From Burkholderiales bacterium (GTDB lineage: Bacteria > Pseudomonadota > Gammaproteobacteria > Burkholderiales > Burkholderiaceae_C), in contig RXJW01000033.1 of NCBI GenBank assembly GCA_003963005.1, positions 337 through 64,336 on the forward strand: a stretch of DNA of 64,000 bases. Reading direction: 5' to 3'. Below, in pieces: positions 1 through 64,000 of the stretch. Below the pieces are notes generated by a model. That model had not been told where the DNA came from, searched no databases, and saw only the letters and a list, made by a program, of their open reading frames with translations. The stretch's first letter is position 1; every line of letters begins with the position of its first letter. Position numbers and translations under genes: made by a program.

Positions 1-522
1 CTGTACCACTTTGCCGAGTACCAAGATCGCACGCGAGCTTGGCGTTGACAGCCGATGACACCGCAACTGCGGCTTCGTGTGCACGCGAGCAGTGATTCAT
101 CTGAAGCGGCATGAATCGCCCCAGGGCGTTTCAGCAAGTCGCTCCTGGAGCTCGCAATGCTTCACCGTTGTTGCCAAATCGGGCGTGCCAAGGCCGCACG
201 TCGACCTGGAAAGACAAAGTGCAATCGCAGGTCTGGCATTTGGACAAAGTGCAGCGAGTTGAGCTGCTTGCTGCGCACGATGGAGCCGAAGTTCCGGCGC
301 CTAGCCCAGCTCGGACGAACTGAAAGTGCAATTCGTTGCTTCACTGCATATGCAACTCAATGCTCCATGTCGCAGTCAAGGCCTTTTTCTTTGCGCCGAT
401 CGACCCCCGGGGCCGGCTCGCCGACAAACACGCTGGCACAGAGGCCATACGCGGCGGGCAGATGGCGTGGCGCAGCGCGCCACCCCCCGCGTCGCGTATT
501 GCCGCGCTGCCGCAACCGCCGC
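1..522. other. Gene-free left flank with short AAAGTGCA repeats
   Basis: No convincing gene is visible before the end of bphP. The stretch holds three copies of AAAGTGCA at about 216-223, 246-253 and 323-330, two of them inside the longer match GACAAAGTGCA. Its codon-position composition is flatter than in the coding parts of the window. Frame 2 of the first 58 bases reads KIARELGVDSR before a stop, which resembles a helix-turn-helix start such as those of IS21-type transposases. A decayed insertion-sequence end is therefore possible, but this is inference from short matches only. Confidence 0.3.
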
Positions 523-2703
523 TCAGGCCTCGCGCGTGAAGCTGCGAATCTGCGCGTAGAGCCCGGCGGCCCGGCGCGTCGAGGTTTCGAGTTCCTGCAG
601 CAAGGGCGCCACCGGTGGCCCGCCGCGGGCGTCGGCGATGTCCATGGCGGCCAGGCTCGCGTTGGTCAGGATGGCCGAGATGACTTCGTCGGCCTCGCTG
701 GCCGTGGTCTGGGCCGCCACGCGCAGCGAGCTTTCCAGGTTGAGGCGGGCGGTGTCGGCGCGGCGGGCTTCGCGCAGGTCGATCAGCGTCACGACAAAGC
801 CCAGCAGCTTGCCGTCGTTGCCACTGATGGGCTCGGCATGCACGGCCATCGGGATGGGTGTGCCGTCGACCGCGAGCAGGTCGAGTTCACGTCGCCAGCC
901 GTGCTGGGTCGTGCGCATCTGCGCCAGCGCCTGCTGCATGTCGTCGGCGGCAGCGAACAGGGCGGCAGCGGCCTGCCCCTTTTCGACCGGCTCGCCGCGC
1001 AAGGCCTGAAGCGCGTCGTTGGCGAAGATGACGTCGCCCTGGGCATCGGCCACGAGCACCGGTTCGCGCGCCCCCGCTACCGCACTGCGGACCTGGCGGA
1101 GTTGATGCTCGGCGATCAGCAGCCGCACGGCCTGCACCTGCACGATGATGTCGACGAGCGCCACGCCGATGCCGCGCGCCAGAGCCACTTCGGTGGTGGA
1201 CCAGGGCACGGCCGTACCGCGCACGATCTCCGACCACGCGGCAAACGAGCGCCGCGGCGACAGCTCGAGCGGGTTGTTCGCCACCATCGGCTTGGCCGGG
1301 TCGCCGGCCCAGGTCACGCTTTGCAATTGCTCCTTGCGCAACCACATCAGCCAGTCGGGGCTTCGGGTGGACAGGCGCACGGCCAGCACGCCGCTGGCCG
1401 TCGGTGTGAGGCTGTCCAGTGCCGCATTGGCCCTGCCGACGGAGGAACAGGCGAACGGTGCATCGCCGACCGGCGCCTGCTCCTGAACCCACGCCAGCAA
1501 CGCGCGCAACTCGGGGGTGGAGGGTGTTTCGCCGGTGGTCAGCACCTCGCCGTCGCAGAACAGCGCCGCACCCGTTGCATCCAGCGGCTGCAGCAGGGTG
1601 CGTGGGCTGCGGAACAGTGCATAGCGCCACTCGCCCTCGGTGGAGGTCGCTTCCACCAGGCGCTGCTCCAGCCGACGCACCATCAGCGCGACCTGTGCGT
1701 GAGCATAGTTCTCGATGGCCGAAATGCGGGTCGACGCCACTTCCGCCAGCAGGTCCGTGGCGGCACGCACCGTGCAACGCAGGTGGCGCGGCGAGTAATG
1801 ATGGGCGGCGATGAGGCCCCAGAGCTGCCCTTCCCGGACGAGTGAGGCCGTCAATGTGGCCGTCACCCCCATGTTGCGCAGGTACTGCAAGTGGATGGGC
1901 GACATGCTGCGGAGCTGGCACAGGGACATGTCCAGCGGCGCCTGCGTGCCGGGCAGCCGGTCCGGGATCAGCGGTGCCTGCGGTGCATCCACGTCCACCA
2001 GCATGCGCACCCGGTTGAGCAGGTACAGCGCCCGCGCACGCTGCGGGATATCGCTCGCCGGGTAGTGGTGGCCTAGCAGCGACTCCAGCCTCGGGTGCCG
2101 CGCCTCCGCGATGACCTTGCCATGGCCGTCGGGGTCGAACTTGTAGACCACGACACGGTCATAGCCGGTGAGGTTGCGCACTACCTCGACGACTGCGTCG
2201 GCCAGCACGCCGACCGAGGGCGCTGCACCGAAGCGCTGGAGCGCCGCGGAGAGCGTCGTGGCCATCACGTCTGGGGCGAGGTCCTGCAGCTCGATGCCGC
2301 CCGGCGGGTCGGCCAAGGGTTCGAGCTCCAGCACGAGCGGGCCGCCAGGCACCCGGTGCAGCACGGCATCGAAGGCGCGCAGCCCGGCGCCGACCCGGCA
2401 CTGCAGCGCCTGGGGTTCGAGCAGGTCGGCGCTGCGCAGCACACGCGCCACGCGCTCGGCCACGTCGCCGCCCAGCACGCCCAGGGGCTGCTGCAGCAGG
2501 GCCTCGGGGGCCTTGCCCAACAGCCGGGCCACGTTGCCGCTGACCTGCAGCACACGCAGGTCGAGTGGCTCCAGCACCAGCAAGGCGCCGTGCGGCTGCA
2601 CCGCCCCCGCGAGGTGGATCAGCTCCCGCTCGCAGTTGGTCAGGTCCGCCTGACCGAAGGCGGGCGTCGCTGCGTCGATGGCCTCGTCTGCCTTGTCTGC
2701 CAC
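523..2703 (-). CDS. bphP: Bacteriophytochrome photoreceptor (PAS-GAF-PHY-PAS, no kinase)
   Basis: A 726-residue biliverdin-binding red/far-red photoreceptor. Cys24 in NCERELIH is the expected chromophore attachment residue of bacteriophytochromes. The GAF domain has PASDIP at residues 215-220 and a conserved SPIHLQYLRNMG segment near 270, and a PHY region follows to about 510. The C-terminus is a further PAS domain (about 555-670) and a two-helix segment. No HATPase domain is visible. This matches the PpsR-binding phytochromes of Bradyrhizobium and Rhodopseudomonas rather than histidine-kinase phytochromes. The start is GTG, 18 bases after the stop of the PpsR-like gene, so the two are probably co-transcribed. 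Antagonism of that repressor under far-red light is inferred from the family and the linkage. Confidence 0.93.
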   Translation of the reverse strand: MADKADEAIDAATPAFGQADLTNCERELIHLAGAVQPHGALLVLEPLDLRVLQVSGNVARLLGKAPEALLQQPLGVLGGDVAERVARVLRSADLLEPQALQCRVGAGLRAFDAVLHRVPGGPLVLELEPLADPPGGIELQDLAPDVMATTLSAALQRFGAAPSVGVLADAVVEVVRNLTGYDRVVVYKFDPDGHGKVIAEARHPRLESLLGHHYPASDIPQRARALYLLNRVRMLVDVDAPQAPLIPDRLPGTQAPLDMSLCQLRSMSPIHLQYLRNMGVTATLTASLVREGQLWGLIAAHHYSPRHLRCTVRAATDLLAEVASTRISAIENYAHAQVALMVRRLEQRLVEATSTEGEWRYALFRSPRTLLQPLDATGAALFCDGEVLTTGETPSTPELRALLAWVQEQAPVGDAPFACSSVGRANAALDSLTPTASGVLAVRLSTRSPDWLMWLRKEQLQSVTWAGDPAKPMVANNPLELSPRRSFAAWSEIVRGTAVPWSTTEVALARGIGVALVDIIVQVQAVRLLIAEHQLRQVRSAVAGAREPVLVADAQGDVIFANDALQALRGEPVEKGQAAAALFAAADDMQQALAQMRTTQHGWRRELDLLAVDGTPIPMAVHAEPISGNDGKLLGFVVTLIDLREARRADTARLNLESSLRVAAQTTASEADEVISAILTNASLAAMDIADARGGPPVAPLLQELETSTRRAAGLYAQIRSFTREA

Positions 2704-2721
2704 GTTGCTCTGCCGACCGGG

Positions 2722-4149
2722 TCAGTTGATCGAAGGCGGAATGCCGGTGGCGACACTCGGGTAGCCGAGACCGGACAGGCCGTGGCGCTGCATGCGCAGG
2801 GCCAGGGCATCGGGTGTCATGCCCAGGGCCTCGGCGGCGATGTCCAGTTGCCCCCCGACGCGCAACAGGGCACTGGCAATGAGCTGCCGTTCAGCCCGGT
2901 GTGCCACCTCGACGAGCAGATCCGCCAGCGGTACCCGCCCGACCTGGTCGAGCAGCCCTGCCAGCACATCGTCACCGGCCAGGTGCGCGGGCAACTGGTG
3001 GTCGGGGCGGAGCACGAAGCCCAGGCAGGTCTGCTCGCCTTCGGCCATCAGCGCGGCCGAGGCGCGCACGCGCTGCCGGGTGCCGTCGAGCGCCCCCACC
3101 TCGAGGGCCAGGTTCGACACCATGCCCGCGCTGCGCACCGCGCTCACGAGTTGCGCCCAGGCACCCGTGGGGTCGAACATCAGCTCGGCCAGCGGGCGAT
3201 GGCGCAGCTGCGACTCCTCGGACTGCCGCACCAGCCGCAGGAAGGCAGGGTTGGCCATCAGGATGCCGCCGGCGGAATCGGTGATGACGACCCCGTCCGG
3301 CGTGGTCTCGACGAATTCGGCCATGCGGGACAGCACGAGGCCGTCTGCCGAACCGGGCCGAACCGCATCGCGACGGGCACGCAGCATGAGCTGTCGGCGG
3401 CCGTCCACCGTGAAGGGGGTGGCGGCGATGTCCAGCGCCGCGGGCAGGCCGGGGCCGCGCACGCGCATCTCGCCGGCGCGGCCGGTGCTGCGCGCCGTCA
3501 CCAGCAACTCCAGCACCGCAGCGCGCACGCTGGGGGGTACGCAATCGGTCAGGGGCTGGTGCTGGATCTGGGTCAGTTCCAGGCCGAGCAGTTCGGCGGT
3601 GGCGGCGTTCGCCTCCATGACGACGAGGCTGCTGGCGTCGAGCACCAGCACGGCATCGTTGGCCACCTGGAACAGCAGCTGGTAGCGGTTCTCGGCCTGA
3701 CGGCGGCTCCAGTAATGCCGCTCCATGTCCTGCTGCGCCTCGACGAAGCGCTGCTGGATGGCAGCCACGGCTCGCAGGTCGCGGCCCACGGCGAGGACCG
3801 GGCCATTCGCACCCAGCCGGATGGCCGACCAGGTGACCGGCAGCTCGTCGCCCCCCTGCCCCGGGTGGCTGACCTCGCGCCGGCGCGACACGACGCCACT
3901 GCTGGCCACTTCGTCCAGCAGGGACTGGATCTTGGGCCGGGTGCTGGCCGTGACGGTATCGACCCAGCGGCGCCCGACCCACTGGCTGCAGCCTTGGGCC
4001 TGTACGGCCGCCCCCTCCGCAACGGCCGAGATGACACCGTTGCGGTCGATGACCAGCGCGATGTCGCTGGCCACGCGGGCGATGGTCGTCGCCAGCTCGT
4101 TGGCCAGCGGCGAGAGCGCACCGAGGTCGGGTTCGGGAGGCGTGGACAC
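2722..4149 (-). CDS. ppsR2: PpsR/CrtJ-like repressor paired with bacteriophytochrome
   Basis: A 475-residue PAS-PAS-HTH protein of the PpsR/CrtJ family, starting at GTG. N-terminal PAS-like segments are followed by a Q-linker helix around QQRFVEAQQDMERHYW and a second PAS (VLVLDASSLVVMEANAAT). The C-terminal Fis-type helix-turn-helix is unusual: the recognition segment reads MTPDALALRMQRHGL, against LSRQSLYVKLRRYGI in the second PpsR of this window. The HTH-proximal cysteine of classic PpsR/CrtJ is replaced by Leu423. Being directly upstream of bphP, it is the likely phytochrome partner. It may bind a different operator or act through heterodimers with the other PpsR. Family assignment is firm; regulatory role is inference. 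Confidence 0.88.
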   Translation of the reverse strand: MSTPPEPDLGALSPLANELATTIARVASDIALVIDRNGVISAVAEGAAVQAQGCSQWVGRRWVDTVTASTRPKIQSLLDEVASSGVVSRRREVSHPGQGGDELPVTWSAIRLGANGPVLAVGRDLRAVAAIQQRFVEAQQDMERHYWSRRQAENRYQLLFQVANDAVLVLDASSLVVMEANAATAELLGLELTQIQHQPLTDCVPPSVRAAVLELLVTARSTGRAGEMRVRGPGLPAALDIAATPFTVDGRRQLMLRARRDAVRPGSADGLVLSRMAEFVETTPDGVVITDSAGGILMANPAFLRLVRQSEESQLRHRPLAELMFDPTGAWAQLVSAVRSAGMVSNLALEVGALDGTRQRVRASAALMAEGEQTCLGFVLRPDHQLPAHLAGDDVLAGLLDQVGRVPLADLLVEVAHRAERQLIASALLRVGGQLDIAAEALGMTPDALALRMQRHGLSGLGYPSVATGIPPSIN

Positions 4150-4177
4150 CGGGAAGGTCTCGATCAGATGTGGACGA

Positions 4178-4237
4178 AGACGGCGCCACTTGAACGCCGT
4201 CTCCTGATGCGGTCGATTATGACCAACGATCGATCGT
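4178..4237. promoter_or_regulatory. Leader of ppsR2-bphP: hairpin and 12-bp palindrome
   Basis: The 157-base gap between pufC and the PpsR-like gene has an 8-bp perfect stem (AGACGGCG and CGCCGTCT, 4178-4202, 9-base loop). It also has a perfect palindrome ACGATCGATCGT at 4226-4237, about 80 bases before the ppsR2 start. No TGT-N12-ACA box was found here. The hairpin lacks a T-tract, so it looks more like a leader structure or weak terminator of the puf operon. The palindrome could be an operator for an unknown regulator. Confidence 0.35.
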
Positions 4238-4306
4238 GGGCACCCGATGGTCGGATGCCGGCCTCCCTGCCCTCTCCCTGCACGCGCTCGGGCGCGGTGG
4301 ATGTCG

Positions 4307-5428
4307 TCAGCCCGGCGCGCCGGGCTTCGGGGCCTCGGCGGGCAGGGTCTGCAGCGTCTTCATGTCGTCCGTGGTCAAGGCCGTGACCCCCGAGGCGGCG
4401 GGCGCCGGCGACTTCATCAGCAACTCGGGATGGAACTTGGCCATCTCCGCGCCGTACAGCGGCTTGTGCGCGCCCTGGTGGCAGGTGGCGCAGTTCACCT
4501 TTGCAACGTCACCCCCCGGGCCGCGTCGGTTGGCGGGGAAGGTGTCGGTCAACGGCACCATGAACTCATTGTTGAGCTCCCGGGCCATGCGGATGCCGTA
4601 CCAGGCGGTCAGCCGCGGCGGCGAACTGTTCTCCCAGGACCCGAAGGCACGGGTGTTGTGGCATTGCGTGCAGTTCACGCCGAGCGACTTGGACATGTGC
4701 ACCATGAGCCCATAGGTCCACTCCGCCTGCTTCGTGGAGTGCCGGTTGTCAGCCGGCAGCGCCTGCGTGCCTGCCACGCGGATGCCTTCGGCGTTGAGCA
4801 GGAAGGGGGTGAACGGGTCGTTCGGCAAGGACGCGAGGCCCACCGTCTCGGCCGGCGCGTTCTGGCCGGCACGATCACCCAGGAAGTTGCTGCCGGCCTT
4901 GGGCGCCAGCGGCTGGAACCAGATCTCCTTGGGCACCGGCGCACCACGGTGGCAGGTGTAGCAGGTGACACCGGTCTTGCCGACATGGCGCTGCCAGTCC
5001 ACGTTGACCGTCTGCGTCATCTGCAGCATGCGCCGCGCCACGACCTTGGTGTAGAGCGTGTCTTCGGCGAAGTTCTGCACGTTGTGGCAGTAGGCACAGC
5101 CCTGCTTGGGCGCGACCCAGGCCGTCACGGCCGCCATCGTGCGGTTGAATTCGCCGACGCTCAGGTGCCCGAGCACCTTCACGTTCTGGTAGACCTGCGC
5201 GGCCTTGGGGCCATCCGGCGAGGCCGCCTCGAGCGGCGCCGGCGCCTGGTTGGCTGGCGCCTGCTCGGCCAGCGTGCGTGGGTTGTAGACCTGCACCATG
5301 GCCGTACCACGGTAGCCGCGCTGCACGGTCTCCACCGGCGGGCGCTCACAGCCCGCCAGCAGGCCCAGGACCAGGCCGAGGGTCAGCGTCAGGCCGCGCT
5401 GCAAGAGATGGGTTCGATTCATCGTCAT
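4307..5428 (-). CDS. pufC: Reaction-centre tetrahaem cytochrome subunit PufC
   Basis: A 373-residue lipoprotein that re-reduces the photo-oxidised special pair from the periplasmic side. Four CxxCH haem sites are seen at Cys111 (CAYCH), Cys156 (CYTCH), Cys253 (CTQCH) and Cys313 (CATCH). The N-terminus MTMNRTHLL plus a hydrophobic stretch ends in the lipobox LAGC with Cys27 as the lipidated residue. The ATG at 5428 was chosen because it fits the signal peptide. A longer reading from 5569 adds 47 codons with only about 53% G/C at third positions. A second ATG at 5422 is equally possible. It is the last gene of the puf operon, and its start overlaps the stop of the preceding small ORF. Confidence 0.95.
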   Translation of the reverse strand: MTMNRTHLLQRGLTLTLGLVLGLLAGCERPPVETVQRGYRGTAMVQVYNPRTLAEQAPANQAPAPLEAASPDGPKAAQVYQNVKVLGHLSVGEFNRTMAAVTAWVAPKQGCAYCHNVQNFAEDTLYTKVVARRMLQMTQTVNVDWQRHVGKTGVTCYTCHRGAPVPKEIWFQPLAPKAGSNFLGDRAGQNAPAETVGLASLPNDPFTPFLLNAEGIRVAGTQALPADNRHSTKQAEWTYGLMVHMSKSLGVNCTQCHNTRAFGSWENSSPPRLTAWYGIRMARELNNEFMVPLTDTFPANRRGPGGDVAKVNCATCHQGAHKPLYGAEMAKFHPELLMKSPAPAASGVTALTTDDMKTLQTLPAEAPKPGAPG

Positions 5429-5583
5429 ACCCCCGAATGTGTGTGCGACCGACTGGCCACGTCCCGTGGCGCCGTCATGGCGAAACCGTTCTGCATCGCC
5501 AGGAAGGCGCCGGTGTGGCACAACCCTTCGCGAAGCCCGTCCATCAGCTGGTGAATCCAGCTGGACCATGGCGCGCGGCTCAT
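5425..5583 (-). CDS. Small ORF coupled between pufM and pufC (unknown)
   Basis: A 52-residue ORF starting [20 protein letters not shown]. Its ATG overlaps the pufM stop (ATGA) and its TGA overlaps the pufC ATG at 5428. It thus fills the pufM-pufC gap exactly, in the manner of translationally coupled genes. About 80% of its codons end in G or C, against about 53% for the competing frame over the same DNA. No transmembrane helix, haem motif or signal peptide is evident; the middle ([16 protein letters not shown]) is mildly hydrophobic. I recognise no family. It could be a small reaction-centre accessory peptide, or a leader ORF that couples pufC translation to pufM. Confidence 0.5.
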
Positions 5584-6560
5584 GGCTGCACCGCCGGCAC
5601 GACCAGGGCCGGATCAGGCACCGGCGGGAAGACGGCCGGGTAAGCCGGCGCGATGTGGTGCTTGACGCCCCACAGGTACCAGTTGTCCACCACGGTGCCG
5701 GTCAGCAGGATGCCGATGCCGCCCGTCAGCGGGCACAGCACCGCGAACCACCAGGCCCAGCGGTGGATGGACTCCATCGTCGCGTTGAAGCCCATCGTCC
5801 AGCGCCAGAACAGGGCGGCCCGCTCGCTTGCCGTGCCGCGGTCGGTGATCTGCTCGATCTCGCGCTCGCCGCCGAAGCGGCTCACCGCCAGGATGGTGGC
5901 GCCGTGCATCGCGAACAGCAGCGTGCTGCCGTACAGGAACGCGATGCTCAGCATGTGGAAGGGGTTGTAGAACAGGTTGCCGTAGCGCAGCGAGAACGCA
6001 GCCGTCCAGTCCAGGTGCGGGAAGAGCCCGAAGGGCACGGCCTCGCCCCAGCTGCCCATCAGCAGCGGACGGATGAAGCCCAGCACGAGGTAGAGCCAGA
6101 TCGCCGCTGCAAAGGCCCAGGCCACGTGCGTGCCCATGCCGAGCTTGCGTGCCCGTCGGTACATGCGCACCCACCACAGCAGGATGGATGCCGTCAGGAA
6201 CAGGCCCGCCAGCAGCCACCAGCCCCCCTGGTTGAGCGGCGGCAGGTGCAGGCCGTAAGACGGCGGCGGCGGCTCCAGCGCCAGCCAGGGCAACTGGCGG
6301 ACGAACTGGATCGGGTCCCAGCCCACGGAGGCCCACATGTTCAGGCCGATGATCTCGATGGCGATGAAGCCGCAGATCAGCGAGCAGATGCCCAGCCACC
6401 CCAGGTAGATGGGGCCGAGCTGGGCGTCACCGAGGCGCCCGAGCAGGTGCACGTGGGCGGAACCGCCGACGCGCTCGTATTCATCCCGCCCCAGCGGCAC
6501 GCCCGGGTAGGACGGTGCAGCCACCTGCACGCTGGTGAAGAGGTTCTGGTACTCAGCCAT
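5580..6560 (-). CDS. pufM: Reaction-centre M subunit
   Basis: A 326-residue membrane protein binding bacteriochlorophyll, bacteriopheophytin and quinone in the reaction centre. It starts [13 protein letters not shown] and has five transmembrane segments. The helix D region [18 protein letters not shown] and the later MHGATILA and [11 protein letters not shown] carry the histidines expected for special-pair and iron ligands. A good ribosome site (GAGGAG) lies before the ATG, 22 bases after the pufL stop. The C-terminus is slightly extended ([14 protein letters not shown]), as in species with a bound tetrahaem cytochrome. Confidence 0.97.
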
Positions 6561-6582
6561 GGTGTTGTCTCCTCACTTCACT

Positions 6583-7407
6583 TCACTTCCAGACCGGCAG
6601 GTTGAGCCACCAGCTCCACCATTCCGGCCAGCCTCGCGTCCAGAAGGGCCCGCTGATGACGATGCACACGGCGCTCCAGAACCCGGCCGAGAGGGCGAGG
6701 AAGAGACCGAGGCGGTGGATGCCCAGCGTGCCGATCGAGTAGCCGATGGCGTCGCGGAAGAAGGTGTTCTCATGCTCGGGCGTCTTGACGACTTCACCCG
6801 GCGCCGGGTTGGTGGCCGACAGGATCAGGGCCCCGTGCAGCGACAGCGCGAAGGTGGTGGCGAAGAAGAAGCTCACCGCCAGCATGTGCGCCGGGTTGTA
6901 GTGGAAGTGCAGGTACTGGTAGCCCGTGTTGGACACCCAGTCCAGGTGACTGATGATCCCGTACGGGAAGCCATGCCCCCAGGCGCCCATCAGCACCGGC
7001 CGCACGACGACGAGCGTCACGTAGGCCAGGATGGCGACCGAGAACGCGAAAGGCACGTGGTAGCCCATGCCGAGCTTGCGGCAGATCTCCACCTCTCGCA
7101 GCGCCCACGAGACGAAGGCACCGATGGCACAGACCGTGATGAGCTGCCACAGGCCGCCCTCCATCAACGGAGCCATGCCGAGGCCGTATTTCAGGTCCGG
7201 TGGCGCGATGCTGATCTGCCAGAGATTCCAGGTGCCGCCTTGCGACGCGCCCCAGACGATCAGCAGGGTCCCGACCAGCGAGAAGAACGCCGTCGTGACG
7301 CCGAAGAAGCCGACGTAAAAAGGCCCGACCCAGAAGTCGAACAGGTCGCCTCCCAGCAGGGTTCCGCCGCGTACGCGGTACTTCCGTTCGAAGTTCAGCA
7401 TGGCCAT
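6583..7407 (-). CDS. pufL: Reaction-centre L subunit
   Basis: A 274-residue reaction-centre L protein starting [20 protein letters not shown], the usual N-terminus of the family. Five transmembrane helices and the segment [20 protein letters not shown] carry the accessory-pigment and special-pair histidines. The start at 7407 is chosen over an in-frame ATG 20 codons upstream because it matches the family and follows GAGGTGG by five bases. It pairs with PufM to bind the cofactors of charge separation. A 105-base spacer with a hairpin separates it from pufA. Confidence 0.97.
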
Positions 7408-7464
7408 CTTTGCCACCTCAGGTAGAGGGGCGCCCGCGGGATGCGGGGCCCCGTGCGGTCGAGA

Positions 7465-7494
7465 CACGGCGCTGGGCTGATGCCCGGCACCGTG
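7465..7494. promoter_or_regulatory. pufA-pufL intercistronic hairpin
   Basis: The transcript can fold CACGGTGCCGGGC with GCCCAGCGCCGTG around an ATCA loop, a 13-position stem with one mismatch and one wobble. It lies between the LH1 genes and pufL. In other purple bacteria a hairpin here blocks 3' decay, so that the LH1 segment of the message outlives the reaction-centre segment. The same role is inferred. Confidence 0.55.
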
Positions 7495-7512
7495 GTTTGA
7501 ACGACGCGAGAA

Positions 7513-7698
7513 CTACTTCGGCGCCGCAGCCGGCAAAGCCGAGTTCTGAACCACCGGCTTGGTGTTCGGACCATCGAGCCAGTTGTACTTGCTGGTACTC
7601 AGCAGCACGAAGTGAATCACCAGTGCCAGTACGAACAAGAAAGCGAACAACGCGACCAGCGCTCTGCGCGGGTCGAACAGCAACCAAATCTTCCACAT
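7513..7698 (-). CDS. pufA: LH1 antenna alpha polypeptide
   Basis: A 61-residue core-antenna alpha chain: [20 protein letters not shown], then the transmembrane helix with the bacteriochlorophyll-ligating His in VIHFVLLST, then a short periplasmic tail YNWLDG and a Pro/Ala-rich end. The ATG at 7698 follows AGGAGAT. The stop of the upstream small gene lies 11 bases before it, so the two are probably translated together. Confidence 0.96.
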
Positions 7699-7709
7699 GC
7701 TTGGATCTC

Positions 7710-7934
7710 CTAGTTCAGGTGGGACATGAAGGTGTAAACACCCGATCTCACACCCTTGATCAGCGATTTCTCGCCCTCCGCACCCGGCAACCACGTGCGC
7801 CACTTCAGGAACAGCGCCTGGGCGGCGAGCGCGATCAAGAGCACGAAGACAAAACACACGAGGAACAGGGCCTCGTAGGTTTTGGAGTCCTGCGCGGCCG
7901 GGTGGCTCGCTGGGACGGTCGTGATCTGTGCCAT
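7710..7934 (-). CDS. LH1-beta-like membrane protein lacking BChl-ligating His
   Basis: A 74-residue single-helix protein inserted between pufB and pufA. It aligns without a gap to PufB over all 49 PufB residues (12 identities, including Phe24, Phe28, Ala35, Ala38, Leu41, Trp45, Arg46, Trp48 and Leu49). Both antenna histidines are replaced: His21 by Glu21 and His39, the Mg ligand, by Gln39. A 25-residue tail beginning PGAEGEKS and ending MSHLN follows the beta-type WRTWL end. The ATG at 7934 follows AGAGAGG. It looks like a duplicated beta subunit turned into a pigment-poor structural subunit of the LH1 ring, analogous in idea to PufX or other small LH1 accessory proteins. Function is inference; I know no name for it. 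Confidence 0.85.
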
Positions 7935-7970
7935 GGCGGACCTCTCTTTCAACGAAAGTTCAGACGGGAC

Positions 7971-8120
7971 TCAGAGCCAGGGACGCCACACCCACACCAG
8001 CACATGGGCGACCACGGCAACCACCGTGAAGCCAATGAAGCTGGACATGAAGATGCCGTGGAATTCCCTGGCTTCGTTCTCAGTCAGCCCGGACAACGAG
8101 CCTGATCTGTTATCAGCCAT
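7971..8120 (-). CDS. pufB: LH1 antenna beta polypeptide
   Basis: A 49-residue core-antenna beta chain, starting [20 protein letters not shown]. It contains the conserved pair His21 (EFH) and His39 (VVAHVLVW), the latter binding the B880-type bacteriochlorophyll, and ends in the typical WRPWL. The ATG at 8120 follows GAGGAG. It is the first puf gene after bchZ, and a 36-base spacer leads to the beta-like small gene. Confidence 0.97.
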
Positions 8121-8155
8121 ATCGATTGCTCCTCAAAAAGACCTTTCGGCCAATA

Positions 8156-8174
8156 CCGCGCAGCTCCCGCGCGG
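8156..8174. promoter_or_regulatory. bchZ-pufB leader hairpin
   Basis: A 6-bp perfect stem, CCGCGC and GCGCGG, with a 7-base loop lies in the 111-base space between bchZ and pufB. It may stabilise the processed puf message or mark the site where it is separated from the bchCXYZ part. No pufQ-like ORF or PpsR box was seen in this spacer. Confidence 0.3.
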
Positions 8175-8231
8175 CAGGGACTTCCAGGGCAGCACGCCCC
8201 CGGCAAGACTTGTGTTCATGCGCCGATGTCT

Positions 8232-9722
8232 TCATGCGGCCGCTCCAATGGCTGCGGCCGCCAACTGGCGAGCACGGCCTTCCAGATCCTGCGCATCCAC
8301 CGCGGCGGCACCGCGCGCCCGCGCGGTGGCTTCGGCCTGGTCGCGCAGCCGCTTGGCCGAAGAGATGCGCACCAGCACCGGCTGGGCCTCCAGCAGTTCG
8401 TCCAGCAGCGCGCGCGCCTCGTCACTCCAGGGCAACTCGGCCAGCGCGCGCGCAGGTGTGGGGTCGACCCGGTCCATGTCGGTGCCCAGCGGCAGGATGT
8501 GGAAGAGCGCGTCGAACAGCGCGTTGCAGAACTCCTGCACGAGGTAGGTCGCGCCGGCGTAGCCCATGAAGGGCGTGCCGGTGGCGCGACGCACGATGGC
8601 GCCGGGGAAGGAGGCGGGAATGAACGTGGGCCGCATCGGGCCGGTGGTGGCCGCCTCGGCCAGGTACATCCGCTCGTTGAAGCTGCCGTAGAGCACGAGC
8701 GGCGGCTTGTCATGAACCAGAGCGCGCACGGCGGCGTTGTCGGTCTTCTGCCCCGGCTTGCGGGCCACGGCGAAGTGGCAGGGCAAGCCGAGCTCGGTTT
8801 CCAGGAAGTGCCGCACGCCGCGGGCATAGGTTTCGCTGGCGACGATGCCGAAGCTGGCGGTGGCGAAAAAGTCCTGCGTGACGGAGCGCCAGAGGTCCCA
8901 GAGCGGCTTGATGGTGGTGTGCTTCTCGCGCTCGATGAAAGGCTCGGGGTCCAGGTGCAGGAGCCGCCCCAGTTCACGCAGGAAAGCGGTGGTGCTGTGC
9001 AGACCGATGGGGGCCTGCAGCCAGGGGCGGTCCAGCGCCTCGCACAGCATCTGGCCGAACTCGCGGTACAGGCAGATGTTGACGTCAGCATCCACCAGGC
9101 GCGGCACATCGGTCAGGTGGCTGCCCAGCGGGAAGACCAGGTTGATCTCGGCCCCGATGCCCTCCACCAGGCGACGGATCTCGTGCAGGTCGCTCGCGCT
9201 GTTGAACTGGCCGTAGCAGGGGCCGATGAGATTGACGCGCGGCTTCTCGCCGGCCGGGCGCTCGGCGAACGGCGTTCGCGCCGGCACCTTGCGCAGGCCG
9301 TGTTCGCTCCACAGCCAGAACATGGCGCGGTTGGCGCACTGCCATTGGTCTTCGTCGATGGTGCGCGGCAGGAAGCGCGCGATCGTCGTGCCCTCAGGCG
9401 TGACGCCGCCGCCGATCATCTCGGCGATGGACCCGGTCACGACGACGCTGGGCAGATCGGGGTCGAGCGCGGCATGTGCGCGCTTCATGCTGCCTTCGGT
9501 GCCTTCGCGGCCGAGCTGTTCCTCGGCCAGGCCGGTCACGACGATCGGCAGCTCGTGCGGCGGCAGCGCGTCGGTGTAGTGCAGCACCGAGGTGACGGGC
9601 AGGTTCTCGCAGCCCACCGGGCCGTCGATGATGACCTGCAAGCCCTTGACGGCCGTGAATACGTAGACCGCGCCCCAGTAGCCGCCGGCGCGGTCGTGAT
9701 CCAGCACGAAGTTCAGGTTCAT
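8232..9722 (-). CDS. bchZ: Chlorophyllide a reductase subunit Z
   Basis: A 496-residue subunit of the nitrogenase-like chlorophyllide a oxidoreductase (BchXYZ), which reduces ring B in bacteriochlorophyll synthesis. The start [20 protein letters not shown] and the segment [19 protein letters not shown], with a cluster-binding Cys, are typical of BchZ. Its ATG overlaps the bchY stop (ATGA). It is the last bch gene before the puf genes in the superoperon. Confidence 0.97.
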
Positions 9723-11197
9723 ATCATCTGCTCCGACTGGCGGCGCTTCATGACCTTGATCACCTGCCGGCGCGTGTCGGCCCGGAAACCAGGGTGCAGC
9801 TGCGGTGTGTCGGTCCAGACGCCGGCCTTGTCACCCGCGCCGGTGTCGCCAAAGAACTCGCGCATCGTGTCGAAGCGCGCCTGGTTGGCGATCGCACCGT
9901 TGATGACCTGGGCGAGCGAGCCGGCCCCGGCCGGCCCCATCAGCGGCCGGGCCGAGATCAGGTTGGTGAAGTACAGCGCCGGCAGGCCGCGCTGCTTGCA
10001 GGCCTGCACCAGCGGCGTCGTGCCGATGGCCAACTGCGGGCGGTGGCGTGCCACCGCGGCGAGGTCCTGCTCCAGGGACGCGCGGTACTGCACCTCGCAA
10101 CCGCGGGCTTCGAGCCAGGCGCGATCGGGTTCCGACCACGGCGTGCGTGGGCAGGCGGTGCCGACGTAGGGCACCGTGGCACCGCTTTCGATGAGCAGGC
10201 GAGCCACCAGCAGCTCGGAACCTTCGTAGCCGCTGACGGTCACCGTCGCATGGATCGGCGCACGCGCCAGGGCACCGCGGATGGCGGGCTCGAACGCAGC
10301 GACCGCCGCCTCGACCTGGGCGCTGGGCACCTCGGCAGCTTCACCGATCGCGCGCAGCCACGCAGCCGTGCCTTCGGCACCAACCGGCGCTGAGCCCACG
10401 ACGGGTCGGCCGGCGGCCTGCAGCTCGCGCACGCTGGCCGTGTAGAAGGGATGGATGGCCGCCGCGACCGTGCAGTCGAGGGCGGCGTAAAGCTCACGCC
10501 ATTCGCGGGTCGGCACCACCGGGCCGGTCTTCAGACCGAGCGGCGCCAGCAGCCCGCCGATGACCATCGGGTCGGCCGGGAACAGCTCGCCCAGCAGGCT
10601 GACCGTCTTGGCCGCATCCAGCCCCTGCTCCCGCCAGCCGCGCGGGGCGGCAACAGGGCCGGTTTCAGCCTCGCTGCGGGCGCGCTGCAGCATGGCACCG
10701 GCCAGCACGTCCTTGGCTTCCGCATGCGTGGGCACGCCAAAGCCCGGCACGTCGATGCCGATGATGCGCACGCCGTTGATGACCTTGGGCAGCAACTGCA
10801 GCGGCACACCGCTGGCGGTGGGCACACAGAGGTTGATGACGACGAGCGCGTCGAGCTTCTCGGGGTCGGCCTGGGCATGCACGGCGTCGCGGATGTCCTC
10901 GAACAGCTTGCCGGTCACCAGGCTCTCGCTGTTGAAGGGCACGTAGCCCACGCTGCGCTTGGCACCGTAGAAGTGCGAGGTGAAGGTCAGGCCGTAGACG
11001 CAGCAGGCGGAGCCGCTGAGGATGGTGGCGGTGCGCTTCATGCGCAGGCCCACGCGCAGCGAGCCGAAGGCCGGGCACATGCTTTGCGGCTGGTCGTGCG
11101 GGCCCTTGGGATAGTCCGCCGCGTAGCGCTCGAGCGTCTCGCGCGTGGCCGTGCTGTCGGCCTGGGCGCGTTCGACGGAAGCGTGGCAGTTGCTCAT
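9719..11197 (-). CDS. bchY: Chlorophyllide a reductase subunit Y
   Basis: A 492-residue partner of BchZ in the catalytic heterotetramer. Cysteine-containing motifs expected for the NB-type [4Fe-4S] site occur at [24 protein letters not shown] and [12 protein letters not shown]. The gene starts 16 bases after bchX and overlaps bchZ by four bases. Confidence 0.96.
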
Positions 11198-11213
11198 GGT
11201 GCGCTCGATGGGC

Positions 11214-12233
11214 TCAGGCCTGGTCGTAGACGACTTCGAGCGTCGGCTTGACGAGCTCGGTCTTGCCGACCATGTCGAAGAGCGTGGCCGGCTCCATCTG
11301 GAAGTCGCGGCCGGTCACTTCGCTGCTGAACAGGCCCAGCAATTCGTCCTGGCTCTGGGGCTTGGGGCGCTGCGGCGGCGCGTCGGCCACGTTCTGGGCA
11401 AGCTCGGCGAAGAGCGGGCCCCACTCGCCATCGGGCTTGCCGATGATTTCGTAGCTGGCGCTCTTGCGGCGGATGTCTTCGTGTGCCGGGATGGCGGCGA
11501 GCACCGGGATGCCGGCGTTCTTCGCAAACGCGGCGGCTTCGCCCGTGCCGTCGTCCTTGTTGATGACCATGCCGGCCACGCCGACATTGCCGCCCAGCTT
11601 GCGGAAGTACTCGACCGCGCTGCAGACGTTGTTGGCGACGTACAGGCTCTGCAGGTCGTTGCTGCCGACGACGATCACCTTCTGGCACATGTCGCGCGCG
11701 ATTGGCAGGCCGAAGCCGCCGCACACGACGTCGCCGAGGAAGTCGAGCAGCACATAGTCGAAGCCCCAGTCGTGGAAGCCGAGCTTCTCCAGCGTCTCGA
11801 AGCCGTGGATGATCCCGCGCCCGCCGCAGCCGCGGCCGACCTCGGGGCCGCCGAGCTCCATGGCGTAGACGCCGTCGCGCTTGAAGCAGACGTCACCGAT
11901 GGCCACCGCCTCGCCGGCGAGCTTCTTCTTGCTGCTGGTCTCGATGATCGTCGGGCAGGCCTTGCCGCCGAAGAGCAGGCTGGTGGTGTCGCTCTTGGGG
12001 TCGCAGCCGATCAGCAGCACCTTCTTGCCCTGCTGGGCCATCATGTAGCTGAGGTTGGCCAGCGTGAAGCTTTTGCCGATGCCGCCCTTGCCGTAGATGG
12101 CGATGATCTGCGTGGTCTTGGTCACCGGGCCGGTGGCGGGCGCATCGGGCTCGATGGCGGCCTCGTCACGCAGGGCCTGGGAACGGGGCTGGAAGCGCAC
12201 CGGCGCCTCGCTCGGAATCGTCGAGGTGCTCAT
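11214..12233 (-). CDS. bchX: Chlorophyllide a reductase iron protein X
   Basis: A 339-residue NifH-like ATP-dependent electron donor to BchYZ. The P-loop GKGGIGKS lies at residues 48-55. Cys136 (GRGCGGRG) and Cys171 (DVVCGGFG) should bind the [4Fe-4S] cluster shared by the homodimer. The N-terminal extension of about 40 residues is usual for BchX and separates it from BchL. The gap to bchC contains a repeat element also found before bchM. Confidence 0.97.
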   Translation of the reverse strand: MSTSTIPSEAPVRFQPRSQALRDEAAIEPDAPATGPVTKTTQIIAIYGKGGIGKSFTLANLSYMMAQQGKKVLLIGCDPKSDTTSLLFGGKACPTIIETSSKKKLAGEAVAIGDVCFKRDGVYAMELGGPEVGRGCGGRGIIHGFETLEKLGFHDWGFDYVLLDFLGDVVCGGFGLPIARDMCQKVIVVGSNDLQSLYVANNVCSAVEYFRKLGGNVGVAGMVINKDDGTGEAAAFAKNAGIPVLAAIPAHEDIRRKSASYEIIGKPDGEWGPLFAELAQNVADAPPQRPKPQSQDELLGLFSSEVTGRDFQMEPATLFDMVGKTELVKPTLEVVYDQA

Positions 12234-12261
12234 GTTGACCCCTCGTCCGATGTGACCATCG

Positions 12262-12318
12262 GCCGATCCCCCGAGGGGATGCGGACCGGCTTGGGAGCGG
12301 CCCGGCGCGCGGTCCGCT
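12262..12318. repeat. Dispersed intergenic repeat, copy 1
   Basis: The bchC-bchX spacer contains ATCCCCCGAGGGGAT, a perfect inverted repeat around CGA, followed by CCGGCTTGGGAGCGGCCCGG. The same two blocks occur in the bchL-bchM spacer. It looks like a REP-type palindromic intergenic repeat. In an operon it could form a hairpin in the message. Confidence 0.6.
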
Positions 12319-12336
12319 GATTCGACACAAGGTGTC

Positions 12337-13290
12337 TCATGCGTGGTGTCTCCAGTCCAGGACCATCTTCAGGCAGCCCGCATCGCTGAAGGCCTGTTGG
12401 TAGGCGAGCCCGGCCTTCTCAGCGGGCTCGCAGTGGGTGAGCAGGCCGTCCAGCGACAGCCGGCCGGCATGCAGCAGCGCGTTCACCGCCAGCATGTCGG
12501 GCCGCTTCCATTCGGCGGCCACGCGGATGCGGGCCTCGCGCATGAAGGCCGGCGCGAAATTGAGCGACAGCGGCTGGGCGTAAAAGCCCGCCAGCACCAC
12601 CTCGCCGCCGAAAGCCAGGCGGCCGATGAGACTGTCCAGCAGGCCGGCGTCGCCGCTGACGTCGTAGATGGCGCGGTAGTCGCGGCGGGGGTCGTCCTGG
12701 GGGTGCATGACGCGGTAGCCCGCCGCGCCGTCCTGGCGCACCGGGTTGGTTTCCCAGACGGTGAAATCGGTGATGCCCGCCGCCACGTTCATGCGCGCCA
12801 GCAGCCGGCCGAGCACGCCGTGGCCCACGATCAGGTCCGGCGGGGTGTGGTGCTGCCCCTGCCCGCCACCGGCGACGCTGTGATACGCCGTGGCTGCGAG
12901 GGCCAGCAGCACGGCCTGCTCGCCCAGCTTGTCATCGACCGGCACGACCTTGGCGCCCGGCACGACCAGCCGCGAGGCCGACGCGCCGAACAGGCCGCGC
13001 ACGTCGCCGAAGCAACGGGCACCCGGCACGAACACGCGCTGGCCGACCCAGTTGTCACTGCCCGGGCTGACGGCCATCACGCGACCCACCGCCTCGTAGC
13101 CCGGCACCAGCGGATAGCCCATGCCCGGGAACATCGGCATGGTGCCGTTCCAGATCAGACGCTCGGTGCCGGTGCTGATGCCACTGAACTCCACCTCGAC
13201 GACGACATCGCCGTCCTGCAGCGCAGGCAGGCGCAACGGCGCCAATTGCAGCCGCTCCGGTTGCTCGATCACCACCGCGGTGGTGTTCAT
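12337..13290 (-). CDS. bchC: Bacteriochlorophyllide a dehydrogenase
   Basis: A 317-residue zinc-type alcohol dehydrogenase family protein that oxidises the C3 hydroxyethyl group to acetyl. The N-terminus MNTTAVVIEQPERLQLAPLR, the segment FSGISTGTERLIWNGTMPMF and GYPLVPGYEAVGRV are characteristic of BchC. Its promoter region carries tandem PpsR boxes, so it probably begins the bchCXYZ-puf part of the superoperon, with read-through from crtEF. Confidence 0.96.
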   Translation of the reverse strand: MNTTAVVIEQPERLQLAPLRLPALQDGDVVVEVEFSGISTGTERLIWNGTMPMFPGMGYPLVPGYEAVGRVMAVSPGSDNWVGQRVFVPGARCFGDVRGLFGASASRLVVPGAKVVPVDDKLGEQAVLLALAATAYHSVAGGGQGQHHTPPDLIVGHGVLGRLLARMNVAAGITDFTVWETNPVRQDGAAGYRVMHPQDDPRRDYRAIYDVSGDAGLLDSLIGRLAFGGEVVLAGFYAQPLSLNFAPAFMREARIRVAAEWKRPDMLAVNALLHAGRLSLDGLLTHCEPAEKAGLAYQQAFSDAGCLKMVLDWRHHA

Positions 13291-13331
13291 CTGGCGCTCC
13301 GGCTGGCGGTAAAAGTTCTCGAACCCATGAA

Positions 13332-13375
13332 AGTCATCCTACGCTTACATTGGCAAACGTCAACCACGGTTTACA
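13332..13375. promoter_or_regulatory. Tandem PpsR/CrtJ boxes upstream of bchC
   Basis: Two 18-bp boxes, AGTCATCCTACGCTTACA (13332-13349) and CGTCAACCACGGTTTACA (13358-13375), are separated by exactly 8 bp. Each differs from TGT-N12-ACA at one position. They lie 42-85 bases before the bchC start. Paired palindromes 8 bp apart before bchC are the arrangement known for CrtJ in Rhodobacter, so aerobic repression of this operon by PpsR is likely. Confidence 0.8.
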
Positions 13376-13381
13376 TCGAAA

Positions 13382-14545
13382 TCAGCCAGGGGTTTCCGCT
13401 AGGAGCGCACTGGCCTGCAGGGGAAGGGTGGTGGCCAGACGGCGCACCTGCGCAAAGCCGGCCTCGGCCAGCATTTCGCGCAGCCGCGCCTCGCTGCGCG
13501 GCTCGCCGCGTCCCATGGCCAGCAGGTAAAAGCCGAAGTACGCATGCCCCATGCGCTCGGCACCCGGCGTGTCGGCCAGCGGTTCGGCGAGCAGCAGGCA
13601 GCCGCCCGGGGCCAGGGCTTGCCGCACGGCGCGCAGCAGATGCAGCACACGGGCGTCGTCGTGGTCGTGGACCACACGCAACAGGGTGACGAGGTCCGCC
13701 CCGGCCGGCAGCGCGTCGCGGAAGAAATCGCCGCCCACCGCCTCGCAGCGGGCCGACAAGCCCTCGCGCTCGAAGCGCCGCGTGGCTTCGCCCACCACAC
13801 CGGGCAGGTCGAACACCTGCACCTGCAGCCCCGGCGCCGAACGGGCCGCCCGGCAGGCGAACTCACCGATGCCGCCGCCCACGTCGAGCAGACGACGATG
13901 CCGGATCAGCGGATAGGCCTGCAACACCTGTTCCGCCACGAGTGGCTGGGACGCCGCCATCAGCTGCGAGTAGGCAGCCACGCGGTCGGCGGGCAGGTCG
14001 TCCGGCGTCTGCGTGCCGGCATAAGGCCAGTACGCGGCGAGGCCGCCGGCGGCGGTGTCGCCCTTGAGCAAGCCGAGCGGGTCGGCCAGATCCCGATACA
14101 GGGCCGCGTGGTGTGACACCATGGCGGCCAACCCCGCGTCGCCCGCCAGCGGCGCGCCGAGCGGGCCGAGCCCGAAGCGGTCATTCGGCCGCGCCTGCAG
14201 CAGCCGCAGCGCGACGGCTGCGCGCAGCAGCCGCTCGGTGGCGGCCAGCGGCAGCTGCCAGCGCTGGGCCAGGGCAGCAGCGGTCTGCGGGCCATCGCTC
14301 AGCAGCAGGTCGAAGGCCCGCAATTGCACACAGGCCAGCAACACCTGGGAGTAGACAAAGCCGGCGACGAGGTCGAACACCTGCGCCGCGCGACGCCGCG
14401 CGATCCAGCGCGTCAACACGGAGCCCTGCGCCCAGCGCCGGAAGGCCCGACTCGCCAGCAGGCGGTCGCGCCAGGCCAGCAGCGCGTCGCTCCAGTGCGC
14501 CGCACCGGCGGACACCGGCGCCCGGGGAGACACCACGCGTGCCAT
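13382..14545 (-). CDS. crtF: Demethylspheroidene O-methyltransferase
   Basis: A 387-residue SAM-dependent methyltransferase that methylates the C1 hydroxyl of carotenoids. An N-terminal dimerisation/winged-helix region (about 1-170) is followed by the SAM-binding motif LLDVGGGIGEFACRA and the later LLRVVHDHDD, typical of this family. ATG at 14545 is preferred; an earlier in-frame start at 14584 would overlap the end of crtE by 28 bases. It lies directly downstream of crtE. Confidence 0.93.
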   Translation of the reverse strand: MARVVSPRAPVSAGAAHWSDALLAWRDRLLASRAFRRWAQGSVLTRWIARRRAAQVFDLVAGFVYSQVLLACVQLRAFDLLLSDGPQTAAALAQRWQLPLAATERLLRAAVALRLLQARPNDRFGLGPLGAPLAGDAGLAAMVSHHAALYRDLADPLGLLKGDTAAGGLAAYWPYAGTQTPDDLPADRVAAYSQLMAASQPLVAEQVLQAYPLIRHRRLLDVGGGIGEFACRAARSAPGLQVQVFDLPGVVGEATRRFEREGLSARCEAVGGDFFRDALPAGADLVTLLRVVHDHDDARVLHLLRAVRQALAPGGCLLLAEPLADTPGAERMGHAYFGFYLLAMGRGEPRSEARLREMLAEAGFAQVRRLATTLPLQASALLAETPG

Positions 14546-14556
14546 GCGCCCGCCCG

Positions 14557-15435
14557 TCAGGCCAGCGCCGCCACCTGCTGGCACAACTGCTGCGGCACGA
14601 GGCGGTCGGCCTCCTGGCGGATGAGTTGCCGGAACTGCGCCGCACCCGGGCAGACCGGCACCGTCAACAGCGTGGCCTGCACCAGCCGCTGGAACTCGGC
14701 CATCGCGCCCTCCAGCCCGAGCGCCCGGGCCGAACTCGGCCGGTCCAGCGCCACGTCCTGCCCGCCGGGCTTACCCAGCACCTGGGCATCGAGCATCACA
14801 TCGCGGATGTCGTCGGCCACCTGGTAGGTCTGCCCGAGGCGTTCACCCAGCGCCCGCCAGGGCTCGCCATCGGCGCCAGCCGCCTGCGCACCGGCCATCG
14901 TGGCCGCGGCGAACAGGGCGCCCGTCTTGGCTTGCTGATAGTCGGCGAGCGAAAGCTGCGGCTCGCACTCCCAGGCCTGGCCGGCGACGATGCCCAGCGG
15001 CATGCCCACCCCCTGGCTGATCGTGCGCAGCAGCACCGGCAGCCGCGACAGATGCCGGCGCGACGTGCGCCCCAGCACCTCGAAGGCCACGACGATGAGC
15101 GCGTCGCCCGCCAGCACGGCGAGCCGTTCGCCGAACGCCCGGTGCACCGACAGCCGCCCGCGCCGTGTCTCGGCGGCGTCGAAGCAAGGCAGGTCGTCGT
15201 GGACGAGGGACGCGCAGTGCAGCAGCTCGATGGCAGCTGCGGCGCCGTCGGTCAGCGTGCTGTCGTCTTCGCCGCAGGCCAGCGCCACGGCCAGCGTGAG
15301 TTTGGGCCGGATGCGCGCGCCGCCAGGGAAGACGGCATGCTGCATGGCCGCAGCGAGCTTGGGCGGGTGGCCTGCCGCCAGGGCGGGGGCGAGGCTCGCC
15401 CGCAGGGCGCGTTCAATCCGGTCGGCATGCGGCAT
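14557..15435 (-). CDS. crtE: Geranylgeranyl diphosphate synthase
   Basis: A 292-residue trans-prenyltransferase giving GGPP for both carotenoids and the phytyl tail of bacteriochlorophyll. The first aspartate-rich motif is HDDLPCFD and the second is VADDIRDV. GGARIRPKLTL corresponds to the substrate-binding GGKRLRP region. It is the first gene of the crtEF-bchCXYZ-puf superoperon and is transcribed divergently from crtD across a tandem PpsR operator. Confidence 0.96.
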   Translation of the reverse strand: MPHADRIERALRASLAPALAAGHPPKLAAAMQHAVFPGGARIRPKLTLAVALACGEDDSTLTDGAAAAIELLHCASLVHDDLPCFDAAETRRGRLSVHRAFGERLAVLAGDALIVVAFEVLGRTSRRHLSRLPVLLRTISQGVGMPLGIVAGQAWECEPQLSLADYQQAKTGALFAAATMAGAQAAGADGEPWRALGERLGQTYQVADDIRDVMLDAQVLGKPGGQDVALDRPSSARALGLEGAMAEFQRLVQATLLTVPVCPGAAQFRQLIRQEADRLVPQQLCQQVAALA

Positions 15436-15464
15436 AAGGGCCCTTGTTGCGTGAATCCGGGAAC

Positions 15465-15508
15465 TGTCGTGCCCGAATTACATTAGGATGTGTCAATCAG
15501 AATAGACA
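15465..15508. promoter_or_regulatory. Tandem perfect PpsR boxes between crtE and crtD
   Basis: TGTCGTGCCCGAATTACA (15465-15482) and TGTCAATCAGAATAGACA (15491-15508) both match TGT-N12-ACA exactly and are 8 bp apart. They lie in the 91-base space between the divergent starts of crtE and crtD, so one operator pair can control both carotenoid transcripts. Confidence 0.85.
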
Positions 15509-15526
15509 CGTCTCCGACCCGCGTCA

Positions 15527-17110
15527 ATGAGCGCTAACCGCCCGTCACACCGCCAATCACCGACCCGCGTCGTGGTCGTGGGCGCCGGCGTGGGTGGGCT
15601 GGTCGCCGCGGCCTTGCTCGCGCGTGAAGGGCTCGACGTGCAGTTGCTGGAGGCCGCGGCCACACCCGGTGGCAAGATGCGTCCGGTCGAACTCGGCGCC
15701 TTGCGTCTGGACGGCGGCCCCACGGTGCTGACGATGCGCTGGGTGTTCGACGCCCTCTTCGACCGCCTCGGCGAATCCCTGGACCGGCACGTGCACCTGC
15801 AGCGCTGCGATGTCCTCGCGCGCCACGCCTGGAGCGCCACCGAACGCCTGGACCTGCACGCCGACCTGGCGCAAAGCCTCGCCGAGATCAGCACACTGAG
15901 CGGGCCGGCCGAGGCAGCCCGCTATGCCGCGTTCACCGTGCGCGCCCGCCAGGTGTACGAGACGCTGGACCGGCCCTTCATGCGCAGCTCGCGCCCCACG
16001 CCGGGGTCGCTGACCTGGCGCGTGCTGTCGCAGCAGGGCCCGCGCGGCCTGGCCCGGCTGATGCGCATCTCGCCGTTCACCACGCTGTGGCGCGAACTCG
16101 GCCGCTACTTCCACGACCCGCGGCTGCGGCAGTTGTTCGGGCGCTACGCCACCTACTGCGGGTCCTCGCCGTTCGACGCGCCGGCCACGCTGATGCTCGT
16201 GGCCCACGTGGAGCGCGAGGCGGTGTGGCAGGTCGAAGGCGGCATGGCGCGGCTCGGGCAGGCGCTGGTGGGCTGCGCGCAGCGCCAGGGCGTGCGGCTG
16301 CGTTGTGGCGCGACCGTACAGCGACTGCTCACCCGGGGCGGGCGCGTCAGCGGCGTGCAGCTCGCCGATGGTGACACCGTGGAGGCCGACGCCGTCGTGT
16401 TCAACGGTGACGCCCGCGCGCTGACAGCCGGCCTGCTCGGGCCCGACGCCCCCCGGGACCTGCACCATGGCAGCCCATCCCTGTCGGCACTCACCTGGCA
16501 TGCGGAAGCCGAGACCTCGGGCTTCGAGCTCTCGCATCACAACGTGTTCTTCGGCCCGGCCGCCGGCTATGCCGAAGAGTTCGCAGCCATCGCCGCGGGC
16601 CGCCTGCCTGCGGCGCCGACCGTCTACGTCTGCGCACAGGATCGCAGTGGCCAGCGGCGTGCCTCTCGCCCCGGCCCGCGGCGACCGGAGCGCCTGATGT
16701 GCCTGGTCAACGCCCCGGCCGTCGCCGCCGGCCCTGGACTCACTGCCGAGGAGATCGCACGATGCGAAGCACAGATGTGGAACCGGCTGCACGAGGCCGG
16801 GCTGCGGGTCAACCTGACCGCGCCGGCACGCCTGACCCAGCCGCAGGATTTCGCGCAGCGCTTTCCGGGCAGCCAGGGGGCCCTGTATGGTCCGGCCAGC
16901 CAGGGCTGGCGCGCGAGCTTCCAGGCACGCCCGGCGGGGCGCACGAGCCTGCCGGGGCTGTTCCTGGCGGGCGGATCGGTGCACCCGGGGCCAGGGGTGC
17001 CGATGGCAGCGCTCTCGGGGCAGTTGGCCGCCGAGCAGATCCTCGCGGGCCTGCGTTCGACCTCCCGGTTCCCGCTGGCGGCTATGCCTGGTGGTATCTC
17101 GACGCGCTGA
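15527..17110 (+). CDS. crtD: 1-hydroxycarotenoid 3,4-desaturase
   Basis: A 527-residue FAD-dependent desaturase of the CrtI/CrtD family. The dinucleotide-binding motif VVVGAGVGGLVAAALLAREG lies near the N-terminus. The C-terminal motif LFLAGGSVHPGPGVPMAALS is the family FAD-contact region. It introduces the 3,4 double bond in spheroidene synthesis. The gene ends inside the conserved start of crtC, so the two overlap. Confidence 0.93.
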   Translation: MSANRPSHRQSPTRVVVVGAGVGGLVAAALLAREGLDVQLLEAAATPGGKMRPVELGALRLDGGPTVLTMRWVFDALFDRLGESLDRHVHLQRCDVLARHAWSATERLDLHADLAQSLAEISTLSGPAEAARYAAFTVRARQVYETLDRPFMRSSRPTPGSLTWRVLSQQGPRGLARLMRISPFTTLWRELGRYFHDPRLRQLFGRYATYCGSSPFDAPATLMLVAHVEREAVWQVEGGMARLGQALVGCAQRQGVRLRCGATVQRLLTRGGRVSGVQLADGDTVEADAVVFNGDARALTAGLLGPDAPRDLHHGSPSLSALTWHAEAETSGFELSHHNVFFGPAAGYAEEFAAIAAGRLPAAPTVYVCAQDRSGQRRASRPGPRRPERLMCLVNAPAVAAGPGLTAEEIARCEAQMWNRLHEAGLRVNLTAPARLTQPQDFAQRFPGSQGALYGPASQGWRASFQARPAGRTSLPGLFLAGGSVHPGPGVPMAALSGQLAAEQILAGLRSTSRFPLAAMPGGISTR

Positions 17111-18015
17111 GTGATGCCCAGCCCGACGGCAGCGTGCATGCCCTGACGCTGATCGCCTTCGTCGGCAGCGTGTTCTCGCCCTACTACGCGATGGCCCGGC
17201 GCCGCCGCGGCGACATCGCTGCGCCGGCGGACGACCACTGCGCGGTGAACCTGTCGCTGTACCGCATGCCGGCCGGCGCACGCCGCTTCGGACGCCTGTG
17301 GGCCATGACCGAGCGCGGTGCGGGCGCCGTGCAGCGTCAGGCCGACAGCCTGCGGATCGGCCGCAGCCGCCTGGCCTGGCAGGCTGACGGCAGCCTCCTC
17401 ATCGACATCGACGAACGCGCCGCACCCTGGCCGCGTCGCCTGCGCGGGCGCATCCGCGTGCAGCCCGGTGCCCAGCCGGCGCAGGCATTCGCGCTCGATG
17501 CCATGAGCCGGCACACCTGGCAGCCCATCAGCCCGAGCGCACACGTCGCCGTCGACTTCGACGACCCCGGTCTCGCCTGGCGCGGAGACGCCTACCTCGA
17601 CGCCAACCACGGCCAACGCCCGCTGGAGCGCGACTTCCGGAGCTGGCAATGGCAGCGCAGCGCCCTGCCCGGCCAACGCAGCCGGGTGCTGTACGAAGTG
17701 CAGCCGCGCGACGGTGCCGAACGCAGCCTGTCGCTGGGCATCGACCGGGACGGCGCGATCACGCCCCTGCCCCTGCCGCCCTGGCGCGCGTTGGCGGACA
17801 GTGGCTGGGGCGTGGAACGCAGCAGCCGCGGCGTGCAGGCCCCGACGATGCTGGGCACGCTGGAAAGTGGCCCGTTCTACTGCCGTTCCCTGCTGCGCGA
17901 CGGGGACGACGGCGCGCTGACCGTTCACGAAAGCCTGTCGCTGGAGCGCTTCGACCAGCGCTGGGTGCAGGCCCTGCTGCCGTTCCGCATGCCGCGCTGG
18001 ACGCCGGGGGCCTGA
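17047..18015 (+). CDS. crtC: Carotenoid 1,2-hydratase (start unresolved)
   Basis: The conserved CrtC sequence begins with GPAFDLPVPAGGYAWWYLDA at about 17047 and continues with LIAFVGSVFSPYYA to the stop at 18015, roughly 322 residues. The enzyme adds water to the psi end of carotenoids. No ATG, GTG or TTG exists in this frame between 16780 and 17133. A start at ATG 16762 or GTG 16777 would add about 90 Gly/Pro/Arg-rich residues read out of frame through crtD with poor third-position G/C (about 60%). A start at GTG 17134 would remove the conserved GGYAWW motif. The coordinates given mark the homologous region, not a proven start codon. The stop overlaps the bciA start (TGATG). Confidence 0.8.
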   Translation, partial: GPAFDLPVPAGGYAWWYLDALSDAQPDGSVHALTLIAFVGSVFSPYYAMARRRRGDIAAPADDHCAVNLSLYRMPAGARRFGRLWAMTERGAGAVQRQADSLRIGRSRLAWQADGSLLIDIDERAAPWPRRLRGRIRVQPGAQPAQAFALDAMSRHTWQPISPSAHVAVDFDDPGLAWRGDAYLDANHGQRPLERDFRSWQWQRSALPGQRSRVLYEVQPRDGAERSLSLGIDRDGAITPLPLPPWRALADSGWGVERSSRGVQAPTMLGTLESGPFYCRSLLRDGDDGALTVHESLSLERFDQRWVQALLPFRMPRWTPGA

Positions 18016-19004
18016 TGGCGCGCGTCTTCATGCTCGGCGCCACCGGCACCATCGGCCAGGCCACGGTGCGCGCCCTGCGCCGCCGCGGGCATGAGGTGGT
18101 GTGCCTGGTGCGCCCCCGCGCGGGCGTGGGCGGGCGGCTCGATGCGGCAACACTCGCCGCCTGCCTGCCGGGCGCCGAACTGCGGTTCGGTGACGCGACT
18201 GCCCCCGTCTCGATGCGCCGCGATGGCTGGCGCGGCGAGCGCTTCGACGCCCTCGTGTCGTGCCTGGCCTCGCGCACCGGGGCGCCGCGCGATGCCTGGG
18301 CCATCGACCACGCCGCCCATGCGGACGCCCTCGCCGCCGCACGCGAGGCAGGCGTGCGGCAGGTGGTGCTGCTGTCGGCCCTGTGCCTGCAAAAGCCCCG
18401 GCTCGCCTTCCAGCAGGCCAAGCTCGCCTTCGAGCGGGAGCTGATGGCCACCGACCTGGATTGGTCCATCGTGCGGCCCACGGCCTTCTTCAAGTCGCTC
18501 TCCGGCCAGGTCGAGCGGGTGCGCCAGGGCAAGCCCTTCCTGCTGTTCGGCGACGGGCGGCTCACGGCCTGCAAGCCGATCAGCGACGACGACCTCGCCG
18601 ACTACCTCGCCGACTGCCTGCACGACCCGCATCGCCGCCGCCAGGTGCTGCCCATCGGCGGCCCCGGCCCGGCGATCACCCCCCGTGAGCAGGGCGAACT
18701 GCTGTTCGCCGCCCTCGGCCGCACGCCGCGCTTCAGCTCGGTGCCGGTCGCGCTGATGAGTGCCATCATCGGCGTGCTGGGCACCCTCGGGCGCGTGCTG
18801 CCGGCCGCAGCGGCCAAGGCGGAGCTGGCCCGCATCGGGCGCTACTACGCCACCGAGTCGATGCTCGTGCTCGACCCGGTCACCGGCCACTACGAGGAGC
18901 GCCTGACGCCCTCCACCGGCCGCCAGACGCTGGCCGACTACTACGCGGCGCTGGCGCGCGGGGAAGCCGCCCTGCCCGAGCGCGGCGACCACGCGGTGTT
19001 CTGA
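18015..19004 (+). CDS. bciA: Divinyl chlorophyllide a 8-vinyl-reductase (BciA type)
   Basis: A 329-residue NAD(P)-binding protein of the atypical SDR/NmrA-like group. The N-terminal motif FMLGATGTIGQATVRALRRR is the nucleotide-binding loop, and VRPTAFFKSLSGQVERVRQG matches the BciA-type reductases that convert the 8-vinyl group to ethyl. It follows crtC with a one-base overlap, so it belongs to the crtDC-bciA operon. No BciB or bchJ gene is seen in the window. Confidence 0.88.
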   Translation: MARVFMLGATGTIGQATVRALRRRGHEVVCLVRPRAGVGGRLDAATLAACLPGAELRFGDATAPVSMRRDGWRGERFDALVSCLASRTGAPRDAWAIDHAAHADALAAAREAGVRQVVLLSALCLQKPRLAFQQAKLAFERELMATDLDWSIVRPTAFFKSLSGQVERVRQGKPFLLFGDGRLTACKPISDDDLADYLADCLHDPHRRRQVLPIGGPGPAITPREQGELLFAALGRTPRFSSVPVALMSAIIGVLGTLGRVLPAAAAKAELARIGRYYATESMLVLDPVTGHYEERLTPSTGRQTLADYYAALARGEAALPERGDHAVF

Positions 19005-19008
19005 CGCC

Positions 19009-21567
19009 TCAGGCGCCCACCGACACCCAGCGACCCTGGTCGTAGCGCAGGAAGCCGCCCTCGTCGGCAAAGCGCCAGAGGTGCAGCCAGCCGTTGTCCA
19101 GCAACTGACGCACGGGTGCGTGGCGGCCGATGATGCGCTCGATGCCCTCGGCCGGCGCGTCGATGACGACCGTCAGCCGCAGGGGCTCGTGCAGCCAGCG
19201 CTGGCCGTCGTGCAGGGACTGCCGCGCCAGGCCGATGCGCAGGTCGCCACCATTGCCCTCGAACACCCCGATGCGGCCGCCCACCACGTTGTGCAGCAGC
19301 TTGTTGCCGCTGCCCAGGCGCTGCGGGTCGCAGGTGGAGGCGTGGTATTGCCAGTTGATCCAGTGCGTGACGAGCATCGGCGCGGTCATCAACAGCTCCA
19401 GCACGCTGCCGTCCGCGTCGTTGCCGGCGTCGTAGTCGTGCAGGAAGGCGCGGCCGTCAAGCACCGCACCGCGGCTGCGCGCGCGCGGCGCGATCACGAA
19501 GGCCGCGTTGCCGGCCAGGCCCCACTCCGGTCGGGTCTGGGCGCCGTCATTCGCGCGGCGGCGCAGGTGCGCCAGCAGCGTGGCATGCGGCGCGCGCGGG
19601 TCCAGCCCGAGCGATGCGGCCCGGCCGCGGCGCACCTCGTCGCCGGCCTGGGCGAAGGCCGGCTGCAGGCGCTCCCAGCGCTGGCGGCCGGCGGCGGGCA
19701 GCAGGTCCAGGTCGAAGCCTTCGATCTCGTCGGTCGTGGTGTTGTGCAAGGCGGCGACGAACGTGACGCTGTCCGGCATGCCCACACCGCGTTCACGCAG
19801 CCCGGCCTGCACGGCCGGCTCGTTGAGCAGCCGGGCCAGCGCGCGGGCGTTCACCTCGCCGGTCTGGCCGCAGCAGGCGCCGCAGTCCAGCCCGGCCGCC
19901 TGCGCGTTGTTGGCGCTCTGGCTGCCGTGGCCCACCAGCAGCACGAGCGGTGCAAGCTGGCGGTCCAGGCCCATCGCGTGCAGCACGCGGGCGGCGAGGT
20001 CGACCTTGGCCGGCAGGTCCAGGCCTGCCAGCACCGGGCGGCACACCGGGCGATACCGGTGCGACAGGCCGGCACCGTCGATCGAACGACGGGCCGCCGT
20101 GGACGGGCGCAACCAGTTCACGAGCCGGCTCAGGTAACCCGCGCCGACCGCCTCGACCGACGAGAAGGCCGCGGCCGGCCAGCGGCTGCCCGCCTCCCAG
20201 CGGTCGGTCTGCGCGAAGCGACCCAGGCGCTGCCGGCGGGCGGCCGACTGCAGCGCCTCACCGGCGGGGCCGAAATCCGACTCGGTGCAGGCCACCTGCT
20301 CCACGACCTCCAGCGCGGGCGCCAGCAGCCCCGGCAGCTGCGGGCGGCGGGCCGCGGTCGCCAGTGGTGTGTAGGCCACGGGGAGCCCGAAAAATCCGGC
20401 AAAGCCCACCGTCTGCACGCCCCGCCAGGCCGACTCCAGCGCACGGCGCAGCGGCTCGCTGCGCACGTCGATGCAGAACGCCGCCTGCACGTCGGGCGCC
20501 TCGGCACGCGCAGGCACTGCGGCAGCGGCCTGCAGGCGCCGTGCCAGCTCGCGCTGGTAGCCGACCTCGTAGGCCGTCTGCCAGACCTCGTCGGCCACCA
20601 GGCTCACCTCGGCCTCGCGCAGCCGGTCGGACGCACATTCCCATTCCACCTGCAGCGCCACGAAGGCACGCTGCGCGGCACGGTCATCGCAGCACTCCAG
20701 CAGGATCGCGCCCCAGGCCAGGCGAATGGCGAGCAGGTCGCGCAGGTGGGCGTCGCCCTGCCCCTGCAGCCGTGCTTCCCAGCCCAGGTAGGCGCACCAC
20801 GAGGCCCAGCCATTCACCGTCAGCAGCACCGCTTCGAGGTAGTCCGCCCAGACCTCTTCGGCCAGGCCCAGGCGCCGCAGCACCCAGCGCTCCGCGTCCT
20901 CGCGCGTGGCGGGCAAGGCCCCAATGCCGCGGCCGATGTCGGGCAGCCCCATCAGCACGCCGATGCCGTGGTCATGCGTCACCGTCTCGCGCCAGAAGTC
21001 GTACAGGCCGCCCTCGCGCTGGGGCTGCCAATCGGCCTGGTGGTGGTCGAAGTAGGCCGCGCAGACCTGGCTCACCTGGTGGGTGATGGCCTGGCGCCAG
21101 GACAGGCGCGAGCGGCCGTTGGGGTCGTCGTCGAGCACGTCGATGAGCAGGGGCAGCCGGAGGGCGTCGCGGGCTTCGGTCAGGGCCGTGAGCGCCTGCT
21201 CGGTGGTGAAGCCCGCCGCGGTGGCGGACGGATGCCGGGCCAGGGCCTCGTGCAGGTCGGCGGCCGTGATGCGGCCCGACGCCCAGGCGTCGCGCAGGGT
21301 CGCGCGGGGCGGGAACACGTCGATGCCCCCGAGCACGGCCATGCGGGCGGCGACCTCGCGCACGGTCAGGCCGATGCGCTCCCAGTGCGGGTTCACGGCG
21401 ATGGCGCGGTCCAGCGGCCAGGCCGGGGCGATCGCGCGGCAGGCCTGGTCACAGGCGGCGTCCACGCGGCGGCTGAATTCGGCATCGTTGATCACGGCAG
21501 GACCTCCGGTCGGGTGGGTGACGGAACCGGCGGCGACGTCGACGGGGGTGCGGGTCAGGGTGTGCAT
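19009..21567 (-). CDS. dabA: DAB inorganic-carbon uptake subunit A (DUF2309)
   Basis: An 852-residue cytoplasmic protein with a beta-carbonic-anhydrase-like zinc site. The site is visible as Cys365 and Asp367 in CIDVRSE, His547 in GHGSQ and Cys562 in GLDCGACCG. These residues and the 15-residue spacing of the last pair correspond to the site of Halothiobacillus DabA. With DabB it forms an energy-coupled CO2/bicarbonate uptake system. ATG at 21567 follows GAGGAACG and is preferred over an in-frame start 53 codons upstream that runs into dabB. It lies immediately after dabB and convergent with bciA, four bases apart. Confidence 0.93.
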   Translation of the reverse strand: MHTLTRTPVDVAAGSVTHPTGGPAVINDAEFSRRVDAACDQACRAIAPAWPLDRAIAVNPHWERIGLTVREVAARMAVLGGIDVFPPRATLRDAWASGRITAADLHEALARHPSATAAGFTTEQALTALTEARDALRLPLLIDVLDDDPNGRSRLSWRQAITHQVSQVCAAYFDHHQADWQPQREGGLYDFWRETVTHDHGIGVLMGLPDIGRGIGALPATREDAERWVLRRLGLAEEVWADYLEAVLLTVNGWASWCAYLGWEARLQGQGDAHLRDLLAIRLAWGAILLECCDDRAAQRAFVALQVEWECASDRLREAEVSLVADEVWQTAYEVGYQRELARRLQAAAAVPARAEAPDVQAAFCIDVRSEPLRRALESAWRGVQTVGFAGFFGLPVAYTPLATAARRPQLPGLLAPALEVVEQVACTESDFGPAGEALQSAARRQRLGRFAQTDRWEAGSRWPAAAFSSVEAVGAGYLSRLVNWLRPSTAARRSIDGAGLSHRYRPVCRPVLAGLDLPAKVDLAARVLHAMGLDRQLAPLVLLVGHGSQSANNAQAAGLDCGACCGQTGEVNARALARLLNEPAVQAGLRERGVGMPDSVTFVAALHNTTTDEIEGFDLDLLPAAGRQRWERLQPAFAQAGDEVRRGRAASLGLDPRAPHATLLAHLRRRANDGAQTRPEWGLAGNAAFVIAPRARSRGAVLDGRAFLHDYDAGNDADGSVLELLMTAPMLVTHWINWQYHASTCDPQRLGSGNKLLHNVVGGRIGVFEGNGGDLRIGLARQSLHDGQRWLHEPLRLTVVIDAPAEGIERIIGRHAPVRQLLDNGWLHLWRFADEGGFLRYDQGRWVSVGA

Positions 21568-21587
21568 GGGTCGTTCCTCGGTTCGGG

Positions 21588-23114
21588 TCAGTGGGCGGCA
21601 GTCCAGCGGGCGGGCCACAGGCGCAGCGCGGCGCGGGTGACGAACTCGTCCACGTAGAACCCGGCATAGCTCCAGCGCCGCCAGCTCGCCAGGCCCGGCG
21701 ACGGGAGCTGCATGCGCACCAGGCACAGGTACAGCAGGCCCATGCCGGCCAGCGCGATGAGGCCTGCCGTATGCTGCGGGGCATCGGTCACGCCGAAGGG
21801 CAGCGCGTGGCCGACCTGAGCGGCCAGCACCAGGGCGACCACCATGGCGGCGCCGGTCAGCACGCTGCGCGGTACGCCCGGGGCGTCGGCCTCACCGCGG
21901 GCCGGCAGCCACAGCAGCGGCGCCCAGGCCAGGGCCAGCACCCCGCTCCACCACCACGGCCAGGCCGGCGCGGGCAGCGCGGCGGCCACCGCCGCCAAGA
22001 CGCCGGCCATGACGGCCGCCGACAGCACCGGGGCCACCACCATGCTCGCCAGCGACGGCGTCATGCGGCCGCGCATCAGGCGCAGCCGCGTGTCTTCCAC
22101 GACACCCGAGGCCGACAGGAAGGCGTGGGCCTTGTAGAGCGAATGGCCGATCAGGTGAAGCAGTGCCAGCGTGTACAGGCCCAGGCCGCACTCCATCACC
22201 ATGAAGCCCATCTGCGCGACCGTCGACCAGGCCAGGCGCACCTTGATGCTGATGCGGGTGAGCATCACCAGGCCGGCCAGGATGGCCGTGAGCAGCCCCG
22301 CCCCGACCAGCAGTCCGCGGGCCAGCGGCGCGGCTTCGAGCAGCGGCGCGAACCGGATCAGCACGAAGCCGCCCAGGTTGATGACGCCCGCATGCAGCAG
22401 CGCCGACACCGGCGTGGGCGCCTCCATCACCTGGATCAGCCAGCCGTGCACCGGCAACAGCGCGGTGCGCAGCACGACCGCGAGGGCCAGGCAGACGGCG
22501 CTGGCCTGCAATGCCGTCGAAGCCGCACCCGCCTGCACGGCCTGCGACAGCGCGGACAGCGAGCCGCTGCCCAGATCGTTCCACGCCAGACCGGCCGCCG
22601 CCAGCAGCAGCCCATCGGCCAGGCGGTCCGCCACGCGCTTCTTGTGCGCGGCAAGCAGCGCGAAGGGGCGGTCGGTGTAGAAGCACAGCAGATGCTGCAG
22701 GGCCAGCCCGACCGCCGCCCAGGCGGCGATCAGCACGAGCCAGTGATCGGCCAGCAGCAGCACCTGCACGGCCGCCAGCACGCCCCCCAGCGCCGCCACG
22801 TAGCGGGGCTGGCCGGGCTCACCGGCGAGGTAGCGCGCCGAGAAGAACGCGATCACCGTGCCGAGGAACTGCACCAGCACGGCCATCCAGGCGCCGACTG
22901 TCGTCATCGCCAGCCCGGGCATGCCAGCCGCGCCGGGGCCGATCAGGGTCGCGGCAAGGCTGGCCAACGCAGCCGCCACGGCCAGCACGCTCAACACCTG
23001 CATGCGCCGCCAGAGCGAAGGCAGCGCCGCACCCCGCGGCTGCAGCGCGGCGGCCAGCATCAGCAGGGCCGGCAGCAGCGCCGCGGCGGCGGTCAGGAAG
23101 GGAGTCAGGTTCAT
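21588..23114 (-). CDS. dabB: DAB inorganic-carbon uptake subunit B (NuoL/MrpA-like)
   Basis: A membrane protein of about 508 residues with some 13-14 hydrophobic helices and the proton-pumping antiporter-type core: Lys in AHKKRVADRLADGLL, HGWLIQVMEAPTPVSALLHA and LHLIGHSLYKAHAFLSASG. In DAB systems this subunit is thought to couple a cation gradient to carbon uptake by DabA. The start may be ATG 23114 or GTG 23123. It is first in the dabBA operon and divergent from a LysR gene. Its placement inside a photosynthesis cluster is unusual. Confidence 0.9.
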   Translation of the reverse strand: MNLTPFLTAAAALLPALLMLAAALQPRGAALPSLWRRMQVLSVLAVAAALASLAATLIGPGAAGMPGLAMTTVGAWMAVLVQFLGTVIAFFSARYLAGEPGQPRYVAALGGVLAAVQVLLLADHWLVLIAAWAAVGLALQHLLCFYTDRPFALLAAHKKRVADRLADGLLLAAAGLAWNDLGSGSLSALSQAVQAGAASTALQASAVCLALAVVLRTALLPVHGWLIQVMEAPTPVSALLHAGVINLGGFVLIRFAPLLEAAPLARGLLVGAGLLTAILAGLVMLTRISIKVRLAWSTVAQMGFMVMECGLGLYTLALLHLIGHSLYKAHAFLSASGVVEDTRLRLMRGRMTPSLASMVVAPVLSAAVMAGVLAAVAAALPAPAWPWWWSGVLALAWAPLLWLPARGEADAPGVPRSVLTGAAMVVALVLAAQVGHALPFGVTDAPQHTAGLIALAGMGLLYLCLVRMQLPSPGLASWRRWSYAGFYVDEFVTRAALRLWPARWTAAH

Positions 23115-23163
23115 CGGGGGCACTCCATGTCGTATGGGGCGGCATGGTGCGCAAACCGGCTTG

Positions 23164-23187
23164 TTCTGTAAAATTCAATCTTCAGAA
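23164..23187. promoter_or_regulatory. Candidate LysR operator between dabB and lysR
   Basis: The 94-base divergent promoter region is AT-rich compared with its surroundings and holds the dyad TTCTG-N14-CAGAA just before the lysR start. Divergent placement and the dyad fit autoregulation plus activation of dabBA by the LysR protein. The exact site is inference. Confidence 0.4.
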
Positions 23188-23208
23188 CTGATCGATACCA
23201 AAAACAGA

Positions 23209-24111
23209 ATGCTTCAGATCGAACAGCTCAATTTCCACCACCTGTTCTACTTCTGGCGGGTGGCCAAGACCGGGCACCTCACGCAGGCGGCCAGCGAGCT
23301 GCATGTGTCGCAGTCGGCACTGTCCAACCAGATCCGCCAGCTGGAGGAACGCCTGGGCGAGCCGCTGTTCGACCGCAGCGGTCGCCGGCTCGTGCTGACC
23401 GACACCGGCCAGCTGGCGCTGTCCTACGCCGAGAACATCTTCGGCCTGGGCCGCGAGATGCTCGGCCGGCTGCAGGGACGCAGCGAAGGCCTGCTGCGCC
23501 TGCGCGTGGGCAGCGTGGCGACGCTGTCGCGCAACTACCTGGAGAACTGGATCCGCCCGCTGCTGGCCGATGCCACCGTGACGCTGTCGCTGGAGTCCGG
23601 CCTGCTGGAAGACCTGCTGCGCCGGCTGCTGGAGCACCAGCTCGACGTGGTGCTGGCCAACGAAGCCGTGCCGGCCGGCGCCGACCGCCCACTGCACTGC
23701 CGCTTTCTCGGCAGCCAGCCGATCTCGCTCGTGGGCCCTGCCGCCGTCTGGCAAGGGCGCACGCTGCGCATCCCGGACGACCTCGAAGGCCGGGAACTCG
23801 CCCTGCCCGGCCCGCGCCACGCGCTGCGCGGCCCCTTCGACGCCCTCTGCGTGGCCGCCGGCGTCACGCCCCGCCTGCGCGCCGAGGTCGACGACATGGC
23901 CATGCTCCGCCTGGTCGCCCGCGACAGCGGCTGGCTGACCGTGCTGCCCGAGGTGGTGGTGCAGGACGAACTGCGCACCGGCGTGCTGGTCACCGTCGGC
24001 CGGTCGACCCAGCTTCAGGAAAACTTCTACGCGATCACGACGCTTCACCGGCACCGGATGGAACGGCTGGAGCAGTTGCTGGCGCATGCGCCGGCCTTGA
24101 CGGCGGCGTGA
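23209..24111 (+). CDS. LysR-family regulator (NhaR-like), divergent from dabBA
   Basis: A 300-residue LysR-type transcription factor. The N-terminal winged helix reads FYFWRVAKTGHLTQAASELH then VSQSALSNQIRQLEERLGEP; an effector-binding domain follows from about residue 90. The N-terminus resembles the NhaR/CbbR-like branch. Its position back-to-back with dabB makes it the likely regulator of inorganic-carbon uptake. The effector is unknown. ATG at 23209 matches the family N-terminus. Confidence 0.88.
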   Translation: MLQIEQLNFHHLFYFWRVAKTGHLTQAASELHVSQSALSNQIRQLEERLGEPLFDRSGRRLVLTDTGQLALSYAENIFGLGREMLGRLQGRSEGLLRLRVGSVATLSRNYLENWIRPLLADATVTLSLESGLLEDLLRRLLEHQLDVVLANEAVPAGADRPLHCRFLGSQPISLVGPAAVWQGRTLRIPDDLEGRELALPGPRHALRGPFDALCVAAGVTPRLRAEVDDMAMLRLVARDSGWLTVLPEVVVQDELRTGVLVTVGRSTQLQENFYAITTLHRHRMERLEQLLAHAPALTAA

Positions 24112-24368
24112 GCTGGCACGGCCAGGGGCAGGAAGATGGGGGTCGCCCTCGACCACCGATCGGGAGCGCGCCGGTAGGCCGACAATCGCCAAGGTCCGCA
24201 CGTTGCCTCGGCCGGCCGCATGGACTGTGGACCGAATGCTTCACGTGCAGACGCGCTTCCAATTGATCGTCAGGCACCGCCAAAGCCCTTCAGTCTTGCA
24301 ACACTTGGTCTCATTCGGGGCGGGTGCGTAGCATCACCGGCATCGCCCACGTCTTGGAGCACCGTCCC

Positions 24369-24560
24369 ATGTTCGTTCCACCAGAGCACCGACCGCACGG
24401 ACCACTGCCCTGGCGTCCGCCGGAGCACAAGCGCAGACTGACCCGGCGCGAGGAAGCGGTCATGCTGTGGGCGGTGGGACTCTTTCTTCTGACGCTGCTG
24501 TTGGCCCCACTCGGCGGCAGCTCGCTGGTCGAGGCGATCTGGTTCCTGCTGAAGGGGTAG
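24369..24560 (+). CDS. Small single-helix membrane protein, unknown
   Basis: A 63-residue ORF starting MFVPPEHRPHGPLPWRPPEH, with a Pro/His/Arg-rich cytoplasmic N-terminus and one clear transmembrane helix (VMLWAVGLFLLTLLLAPLGG). A GGAGC element precedes the ATG. I do not recognise it. It stands alone between lysR and the hemA end. Confidence 0.55.
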   Translation: MFVPPEHRPHGPLPWRPPEHKRRLTRREEAVMLWAVGLFLLTLLLAPLGGSSLVEAIWFLLKG

Positions 24561-24889
24561 CCGCGGTGTCCGGCCCGGCGGTGCTCGGGCGGGGACATCA
24601 GCGCAGCGGCCTGGGCCCAACCTCGCCGTGCGCGAGCGGCTGCCGGCCCGTGCGGTGGCCCGGCAAGCGTCCGGCCCAGTCGTCCTGACCGCATGCCGAC
24701 GAAGCCTGCGGTGAGCGGGGGCGGCAGCAGGCCCCTTCATCGACTTGCCAGTCACGGGTGAGTGGCATCCGAAGGCGCAGCTTCACGTCCATGATGAGCG
24801 CCTGCCCGCGCGAGGCAACGAAGGTGATGCCACCGACGGCGCCACCAACAAGCCACGTGTTGACCCGCCACCCGCCCCAGGCATGCCGC
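24561..24889. other. Gap downstream of hemA operon, no clear gene
   Basis: In this 329-base stretch no ORF has a good start, ribosome site and coding bias together. A minus-strand reading with a hydrophobic segment (WLVGGAVGGITFVAS) exists near 24780-24870 but has no standard start codon in front of the helix. No T-tract terminator was spotted for the operons converging here. Confidence 0.3.
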
Positions 24890-25051
24890 TCAAGACGGCG
24901 CGCCCGGGTCCTTGTGTGCCTGCTCGCGCCGCTGCCGTTCCTGCTCCCGCTTCCACCGCCACCACCCCCACCACTGCCAGCCCGCAAAGCCGAGGATCAG
25001 GCCGAAGACCAGCCCGAGTTCGATGAAGCCGTACCAGCGCGGGTCGATCAC
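24890..25051 (-). CDS. Small membrane protein coupled to hemA, unknown
   Basis: A 53-residue ORF beginning at GTG 25051, which overlaps the hemA stop (GTGA). It reads MIDPRWYGFIELGLVFGLIL, then a Trp-rich segment (GWQWWGWWRW), then a strongly charged tail (KREQEREREQ-like). It has one transmembrane helix with the charged tail presumably cytoplasmic. Codon use is in keeping with its neighbours. Overlap with hemA suggests coupled expression in the crtI-crtB-hemA operon. Function unknown. Confidence 0.65.
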   Translation of the reverse strand: MIDPRWYGFIELGLVFGLILGFAGWQWWGWWRWKREQERQRREQAHKDPGAPS

Positions 25052-26334
25052 ACGCTGTCGCGCAGGAAGAGTCGCTGCACCGAGGCGACCCACTGGCGGT
25101 GGGCCTCGCCGGCGCTGCCGTGCAGTTCGCTCAGGGCCCCGTGCAGCAGCTTGCGGGTGAGGGCCGCCGACAGCGTTTCCATGACGGCGTCGACGTCCTG
25201 GCCCTTGGCGAGTGCGCGGCGGGCCTTGGCGAGTTCGGCCTGGCGCCAGTCCTCGGTCTGCTTGTGCAGGGCCTGGATCAGCGGAACGCTGGCGCGCTGC
25301 TCCAGCCACTGGGCGAAGCTGTCGACGCCGGCGTTGACGATGGCCTCGGCATGCGCCACGGCTGCCTGGCGGCGTTCGCCGTTGGCCTGCACCTGCTGGG
25401 CGAGGTCGTCCACGGTGTAGAGGTAGATGTCGTCGAGCTGGGCAACCTCGGGCTCGATGTCGCGCGGCACGGCGAGGTCGATCATCAGCATCGGGCGGCG
25501 CTTGCGGGCCTTGAGTGCCCGCTCCACGGCGCCCAGGCCGATCAGCGGCAGGCTGCTGGCCGTGCAGCTGATGACGATGTCGAAGCCCGCCAGCGCCTGG
25601 CCCAGTTCGGCGAGCGGCAGTTGGGCCGCGCCCAGCCGCTCGGCCAGTTCGCGGCCGCGTTCGGCGCTGCGGTTGGCCACGGTCATCTGCAGCGGCTTCT
25701 GCGCGGCGAAGTGCGTGGCGACGAGGTCGATCATCTCCCCCGCGCCGACGAAGAGCACGCGTCGCTGTGCGAGGTCGTCGAAGAGCTGCTGCGCCAGGCG
25801 CACCGCGGCGGCCGCCAGGCTCACGGCATGCGCGCCGATTTCGGTCCGGGTGCGCACTTCCTTGGCCACGGCAAAGCTGCGCTGGAACATCTGGTGCAGC
25901 GTCGTGCCGAGGGCGCCGGCGCTGTGGGCCTCGCGCACCGCAGCCTTCATCTGGCCGAGGATCTGCGGCTCGCCCAGCACCATGGAGTCCAGCCCCGCCG
26001 CCACGCGGAAGGCATGCCGCGCGGCTTCGGCGCCTTCGCGGAAGTAGCTGTGCGTGCGCAGCTCCGCCGCCTGCGTGCCGCCATGCGCGGCCAGCCATTC
26101 AATGGCGGGCTCGGCCAGCGCCATCGCATGCCGCGGGCAGGCGCCGGTGGGCAGGCCCACGTACAGCTCGGTGCGGTTGCAGGTGGACAGGATGGCCACT
26201 TCCGGCTGCGCCTGGGCCAGGTGCTGGCGCAGGCCCTGCACGCTGCGCCCCAGCGCTTCCATCGGGATGGCGAAGCGGCCGCGCAGGTCCAGCGGCGCGC
26301 TGCCGTGGTTCAGGCCCAGGGCCAGCACCGTCAT
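25048..26334 (-). CDS. hemA: Glutamyl-tRNA reductase
   Basis: A 428-residue enzyme reducing glutamyl-tRNA to glutamate-1-semialdehyde, the committed step of C5-pathway tetrapyrrole synthesis. The catalytic Cys52 lies in LSTCNRTELYVG. The NADPH domain contains VLFVGAGEMIDLVATHF, and a C-terminal dimerisation helix follows. Its ATG overlaps the crtB stop (ATGA), tying precursor supply for bacteriochlorophyll to carotenoid synthesis. Confidence 0.96.
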   Translation of the reverse strand: MTVLALGLNHGSAPLDLRGRFAIPMEALGRSVQGLRQHLAQAQPEVAILSTCNRTELYVGLPTGACPRHAMALAEPAIEWLAAHGGTQAAELRTHSYFREGAEAARHAFRVAAGLDSMVLGEPQILGQMKAAVREAHSAGALGTTLHQMFQRSFAVAKEVRTRTEIGAHAVSLAAAAVRLAQQLFDDLAQRRVLFVGAGEMIDLVATHFAAQKPLQMTVANRSAERGRELAERLGAAQLPLAELGQALAGFDIVISCTASSLPLIGLGAVERALKARKRRPMLMIDLAVPRDIEPEVAQLDDIYLYTVDDLAQQVQANGERRQAAVAHAEAIVNAGVDSFAQWLEQRASVPLIQALHKQTEDWRQAELAKARRALAKGQDVDAVMETLSAALTRKLLHGALSELHGSAGEAHRQWVASVQRLFLRDSV

Positions 26335-27359
26335 GCGGCTCTCCCTTGCCAATGCGCCTGGCGGTCTTCGCGCTCCAGGCGCGAGAACAGGTCGATGACC
26401 ACCTCCGCGCGCGGTGCGCGTGCCGGGGCCGGCACCCCGGCCACGGCGGCCAGCAGGGGCTCGCAGGCGGGCAGCACGGCCGCGTGAAGCAGGCGGCGCG
26501 ACGGGCGCAGGCTCACCGCGGCCAGGGCCAGCAGCCCGAGCTTGCGCGCGCCGGGCACCACGGCGCGCCGGCTGATGGAGTCGCAATGGGCCCGCGCCAC
26601 TTCATGGCCGACTCCGGCATACAGCAGCCGGGCGGCATTGATGCCCGGGCGGCAGCCCAACGGCAGGCTGGCGATGCCCGCCGCGGCGCGCTCGTACAGC
26701 ACCTCGGCGGCCTCCAGCAGCCGCTGCACCACGTCGGCCAGCGGCGGGCTGTAACGCGGGTCGGCCAACCAGGCGTCTGGCGGGATGCCCACCTCGCGCA
26801 GCCATTGCTCGGGCAGGTACAGGCGCCCCATGCGGGCGTCCTCACCCACGTCGCGGGCGATGTTGGACAGCTGCATGGCCACGCCCAGGTCGCAGGCGCG
26901 AGCCAGCGCCGCGGGGTCGCGCACGCCCATCAGCAGGCTCATCATCGCGCCGACGCTGCCGGCCACGCGGGCAGCATAGGCCTGCAGGTCATTCAGGGTC
27001 TCGTAGCGCCGGCCGTCGACGTCCCATGCGAGGCCTTCAAGCAGCAGGTCCAGCAGCGCCCGCGGGATGGCGTAGCGCGCGACCACCGCCGCCAGCGCCC
27101 GGTCCGCCGCGACAGGCTGGGGGCGGCCTTCGAAGACGCGGTCGAGCCGGCGGCGCAGTTGGGTGATGGCGAGCCGTCGCCCGCCTTCGACGTCCACCGT
27201 GTCGTCCGCCAGCCGGCAGAAGCCGTAGAGCACGGTCGCCGGCGCGCGCACGGCGGGCGGCAGCAGCAGCGAGGCCGCGTGGAAAGTCTTGGAGTGATGG
27301 GCCAGGCTCGCCCGGCAGACGGCGAGGTCGGCCTCCAGCAGTTCATGCAGGTCGGACAT
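26331..27359 (-). CDS. crtB: Phytoene synthase
   Basis: A 342-residue squalene/phytoene synthase family enzyme that condenses two GGPP. Aspartate-rich motifs are LADDTVDVEG and NIARDVGEDARMGRLYLP; HHSKTFHAAS is the usual N-terminal signature. Its start at 27359 overlaps the end of crtI by 17 bases. It is second in the crtI-crtB-hemA operon. Confidence 0.96.
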   Translation of the reverse strand: MSDLHELLEADLAVCRASLAHHSKTFHAASLLLPPAVRAPATVLYGFCRLADDTVDVEGGRRLAITQLRRRLDRVFEGRPQPVAADRALAAVVARYAIPRALLDLLLEGLAWDVDGRRYETLNDLQAYAARVAGSVGAMMSLLMGVRDPAALARACDLGVAMQLSNIARDVGEDARMGRLYLPEQWLREVGIPPDAWLADPRYSPPLADVVQRLLEAAEVLYERAAAGIASLPLGCRPGINAARLLYAGVGHEVARAHCDSISRRAVVPGARKLGLLALAAVSLRPSRRLLHAAVLPACEPLLAAVAGVPAPARAPRAEVVIDLFSRLEREDRQAHWQGRAA

Positions 27360-28917
27360 GGGCAAAGCCCTCCTCGGCCGGGGGTGGGAAGTGGCGCGCC
27401 ATCTCGCGGCCATGCGGCACGACGGCATCGAGCACGCGGGCCGACGACAGCACGCCCGGCAGCCCGGCGCCCGGGTGCGTGCCCGCGCCGACGAGGTAGA
27501 GGTGGGCCACCTCCTCGCTGCGGTTGTGCGGGCGGAACCAGGCGCTCTGCGTGAGCACCGGTTCCATCGCGAAGGCCGCGCCCTTGTAGGAACTGAGCCG
27601 GTCCTGGAAGTCCTGCGGCGTGAGCATCAGCGAGCTGACCACCTCCTGCTCGAGCCCGGGCAGCAGCGTCTCGGAGAGGCGCCGGGCAATCGACGCGCGG
27701 TAGGGCTCGGCGCGCTCGCGCCAGTTCACGCCGGCGTCCAGGTGGGGCACGGGGGCCAGCACGTAGAAGGTGTCGCAGCCGGGAGGCGCGAGGCTCGGGT
27801 CGGTCGCCGTGGGGCGGTGGAGGTAGAGGCTGAAGTCATCCGCCAGGTGCTTCTTGGCGAAGATATCGTCCAGCAGGCCCCGGTAGCGCGGCCCCAGCGA
27901 GATGGTGTGGTGGGCCACGTCCGGGTACTGGCGCCGGGTGCCGAAGTACCAGACGAAGAGGCTCATCGAGTAGCGCGCCTTGGCAATGCGCTTGTCCGTC
28001 CAGTGCCGGCGGTGGCGCGCGGGCAGCAGGTGCCTGTAGGTCCAGGCGGCATCGGCGTTGGACACGACCACGTCCGCGCCCAGCCGCTCACCGCTGGCCA
28101 GGCACACACCGCAGGCGCGGCCGTCTTCCACCAGGATCTCCTGCACGGTCTGCCCGCATTGCACGCGGCCGCCCTGCCCTTCGATCAGGTTCACCAGGCC
28201 GCGCACCAGCGCCCCGGTACCGCCCATGGCGAAGTGCACGCCGAAGCGCCGCTCCAGGAAGGCAATCAGGCAGTAGACCGACGTCGTGGAGAACGGGTTG
28301 CCGCCAACCAGCAGCGACTGGAAGGTCAGCACCACGCGCAGCTTCTCGTTCTTGACGTGCTTGCAGGCCAGGCCCCAGACGGTGCGGTAGCCCTCCAGCT
28401 TGAGTAGGTCGGGCAGCACGCGGGCCATGTCGGTCCAGCGCTCGAAGGACACATGGCCCAGCTGCTCGAAGCCGACCTTGTAGATTGCCTCGCTGGCCTT
28501 CAGGAAACATTCGTAGCCGTCCTCGTCGCCGGGCGCCAGGCGGCGGACCTCGGCGCGCATGGCGTCAGGGTCGCCGCTGTAGTCGAAGGTGGAGCCATCG
28601 TCGAAGCGCACACGGTAGAAAGGCGCCACCGGCCGCAGGTCGATGTCGTCGGCCATGCGCCGGCCGCACAGCGACCACAGCTCCTCGAACAGGAAGGGCG
28701 CGGTGATGACGGTGGGGCCGGCATCGAAGGTGAAGCCGTCCTGCCGGTGCACGTAGCCGCGGCCGCCGGGGGCGTCGAGCTGCTCCAGCACGGTCACGCG
28801 GTAGCCGCGGGCCCCCAGCCGCACGGCAGCCGCCAGCCCCCCGAAGCCGCTGCCGATCACGACGGCGTGCGCCTGAGGGGGCGTGACGGCAGGCAAGCCC
28901 TGGCTTGGTGTCAACAT
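27343..28917 (-). CDS. crtI: Phytoene desaturase
   Basis: A 524-residue FAD-dependent desaturase that makes neurosporene and/or lycopene from phytoene. The N-terminal FAD-binding motif is VVIGSGFGGLAAAVRLGARG, and the C-terminal family motif LVGAGTHPGAGLPGVLSSAR is present. The promoter region, shared with bchO, has an exact PpsR box; a weaker box covers the start codon. Confidence 0.96.
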   Translation of the reverse strand: MLTPSQGLPAVTPPQAHAVVIGSGFGGLAAAVRLGARGYRVTVLEQLDAPGGRGYVHRQDGFTFDAGPTVITAPFLFEELWSLCGRRMADDIDLRPVAPFYRVRFDDGSTFDYSGDPDAMRAEVRRLAPGDEDGYECFLKASEAIYKVGFEQLGHVSFERWTDMARVLPDLLKLEGYRTVWGLACKHVKNEKLRVVLTFQSLLVGGNPFSTTSVYCLIAFLERRFGVHFAMGGTGALVRGLVNLIEGQGGRVQCGQTVQEILVEDGRACGVCLASGERLGADVVVSNADAAWTYRHLLPARHRRHWTDKRIAKARYSMSLFVWYFGTRRQYPDVAHHTISLGPRYRGLLDDIFAKKHLADDFSLYLHRPTATDPSLAPPGCDTFYVLAPVPHLDAGVNWRERAEPYRASIARRLSETLLPGLEQEVVSSLMLTPQDFQDRLSSYKGAAFAMEPVLTQSAWFRPHNRSEEVAHLYLVGAGTHPGAGLPGVLSSARVLDAVVPHGREMARHFPPPAEEGFAHVRPA

Positions 28918-28951
28918 CGTTTGATCCTATGCTTGTCCACTTTAGTTGACA
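28909..28951. promoter_or_regulatory. PpsR boxes between crtI and bchO
   Basis: TGTCCACTTTAGTTGACA (28934-28951) matches TGT-N12-ACA exactly. TGTCAACATCGTTTGATC (28909-28926) is a partial match 7 bp away that overlaps the crtI start codon. They sit between the divergent starts of crtI and bchO and should control both. Confidence 0.7.
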
Positions 28952-28958
28952 ACCCAGG

Positions 28959-29867
28959 ATGCATCCCGACATTCCCGCCCCCTGCACCGTGATGGCCGGC
29001 GGCCTGCGCTGGCGGGTGATGCGCACCCGCGCGCCGGGCGCGGCGGGGCTGCCTCGCCTGCTGCTGCTGCACGGCACGGGGTCGTCGTGGCAGTCCTGGG
29101 CCGGCTGCGCGCCGCGGCTGGCGGCGGATTTCGAGCTGCTGGTGCCCGACCTGCCCGGGCATGGCGGCACCGACGCCTTCGCCGACCGCAGCGCCAGCCT
29201 GCCACGCATGGCCCAGGCGGTGGCAGCGCTGTTGCGGGGGATGGACTGGGCGCCCCAGCTCGTGGCCGGGCACTCCGCCGGCGCGGCGGTCATGGCCCAG
29301 ATGCGCCTGGACGGCGCCCTGCCCGACGCACGCGGCCTGCTCGCGGTCAATGGCGCCCTGGAGCCCCTGCCCGGGCTGATGGGGCTGGTGGCCCCGGCGG
29401 TGGCCCGGCTGGCGTCACGCAGCGAGCTGCTGCCGGGCTGGGTCACGCGCCACGCCTCGCAACCCCGGGCCCTCACGAACCTGATCGCCTCGACCGGCTC
29501 CCGGCTGACCGAATCGGCCGTGTCGCACTACCGCCAGCTCCTGCAACAGCCGGACCACGTGCGCGGCGTGCTCGACATGCTGGCGAACTGGCAACTCGAC
29601 ACACTGCAAGCGCGCCTGCCCGAACTGCAACTGCCGCTGTGGCTGGTCGCCGGCCTGGCCGACCGCACACTCGCCCCGGTGCGCTCCCTCGAACTGGCCC
29701 GCCGGCTCAAGGGTGCGAAGTTCGTGCCCCTGCCGGGGCTGGGCCACCTGGCGCATGAGGAAGCGCCGGAGCGTGTGGCGCCGCTGTTGGGGGCGTTGTG
29801 GGCGCAGGTGCGGCCGGCGGCAGCAGGAGATCAGCCGCCCGGAGTCCCGCAGGCCCCGTCGGTCTGA
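28959..29867 (+). CDS. bchO: Mg-chelatase-associated alpha/beta hydrolase BchO
   Basis: A 302-residue alpha/beta-hydrolase fold protein. The oxyanion motif LLLLHGTGSSWQSWAG, the nucleophile elbow AGHSAGAAVMAQM and the late histidine in LPGLGHLAHEEAPERV are visible. BchO is regularly encoded with the Mg chelatase genes and is needed in a still poorly defined way for Mg-tetrapyrrole synthesis. Here it is split from bchID by three unrelated genes. Confidence 0.9.
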   Translation: MHPDIPAPCTVMAGGLRWRVMRTRAPGAAGLPRLLLLHGTGSSWQSWAGCAPRLAADFELLVPDLPGHGGTDAFADRSASLPRMAQAVAALLRGMDWAPQLVAGHSAGAAVMAQMRLDGALPDARGLLAVNGALEPLPGLMGLVAPAVARLASRSELLPGWVTRHASQPRALTNLIASTGSRLTESAVSHYRQLLQQPDHVRGVLDMLANWQLDTLQARLPELQLPLWLVAGLADRTLAPVRSLELARRLKGAKFVPLPGLGHLAHEEAPERVAPLLGALWAQVRPAAAGDQPPGVPQAPSV

Positions 29868-29901
29868 TATCCGACGGCCTTTGCCGAAGTGAGGGGGCCG
29901 G

Positions 29902-30429
29902 TCAGGTTCCCGGCGAAGACGCGCCCACGGTGTTACGTACCGGGATGGCGCCTTCGATGCGGCGGATGGCAGTGCCGATCAGCTCCCGAGGCTGTGACGC
30001 CTCGGGCAAGCCGGGAAACCCGGGATAGTCCACGATGGACGTTCGACGCTGCGCTTCGCGCAAGGCGGGCAGTGCTTGAGCAGCCGCCGGGCCATTGAAG
30101 CCCAGGCATGCCGCGGCGTTTGCCCGTATCCAGGGCTCCGGGTCCTCCAGCAGGCGCGTCAGGCGCCCCATCTGTGCTGCATTCAGGCGGAGGGCCCCAT
30201 TGCCGGGCGGGAATGCGCAAAGGTCGACCAGCTCGCTCGCCAGCCGCCGTCGTTCAGAGGGCCCCGTCGCGGCCTCGATGACCCGCAGCTGGCGGTCAAT
30301 GGGTGAATCGGCGCGGTCAACCGCCTCTGCCGACCAGCCGATGCGGGGCAGAAGGACCATCAGAAACGTGGCAGTAGCCAACGCTCGATGAGCTGAACGC
30401 AAAAGTGTTCCTCGACAACCGGGCATCAC
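29902..30429 (-). CDS. Exported HEAT-repeat-like protein, unknown
   Basis: A 175-residue protein with a signal-peptide-like start (hydrophobic TATFLMVLLPRIGWSAEA) and a helical repeat segment LLEDPEPWIRANAAACLGFN that resembles a HEAT repeat. No enzyme motif is visible. It has no apparent link to photosynthesis and is transcribed against bchO. Confidence 0.6.
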   Translation of the reverse strand: MMPGCRGTLLRSAHRALATATFLMVLLPRIGWSAEAVDRADSPIDRQLRVIEAATGPSERRRLASELVDLCAFPPGNGALRLNAAQMGRLTRLLEDPEPWIRANAAACLGFNGPAAAQALPALREAQRRTSIVDYPGFPGLPEASQPRELIGTAIRRIEGAIPVRNTVGASSPGT

Positions 30430-30598
30430 TTCATCTTACGAGCGCGGGCACCACACGAACCGCTGCCGAATGATCGTCCAAAGCGAGCCATGGCCGGGGC
30501 ACCTCGATCACGGTCCGTGCAGCCAGCAGACTCGCACACCCCGCAAGCCCACCCCGAGCAGCTGCCACGTGCTGAGCGACAGCGGGCTTGCGTCGGGT

Positions 30599-31582
30599 TC
30601 AGACCCGGGCTGCCGGCGCTCTCGCCAACGCGTCCTCCGGCGGGAATTCCGAAACCATGAACCGGGGCGGGTAGGCATCGACCGGCCTCAAGCGCTCGCC
30701 GGCGAGTTGGGCCATGGTGTCCCAGTCGAGCACCTTGACCTGATGCCGCTCTCCCCCGCTGGGGTCGAGCACCACCATGCTGACCAGGTCCGTCTTGGGC
30801 AGCAACGCAGTGACGCCCCGGGTCCAGGAGCAGGCGGACGCCCGCAGCCCCGGGCGCTCGGCCACCTGGTAGCTGGCGACGAAGACGTCACGGCCCTGCT
30901 TGGCGTGCAGGGCCTCCAGCAGGCTCTTCTGCTCGGCGTACAGCGCGTTCGCCGCCACGATCTGCAGGTCGGCCAATTTCCGGGCGAGCTGGGCGTCCGC
31001 AGGCTGGTGGGTCGTCACGCGCCGGTCCTGGTAGCGGAACATGGCCGTGGAGATCAGGCCGCCATGCTCCTCGATCAACTGGCGCGAGCAATCGATCATC
31101 CAGCGCTGAGCCTCCAGCGAGCCGACCGGCGCGACCAGCATGCCCGCGCGGCGCGACGGCAGCATGATGACCAGATCGTCGTCGATACCGCATGCGCGGA
31201 TGACCTCCGGCAACAGGATGCGCGAGGCGTCGTAGCCGTCGTCCCAGTCGCCCACCTGCGCACCGCTCTTCATGGCGTGGAAGCTCGGGCGCGTCAGGGC
31301 GCGCAGGTTCTGCACGGCCATCTTGAGGCCTTCCTGGAAAGAGATGTTCCAGTCGGCCAGCTCGCTCGGCCCCACCTGCATGACACGCTCCGGCATGTCG
31401 TAGCCCAGCAGGACGACGCTGTCGTGGCTGAAGGGCATGCTCGCGAGGTGGCCGTCGAAGCTCGCGTCCTCGATCTGCGCCTGGAGCCGGGGCATTTCGA
31501 GATGCCAGCGCCCTCGAATCAGTGGACGCAGATGCGGTCTGGCATCGCTGAAGCTGGCAGGCATCCTCCGATGCTGATCCAT
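30599..31582 (-). CDS. Conserved-looking protein of unknown function
   Basis: A 327-residue soluble protein starting MDQHRRMPASFSDARPHLRP after a strong GAGAGGAG ribosome site. An in-frame ATG 24 codons upstream lacks this. The sequence is mixed alpha/beta with segments such as LVIMLPSRRAGMLVAPVGSL and VVLDPSGGERHQVKVLDWDT, and ends with PPRFMVSEFPPEDAL. No signal peptide or transmembrane helix is evident. I cannot assign a family. Confidence 0.6.
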   Translation of the reverse strand: MDQHRRMPASFSDARPHLRPLIRGRWHLEMPRLQAQIEDASFDGHLASMPFSHDSVVLLGYDMPERVMQVGPSELADWNISFQEGLKMAVQNLRALTRPSFHAMKSGAQVGDWDDGYDASRILLPEVIRACGIDDDLVIMLPSRRAGMLVAPVGSLEAQRWMIDCSRQLIEEHGGLISTAMFRYQDRRVTTHQPADAQLARKLADLQIVAANALYAEQKSLLEALHAKQGRDVFVASYQVAERPGLRASACSWTRGVTALLPKTDLVSMVVLDPSGGERHQVKVLDWDTMAQLAGERLRPVDAYPPRFMVSEFPPEDALARAPAARV

Positions 31583-31701
31583 GGCTCCTCTCCCTGGGCA
31601 AGGCTTTGTGATGGCGCGAAGTCTACGGTGCCCAAGCGAGCAGACGCGTGACACCGTGAGGCCGGCGCCGCGGCGCGGTTCACCCTGCCCTGCTGGGCAG
31701 A

Positions 31702-32196
31702 TCAGCGCGGCTCACCGGTGTCGCGCTGAACCTGCACGACTGCCTCACCCACGTACAGCACACGCAGCGGCGTGCCGAGCGCAGGCGCCTTCGTATCGGT
31801 GAATCGCCGGGCCAGCCCGCAAACCCCGCTGAGCTGATGGGGCTCGACGAACGTTCGCCCCCCCACCGTGAAGCGCATCTCCTGCAGCGAGAACTTGCCC
31901 GGGACGTTGATTCGCTCAACCGATTCCAACGGGCCCACCACGGTGTCGTATCGGCCCTCGTCGAGCGCTGCGACGCAGTCGGCGCGGCGTGCAAAACCGT
32001 TCCACCCGGTGCCCCCGAGCACCGCGGCCGAGATCGCCAGGAGCGCACCGGGAAGCACCCGCGGCGCGCGGCGCCGGTCCGTTCGTGGGTACGCGACCGC
32101 CAGGAACATCGCGATGGCTGCAAGAACGGCCGACAGGCCCCAAAGCAAGCTCGTGTCGACGCCTGCCGTCCGGATGTCATAGAGCATGGTTGGCAT
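31702..32196 (-). CDS. Membrane protein of unknown function
   Basis: A 164-residue protein with two predicted transmembrane helices near the N-terminus (LLWGLSAVLAAIAMFLAVAY and VLPGALLAISAAVLGGTGW). A soluble domain of about 90 residues follows, rich in beta-strand-like segments. It lies between the unknown gene at 30599 and bchD, with no known functional link. Confidence 0.6.
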   Translation of the reverse strand: MPTMLYDIRTAGVDTSLLWGLSAVLAAIAMFLAVAYPRTDRRRAPRVLPGALLAISAAVLGGTGWNGFARRADCVAALDEGRYDTVVGPLESVERINVPGKFSLQEMRFTVGGRTFVEPHQLSGVCGLARRFTDTKAPALGTPLRVLYVGEAVVQVQRDTGEPR

Positions 32197-32333
32197 CTTC
32201 GTCGAATGTAGACCCTGAACTCAGCCGCTTGAGGCGGCAGGTGACGCAGGCCGGCGCTGTGCGAACGTGCGCTTCACGGTGACTCACACGGTCAGCATCG
32301 CGCCCCGCGCGTGGATGGCGCCGCCTCCTGCGT

Positions 32334-34034
32334 TCAAAGCGCCGCCGCCACCGCCCCATGCACCTGGGCGGCCTGCCCGTGGGGCAGTGGCACGTAGCGG
32401 GCCCCCATCGCCTGGGCCAGCGCCATGGCAGCCGGCTCCGGGCGGGGTGAGGTGTCGATCAACAGGCTGGCCAGGCCTTCAGCGCGCAGGCGGGCGGCCA
32501 CGGTGAGTGCATCTTGCGCGGCCTGCGTGCGACCCGGGGACCCGTCGCGGGCGATGTTGGCGCGGGCGTCGGTCAGGAAGACGAGCACGGCGCGGCCGCC
32601 GTCGCGGGCCTGCACGCCGCAGCCCAGCAGCCACGCGGCCTCCAGCCCCGCAGCCAGGGGCGTGCCGCCGCCGCCGGGGAGGCTCGCGAGCGAGCGGCGC
32701 GCCCGGGCGAGGGAGCGGGTGGGCGGCAGCAGCAGCTCGGCGCCCGCGCCCCGGAAGGCCAGCAGCGCGACGCGGTCGCGGCGCACGTAGCAGTCGGCCA
32801 GCAGCAACTCGACCGCGCCCTTGGCCTCGGCCAGGCGGTTGAGCGCCTGCGAGCCGGAGGCGTCGACGACAAAGACCGTGGTGGTCTCCTGCGGCCGGCG
32901 GTAGCGCTTCAGATGGAAGTCATCACGGCGCAGCAGGAGCCGCGCGCCGGCAGGGGGCAGGCCTTGCTGATCCCGTTCGCGCTCTCGCAGGCGCTGCCAT
33001 GGCAAGGCGGCTCGCATCGTGGCGAGCAGGTCGAGACGCTGGCCCGCCCTCAGCGTGCCGCGGCGCGAGGCGAGCGGACGGCCGCTCTGGGCCGGCTTGG
33101 CCGGTGCGCCGCGGCGGCCGCCACCACCGCCCTGCGGAGACGCCGCGCCGGCGAGGCTTTCGAGCAGGCCGGCCGGGATGGCGGCCTGGGCCGCGGCGAG
33201 GGTCTGCTCCTGCAACTCACGCACGTCGACGTCGGCATCGCCCTCCGCAGGGGGCGGCTCTTGCGCGGGCGAGGTGTCGGGCGGCGGCGGTGGCGCGTCG
33301 GGCTCCGCCTCGGGAGACTGGGGCAGCGCGCGGGCGCGGGGTGCGAGCACGAGGCGGGCCGCCAGTTCGGCGTCGGCCTGGGCGACTTCGGTGCGGCCGG
33401 CCAATGCGGCAGCGGCGCGCGCGGCGCACCAGGCGTGCCAGGCGGTGCGCATCGAGGCGAGGCCCAGTGCGGCGGCGGTGGCGCACAGAGCCTGCACGGT
33501 CGCGTCGTCGCAGCTGACGGCGCTCAGGCGTTGGCGCGCGGCGGCAAGGTCCGGCAACGGCCCGGGTGGCGCGTCTGCGGTGACCGTGGCGATGAGGCCG
33601 AGACGTTCCAGCAGCGAGGCGGGCAAGCTCTCGTCGGGGGACTGGCCTTCATCGAGCGCGACGATGCACAGTGGCGTCGCGCCCGGCTCCAGCGCGGCAG
33701 CGAGGCGCGCGGCCAGCCCCGGCTCGGCGCGCTCGGCCATCGGCAGCAGCACGACACCGCCTGCGGCTTCCGCCAGCAGGCCGGTCTGCATCACGGGGCG
33801 GCCCGCGGCGAGACTCAGGCCCAGGTCCAGCCCGCCGAGCAGGCGGTCGTCGTCGACCTGCAGCGGCAGGCGCCGCCACGGCGTGCCCGGCGGCAGCGCT
33901 TGTCGCAAGCCGGCCAGCAGCGCGTCACGCGCGGGGCTGGCACCACCGCGCAGGCACAGCCCACCGAGGCCGGCCGGGTCCACGGCCAACAGCCAGGCCG
34001 CTTGCCAGGCCGGGGGCCAGTCGGTCAGGCCCAC
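32334..34034 (-). CDS. bchD: Magnesium chelatase subunit D
   Basis: A 566-residue AAA+/integrin-I-domain protein. The AAA+ half is degenerate, with no intact Walker A. A Pro/Asp/Glu-rich linker (about 245-285) and Gly-rich segment follow, then the metal-binding MIDAS motif VFVVDASGSQAL. It forms the two-tiered ATPase ring with BchI that drives Mg insertion by BchH. The start is GTG, overlapping bchI by 10 bases. Confidence 0.95.
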   Translation of the reverse strand: MGLTDWPPAWQAAWLLAVDPAGLGGLCLRGGASPARDALLAGLRQALPPGTPWRRLPLQVDDDRLLGGLDLGLSLAAGRPVMQTGLLAEAAGGVVLLPMAERAEPGLAARLAAALEPGATPLCIVALDEGQSPDESLPASLLERLGLIATVTADAPPGPLPDLAAARQRLSAVSCDDATVQALCATAAALGLASMRTAWHAWCAARAAAALAGRTEVAQADAELAARLVLAPRARALPQSPEAEPDAPPPPPDTSPAQEPPPAEGDADVDVRELQEQTLAAAQAAIPAGLLESLAGAASPQGGGGGRRGAPAKPAQSGRPLASRRGTLRAGQRLDLLATMRAALPWQRLRERERDQQGLPPAGARLLLRRDDFHLKRYRRPQETTTVFVVDASGSQALNRLAEAKGAVELLLADCYVRRDRVALLAFRGAGAELLLPPTRSLARARRSLASLPGGGGTPLAAGLEAAWLLGCGVQARDGGRAVLVFLTDARANIARDGSPGRTQAAQDALTVAARLRAEGLASLLIDTSPRPEPAAMALAQAMGARYVPLPHGQAAQVHGAVAAAL

Positions 34035-35044
34035 AGCTCGGTCACCGCGCGTTCGATGCGCTCGCCCGAGGCGGTGTCGTCCAGCGGATTGCGGCGCAGG
34101 CGGTGGCGCAGGGCGGGCACGGCCACGTCGCGCAGGTGCTGCAGCGAGACGGCCGACGCGCCGTCCAGCGCCGCCTGGGCCCGCGCGGCGCGCATCAGCG
34201 TGAGTTCGCCGCGCAGGCCGTCACTGCCGACGGCCACGCACAACTCGGCGGCGCGTTGCAGGATGTCGTCGCCCACGGCCACGTCGGGCAGCCGCTCGCG
34301 GGCCTGCAGAATCTGCTTGCGCACCTTGGCGTCGGCCTTGGCCCACTGCGCGCAGAAGCCAGCGGGGTCACGCTCGTAGGCATCGCGGCGGCGCACCACC
34401 TCCACGCGCTCGGGGATGGCCGCGGGCGTGCGGACCTCCACCGACAGGCCGAAGCGGTCCTGCAGCTGCGGTCGCAGCTCGCCCTCCTCCGGGTTGCCGC
34501 TGCCGATCAGCACGAAGCGCGCCGGGTGGCGCAGGCTCAGGCCCTCGCGCTCGATGACGTTCTCGCCCGAGGCGGCCACGTCGATGAGCAGGTCGACGAG
34601 GTGGTCTTCGAGCAGGTTGACTTCGTCGATGTACAGGAAGCCCCGGTGCGCCTTGGCCAGCAGGCCGGGCTCGAAGACCTTCACGCCCTGGGACAGCGCC
34701 CGCTCCAGGTCGAGTGCGCCGAGCACACGGTCTTCGCTGGCGCCGAGCGGCAGGTCCACCACGGGCACCGGCAGCTCCTCGGTGCGAACGCGCACGCCGG
34801 AGCGCAGGTGGGCGCAGTCGTCGCAGCCGCCGGGCACTTGCGGGTCGCAGTGGTAGCGGCAGCCCTGCACGGCCCGCATCTTGGGCAGCAGGGCCGCGAG
34901 GCCGCGCACGGCGGTGGACTTGCCGGTGCCGCGGTCGCCCAGCACGAGCAGGCCGCCGATGGCGGGTTCGACCGCGGCGATGAGGATCGCGCGCTTCATG
35001 TCGTCCTGGCCGACGAGGGCGGAGAAGGGATAGGGGGTGCCCAT
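34025..35044 (-). CDS. bchI: Magnesium chelatase ATPase subunit I
   Basis: A 339-residue AAA+ ATPase. Walker A is LVLGDRGTGKSTAVRGL and Walker B is GFLYIDEVNLLEDHLVD. Sensor residues lie in FVLIGSGNPEEGELRPQLQD. It supplies the ATPase of Mg-protoporphyrin chelatase. It begins one base after the DUF3422 gene ends, so bchI and bchD are the last genes of a long bchG-to-bchD minus-strand run. Confidence 0.97.
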   Translation of the reverse strand: MGTPYPFSALVGQDDMKRAILIAAVEPAIGGLLVLGDRGTGKSTAVRGLAALLPKMRAVQGCRYHCDPQVPGGCDDCAHLRSGVRVRTEELPVPVVDLPLGASEDRVLGALDLERALSQGVKVFEPGLLAKAHRGFLYIDEVNLLEDHLVDLLIDVAASGENVIEREGLSLRHPARFVLIGSGNPEEGELRPQLQDRFGLSVEVRTPAAIPERVEVVRRRDAYERDPAGFCAQWAKADAKVRKQILQARERLPDVAVGDDILQRAAELCVAVGSDGLRGELTLMRAARAQAALDGASAVSLQHLRDVAVPALRHRLRRNPLDDTASGERIERAVTELWA

Positions 35045-35045
35045 G

Positions 35046-36344
35046 TCAGTGAGGGTCCTGTTCGCTGGCGTGGCGGCGCGCGCGGCGCACAGCCTGGTAG
35101 GCCAGCAGCGCCAGCACCGGCACGCTGAGGCCCACGACGAGATCGGCGTCGAACTTCATGCCCAGGGACCGGCTGCCCTTGACCATGTAGCCCACGACAC
35201 CAGCCATGTAGTACACGATGGCGGCGATCGACAGGCCCTCCACCGTTTGCTGCAGGCGCAGCTGCAGCCGGGCGCGGCGGTCCATCGATGCGAGCAGGGC
35301 CAGGTTCTGCTGCTCGCGCACGATGTCCACGCGCGTGGACAGCAGGTGGCTGGCCTGGGCGACCCGCTCGGAGAGGTCGTGCATGCGCTGCGACACGGTG
35401 GCGCAGGTGGCCACGGCGGGCGTGAAACGGCGGGACATGAATTCGTCCAGCGTCTGCAGGCCAGTGAGGCGCCGTTCGCGCAGCTCGCCGATGCGCGTGC
35501 GCACCAGCTCCGAATAGGCCCGGCAGGCGCCGAAGCGGAACTGACTGGCGGCGAGACCGCTCTCGATCTCGGCGGCCAGCCGGGTGAGTTCCTGCAGGAG
35601 GTTCTCGTCGCGGCCAGCCTCACGGGCGCTCTCGGCGGCGATGCTGTCGGCCAGCGAAGCCAGCGCGCGCTCGATGGCCAGCAGCCGGGGGGACAGGCGC
35701 CGCGCCACCGGGAAGGCCAGCAGCGCCATCATGCGGTAGGCCTCGATCTCGAAGAGGCGCTGGATCATGCGGCCGGCGACCAGGGGCGACAGGCCCTGGT
35801 CGATCAGCAGGAAGCGGCCGAAGCCGTCCGGGTGGGTCAGGAAATCGGAATAGGCGAGGCCTGCGCCGTCACCCACGGCGCTGCCCACCACCATGCGCTC
35901 GCCGAAGCTCGTGCGCAGCAGCTCGCTGAGCTCGCGGCCCTCCGCGGGCGACAGCAGCTCGGCGTGGCCGGCGTAGACCGTCATGCCGGGCACTGCCGCC
36001 AGCCAGTGGGCGGGCAGCTGCGCCGCCGCGGTGTCGACGAAGGGGTCGCCCCCCGTGGACGCCATCAGGAAGGTGTAGCTGGAGAACTCGCCGTGACGTT
36101 CCCACTTCACACGCAGGGGGCCGACGGTGCCGCTCCAGTGAACGGCATCGGCGGCCGGCGCGGGCTGGCCGTGCTGGCGGCACAGCCGGCCGAGGTGGGC
36201 CAGCTCGCGCTCGCGCTCGTCGGCGTCGACCAGCACCGCACAGTAGCTCGCCCGCCCCGGCGCCGCGAGTGGCTCGGAGGGACGCGCGTGCACCTCCATC
36301 GAGAGCGCTGCACGCTCCGGCAGGTCGGCGGGCAGCAGCCTCAT
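35046..36344 (-). CDS. DUF3422 family membrane-anchored protein
   Basis: A 432-residue protein matching the DUF3422 pattern. A soluble N-terminal domain opens with SMEVHARPSEPLAAPGRASY. A helical middle of coiled-coil character (about 230-370) follows, then two C-terminal transmembrane helices (VEGLSIAAIVYYMAGVVGYM and DADLVVGLSVPVLALLAYQA). Biochemical function is unknown. It lies one base from bchI and 40 bases after HiPIP, so co-expression with photosynthesis genes is likely. Confidence 0.85.
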   Translation of the reverse strand: MRLLPADLPERAALSMEVHARPSEPLAAPGRASYCAVLVDADERERELAHLGRLCRQHGQPAPAADAVHWSGTVGPLRVKWERHGEFSSYTFLMASTGGDPFVDTAAAQLPAHWLAAVPGMTVYAGHAELLSPAEGRELSELLRTSFGERMVVGSAVGDGAGLAYSDFLTHPDGFGRFLLIDQGLSPLVAGRMIQRLFEIEAYRMMALLAFPVARRLSPRLLAIERALASLADSIAAESAREAGRDENLLQELTRLAAEIESGLAASQFRFGACRAYSELVRTRIGELRERRLTGLQTLDEFMSRRFTPAVATCATVSQRMHDLSERVAQASHLLSTRVDIVREQQNLALLASMDRRARLQLRLQQTVEGLSIAAIVYYMAGVVGYMVKGSRSLGMKFDADLVVGLSVPVLALLAYQAVRRARRHASEQDPH

Positions 36345-36384
36345 GAGGGCCTGCCGCCGGCTCGGAGCGTGAGCGCGTCGATGC

Positions 36385-36690
36385 TCAGGCCGCCTTCTTC
36401 ACGTAGGCAGTGCACCAGCCCTTGGCCGACACCTGCTTGCCCGCGAAGATCGGGCACCCGCCGGCAGCGGCACCGGCCTTGCCTTGGTACAGCGAGCAGT
36501 TGCCGCAGGCGGAGCCCGCGACGTACTTGGGTTGCTTGGCCTTGTCGACCTTGGAGGCATCGGCGTGGTAGCCGAGCGAGACCGCAGTGGCGTCCTTCTC
36601 GTCCACCATGGCTTGCGACCACGCGGTACCGGCAAAGAGGCCGGCCCCGGCGACGGGGATGAGCTGGATGAACTGGCGACGGCTGTTCAT
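36385..36690 (-). CDS. hip: High-potential iron-sulfur protein (HiPIP)
   Basis: A 101-residue periplasmic electron carrier. A Tat signal (SRRQFIQLIP then AGLFAGTAWSQA) precedes a mature domain of about 75 residues with the HiPIP cysteine pattern Cys62, Cys65, Cys79 and Cys93 binding one [4Fe-4S] cluster. In betaproteobacterial phototrophs HiPIP is the donor to the tetrahaem PufC, also present here. Its ATG overlaps the stop of a small membrane protein gene that follows bchP, so it probably belongs to the bchG-bchP operon. Confidence 0.95.
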   Translation of the reverse strand: MNSRRQFIQLIPVAGAGLFAGTAWSQAMVDEKDATAVSLGYHADASKVDKAKQPKYVAGSACGNCSLYQGKAGAAAGGCPIFAGKQVSAKGWCTAYVKKAA

Positions 36691-36989
36691 GGAAGGAACC
36701 TTTCTAGTCTGCTGGCATCGGGTGAAAGAGACGCGACCGGTCGGTGCCAGCGGGCCCGAAGGTCGAACACATGACAGACCCCGGCCGCCACCAGACAGGC
36801 GGCGACCCAGGCCGTGCCGGCACCCCCGAGGCCCAGGCGCAAGGCCAGGGCCAGGCTGAGCCCGGCCAGCAGATTGGGCAGCAGACCGCGCGGCGCTGCA
36901 CTGATGTGGGTCAGAAGCCAGAGCAGTTCGATCAGGCTTGCCAGCAAAACGACTTCCACCAACCGCAACAAAAGTTCAGATTCGCTCAC
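36687..36989 (-). CDS. Small three-helix membrane protein between bchP and HiPIP
   Basis: A 100-residue hydrophobic protein from GTG 36989 (MSESELLLRLVEVVLLASLI). About three transmembrane helices are followed by a basic tail DLRARWHRPVAS. It starts 7 bases after bchP and its TGA overlaps the HiPIP ATG. I recognise no family. The tight coupling suggests a role in electron transfer to the reaction centre, HiPIP handling or membrane assembly, but this is inference. Confidence 0.7.
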   Translation of the reverse strand: MSESELLLRLVEVVLLASLIELLWLLTHISAAPRGLLPNLLAGLSLALALRLGLGGAGTAWVAACLVAAGVCHVFDLRARWHRPVASLSPDASRLERFLP

Positions 36990-36996
36990 TCGAGCC

Positions 36997-38187
36997 TCAC
37001 ACCCGTGCCAGGCCCAGCAGGTGGGCCATGTCCTTGAAGAAGATGCGCACATGGGCCAAGGGCCGGGCGCGCACGAGGCGCTTGTGCATGTAGGCGTCGA
37101 AGGTGAGTTGCTGCACGTCACGGTCGCGGCAGATGCTCACGAAGCGCTCGCGGCGCTTGTCGCTCGAATACCAGAAGTGCTGCATCATGCCCAGCACCCA
37201 AAACACGCGGCCGTGTTCGCGCATAAAGCGCTTGCGGGCGGACGCCAGGGCGCGGGCGTCACCGCTCTGCAACATTTGCTGGACCGCCTCCGCTGCCAGT
37301 CGCCCACCCAGCATCGCATAGTAGATACCCTCGCCTGACGCTGGCGCCACCACGCCGGCAGCGTCCCCCGCCAGCACCACGTCGCGGCCGTTGTCCCAGC
37401 GGGGCAAGGGCTTCATCGGGATGGGTGCACCCTCACGACGCAACGTGCGGGCATGGGCCAGGCCCGCATTGGCGCGCAATTCCATCACGCCGCGTCGCAG
37501 GGAGAAGCCCTTGTCGGCACTGCCTGTGCCGACGCTGACGCTGGCGCCGTGCGGGAACACCCAGCCGTAGAAGTCGGGCGACAGGCTGCCGCGGTAGTGC
37601 ACCTCGCAGCGGCTCGGCGCGTAGCCCGGCGGCGACTGCTCGGGCACGGCGATGATCTCGTGGTAGGCAAAGACGAAGCGGCCCCGGTCGGCGCCGGGCA
37701 CGGCCTGCTGGGCCACCTGGGAGCGCGCGCCGTCGGCCCCGATGACTGCGCGGGTGCGCACGCTCTCCGGCCCGTCGGCGCCGCGGAAGTGAACGACGCT
37801 GATGCCGTCGTCGTCGCGCGTCAGGCGCTCGAAGCTGCCCACGCGGCGCTCGGCCCCGTGCGAGGCGGCCCGCTCGCGCAGCCATTCGTCGAACTGCTCG
37901 CGGTCGACCATGCCGACGAAGCCGCCCTCGATGGGGATGTCGACCTCGACCGCCTTGGGCGAGATCATGCGCGCGGCCGTGGCGCGGGCGACGAGGAGGT
38001 GGTCGGGGATGGCGAAGTCCTGGATGGCACGCGGCGGAATCGCGCCGCCACAGGGCTTGATCCGCCCGGCGCGGTCCAGCAGCAGCACGCAGCGGCCCTG
38101 GCGCGCGAGGTCATCGGCTGCCGTGGCACCCGCCGGCCCGCCGCCCACCACGACCGCGTCGAAATCGACGACGGGTGTCTCACTCAT
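36997..38187 (-). CDS. bchP: Geranylgeranyl-bacteriochlorophyll reductase
   Basis: A 396-residue flavoprotein that reduces the geranylgeranyl tail to phytyl. The FAD motif VVVGGGPAGATAADDLARQG lies near the N-terminus. IKPCGGAIPPRAIQDF and the later VVLAGDAAGVVAPASGEGIY are characteristic of BchP/ChlP. The start at 38187 overlaps the stop of the MFS gene (ATGA). Confidence 0.96.
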   Translation of the reverse strand: MSETPVVDFDAVVVGGGPAGATAADDLARQGRCVLLLDRAGRIKPCGGAIPPRAIQDFAIPDHLLVARATAARMISPKAVEVDIPIEGGFVGMVDREQFDEWLRERAASHGAERRVGSFERLTRDDDGISVVHFRGADGPESVRTRAVIGADGARSQVAQQAVPGADRGRFVFAYHEIIAVPEQSPPGYAPSRCEVHYRGSLSPDFYGWVFPHGASVSVGTGSADKGFSLRRGVMELRANAGLAHARTLRREGAPIPMKPLPRWDNGRDVVLAGDAAGVVAPASGEGIYYAMLGGRLAAEAVQQMLQSGDARALASARKRFMREHGRVFWVLGMMQHFWYSSDKRRERFVSICRDRDVQQLTFDAYMHKRLVRARPLAHVRIFFKDMAHLLGLARV

Positions 38188-39506
38188 GGCGCCCTCCTCA
38201 GCAGACCCAGGAACATCGGCGCCTGCCGCGTGGAGCGCGGATCCACATGCGCGGCCAACCACGCGGCGACGATGAAGAGACCGGCATTGATGAAGAAGAC
38301 AATGCCATAGGCCATGCCGGTATCGCGGATCAGCCAGCGCGCCACGTCGCTCGCGCCCGTGCCGACCACGCCGCCCAGCGCAAACGCCTGTGCCTGCGCG
38401 GCGCCCCACAGGCCCATGCGCACGCCTTCGTGGCCCGGGCCGCCCTCGCCCGCCAGCCCCATCATGGAGCCGATGGCCGCGATGGAAAACGCCCCAGTAC
38501 ACAGGCCGAGCAGGAAGACGTTGGCCGGCAGCGGCCAGCCCGGGCCCTGCAGGCCGGCCATCACCAGGCCGAACAGCGTCAGGCCCGAGGCCACGCAGCC
38601 CCACACCGTCCAGCGCCGCAGGCTGCCCCAGCGCCCGCCTGCCCAGCGGCTGCCGGCCCCGGCTGCGAGCAGCATGCCCGTCAGCGCACCGGCGTGCTGC
38701 GTGCCCGACAGGCGCGTGGTGCCGCCCGGTGTCAGGCCGAACACGACCCCGGCGAAGGGCTCCAGGATCAGGTCCTGCATGCTGTAGGCCAGCATCGAGA
38801 CGAAGACGAAGACCGTGAAGCGCCGGGCCTTGGGCTCGGCCCACACACCGCGCAGGGCAGCCCCGAACGACACCGAGGCCTCCGGCGCCTCGGGCGCTGA
38901 TGCCCGGGTGCCGGATTCGAGCCGGAACATCGCCACGCAGGCCAGCAGCACGGCAGACACCGCCACACCGCCCGACACGCGCAGCAGCCGCTCGGGCGAG
39001 AAGGGATCGAGCAGGCTGCCGGAGACGCCGGCCGTCACGACGAAGCCGGCGATCATCATGATCCAGACGGTCGTGGCCGCCGCCGCGCGGCGCTCGGGCG
39101 CCACACGCTTGGCCAGCAGGGTCAGCAGCGACGTGCCACTGGCCGCCACACCGACGCCGATCAGACCGTAGGCCAGCAGCGCCAGCGCGATGCCGGCCAG
39201 TTGTTGCGTGCCCATCGTGACCGTCGCGACTGCCGCCAGCCAGCCGCCGGCCGCGAGCGTGAGCATGCCGCCCAGGATCCACGGTGTGCACTGGCGCCCC
39301 TGGTCGGCGCCGTGCCCCATGCGCGGCCGCGCGACCTGCACGATGTAGTGCCAGGCGAGCAGCAGCCCGGGCAGCAGCGCCGGCAGGGCCATCTCCACGA
39401 CCATCACGCGGTTGAGCGTCGAGGTGGTCAGCACGACGATGGCGCCCAGCGCCGCCTGCACAAGCCCCAGGCGCACGACGCCCAGCCATCCGAACTGCGC
39501 ACTCAT
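38184..39506 (-). CDS. BCD-family MFS protein (PucC/LhaA-like)
   Basis: A 440-residue, 12-helix major-facilitator protein of the bacteriochlorophyll delivery family, starting MSAQFGWLGVVRLGLVQAAL. Family segments STLNRVMVVEMALPALLPG, MQDLILEPFAGVVFGL and GLWGAAQAQAFALGGVVGTG are present. Relatives (PucC, LhaA, the Rhodobacter ORF428/bch2 group) help place pigment into antenna. It sits between bchG and bchP with 4-base overlaps on both sides, so it is likely tied to the final pigment steps. Confidence 0.93.
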   Translation of the reverse strand: MSAQFGWLGVVRLGLVQAALGAIVVLTTSTLNRVMVVEMALPALLPGLLLAWHYIVQVARPRMGHGADQGRQCTPWILGGMLTLAAGGWLAAVATVTMGTQQLAGIALALLAYGLIGVGVAASGTSLLTLLAKRVAPERRAAAATTVWIMMIAGFVVTAGVSGSLLDPFSPERLLRVSGGVAVSAVLLACVAMFRLESGTRASAPEAPEASVSFGAALRGVWAEPKARRFTVFVFVSMLAYSMQDLILEPFAGVVFGLTPGGTTRLSGTQHAGALTGMLLAAGAGSRWAGGRWGSLRRWTVWGCVASGLTLFGLVMAGLQGPGWPLPANVFLLGLCTGAFSIAAIGSMMGLAGEGGPGHEGVRMGLWGAAQAQAFALGGVVGTGASDVARWLIRDTGMAYGIVFFINAGLFIVAAWLAAHVDPRSTRQAPMFLGLLRRAP

Positions 39507-40381
39507 GCCACCACTCCTCGCAGCGCGAAGGCGCTGACCAGCATCCCCGACACGTACAGGGGCACACCCGCGCCGCTGTACCAGAGCGCCCGCTTCAGCG
39601 GCTCGGCGATGAAGCGGCGCATCATCAGCGCCTGCACGGCCAGCAGGCCGGCGATGGCCAGCGCATGCCCGCCCTGCCCCCAGGACACGAGCAGCGCGAT
39701 GACGATGACCTGCGGCAGCGCCATGACGAGGCTTGCCACCTGAGCGGCACGCGGGGCGCCGAGCATCACCGGCAGCGAGCGGATGCCCATCTGCCGATCG
39801 CCCGTGATGGACTTGAAATCGTTGAGGGTCATGATCCCGTGTGCGCCGAGGCTGTAGAGCAGGGCCAGCGCGAGGGAGCGGCCGTCCGGCCACTGGCCCA
39901 TGGCCATGACGGCGGCGCCGGTGATCCAGGCCAGGCCTTCGTAGCACAGGCCGCAGGCGGCATTGCCCCACCAGCCGTTGCGCTTCAGGCGCAGCGGCGG
40001 CGCGCTGTAGGCCCAGGCCAGCAGCAGGCCCACCCCGGCAGCCACGAAGCCGGCGAAGCCCAGTTGCCAGGCGAGCAGCAGGGACAGCAGCGTCCACAGG
40101 ACGGCGATGTAGAGGCCCCAATGCCCCGGCATGCGGCCGGACGGGATGGGGCGCTGGGGTTCGTTGATCGCATCGACATGCCGGTCGAACCAGTCGTTCA
40201 CGGCCTGGCTGGTGGCGCACACGAACGGTCCGGCCAGCAGCACGCCCGCCACGATGACGGGCCAGCGCCCGTCCGCCGGCAGCCCCGAGGCCACGACGCC
40301 GCAGCCAAAAGCCCACATCGGCGGAAACCAGGTGATGGGCTTGAGCAGTTCGGCGACAGCCGAAAGAGCGGGGCGCTGCAT
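39503..40381 (-). CDS. bchG: Bacteriochlorophyll synthase
   Basis: A 292-residue UbiA-type prenyltransferase that esterifies bacteriochlorophyllide a with geranylgeranyl or phytyl diphosphate. The Asp-rich substrate motif is NDWFDRHVDAINEPQRPIPS and the second is LNDFKSITGD. About eight transmembrane helices are present. ATG at 40381 is preferred because an earlier in-frame start at 40411 lies inside a PpsR box. It is the first gene of the operon that continues through the MFS gene, bchP and HiPIP. Confidence 0.96.
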   Translation of the reverse strand: MQRPALSAVAELLKPITWFPPMWAFGCGVVASGLPADGRWPVIVAGVLLAGPFVCATSQAVNDWFDRHVDAINEPQRPIPSGRMPGHWGLYIAVLWTLLSLLLAWQLGFAGFVAAGVGLLLAWAYSAPPLRLKRNGWWGNAACGLCYEGLAWITGAAVMAMGQWPDGRSLALALLYSLGAHGIMTLNDFKSITGDRQMGIRSLPVMLGAPRAAQVASLVMALPQVIVIALLVSWGQGGHALAIAGLLAVQALMMRRFIAEPLKRALWYSGAGVPLYVSGMLVSAFALRGVVA

Positions 40382-40410
40382 GCAGCCTATTCTGGGCTGA
40401 CGCAGGGGCA

Positions 40411-40428
40411 TGTCAAGTCTGATTTACA
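40411..40428. promoter_or_regulatory. PpsR box upstream of bchG
   Basis: TGTCAAGTCTGATTTACA matches TGT-N12-ACA exactly and ends 30 bases before the bchG start codon. No second good box was found 8 bp away on either side, unlike the bchC and crtE-crtD operators. A promoter for the bchG-to-bchD run, repressed by PpsR, is likely. Confidence 0.7.
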
Positions 40429-40466
40429 TCGGGGTGCGTCCAGCGGCGTCACACCCGAACGGCCGG

Positions 40467-41945
40467 TCAGTCCTCGGTCGTCGAGTCGTCGCCGCCGTGG
40501 TCGCCCAAGATGCCGTAACGGCGCAGCTTCACGTAGAGACTTTGGCGGGACAGGCCCAGCATCTCTGCGGCCGACGCGCGATGGTCTCGCGTCAGTTCCA
40601 GCGCCGCCTCGATGCACAGGCGCTCGATCAGGTCGGTCGTCTCGCCGACGATGTCCTTCAACGGCAGGCGCCCGACCAGACCGGTCAACTGCTCCACCGA
40701 CCGCGGCAACTGCCGCGGCGCCCGTGCATCGGCCTGCAGCCGGCGAGCCACGTCGCGGATCGCAAAACCCAGGCAGGGCTGCGGCCCGTCGACCACCGCC
40801 ACGGCCGAGATCTCGACCGGGTTGGGCTCACCCAGGCCGCTGCGCAGCGTGGTTGGAAAGAGGCGCAGCACACCGTGCTGGCGCAGGCTGCCGATCAGCA
40901 CGTTGAGGTCCACCGACGTGCGGCCGAGCCAGCGGTCCAGCGGCTGGCCCTGCGGCAACTCACCCGGCGGCAGCTGCAGCATGTCGGCGAACGCCTGGTT
41001 GGCGCTCAGGATGCGGCCCTGCATGTCGGTCAGCACGAAGGCGTCCGGCAGCGTGTTGACCAGGTCATTCAGCGAGGGGCCCTCGGCAGCACGTGCCGGC
41101 GCCGGAGCGCCCGCCACACCGCCGTTGGGCAGGGACAGTCGCACGAGCAGCAGCGTGGTGCTGTCCTGCTTGAAGGCCGAGGCCGCCAGACGCACGTTGA
41201 CGCCGCCCGATGCCAGCTGCACCAGCAACTCGTCAGAGCGCCCTGCCGCGCGGGCCTGCGCGAAGCGCGCCTGAACGTCGGCGTGATGGGCGGGCGCCAG
41301 CAGGTCCAGCGCGCTGCGCCCGACGATGCGTCGCGATCCGTCCGCCAGCAGCCGCACCGCAGCAGCGTTGTGTTCGAAGACGACCAGGGATGTGGCGTCC
41401 AGCACCAGCACGGCCTCATCGACCGCCTCGAACAGCAGCCGGTAGCGCGCCTCGGTGTGGCGAAGCCGCAGGTAGTCGCGCTCCATCGACTGCTGGGCGT
41501 CGACCAGGCGCTGCTGCGCCGCGGCGACCTCACGGAGATCGCGGCCAAGCGCCAGAAGGCCGCCACGGGCACCAAGCGGCACGATGCTGTAGCTGACCGG
41601 CAGGTCCAGCCCACCAGTGAGCGCATGCGTGACCTGGCGGTCTGGCATGGCTCCCACCGGCGCACCCGACGCCGCTGCGTTGAGCATCGCGTTGACCTTG
41701 CCACGGTTCTCGATGGTCACCGTCTCCACCCAACGACGGCCCACCCACTGGCGCAGCTCGGCGAGCTCTGCCGCCTGGCTTGCGTTGAGAGACACGTCGC
41801 GGATCACGCCTTGGCCGTCGACGACGAGCGCCAGGTCCGTGGCCGCAGCCACCACGCCCGCGAGCACATCGGCGCTCAAGTCGGAGAAGTGAAGCTCCGG
41901 AGCCTCAAAAAGCTGCGTCGCGGCCGCGCTGCCGGGGGTGTGCAT
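40467..41945 (-). CDS. ppsR: Photosynthesis repressor PpsR/CrtJ
   Basis: A 492-residue PAS-PAS-HTH repressor. The second PAS domain includes VLVLDATSLVVFEHNAAAVR and the Q-linker QQRLVDAQQSMERDYLRLRH is typical. The Fis-like HTH at about 455-478 (AAEMLGLSRQSLYVKLRRYG) is the conserved PpsR DNA-binding helix. Cys444 (RLCIEAALEL) corresponds to the redox-sensitive HTH cysteine of CrtJ. ATG 41945 follows AGGGAG. It should bind the TGT-N12-ACA boxes in this window. It lies 89 bases downstream of the antirepressor gene aerR. Confidence 0.96.
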   Translation of the reverse strand: MHTPGSAAATQLFEAPELHFSDLSADVLAGVVAAATDLALVVDGQGVIRDVSLNASQAAELAELRQWVGRRWVETVTIENRGKVNAMLNAAASGAPVGAMPDRQVTHALTGGLDLPVSYSIVPLGARGGLLALGRDLREVAAAQQRLVDAQQSMERDYLRLRHTEARYRLLFEAVDEAVLVLDATSLVVFEHNAAAVRLLADGSRRIVGRSALDLLAPAHHADVQARFAQARAAGRSDELLVQLASGGVNVRLAASAFKQDSTTLLLVRLSLPNGGVAGAPAPARAAEGPSLNDLVNTLPDAFVLTDMQGRILSANQAFADMLQLPPGELPQGQPLDRWLGRTSVDLNVLIGSLRQHGVLRLFPTTLRSGLGEPNPVEISAVAVVDGPQPCLGFAIRDVARRLQADARAPRQLPRSVEQLTGLVGRLPLKDIVGETTDLIERLCIEAALELTRDHRASAAEMLGLSRQSLYVKLRRYGILGDHGGDDSTTED

Positions 41946-42034
41946 CGAACTCCCTGAGTTGCAAAGGTGGCAAGAGGCCACCGAAGGTCATGAAGGACGG
42001 TCGGTGTGGTCGGTGGACTGGGGGGCGATGGCGT

Positions 42035-42985
42035 TCATGCCGACTTGGCGCTTCGCCGCAGGCTGCCGCAGGCAGCAGCCACCGCAGAAGGCGCATCACT
42101 CGCCATTGCATCGGCACCACAGCGTCGGGCGAGATCCGGCATCGAGGCGGCCAGAGGCCCGCCCACCATCACGAAGAGCTGCGGGTTGGCCGCCGCCCTG
42201 CGGATATCGAGAATAGCAGAGGCCACCAGGGCCAGACTGTCACTTGCGGACACCGACAGGCCGAAGACGTCGAACCATTCACGGCTCGATCGCGACCGCA
42301 GGTCCTGCCAGCTGGCGCGCGGCTCGCAGACGACGTCCCAGCCGGCCCGGCTGAAGAACTCGGCCACCATCGTCACACCGAAGGTGTGCTGCGAGCCCGG
42401 CACCGCGGCCATCAGCACGCGCTGGCCATGGGCATCACCCCGCGCCAGCGGCGCTGCCGGAGCGGCCAACTCATGAAGCACGCGCTGCAGTCGCCACAGG
42501 CCGATCGTGACCTGGGAGAAGCTGTAGACGTCGTCGTCCCAGAGGTCACCCATGTGGCGCGCGCAAGGCGCCAGCAGGTCCAGGAAGATCTGCTCATGCG
42601 ACGCACCCTGCTCGATCAAGGCTTCCACGCGCGCCTGCACCCCATCCGGAGAGCCGTGCACGGCGAGTTCTGACAGGGCCTGGACGTCCGCCGTGCCGAT
42701 GTCGACGGCAGGCGCCACCGGCCGCGGGCGCAGCGGCTGCACCCGGTGCATCAGCATCAGGCGCGGAATGATTTCCAGCTCGACCAGCCGTGACAACTGG
42801 GCCTGCTGCGCCTCGGTGCCCTGGGGCTCCGAGGCGCCCTGCATGCCCAGCATCGCGTCCAGCGTCAACGGGGTGTTCGCCGCCTGGGCGCCATCGCCTT
42901 CGTGGGCGTGGGGCACAGGCTGTACTGCGCGTCTCTCGGCCGGCCGTCTGTTCCTGGCCTGCCTGTTGAATGTCCATCCAGCCAC
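42035..42985 (-). CDS. aerR: AerR/PpaA-type cobalamin-domain antirepressor
   Basis: A 316-residue B12-binding-fold protein encoded next to ppsR, as in many purple bacteria. The helical cap motif MGDLWDDDVYSFSQVTIGLW (about 145-164) is followed by the cobalamin domain, where His200 in PGSQHTFG occupies the place of the DxHxxG histidine. Family members bind cobalamin and antagonise CrtJ/PpsR. The start is GTG after GAGGAGA. It is divergent from bchF across a region with PpsR boxes. Confidence 0.9.
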   Translation of the reverse strand: MAGWTFNRQARNRRPAERRAVQPVPHAHEGDGAQAANTPLTLDAMLGMQGASEPQGTEAQQAQLSRLVELEIIPRLMLMHRVQPLRPRPVAPAVDIGTADVQALSELAVHGSPDGVQARVEALIEQGASHEQIFLDLLAPCARHMGDLWDDDVYSFSQVTIGLWRLQRVLHELAAPAAPLARGDAHGQRVLMAAVPGSQHTFGVTMVAEFFSRAGWDVVCEPRASWQDLRSRSSREWFDVFGLSVSASDSLALVASAILDIRRAAANPQLFVMVGGPLAASMPDLARRCGADAMASDAPSAVAAACGSLRRSAKSA

Positions 42986-43142
42986 CGGTGTCTCCTCGGG
43001 GGTGGATTGGCAGCAAGGGTTCCATATGAGTCAGGAGGCGGATCGGCCCCGGGACTCGGCGCTGGGCGGCGTCAGAAATCGCTACTGCTAACCGTTGCGA
43101 AAGGGATTTGTCTGATTTCTTGTTCGTGACTGCGACATGCTC

Positions 43143-43160
43143 AGTCAGCTTACGTTGACA
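43143..43160. promoter_or_regulatory. PpsR-like box, aerR-proximal
   Basis: AGTCAGCTTACGTTGACA fits TGT-N12-ACA with one mismatch and has the GTCA/TTGAC dyad. It is one of two such boxes in the 308-base divergent space between aerR and bchF. No other gene is seen in this space. Confidence 0.55.
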
Positions 43161-43245
43161 GACTGCCCGGGATCACTGTCCCCCGCGCCGCCATCCCCGT
43201 CAAGCTGATTTTCCTGAAGCGGATTGAAATGTCTATTTTTCATTA

Positions 43246-43263
43246 CGTCAATCTGGATTGACA
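43246..43263. promoter_or_regulatory. PpsR-like box upstream of bchF
   Basis: CGTCAATCTGGATTGACA fits TGT-N12-ACA with one mismatch and has a near-perfect GTCAAT/ATTGAC dyad. It ends 30 bases before the bchF ATG, so bound repressor would block the bchFNBHLM-lhaA-puh transcript. A TGT-N12-ACG match at 43230-43247 overlaps its left end. Confidence 0.7.
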
Positions 43264-43293
43264 CTTGTTCAACCCGGGCCTAGATTCGGCCCC

Positions 43294-45092
<1,799 letters not shown>

Positions 45093-45094
45093 GC

Positions 45095-46660
45095 ATGCAA
45101 CTCACCCTCTGGACCTACGAAGGCCCGCCGCACGTCGGCGCGATGCGCGTGGCCACGGCCATGCGTGGCGTCCACTACGTCCTGCACGCGCCCCAGGGCG
45201 ACACCTACGCCGACCTGCTCTTCACGATGATCGAGCGGCGCGCCGAACGCCCGCCGGTGACCTACACCACCTTCCAGGCGCGTGACCTGGGAGGCGACAC
45301 CGCCCAGCTCTTCCAGGACGCCGCCCGCACGGCCTGCGAGCGCTTCCAGCCGCAGGCCCTGCTGGTGGGCGCCTCCTGCACCGCCGAGCTGATCCAGGAC
45401 GACCCGGGCGGCCTCGCGGCCGCGCTGAACCTGCCGGTGCCGGTGATCCCGCTGGAGCTGCCGGCCTATCAGCGCAAGGAGAACTGGGGGGCGGCCGAGA
45501 CCTTCTACCAGCTGGTGCGCACGCTGGCCGTCAAGCCGGCCACGCCGCGCGTGCGCGGGGCCGTGCCCCGCTGCAACCTCCTCGGCCCGACGGCCCTGGG
45601 CTTCCGCCACCGGGACGACGTGCGCGAGATCTCGCAGCTGCTCGGCCAGCTGGGCATCGAGATCAACGTCGTCGCGCCGATGGGGTCCAGCCCGGCCGAC
45701 ATCGCCCGCCTCGCAGAGGCCGATTTCAACGTCGTGCTTTACCCCGAGATCGCCCAGCAGGCGGCCGGCTGGCTCAAGCGCAGTTTCGGTCAGCCGTTCA
45801 CGCAGACCATCCCGATCGGTGCCGAAGCCACGCGGGCCTTCATCGCCGAAGTGGCCAGTCTCGCGGGCCTGCAGCCCGACGTCGCGGCTGCGGCGGCGCA
45901 GTCCCGCTCGACCTGGTACGCGCAGTCGGTCGATGCGAACTACCTGACCGGCAAGCGCGTTTTCGTGTTCGGTGACGCCACGCATGCCATCGCGGCCGCG
46001 CGGGTCGCCTCGCGGGAGTTCGGCTTCCAGATCGTCGGCCTCGGCAGCTACAGCCGTGAGTTCGGCCGCGAGCTGCGCGCCGCCGCCGCCACCTACGGGC
46101 TGGAGGCCCTGATCACCGACGACTACCTCGACGTCGAGGCCGCCATCGCCGCCGCCGCCCCCGAGCTGGTGCTGGGCACGCAGATGGAGCGCCACACGGC
46201 CAAGCGCCTGGGCCTGCCCTGTGCCGTCATCTCGGCACCGATGCACGTGCAGGACTTCCCCGCGCGCTACGCGCCGCAGATGGGCTTCGAAGGCGCGAAC
46301 GTGCTGTTCGACACCTGGGTGCACCCGCTCATGATGGGCTTGGAGGAGCACCTGCTCGGCATGTTCCGCGGCGACTTCGAGTTCCACGAGGATGCCGCGC
46401 CGTCCCACCTCGGCCGCGCGGCGGCGCCCTCCCCGGCGGCCCCCATCGAGGTGCCGGCCGACACGGTCGCCACCGCTGCGGCGGCCACGGCCGCCACGGC
46501 CGCCACCTGGACGCCCGACGCCGAGCTCGAGCTGCGCAAGATCCCGTTCTTCGTGCGCGGCAAGGCCCGTCGCAACACCGAGGCCTACGCACTCAGCCGC
46601 AGCCTGCCCCTCATCACGCTGGAGACGCTTTATGACGCCAAGGCGCACTTCAGCCGCTAG
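45095..46660 (+). CDS. bchB: Dark-operative protochlorophyllide reductase subunit B
   Basis: A 521-residue partner of BchN. Asp36 (APQGDTYAD) is the unusual aspartate ligand of the NB cluster. The [15 protein letters not shown] segment and the C-terminal domain [20 protein letters not shown] are typical. An Ala-rich linker (about 445-480) separates the catalytic part from this small C-terminal domain. Confidence 0.96.
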
Positions 46661-46676
46661 CCCGCCAGTGCCGGCG

Positions 46677-51355
<4,679 letters not shown>

Positions 51356-51411
51356 TGGCACACGTGCACCCCTCGCCCATCCTTGCGTCGCTGAACGCGA
51401 GCAAGCCCGGT

Positions 51412-51510
51412 CGGTCCCCCGAGGGGACGGCGATGCTTGCCCGCGCGGCGGGTCAGCACATCGCCCCAGGCGGGCCGGCTTGGGAGCGGCCCGGCGCTCG
51501 GCCCGCGAGG
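51412..51510. repeat. Dispersed intergenic repeat, copy 2
   Basis: The only long gap in the bchF-to-puhE operon contains TCCCCCGAGGGGA and, 45 bases on, GCCGGCTTGGGAGCGGCCCG, the same blocks as in the bchC-bchX spacer. A 58-codon ORF runs through it from an ATG at 51355, but its content is that of the repeat, so I do not call a gene. An insertion of a mobile palindromic repeat between bchL and bchM is likely. Confidence 0.6.
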
Positions 51511-51527
51511 CGTCTGCGAGGCATGCC

Positions 51528-52223
51528 ATGAGCGGCTACACCGAACGCCGCGGCGAGATCGAGACCTACTTCGATCGCACCGCCGCCGACGCCTGGGCGC
51601 GCCTGACGTCCGACGCGCCGGTGGGCCGCGTGCGCGCCAGCGTGAGAGCCGGTCGTGATCGGATGCGTGGCACGCTGCTGTCCTGGCTGCCTGACGACCT
51701 GCGCGGTCGCCGCGTGCTGGATGCCGGCTGCGGCACCGGCGCACTGGCCGTCGAAGCAGCCCGGCGCGGCGCCGAGGTCGTGGCCATCGACCTCTCCCCC
51801 ACCCTCGTGGACTTGGCACGGGAGCGGCAACCGAGCTTCGACAGCGGCGGCAGCATCGACTTCCGCTCGGGCGACATGCTCGACCCCGCCCTCGGCCCGT
51901 TCGACCACGTCGTGGGCATGGACTCGCTGATCCACTACGAGCCCGCTGACGCCGTGGCCGTGCTGGCCGGGCTGGCGGCGCGCACGCGTTACAGCGTGGT
52001 GTTCACCTACGCGCCCAGCAGCCCGGCGCTGCAGGCCTTCAAGGCGGTGGGCAAGCTGTTCCCGCGCGGCAACCGCTCGCCGTCCATCGTGCCGGTCGCC
52101 GAGCGGCATCTGTACCGCCTGATCGACGCTCATCCGAAGCTCACCGACTGGGACATCCGCCGCACCGAGCGCGTGTCCGGCGGCTTCTACACATCGCAGG
52201 CCCTGGAGATCGTGCGGCCATGA
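51528..52223 (+). CDS. bchM: Mg-protoporphyrin IX methyltransferase
   Basis: A 231-residue SAM-dependent methyltransferase that makes Mg-protoporphyrin monomethyl ester. The SAM motif is VLDAGCGTGALAVEAARRGA, preceded by the family start YTERRGEIETYFDRTAADAW. Its stop overlaps the lhaA start (ATGA). Confidence 0.96.
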   Translation: MSGYTERRGEIETYFDRTAADAWARLTSDAPVGRVRASVRAGRDRMRGTLLSWLPDDLRGRRVLDAGCGTGALAVEAARRGAEVVAIDLSPTLVDLARERQPSFDSGGSIDFRSGDMLDPALGPFDHVVGMDSLIHYEPADAVAVLAGLAARTRYSVVFTYAPSSPALQAFKAVGKLFPRGNRSPSIVPVAERHLYRLIDAHPKLTDWDIRRTERVSGGFYTSQALEIVRP

Positions 52224-53695
52224 AGCCTGTGCGCCACGCGGCCTCGCCCCGCCAGCTCAACCAGCGCCTCGCGCTGAAGTGGGGGCGCCTGAGCCTGAAG
52301 TTCCTGCCATTCGCCGACGTGGCCACCACGGAGCTGCCGATATCCCGGCTGCTGCGCCTGGCGCTGTTCCAGGTGTCGGTGGGCATGGCCTACGCCTTGC
52401 TTGTGGGCACGCTCAACCGGGTGATGATCGTGGAACTCGGCGTGGCGGCCTGGGCGGTGTCGCTGATGGTGGCGCTGCCCTTGCTGGCCGCGCCCTTCCG
52501 CGCGCTGATCGGTCACCGGTCTGACACCCATCTGTCGGCCCTGGGCTGGCGGCGTGTGCCCTACTTGTGGTTCGGCACCTTGCTGCAGTTCGGCGGCCTG
52601 TCGATCATGCCGTTCGCGCTGATCCTGCTGCAGCCGGGTGCGGAAGCCAGCGCGCAGCCGGGTGGGGTCGTGATCGGTCGCATCGCGGCGGCCTTGGCGT
52701 TCATCCTCGTCGGTGCCGGCATGCAGACCACGCAGACCGCTGGCCTGGCCCTGGCCACCGATCAGGCCCGCCCCGACACCCGGCCTCGCGTCGTGGCGCT
52801 GATGTACCTGATGCTGCTGCTCGGCATGGTGCTGGCCAGCACGGTCTTCAGCTTCGTGCTGGAGAGCTTCTCGCCGACGCGCCTCGTCGCCGTCGTGCAA
52901 GGCGCCGCACTCACGACGATGGTGCTCAACACGATCGCGCTCTGGAAGCAGGAGGCGCGCGGCACGGTCAAGCGTGACGCGGTCGATGCGCCGAGCCCGC
53001 CGTTCCGCGAGGTGTGGCAGCGCTTCGCCGGGCAGCCGCACACGCGCCGATTCCTGGTCGCCGTGGCGCTCGGCACGGCCGCCTTCAACATGCAGGACAT
53101 CGTGCTGGAGCCCTATGGCGGCGCCATCCTGAAGCTGCCCGTGGCCGCCACCAGCCTGCTGACCGCCGGCATGGCGCTCGGCTCGGTCGGCGCCTTTGCG
53201 CTCGCGGCCCGGCTGCTGGCGCGCGGCTTCGACGCGCACCGGCTGGCTGCGATCGGCCTGCTGATCGGCATCCTCGCGTTCTCAGCCGTCATCTTCGCAG
53301 CGCCCCTCGACTCCGGCTGGCTGTTCCGTGGCGGCAACGTGCTGATCGGCCTGGGCGGCGGTCTGTTCGCGGTCAGCACGCTGGTCGTCGCGATGGGGCT
53401 GGAAACCGCTGGCGGCAGCGGCCTCGCCCTGGGCGCCTGGGGCGCCATGCAGGCCACCGCGGGCGGCATCGCCGTGGCGCTCGGCGGCATGCTGCGCGAC
53501 GGCTTCGAAGCGCTCGCCGCCCACGGCTGGCTGGGTTCGGCGATGTCCGAACCACAGGTGGCCTACAGCGTCGTCTATCACCTGGAGATCGCGCTGCTGT
53601 TCGGCACGCTGATCGCCATCGGTCCCCTGGTGCGCCGTGCCGGCGCACCTTCACAGTCGCGCCAGCATTTCGGGCTGGCCGAGTTCCCAGGCTAG
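52220..53695 (+). CDS. lhaA: LH1 assembly protein LhaA (PucC family)
   Basis: A 491-residue, 12-helix BCD-family MFS protein. LKFLPFADVATTELPISRLL at the N-terminus, TLNRVMIVELGVAAWAVSLM and NMQDIVLEPYGGAILKLPV are family signatures. LhaA supports LH1 assembly and antenna pigment delivery. It lies between bchM and puhA as in other purple bacteria. Confidence 0.95.
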   Translation: MKPVRHAASPRQLNQRLALKWGRLSLKFLPFADVATTELPISRLLRLALFQVSVGMAYALLVGTLNRVMIVELGVAAWAVSLMVALPLLAAPFRALIGHRSDTHLSALGWRRVPYLWFGTLLQFGGLSIMPFALILLQPGAEASAQPGGVVIGRIAAALAFILVGAGMQTTQTAGLALATDQARPDTRPRVVALMYLMLLLGMVLASTVFSFVLESFSPTRLVAVVQGAALTTMVLNTIALWKQEARGTVKRDAVDAPSPPFREVWQRFAGQPHTRRFLVAVALGTAAFNMQDIVLEPYGGAILKLPVAATSLLTAGMALGSVGAFALAARLLARGFDAHRLAAIGLLIGILAFSAVIFAAPLDSGWLFRGGNVLIGLGGGLFAVSTLVVAMGLETAGGSGLALGAWGAMQATAGGIAVALGGMLRDGFEALAAHGWLGSAMSEPQVAYSVVYHLEIALLFGTLIAIGPLVRRAGAPSQSRQHFGLAEFPG

Positions 53696-53704
53696 GAGGC
53701 CTCC

Positions 53705-54460
53705 ATGCAAACAGGTGCCATCACGGGCTATATCGACGTCGCCCAGCTCGTGCTCTACGCGTTCTGGCTGTTCTTCGCCGGGCTCATCATCTACCTGCAC
53801 CGGGAGAACAAGCGCGAGGGTTACCCGCTGGAGTCGGACCGCTCGCGCGCCATCGCGGTCCAGGGCTTCCCGGCGGTGCCCGAACCCAAGACCTTCAAGC
53901 TCGCCAACGGCGACACCGTGCAGGTGCCCAACGCCCGCCGCGACAACCAGCCGCCGCTGCATGAAGGCGTCTGGCGCGGTGCACCGCTGGAGCCGACGGG
54001 CGACCCGCTGCTGGCCGGCGTGGGCCCGGGCAGCTGGGCGGACCGCGCGGACGTGGCCGACCTGACCTACGAAGGCCTGCCCAAGATCGTGCCGCTGCGT
54101 GCCGCACCTGACTTCGGCGTCGCCCACCAGGACGTCGACCCGCGCGGCCTGCCCGTGCTCGGCGATGACGGCGTCGAAGGCGGCAAGGTCGTCGACCTGT
54201 GGGTGGACCGCTCTGAAATGCTCTTCCGCTACCTCGAGCTGGAAGTGGCCGGCGGCAAACGGGTACTGCTGCCGATGAACTTCGCCCGCGTGCAGGAGCG
54301 CCGTGTGCAGGTGAAGTCCATCCTTGGCCACCAGTTCGCGAAGGTGCCCACCACCAAGGCTGCCGAGCAGGTCACGCTGCTCGAAGAAGAAAAGATCATG
54401 GCCTACTACGGTGCCGGCACGCTCTACGCGACGCCCAGCCGCCAGGAGCCCCTGCTGTGA
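53705..54460 (+). CDS. puhA: Reaction-centre H subunit
   Basis: A 251-residue protein with one N-terminal transmembrane helix (VLYAFWLFFAGLIIYLHREN) and a cytoplasmic beta-rich domain that shields the quinone sites. The start MQTGAITGYIDVAQ follows AGGAGG. Conserved segments GDPLLAGVGPGSWADRADV and KVPTTKAAEQVTLLEEEKI are present. It overlaps puhB by four bases. Confidence 0.97.
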   Translation: MQTGAITGYIDVAQLVLYAFWLFFAGLIIYLHRENKREGYPLESDRSRAIAVQGFPAVPEPKTFKLANGDTVQVPNARRDNQPPLHEGVWRGAPLEPTGDPLLAGVGPGSWADRADVADLTYEGLPKIVPLRAAPDFGVAHQDVDPRGLPVLGDDGVEGGKVVDLWVDRSEMLFRYLELEVAGGKRVLLPMNFARVQERRVQVKSILGHQFAKVPTTKAAEQVTLLEEEKIMAYYGAGTLYATPSRQEPLL

Positions 54461-55146
54461 AGGCAGCCCGCTCGCTCGTCAACCTGCTCGAGCCGACGCA
54501 CGAGCACGAGTTCGAGGCCGTGCGCGGCCTGCCGGAAGCCCTGCCCGACGGCGAGGTGCAGCTCTGGCAAGGCGCACCCGACGCCCGGCTTCTGGCCCGC
54601 CAGGCGCTGCACCTGGACCTGGTCGCCGGCTACTTCGCCGTGCTGCTGGCCTGGCGCGGCGTGGCGAGCTGGCAGGAAGGCGCGAGCTTCACGCAGACGC
54701 TCATCGCCCTCGCCGGCATGCTCCCGCTCATCACGCTGGCCTGCGGGCTGCTGGCGGGCATCGCCTGGCTGATGGCACGCACGACGGTCTACACGATCAC
54801 CAACCGCCGCGTCGTCATGCGCGTGGGCATCGTGCTGAGCATCACCTTCAACCTGCCCTTCGCGCAGATTGCGTCGGCGGGCTGGCGCCAGCGTGGCCGG
54901 GGTGGCGACATCGTGCTGACGCTGTCCGGCAAGGACCGCATCGCCTACCTGCACCTGTGGCCGCACGTGCGCCCGTGGCACCTGCGTCGCACCCAGCCGA
55001 TGCTGCGGGGGCTGGCGGATGCGCCCGCCGTGGCAGCCCGCCTCGCCCAGGCGCTGCAACAGGCCGAAGCCGCCCGCCAGACCCTGCCGCAACGCGCGGT
55101 GGTCGCTCCGGCCCCGGCCGTCCATCCGGTCCCGCAGGCGGCCTGA
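54457..55146 (+). CDS. puhB: Photosynthetic complex assembly protein PuhB
   Basis: A 229-residue membrane protein with two to three helices and a PH-like domain (TTVYTITNRRVVMRVGIVLS). The start EPTHEHEFEAVRGLPEALP is the family signature. It is needed for reaction-centre assembly in Rhodobacter. It overlaps puhA and is followed after 3 bases by puhC. Confidence 0.94.
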   Translation: MKAARSLVNLLEPTHEHEFEAVRGLPEALPDGEVQLWQGAPDARLLARQALHLDLVAGYFAVLLAWRGVASWQEGASFTQTLIALAGMLPLITLACGLLAGIAWLMARTTVYTITNRRVVMRVGIVLSITFNLPFAQIASAGWRQRGRGGDIVLTLSGKDRIAYLHLWPHVRPWHLRRTQPMLRGLADAPAVAARLAQALQQAEAARQTLPQRAVVAPAPAVHPVPQAA

Positions 55147-55149
55147 GCA

Positions 55150-55617
55150 ATGAGCACGGACCTGACGGCCCGCCCGACGCTGCCCCTGGCCGCGCTGGGC
55201 GCCCTCGTGCTGGTCAGCGTGCTTGGCGTGAGCGCGGTGCGCCTGGCCGGCGTGAGCCCCCAGCAACTGGCCGACGCCGCCACGGTCAGCAGCCGCCAGC
55301 TGCGATTTGAAGACCGCGCGGACGGCGGCATCGCCGTGCGGGACGCCCGCACGGGCGCGGTGCTCGACACCATCGCCCCCGGCACCAATGGCTTCCTGCG
55401 CAGCGCCATGCGCGGCCTGGTGCGCGAGCGCAAGCGCCAGGGGCTGGGTGCGGAGCAACCCTTCGAACTGCTCGGCCGCGCCGACGGCCGGCTGACCCTC
55501 GTCGACCCTGGCACCGGCCGGCGCATCGACCTTGAATCCTTCGGCCCCAGCAACGCCGCCGTCTTCGTGCGGCTGCTGGCGCCTTCCACTGGAGACCCCC
55601 ATGTCGCTCAGCGCTGA
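55150..55617 (+). CDS. puhC: Photosynthetic complex assembly protein PuhC
   Basis: A 155-residue protein with one N-terminal transmembrane helix ([20 protein letters not shown]). A periplasmic domain contains the PuhC pattern [20 protein letters not shown] and [20 protein letters not shown]. It takes part in reaction-centre/LH1 organisation. Its 3' end overlaps acsF by 17 bases. Confidence 0.92.
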
Positions 55618-56677
55618 ACTGCAGACCCCCGAGGATGCCGCCCGTCTGGCCAAGGCCGAGACGATGCTCACGCCGCGCTTCTACAAGACCGACTACGCGG
55701 CGATGGACCGGCTCGACATGAGCCCCATCCGCGCCGAATGGGACGCGATGCTCGCCGAGTACGAAGGCGACAACAACCACGACCACTTCACGCGCACGCC
55801 CGAGTTCGCCGCCGAGGCCGCCGAGCTCGCGAAGAGCTGGACGCCCCAGCTGCGCCGGGATTTCCAGGACTTCCTCGTCAGCTCGCTCACCAGCGAGTAC
55901 TCCGGCTGCGTGCTCTACAACGAGATCGCCAAGTCGGTGACCAACCCCGACATCAAGCGGCTGATGCGCTACCTCACGCGCGACGAGTCGCGCCATGCGA
56001 ACTTCATCAACCAGTCCCTGAAGGACTTCGGCCTGCAGGTCGACCTGGTCGGGCTGAAGCGCACCAAGGCCTACACCTACTTCAAGCCCAAGTACATCTT
56101 CTACGCGACCTACCTGTCCGAGAAGATCGGCTACGCGCGCTACATCAGCATCTACCGACAACTGGAAAAGCACCCCGAGAAGCGCTTCCACCCGATCTTT
56201 CGGTGGTTCGAGCGCTGGTGCAACGACGAGTTCCGGCACGGCGAATCCTTCGCGCTGATGATGCGCGCCCAACCGCACCTGCTGAAGGGCGGCAACAAGC
56301 TCTGGATCCGCTTCTTCCTGCTCGCCGTCTACGCCACCATGTACGTGCGCGACCACACGCGCCCTTGGCTCAGCGAAGCCCTCGGCATGGACCCGACCGA
56401 GTACGACTACCGTGTGTTCGACATCACGACGGAGATCTCGCGCCAGGTCTTCCCGCTCAGCCTGGACACCGACGCGCCCGCCTTCCGCGCCGGGATGGAC
56501 CGCCTGTGCACCATCGCCACCGCCAACGAGCGCGCCAAGGCGCGCGGCGGCCTGCTGGGCAAGCTGCAGCAGGGCGTGTGCGCCGTGCGGGCCACGCTGT
56601 GCTTTGCGCGCCTGTATGTGCTGCCCGCGAAGACCCACGAGCTGCCCCGCGAGATGCGCGTGGCGCCCGCGTGGTGA
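55601..56677 (+). CDS. acsF: Aerobic Mg-protoporphyrin monomethyl ester cyclase
   Basis: A 358-residue di-iron oxygenase forming the isocyclic ring with O2. Metal ligands are visible as Glu108 (LYNEIA), Glu129 and His132 (DESRHANF), and Glu and His in [17 protein letters not shown] 55601 follows GGAGA. No anaerobic bchE is in the window. It sits between puhC and puhE. Confidence 0.96.
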
Positions 56678-56707
56678 ACGGCTTCCCGGTCGAGACGGCC
56701 TGACACC

Positions 56708-57496
56708 ATGCAACACGGCTGGCCTGCGCTGTACACGCTGCTGCTGTGGTGGTTCAGCACGGGCGTCATCCTGTACCTGAACGGCCTGCCGCGCGAGACG
56801 CACAAATGGACGATGGCCGGGGCAACCGTGCTGCTGGGCATCGCCCTGCTCGGCGTGGCGGTCACGGCCTCCGACACGCGCGTCACCGGCGCCTACCTCG
56901 CCTTCACGGCGGGCCTGACGGTGTGGGCGTGGCAGGAGGTCGGCTTCCTGCTCGGCTACGTGACCGGCCCGCGCCGCCATGCCTGCCCGCCACAGGCCCG
57001 CGGCTGGCAGCGGGTGGGCCACGCCATCATGGCCATCCTGTATCACGAGCTGGCGCTGATCGTGCTGGGTGCCGCGGTGCTGGCTCTCACCTGGGGCCGG
57101 CCGAACCAGGTCGCCACCTGGACCTTCGGCGTGCTCTGGCTGATGCGCCTGTCCGCCAAGCTCAACGTGTTTCTCGGTGTGCGCAACCTGAACGAGCAGT
57201 TCCTGCCCCAGCACCTGCGTTACATGCACACCTACTTCCGTCAGCGCCCGAGCAACGGGCTGTTCCCGGTCAGCGTGATCGCCGTGACCGCGCTGGCCGG
57301 CGCCGCCTGGCACAGCGCGGTGGCCACGAGCTTCAGCGCGTTCGAAGTGACCGCCTGCAGCTTCATTGCGATGTTGCTCAGCCTGGCGCTGCTGGAGCAC
57401 TGGTTCATGGTGCTTCCGCTGCCGAGTGAGAAGCTGTGGGACTGGGGCCTGCGGTCACGCGTCGCGCCACTGGGCGAGGCTCACCGCGAGGCCTGA
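56708..57496 (+). CDS. puhE: Photosynthetic complex assembly protein PuhE (DUF3623)
   Basis: A 262-residue integral membrane protein with about seven helices. Family segments are STGVILYLNGLPRETHKWTM, AWQEVGFLLGYVTGPRR and LRYMHTYFRQRPSNGLFPVS. PuhE affects reaction-centre and pigment levels in Rhodobacter by an unclear mechanism. It ends the plus-strand operon; the terminator follows 37 bases downstream. Confidence 0.93.
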   Translation: MQHGWPALYTLLLWWFSTGVILYLNGLPRETHKWTMAGATVLLGIALLGVAVTASDTRVTGAYLAFTAGLTVWAWQEVGFLLGYVTGPRRHACPPQARGWQRVGHAIMAILYHELALIVLGAAVLALTWGRPNQVATWTFGVLWLMRLSAKLNVFLGVRNLNEQFLPQHLRYMHTYFRQRPSNGLFPVSVIAVTALAGAAWHSAVATSFSAFEVTACSFIAMLLSLALLEHWFMVLPLPSEKLWDWGLRSRVAPLGEAHREA

Positions 57497-57533
57497 CTGC
57501 GGCGTCGCCAAGGATCGGCGTCCAGCAACGACA

Positions 57534-57557
57534 ACGGCCCCTGGCGGGGCCGTTTTT
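57534..57557 (+). terminator. Rho-independent terminator after puhE
   Basis: An 8-bp perfect stem, ACGGCCCC and GGGGCCGT, with a TGGC loop is followed by a run of five T. It closes the bchF-to-puhE operon and also lies just beyond the convergent DUF3563 gene, marking the right edge of the photosynthesis cluster. Confidence 0.92.
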
Positions 57558-57574
57558 GCTCGGGCGCCCGGCGA

Positions 57575-57751
57575 TCAGCGACCGATGTTCAGCGGCGACA
57601 TCGACATCCAGGCGCGCGACTGGCTGGCGATGCGACGCTCCAGGTCCGCGTGGTCGATGGCATCAGCCAGGTACTGTTCGTCGGTATCGACGGTGGTGTC
57701 GACGATCAGCGCATTGCGCAGGGAGTTCAGGAGGTTCTGGATCAGGCTCAT
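57575..57751 (-). CDS. Small DUF3563 family protein
   Basis: A 58-residue protein starting MSLIQNLLNSLRNALIV. The core DEQYLADAIDHADLERRI matches the short DUF3563 family common in Burkholderiales, where a D/E-x-Y-L-x6-D-L-E-R-R pattern is conserved. No ribosome site is obvious before the ATG. Function unknown. Confidence 0.75.
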   Translation of the reverse strand: MSLIQNLLNSLRNALIVDTTVDTDEQYLADAIDHADLERRIASQSRAWMSMSPLNIGR

Positions 57752-57837
57752 GGCAGCGCCGGGCTTGTGGCCCGTGTTTGACTAGGGTAAACCCGATTAT
57801 AGGGTTAACACCAGTCCTTCAGCTCATGAGATCTCGC

Positions 57838-58773
57838 TCAGGCTGTTTCGAGTGTGAAGCCTGCCTCGGTCCAGGCCTCGATGCCGCCCCGCAGCACCCT
57901 CGCCTCCCGGCCGTGCTGCTTGAGCCACTGTGCTGCCTTCACGGCCGAGGCATCGTTCGGGCAGGCGCAATAGGTGACGAATTCGGCCGCCAGCGGCCAA
58001 TCCGCCAGCGCCGCGTCCCCGAGGGCGCCCAGATCCAGATGGCGAGCCCCCGGCAGACGCGGCATCGGTGGCACGCCCGGCGCTGCCGCCCGAACGTCGA
58101 CAAGCACCACATCCTGACGGGTCTGGAGCCAATGGGCCACGTCGGCAGGCGCCACGCGCTCGAAGCGCCGCAGTTCGCGCTTGACGACAGCCCGCCGCCA
58201 CAGCCGCCATCCCAGGTAGCCCGCCAGCGCCGCCAGCGCGATGACCAGCGCGACACTGCCCAGCCGGCTCATCGCCCGCAACACCCCATCGATCTGCGCA
58301 TGGAAAACCCTGCCGACCCCGATCGCCACGCCGGCCCAGAGCGCCGAGCCGAGCAGGTTCCAGCCCAGGAAGCGCCGCGCGCTCATGCCCAGCGCACCGG
58401 CCAATGGCGGCGCCAGGATGGACAGGCCGGGCACGAACTTGGCGATCACGAGCGTCAGCACGCCGCGCCGCGCAAAGCTTGCCTCGTTCTGTCGCACGCA
58501 ACTGTCGGGCGAGATCGAGATCATGCACAGCGCCGACAGCACCCGGCGGCCGAGGCGGCGCCCGGCCCAGAACCACAGGCTGTTGGCCAGCAGCGCGGCG
58601 GTGGTCGCCGCGAGGAAGGCCCGGCTGCCGAAGCTCTCCCGGGTCGCCGCTTCCACGCCGGCCAGCAGCAGCACGGGCGTGGACGGCAGCGGCGCCCCCA
58701 GTTGCTCCAGCAGCACGGCGAGCGCGACGGCCAGCAGGCCGTGGTGGGTGAAAAGCTCGTTGATCAGGTTCAT
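57838..58773 (-). CDS. DedA-rhodanese fusion protein
   Basis: A 311-residue protein. Residues 1-190 form a DedA-type membrane domain (HHGLLAVALAVLLEQLGAPL at the start and FVPGLSILAPPLAGALGMS later). Residues 205-305 form a rhodanese domain with the active-site loop TYCACPNDASAV, whose first Cys is the likely sulfur carrier. DedA proteins act in membrane lipid or ion handling; the rhodanese role is not known. The nearby sulfate transporter may be relevant, but that is inference. Confidence 0.88.
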   Translation of the reverse strand: MNLINELFTHHGLLAVALAVLLEQLGAPLPSTPVLLLAGVEAATRESFGSRAFLAATTAALLANSLWFWAGRRLGRRVLSALCMISISPDSCVRQNEASFARRGVLTLVIAKFVPGLSILAPPLAGALGMSARRFLGWNLLGSALWAGVAIGVGRVFHAQIDGVLRAMSRLGSVALVIALAALAGYLGWRLWRRAVVKRELRRFERVAPADVAHWLQTRQDVVLVDVRAAAPGVPPMPRLPGARHLDLGALGDAALADWPLAAEFVTYCACPNDASAVKAAQWLKQHGREARVLRGGIEAWTEAGFTLETA

Positions 58774-58849
58774 GGCGATCCGCTCGCAGCATAGCCGGCG
58801 GGTCTTGCCCTTGCCCGAACGAGCCCTGTCATGCCTTCCGAGCCGCAGA

Positions 58850-58920
58850 ATGTCAGCAAATCTCGAAAATGAATAAACAAATAGGAAAACTGTCGTTCCC
58901 TGAATAAAGGAGATTGGGCA
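58850..58920. promoter_or_regulatory. AT-rich promoter region of the sulfate uptake operon
   Basis: This strip before the binding-protein gene is far richer in A/T than the rest of the window, with AAAATGAATAAACAAATAGG and a nearby AATAAAGGAG. AT-rich upstream regions are typical of CysB-controlled promoters. CysB control is inferred from the operon content. Confidence 0.4.
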
Positions 58921-58954
58921 CCCTTGCGCCTTTCGATCCGTCGACGGCCCTGCC

Positions 58955-59965
58955 ATGCCCTTCTTCCTGCCGACCCGCCGCGCCCTCCTCGCCCTGGCTG
59001 CTGCCACCGTCACGCTGCCTGCGATGGCAGATGATGCGGCGCTGCTGAACGTCTCCTACGACGTGGCGCGCGAGTTGTACAAGCAGTTCAACCCGGCCTT
59101 CATCGCCGCGCAGAAGGCCAAGGGGCAGACCGTGCTCGTGAACCAGAGCCATGGCGGGTCCAGCAAGCAGATCGGCGCCGTCATCGGCGGCCTGGAGGCG
59201 GACGTCGTCACGATGAACCAGGCCACCGACATCGACCAACTGGCCACGTCCGGCCTGACGCCGGTCGACTGGCGCAGCCGCTTCCCGAACAACGCCGCGC
59301 CCTACTCCTCCACGATGACCTTCCTCGTGCGCAAGGGCAACCCCAAGGGCATCAAGGACTGGAGCGACCTCGCCCGCCCCGGCGTGCAGGTCATCATCCC
59401 GAACCCCAAGGTGACCGGCAACGGCCGCTACAGCTACCTGGCGCTGTGGGGCAGCGTGATCGCCAACGGCGGCACGGATGCGCAGGCCCGCGAACTGGTC
59501 ACCAAGGTGCTGACCAATGTGCCCGTGCTGGACGGCGGCGGTCGCGGTGCGACGACCACCTTCACGCAACGTGGCATCGGCGACGTGCTGGTCACCTTCG
59601 AGGCCGAGGTCGAACTGATCGAGAACGAGTTCGGCAAGGGCCAGTTCGAGCAGGTCAACCCCAGCATCTCGATCGAGACCGAGGCGCCAGTGGCCATCGT
59701 CGACAAGGTGGTGGCCAAGAAGGGTACGGCCGCCCTCGCCAAGGCCTACCTCGACTTCCACTGGACGCCCGAAGGCCAGGAGATCATCGCCCGCAACAAC
59801 TTCCGCCCGCGTGACCCGGCCGTGCTCAAGAAGCACGCGCAGCGCTTCGCGAACATCAAGCTGTTCACGGTCGACCAGACGCTCGGCGGCTGGGCGAAGG
59901 TCAGCAAGACGCACTTCGCCGACGGCGGCACCTTTGACCAGGTGATGGCCTCCATCAAGCGATGA
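58955..59965 (+). CDS. sbp: Sulfate/thiosulfate ABC transporter binding protein
   Basis: A 336-residue periplasmic solute-binding protein. A signal peptide ending TLPAMADD is followed by the mature start LLNVSYDVARELYKQFNPAF and the family motifs VNQSHGGSSKQIGAVIGGL and IPNPKVTGNGRYSYLALWGS. It is the first gene of the sbp-cysTWA operon. It could be named sbp or cysP; the sequence alone does not decide between sulfate and thiosulfate. Confidence 0.94.
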   Translation: MPFFLPTRRALLALAAATVTLPAMADDAALLNVSYDVARELYKQFNPAFIAAQKAKGQTVLVNQSHGGSSKQIGAVIGGLEADVVTMNQATDIDQLATSGLTPVDWRSRFPNNAAPYSSTMTFLVRKGNPKGIKDWSDLARPGVQVIIPNPKVTGNGRYSYLALWGSVIANGGTDAQARELVTKVLTNVPVLDGGGRGATTTFTQRGIGDVLVTFEAEVELIENEFGKGQFEQVNPSISIETEAPVAIVDKVVAKKGTAALAKAYLDFHWTPEGQEIIARNNFRPRDPAVLKKHAQRFANIKLFTVDQTLGGWAKVSKTHFADGGTFDQVMASIKR

Positions 59966-60030
59966 CCCCTGACCCGCGCAATCCGACGCCCGCGCGCCGG
60001 CCAGCCCTCGAAGCCACCGCCTGACCCGCC

Positions 60031-60900
60031 ATGACCCTCTTCCCCGCGGCACGCCGCCGTGTCCTGCCCGGCTTTGCGCCGACGCTGGGCTTCACGCTCT
60101 TCTACCTGTCGCTGATCGTGCTCGTGCCGCTGGCGGCGGTCTTCCTCAAGTCCTCCGGCCACGGCTTCGAGGCCTTCTGGAACGCGGCCACGGCGCCGCG
60201 GGTGATGGCGTCGTACAAGCTCAGCTTCGGAGCGTCGCTGATCGCAGCCACGATCAACCTCTTCTTCGGCCTCGTGCTGGCCTGGTGCATCGTGCGCTAT
60301 GAGTTCCCCGGCAAGAAGCTCGTGGATGCGCTCATCGACCTGCCCTTCGCCCTGCCCACGGCAGTCGCCGGCATCGCGCTGACCGCGCTCTACGCGCCCA
60401 ATGGCTGGGTGGGCTCGCTGTTCGCACCGGGCGGGCTGCTGGCACCGCTGTTCGGCCCGGAGGGCGTCAAGATCGCGTTCACACCGCTGGGCGTGCTGCT
60501 CGCGCTGATCTTCATCGGCCTGCCGTTCATCGTGCGCACCGTGCAGCCGGTGCTGGAGGACATGGAGACGGAGCTCGAAGAAGCCGCCGCCAGTCTCGGG
60601 GCGCAGCGCTGGACGACTTTCCGCCACGTCGTGCTGCCCACGCTGCTGCCGGCGCTCCTCACCGGATTCGCGCTGGCCTTCGCCCGTGCGGTGGGTGAGT
60701 ACGGTTCCGTGATCTTCATCGCCGGCAACATCCCGATGGTGAGCGAGATCACGCCGCTGATGATCATCGCCAAGCTGGAGCAGTACGACTACGTCGGCGC
60801 CACCGCGATCGCCACCGTGATGCTCATCGTCAGCTTCGTGCTGCTGCTCACGATCAATGGCCTGCAGGCCTGGACACAGACCCGGGGAGCCAAGCGATGA
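60031..60900 (+). CDS. cysT: Sulfate ABC transporter permease CysT
   Basis: A 289-residue permease with six transmembrane helices. The EAA loop ETELEEAASLGAQRW-like segment lies near residues 180-200. Residues DLPFALPTAVAGIALTALYA are typical of CysT. It overlaps cysW by four bases. Confidence 0.94.
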   Translation: MTLFPAARRRVLPGFAPTLGFTLFYLSLIVLVPLAAVFLKSSGHGFEAFWNAATAPRVMASYKLSFGASLIAATINLFFGLVLAWCIVRYEFPGKKLVDALIDLPFALPTAVAGIALTALYAPNGWVGSLFAPGGLLAPLFGPEGVKIAFTPLGVLLALIFIGLPFIVRTVQPVLEDMETELEEAAASLGAQRWTTFRHVVLPTLLPALLTGFALAFARAVGEYGSVIFIAGNIPMVSEITPLMIIAKLEQYDYVGATAIATVMLIVSFVLLLTINGLQAWTQTRGAKR

Positions 60901-61777
60901 GTGCCGCCCTTCACGTCGCGCCGCCGCGGGCCCGCGCCAAATACGAAGACAACCCCGCCACCAAGGAAGCGCCCTGGGTGCGCTTCACGCTGCTGACGCT
61001 CGGCCTGGGCTTCTTCGCCGTGTTCCTGCTGCTGCCGCTGGTGGCGGTGTTCACCGAAGCACTGCGCAAGGGCTGGGCGTTGTACTTTGCGTCGCTGGCC
61101 GACGAGGAAACGATGTCGGCAATCCGGCTCACCCTCACGGCTGCGGTGATTGCCGTGCCGCTGAACCTCGTGTTCGGCGTGAGCGCGGCCTGGGCGATCG
61201 CCAAGCACGAGTTCCCCGGCAAGCAATTGCTGATCACACTGATCGACGTGCCGTTTTCGGTGTCGCCGGTGGTCGCCGGCCTGATGTACGTGCTGATCTT
61301 CGGTGCCCAGGGCTGGTTCGGGCCCTGGCTGCAGGCGCATGACGTCAAGATCATCTTCGCCGTGCCCGGCATCGTGCTGGCCACGATCTTCGTGACCTTC
61401 CCCTTCGTGGCCCGTGAGCTGATCCCGCTGATGCAGGCCCAGGGCAAGGATGAAGAGGAAGCCGCCACGGTGCTCGGCGCCAGCGGCTGGCAGACCTTCC
61501 GCCGCGTCACGCTGCCCAACATCAAGTGGGGCCTGCTGTACGGCGTCATCCTGTGCAATGCGCGGGCGATGGGCGAGTTCGGCGCCGTGTCCGTCGTGTC
61601 GGGCCATGTGCGAGGCCTCACGAACACGCTGCCCCTGCACGTCGAAATTCTCTACAACGAATACCAGTTCGCCGCCGCCTTCGCCGTGGCCTCGCTGCTG
61701 GCACTGCTGGCGCTGGTGACGCTGGTGATCAAGCAATTCATCGAATGGCGCGCCAGCCAGTCGAGCACCAAGGACGC

Positions 61778-61781
<4 letters not shown>
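60897..61781 (+). CDS. cysW: Sulfate ABC transporter permease CysW
   Basis: A 294-residue permease with six helices and the EAA loop [40 protein letters not shown] is typical of CysW. It forms the membrane channel with CysT and overlaps cysA by four bases. Confidence 0.94.
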
Positions 61782-62839
<1,058 letters not shown>

Positions 62840-62978
62840 TCGCGGCATCTCGCGCCACCGATTGAGGAGGCGGCCACAGCGCGTGGCCACCTTGTCCTCA
62901 AGGCGCATGTCACCGTGGCGCCATGCATGACCTAAGGTTGCGACAAGGGTTCACCGAGACCCTGCAACGGGAGCTGTC

Positions 62979-63281
62979 ATGTCATGCATTCGCCCAACGT
63001 GCGCGGCCATTCTGGTCGCGTCCCTCTCGCTGTTCGTGTTGCTGCCCAGGGCCGAGGCCACCGAGCCCGTCAAGGCCAAACCCGCCGCGCACACGGCGGG
63101 TACGCACGCTGCCGCGACGGCAAGCCAGCCGGCCCTGCGCTACGACCCACCGGGCGCCGGCCCTGCGCCGGGCAACGCCGCGTACGAGGCCTGCATCGAC
63201 CATCCGTCGCCCGACGGACTCGTGATGGACTGCCAGGCCTTGCAGGCACACCCGTCTGCCAAACCGCGCCGAAAGCACTGA
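62979..63281 (+). CDS. Small exported protein, unknown
   Basis: A 100-residue protein with a clear signal peptide (hydrophobic AAILVASLSLFVLLPRAEA) and a Pro/Ala/Lys-rich mature part. The pattern AACEACIDHPSPDG-like near residues 68-80 and a second Cys (MDCQAL) could form a disulfide. GGGAGC precedes the ATG. No known family. Confidence 0.6.
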   Translation: MSCIRPTCAAILVASLSLFVLLPRAEATEPVKAKPAAHTAGTHAAATASQPALRYDPPGAGPAPGNAAYEACIDHPSPDGLVMDCQALQAHPSAKPRRKH

Positions 63282-63373
63282 TATGCGGCGGCCGCATGGG
63301 CTGCTGCATAAGCATTCGTTCACCGCTCCTGACGGGCTGAGCACACTGACGCATCAGCAATCCAGGAGCCGGC

Positions 63374-63592
63374 ATGACCATCACCGCCATCAACGTGCGC
63401 AATCAGTTCCGCGGCACGATCAAGGAAATCATCGAAGGCCCCGTCGTGTCCGAAGTGGACGTCGTCACGCGCAGCGGCGACATCGTCACTTCCGTCATCA
63501 CGACCCGCTCGGTCAAGGACCTCGGCCTGGCCGTCGGCCGGGAAGTCGTCGCGCTGGTCAAGTCCACGGAAGTGTCCATCGCGACGCTCTGA
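63374..63592 (+). CDS. TOBE-domain (molbindin-like) protein
   Basis: A 72-residue protein consisting of one TOBE/Mop domain: NQFRGTIKEIIEGPVVSEVD, then SVKDLGLAVGREVVALVKST. Such stand-alone domains bind molybdate or related oxyanions as oligomers. It lies downstream of the sulfate operon, four bases before the hydrolase gene. Confidence 0.85.
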   Translation: MTITAINVRNQFRGTIKEIIEGPVVSEVDVVTRSGDIVTSVITTRSVKDLGLAVGREVVALVKSTEVSIATL

Positions 63593-63595
63593 GCC

Positions 63596-64000
63596 ATGGC
63601 CTACCGCCCACCGCGCCTTCTCATCATCCCCGGCCTGCACGACAGCGGCACCGGCCATTGGCAGACCTGGCTGCAGGGCCAGTACCGGGACAGCCTGCGC
63701 GTCACCCAGCGCGACCCAAGCCAGCCGGATCTTGAGCGCTGGGCAGAGCGCATCCAGCGCACGATCGACGCCGCCGGCCCCGGCGACTGGCTGGCCGTGG
63801 CCCACAGCTTCGGCTGCCTCGCGCTGGCACGGCACCTCGCCGACCACCCGGATTCCGCCGTCCGCGAGGCGCTGCTGGTCGCCCCGGCGGAACCGGACAA
63901 GTTCGGCATCGCCGAGTCCCTGCCGCACGAGCGCCTGCCGCGGCGCACCCGGCTGATCGCCAGCAGCACGGACCCCTGGATGAGCGCCGCCAGCGCTGCC
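63596..64000 (+). CDS. RBBP9/YdeN-type serine hydrolase (cut by window end)
   Basis: The first 135 codons of an alpha/beta hydrolase of the RBBP9/YdeN group. The start has LLIIPGLHDSGTGHWQTWLQ and the nucleophile Ser71 lies in VAHSFGCLALARH. The gene runs off the window, so the Asp and His of the triad are only partly visible (SSTDPW may hold the Asp). Function of this group is generally unknown. Confidence 0.85.
   Translation, partial: MAYRPPRLLIIPGLHDSGTGHWQTWLQGQYRDSLRVTQRDPSQPDLERWAERIQRTIDAAGPGDWLAVAHSFGCLALARHLADHPDSAVREALLVAPAEPDKFGIAESLPHERLPRRTRLIASSTDPWMSAASAA

Follow-up and report, generated by a model that had tools for sequence, protein, structure and literature searches.

ORF74, a conserved histidine-less relative of LH1-beta in the puf operon of phototrophic Burkholderiales, is a putative accessory subunit of the RC-LH1 core

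Results

ORF74 lies between pufB and pufA

We analyzed a 64,000-nucleotide stretch of a Burkholderiales genome, hereafter called the window, whose minus strand carries bchZ, pufB, ORF74, pufA, pufL, pufM, and pufC in this order. ORF74 (7710..7934, minus strand) is an intact frame of 74 codons plus a stop, and its translation runs from MAQITT to MSHLN. On one side of it lies pufB (7971..8120, minus strand), which encodes a short LH1-beta of 49 residues with His21 and His39, and on the other pufA (7513..7698, minus strand), which encodes an LH1-alpha of 61 residues. Both were assigned by Pfam/NCBIfam family matches, and they are the two PF00556 genes of the window's own genome. Next come pufL (6583..7407, minus strand), the gene for the reaction-center L subunit with the start MAMLNF, recognized from gene order and similarity to annotated PufL; pufM (5580..6560, minus strand), for the M subunit; and pufC (4307..5569, minus strand), for the reaction-center cytochrome (PF02276), whose true start may lie further in. 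The upstream neighbor of pufB is bchZ (8232..9722, minus strand); this name and those of pufL and pufM are our own reading. Between bchZ and pufB, the position of PufQ in other phototrophs, the window has no ORF. ORF74 and pufA are separated by 11 nt, and at this junction (7699..7712, minus strand) the ORF74 stop codon, TAG, runs into and forms the pufA ribosome-binding site (TAGGAG). Among the plasmid records searched there was no match. We note that the window's own genome shows no match to ribosomal protein L2 (PF00181) despite 99% completeness, while 13 of 14 control genomes do; a stretch may be absent from it, and L2 could not serve as a yardstick of codon bias.

The reading frame itself is already in print. 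It was named ORF74 in Roseateles depolymerans 61A, with a citation of Suyama et al. 2002, in a paper whose accessible text reports its co-transcription with pufB and pufA on a major 1-kb mRNA and a residual transcript level of 2.34% in a sigma-factor mutant (PMC10037100, Table 2). In R. depolymerans DSM 11813 (locus L024), we found a 74-aa ORF between pufB and pufA that is 80% identical to that of the window; judged by its place and length, it is presumably the published ORF74. The literature searched, which took in few subscription journals and was accessible in part, mentions this ORF74 in that one paper and holds no statement on its kinship, its missing histidine, or its role.

ORF74 is a relative of LH1-beta, tail included

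A first-pass annotation of the sequence had aligned ORF74 without a gap to all 49 residues of PufB, with 12/49 identities and a shared WR-x-WL end. We confirmed this alignment and the two histidine losses read from it: Gln39 of ORF74 (codon at 7818..7820, minus strand) is the counterpart of the BChl-ligating His39 of PufB, and Glu21 stands in place of His21. Shuffled sequences average a BLOSUM62 score of −42; the gapless alignment scores 59 (z 7.5), a value reached by 0 of 20,000 shuffles, and the next best offset scores −3. Shuffling the N-terminal and transmembrane parts separately gave a z of 6.9, again with 0 of 20,000 as good. By BLASTP the two proteins match with an E value of 0.015, and a PufB profile scores the ORF74 copies at 14 to 36 bits or below its threshold. 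Profile against profile, ORF74 matches the short beta with a probability of 97.1 and a score of 51 (shuffle maximum, 23). For long LH1-beta the probability is 99.4 and the score 104, compared with 10 for the reversed profile and at most 21 in 40 block-shuffled controls. No Pfam or NCBIfam family, including PF00556 and NF040862, matched ORF74 at E ≤ 10. These comparisons support the proposal that ORF74 is an LH1-beta relative, with a likely origin in LH1-beta; the absence of the defining histidine keeps it out of LH1-beta proper.

The 25-residue tail (codons 50 to 74, 7713..7787, minus strand) had been described as new, which is wrong: it is the counterpart of the tail of long LH1-betas of other bacteria, and PufB is the copy without a tail. 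The nearest solved chains to ORF74 are LH1-betas (8z81_B, with an E value of 3.5e-15, 9m8m_B, and 7xxf_B), and their matches extend as far as profile positions 63, 61, and 72, respectively, which lie within the tail. With a profile of the tails only, ORF74 matched four Burkholderiales long betas with a probability of 98.2.

ORF74 is the common state among phototrophic Burkholderiales

An ORF74 match was found in 13 of 60 genomes (the window's own, counted among the 13, and 59 relatives). Scanning species genomes, we obtained 24 loci, of which one (L039) was judged spurious, with no adjoining puf gene, and one (L038) is cut at a contig end; the loci include Roseateles, Pelomonas, Paucibacter, Pseudorhodoferax, Pseudacidovorax, and MAGs labeled Rubrivivax or Methylibium. 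We also drew a sample not chosen by ORF74, the 42 of 349 genomes of the order with the PufC cytochrome, own genome included, of which 40 were readable; the contigs of G182 and G336 end before pufB. ORF74 is present in 32 of the 40, again with the own genome included. Twenty-eight of the 32 were read at operon level, among them G087, whose contig does not carry pufA, and four (G179, G216, G247, and G365) are profile hits alone. In five of the 40 genomes the single beta is long and His-bearing and ORF74 is absent (Type B); three others have an ORF in the place of PufQ and a short pufB, likewise without ORF74 (Type C). A gene between pufB and pufA, two genes that the first-pass annotation had described as normally adjacent, is thus the common state in this order.

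At the level of operons, we read 74 loci, of which 71 have antenna genes and represent 59 distinct operons: 51 with ORF74, five of Type B, and three of Type C. Rows were lost where a contig end cut the locus (L015 and L038) or antenna hits were missing (L049, L053, and L054). ORF74 follows pufB in 51/51 distinct operons and precedes pufA in 50/50 with pufA on the stretch, and His21 and His39 are both present in PufB in 59/59. The Type B beta has 76 to 78 residues (that of L040 ends ...HILAWQWRPWLPGSGGYTSMIDGVKAAVNSFMPYVFMA) and extends 27 to 28 residues past the WxxW motif, compared with 1 to 3 for PufB in all 51 ORF74 operons. A short beta was found in the ORF74 and PufQ-position genomes wherever the operon was read, and the long beta (five genomes) never occurs together with ORF74 or a PufQ-position gene (35 genomes), in raw counts that ignore kinship. 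Elsewhere there are phototrophs with a short beta that are not known to have PufQ. One genus, g54, has both states, with ORF74 in G110, G153, G192, and G377 and the long beta in G064, G289, and G319. The gap to pufA is 10 to 12 nt in 40/50 distinct ORF74 junctions and in 5/5 long-beta junctions. Outside the order, 15 of 17 profile-found loci have a long beta, one a short beta, and one an odd one, in a set biased by the search. Taken together, these data suggest that a long beta probably gave rise to two proteins, a PufB that is short and binds pigment and an ORF74 that bears the tail and lacks the histidine.

In a 60-row tree with 26 of the 36 ORF74 rows (10 near relatives were left out) and without Rhodobacter-type PufQ, 25 of the 26 ORF74 rows group together in a single clade (98/94). 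A branch (96/91) leads to the PufQ-position proteins, and this clade lies on its beta side. The ORF74 of L048 falls outside this clade and the basal forks are open; a single clade of all 26 was not rejected (p 0.181). A PufL tree was too poorly resolved to place gains and losses of ORF74.

Three further features of these loci may be recorded here. The interval between pufB and pufA in the Type C operons (L050 to L052) is 73 nt, about the length of a lost tail. In a Methylibium MAG, L031:7373-7519 (minus strand) is a second beta-like antenna gene near the puf operon, 37% identical to PufB and on the strand opposite the operon; it is perhaps an LH2 beta. Outside the order, pufB of L089 belongs to an operon of alphaproteobacterial type and encodes a long beta in which Asn stands in place of His21 (EFNKIF) and His39 is kept.

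Purifying selection on ORF74 is strongest in the tail

The first-pass annotation had proposed asking whether homologues are intact or degraded and under what selection; they comprise 51 distinct intact copies under purifying selection. P50, G51, and V62 are each present in 51/51 distinct copies, and A35, W45, R46, W48, V66, Y67, and S71 each in 50/51. Position 39 is Gln in 45 copies, Thr in two, Ser in two, Leu in one, Gly in one, and His in none. A dN/dS value was obtained for 18 of 19 ORF74 pairs, which are non-independent, and lies between 0.07 and 0.41. In 105 likewise non-independent pairs of 15 operons, pN/pS falls from 0.597 in residues 1 to 17 to 0.363 in residues 18 to 49 and 0.109 in residues 50 to 74, and synonymous change peaks in the tail (0.507). 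The tail thus combines the lowest pN/pS with the highest synonymous change, which places the constraint on the protein. Over the whole gene, ORF74 (0.301) is looser than pufB (0.221) and pufA (0.167). Purifying selection therefore acts on ORF74, most strongly in its tail. The shuffle controls, the 51 distinct intact copies, and pN/pS rule out a chance ORF or a decaying copy.

Within the helix, conservation among 25 ORF74 proteins less than 75% identical favors one face, −40 degrees from residue 39, as strongly as in 0.8% of shuffles. The conserved face of the PufB helix, at −55 degrees, is on the same side (1.3% of shuffles as strong). With residue 39 masked, 1.8% of shuffles matched the ORF74 signal, and with residues 35 and 39 masked, 6%. 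An AlphaFold model of the ORF74 monomer has predicted helices at residues 12 to 48 and 57 to 73, with a mean pLDDT of 67 and low confidence in the tail; a Foldseek search with this weak model gave one match, with an E value of 4.7. Taken as a helix, the tail of the window's ORF74 is amphipathic (1% of shuffles as strong); the corresponding values are 4 to 11% in three other ORF74 proteins and 0.6% in that of L048.

Discussion

ORF74 is a real, conserved, and selected gene. We propose that its product serves the RC-LH1 core as a putative accessory subunit, beta-like and poor in pigment, a reading drawn from sequence comparisons to which we give about an even chance. The profile match to long LH1-beta, the match between the tails, and the LH1-beta identity of the nearest solved chains argue for it, as do the mutual exclusion of the long beta with ORF74 or a PufQ-position gene, the short ends of PufB, and the shared spacing of the junction with pufA. 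It is further consistent with a helix face like that of PufB, with the low pN/pS of the tail, and with the reported co-transcription with pufB and pufA (PMC10037100, in its accessible text). Several results count against it: the weak kinship with the short PufB by BLASTP and by the PufB profile, the fall of the helix-face signal once residues 35 and 39 are masked, the weak monomer model and the poor Foldseek match, the complementarity counts, which ignore kinship, together with the poorly resolved PufL tree, and the position of the L048 protein outside the ORF74 clade together with the AU test described below. The first-pass annotation had likewise interpreted ORF74 as a structural subunit, perhaps one that opens or caps the ring; of this interpretation our analysis supports the beta kinship and the loss of histidine, with purifying selection in place of decay. 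It left out the rival of a role like that of PufQ.

On our reading, a long-tailed, pigment-binding beta gene would have been duplicated, after which pufB, one of the copies, would have retained the pigment site without the tail, and ORF74, the other, the tail without the histidine. The ORF74 product would insert in the membrane as a beta chain does, with its kept face packing against PufA or the reaction center and its amphipathic C-terminal helix lying on the periplasmic side. A slot of this kind, lacking the His ligand, would be pigment-poor and could stabilize, cap, or open the ring. Caution is called for in describing ORF74 as pigment-free, since chlorophyll in plant antennae can have Gln as its ligand and 45 of 51 copies have Gln39. 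The six copies with Thr, Ser, Leu, or Gly at this position argue that a ligand is not essential.

The main rival is that ORF74 does the work of PufQ: its product would be a small membrane protein that stays outside the finished ring, directs pigment precursors or assists assembly, and is encoded downstream rather than upstream of pufB. In Rhodobacter sphaeroides, PufQ is reported to act at the heme/BChl branchpoint via ferrochelatase (PMC5725709, accessible text). We consider this role unlikely for ORF74, and the evidence bearing on it is divided. The ORF74 profile matches proteins that other phototrophs encode in the PufQ position, between bchZ and pufB, with a probability of 98.3 and a score of 73 (shuffles ≤27), a grouping of ORF74 with them as one clade was not rejected by the AU test (p 0.405), and the combination of a conserved helix and C terminus with a variable N terminus is as reported for PufQ in the same paper. 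Among 45 genomes of the order, only the three of Type C give a strong signal for a PufQ-position gene, all of them without ORF74, and none has both genes. With the tails alone, however, ORF74 matches the PufQ-position proteins with a probability of 19, versus 98 for the Burkholderiales long betas. Its gene follows pufB in every distinct operon, whereas that of PufQ lies between bchZ and pufB, and the five Type B genomes have neither ORF74 nor a PufQ-position gene. Compared with Rhodobacter-type PufQ, ORF74 does no better than shuffles (score, 22.2, versus up to 24.5 in shuffles; probability, 25.6, versus up to 43.3). Nor does PF05398 match ORF74, which counts little because it also misses most PufQ-position proteins. 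Among the readings that we rejected is ORF74 as PufQ proper. The PufQ-position proteins themselves match Rhodobacter-type PufQ with a probability of 42 or 56, depending on direction (shuffle maximum, 9). We note separately that those of L083, L094, L095, L098, L099, and L050 to L052 match long LH1-beta with a probability of 98.7 (shuffle maximum, 33.5), so that proteins in this position may have branched off from LH1-beta long ago.

It is distinctly improbable, in our judgment, that ORF74 is a gamma-like or peripheral helix, with one copy beside many or all alpha-beta pairs on the outside of the ring, tightening it or filling its pores. Its place on the major pufB-ORF74-pufA mRNA (PMC10037100, accessible text) would suit such a stoichiometry, as would predicted ribosome-binding sites that are not weaker than those of pufB and pufA (49 operons; Wilcoxon p 0.54 and 0.12, respectively; the pufB value of L064 is faulty and spoils the pufB mean). 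The idea that ORF74 has weaker ribosome-binding sites was accordingly dropped, as no difference was seen in the 49 operons. Yet gamma chains are absent from the sequence matches of ORF74 at E ≤ 10, its conserved face is still that of beta, towards residue 39, and not a new one, and its synonymous sites diverge beyond those of pufB in 101/105 pairs, which may mean weaker expression. The formation of the pufA ribosome-binding site by the ORF74 stop codon would also fit a translation device, in which translating ORF74 mainly serves to couple ribosomes from pufB to pufA, or to delay them on the way, and so sets the alpha-beta ratio, its protein being of little use. We regard this as very improbable indeed: it is the amino acids that are strongly constrained while synonymous change is free, above all in the tail, and the helix has a conserved face.

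To return to an accessory subunit of the core, a more specific version can be put forward tentatively, and we hold it to be doubtful: a bifunctional long LH1-beta may have been split in most phototrophic Burkholderiales, with the His-less, tail-bearing beta serving as a putative pigment-poor quinone gate or cap in or on the ring, and the PufQ-position proteins having branched earlier from that beta stock. The passage of quinone through the LH1 fence and the capping or stabilizing of RC-LH1 have been solved group by group with different small helices. If the proposal is true, ORF74 would be an independent answer to the opening or closing of LH1, beside PufX, protein W, PufY, and gamma, made from the antenna's own beta gene. 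Most of the phototrophic Burkholderiales sampled carry this conserved candidate helix, which is represented by no PDB chain searched. The locus looks like a case in which nature has divided one protein into two, one part binding pigment and the other carrying the tail. The occurrence of both states in one order, even in one genus (g54), makes the role of the beta tail testable by swaps. Kinship of the PufQ-position proteins with LH1-beta would, in turn, bear on the origin of PufQ.

Among known systems, the long-tailed LH1-betas (8z81_B, 9m8m_B, and 7xxf_B, and those of L040 to L042, L044, and L045) share homology with ORF74 over the whole length, tail included; they differ from it in that they keep both histidines and are the sole beta of their operon. 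PufQ and the PufQ-position proteins are, like ORF74, small, His-less, single-helix proteins of the puf operon, and the PufQ-position proteins also match it by profile, whereas gene place and tail set PufQ apart and the match to Rhodobacter-type PufQ does not go beyond shuffles. PufX, protein W, PufY (protein U), and LH1-gamma are small non-antenna helices that shape LH1 and are reported to open, close, or stabilize rings (PMC9788563 and PMC9640540, accessible text). None of them is found among the 46 PDB sequences that match ORF74 at E ≤ 10, and an identity of ORF74 with any of them by sequence was rejected. PufX is encoded after pufM in operons without pufC, whereas ORF74 precedes pufA and pufC is present; according to the accessible part of a review, no known phototroph has both pufX and pufC (PMC12654162). 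ORF74 may work in a manner analogous to these four helices, and it differs from them in its beta stock and in the presence of pufC in its operon.
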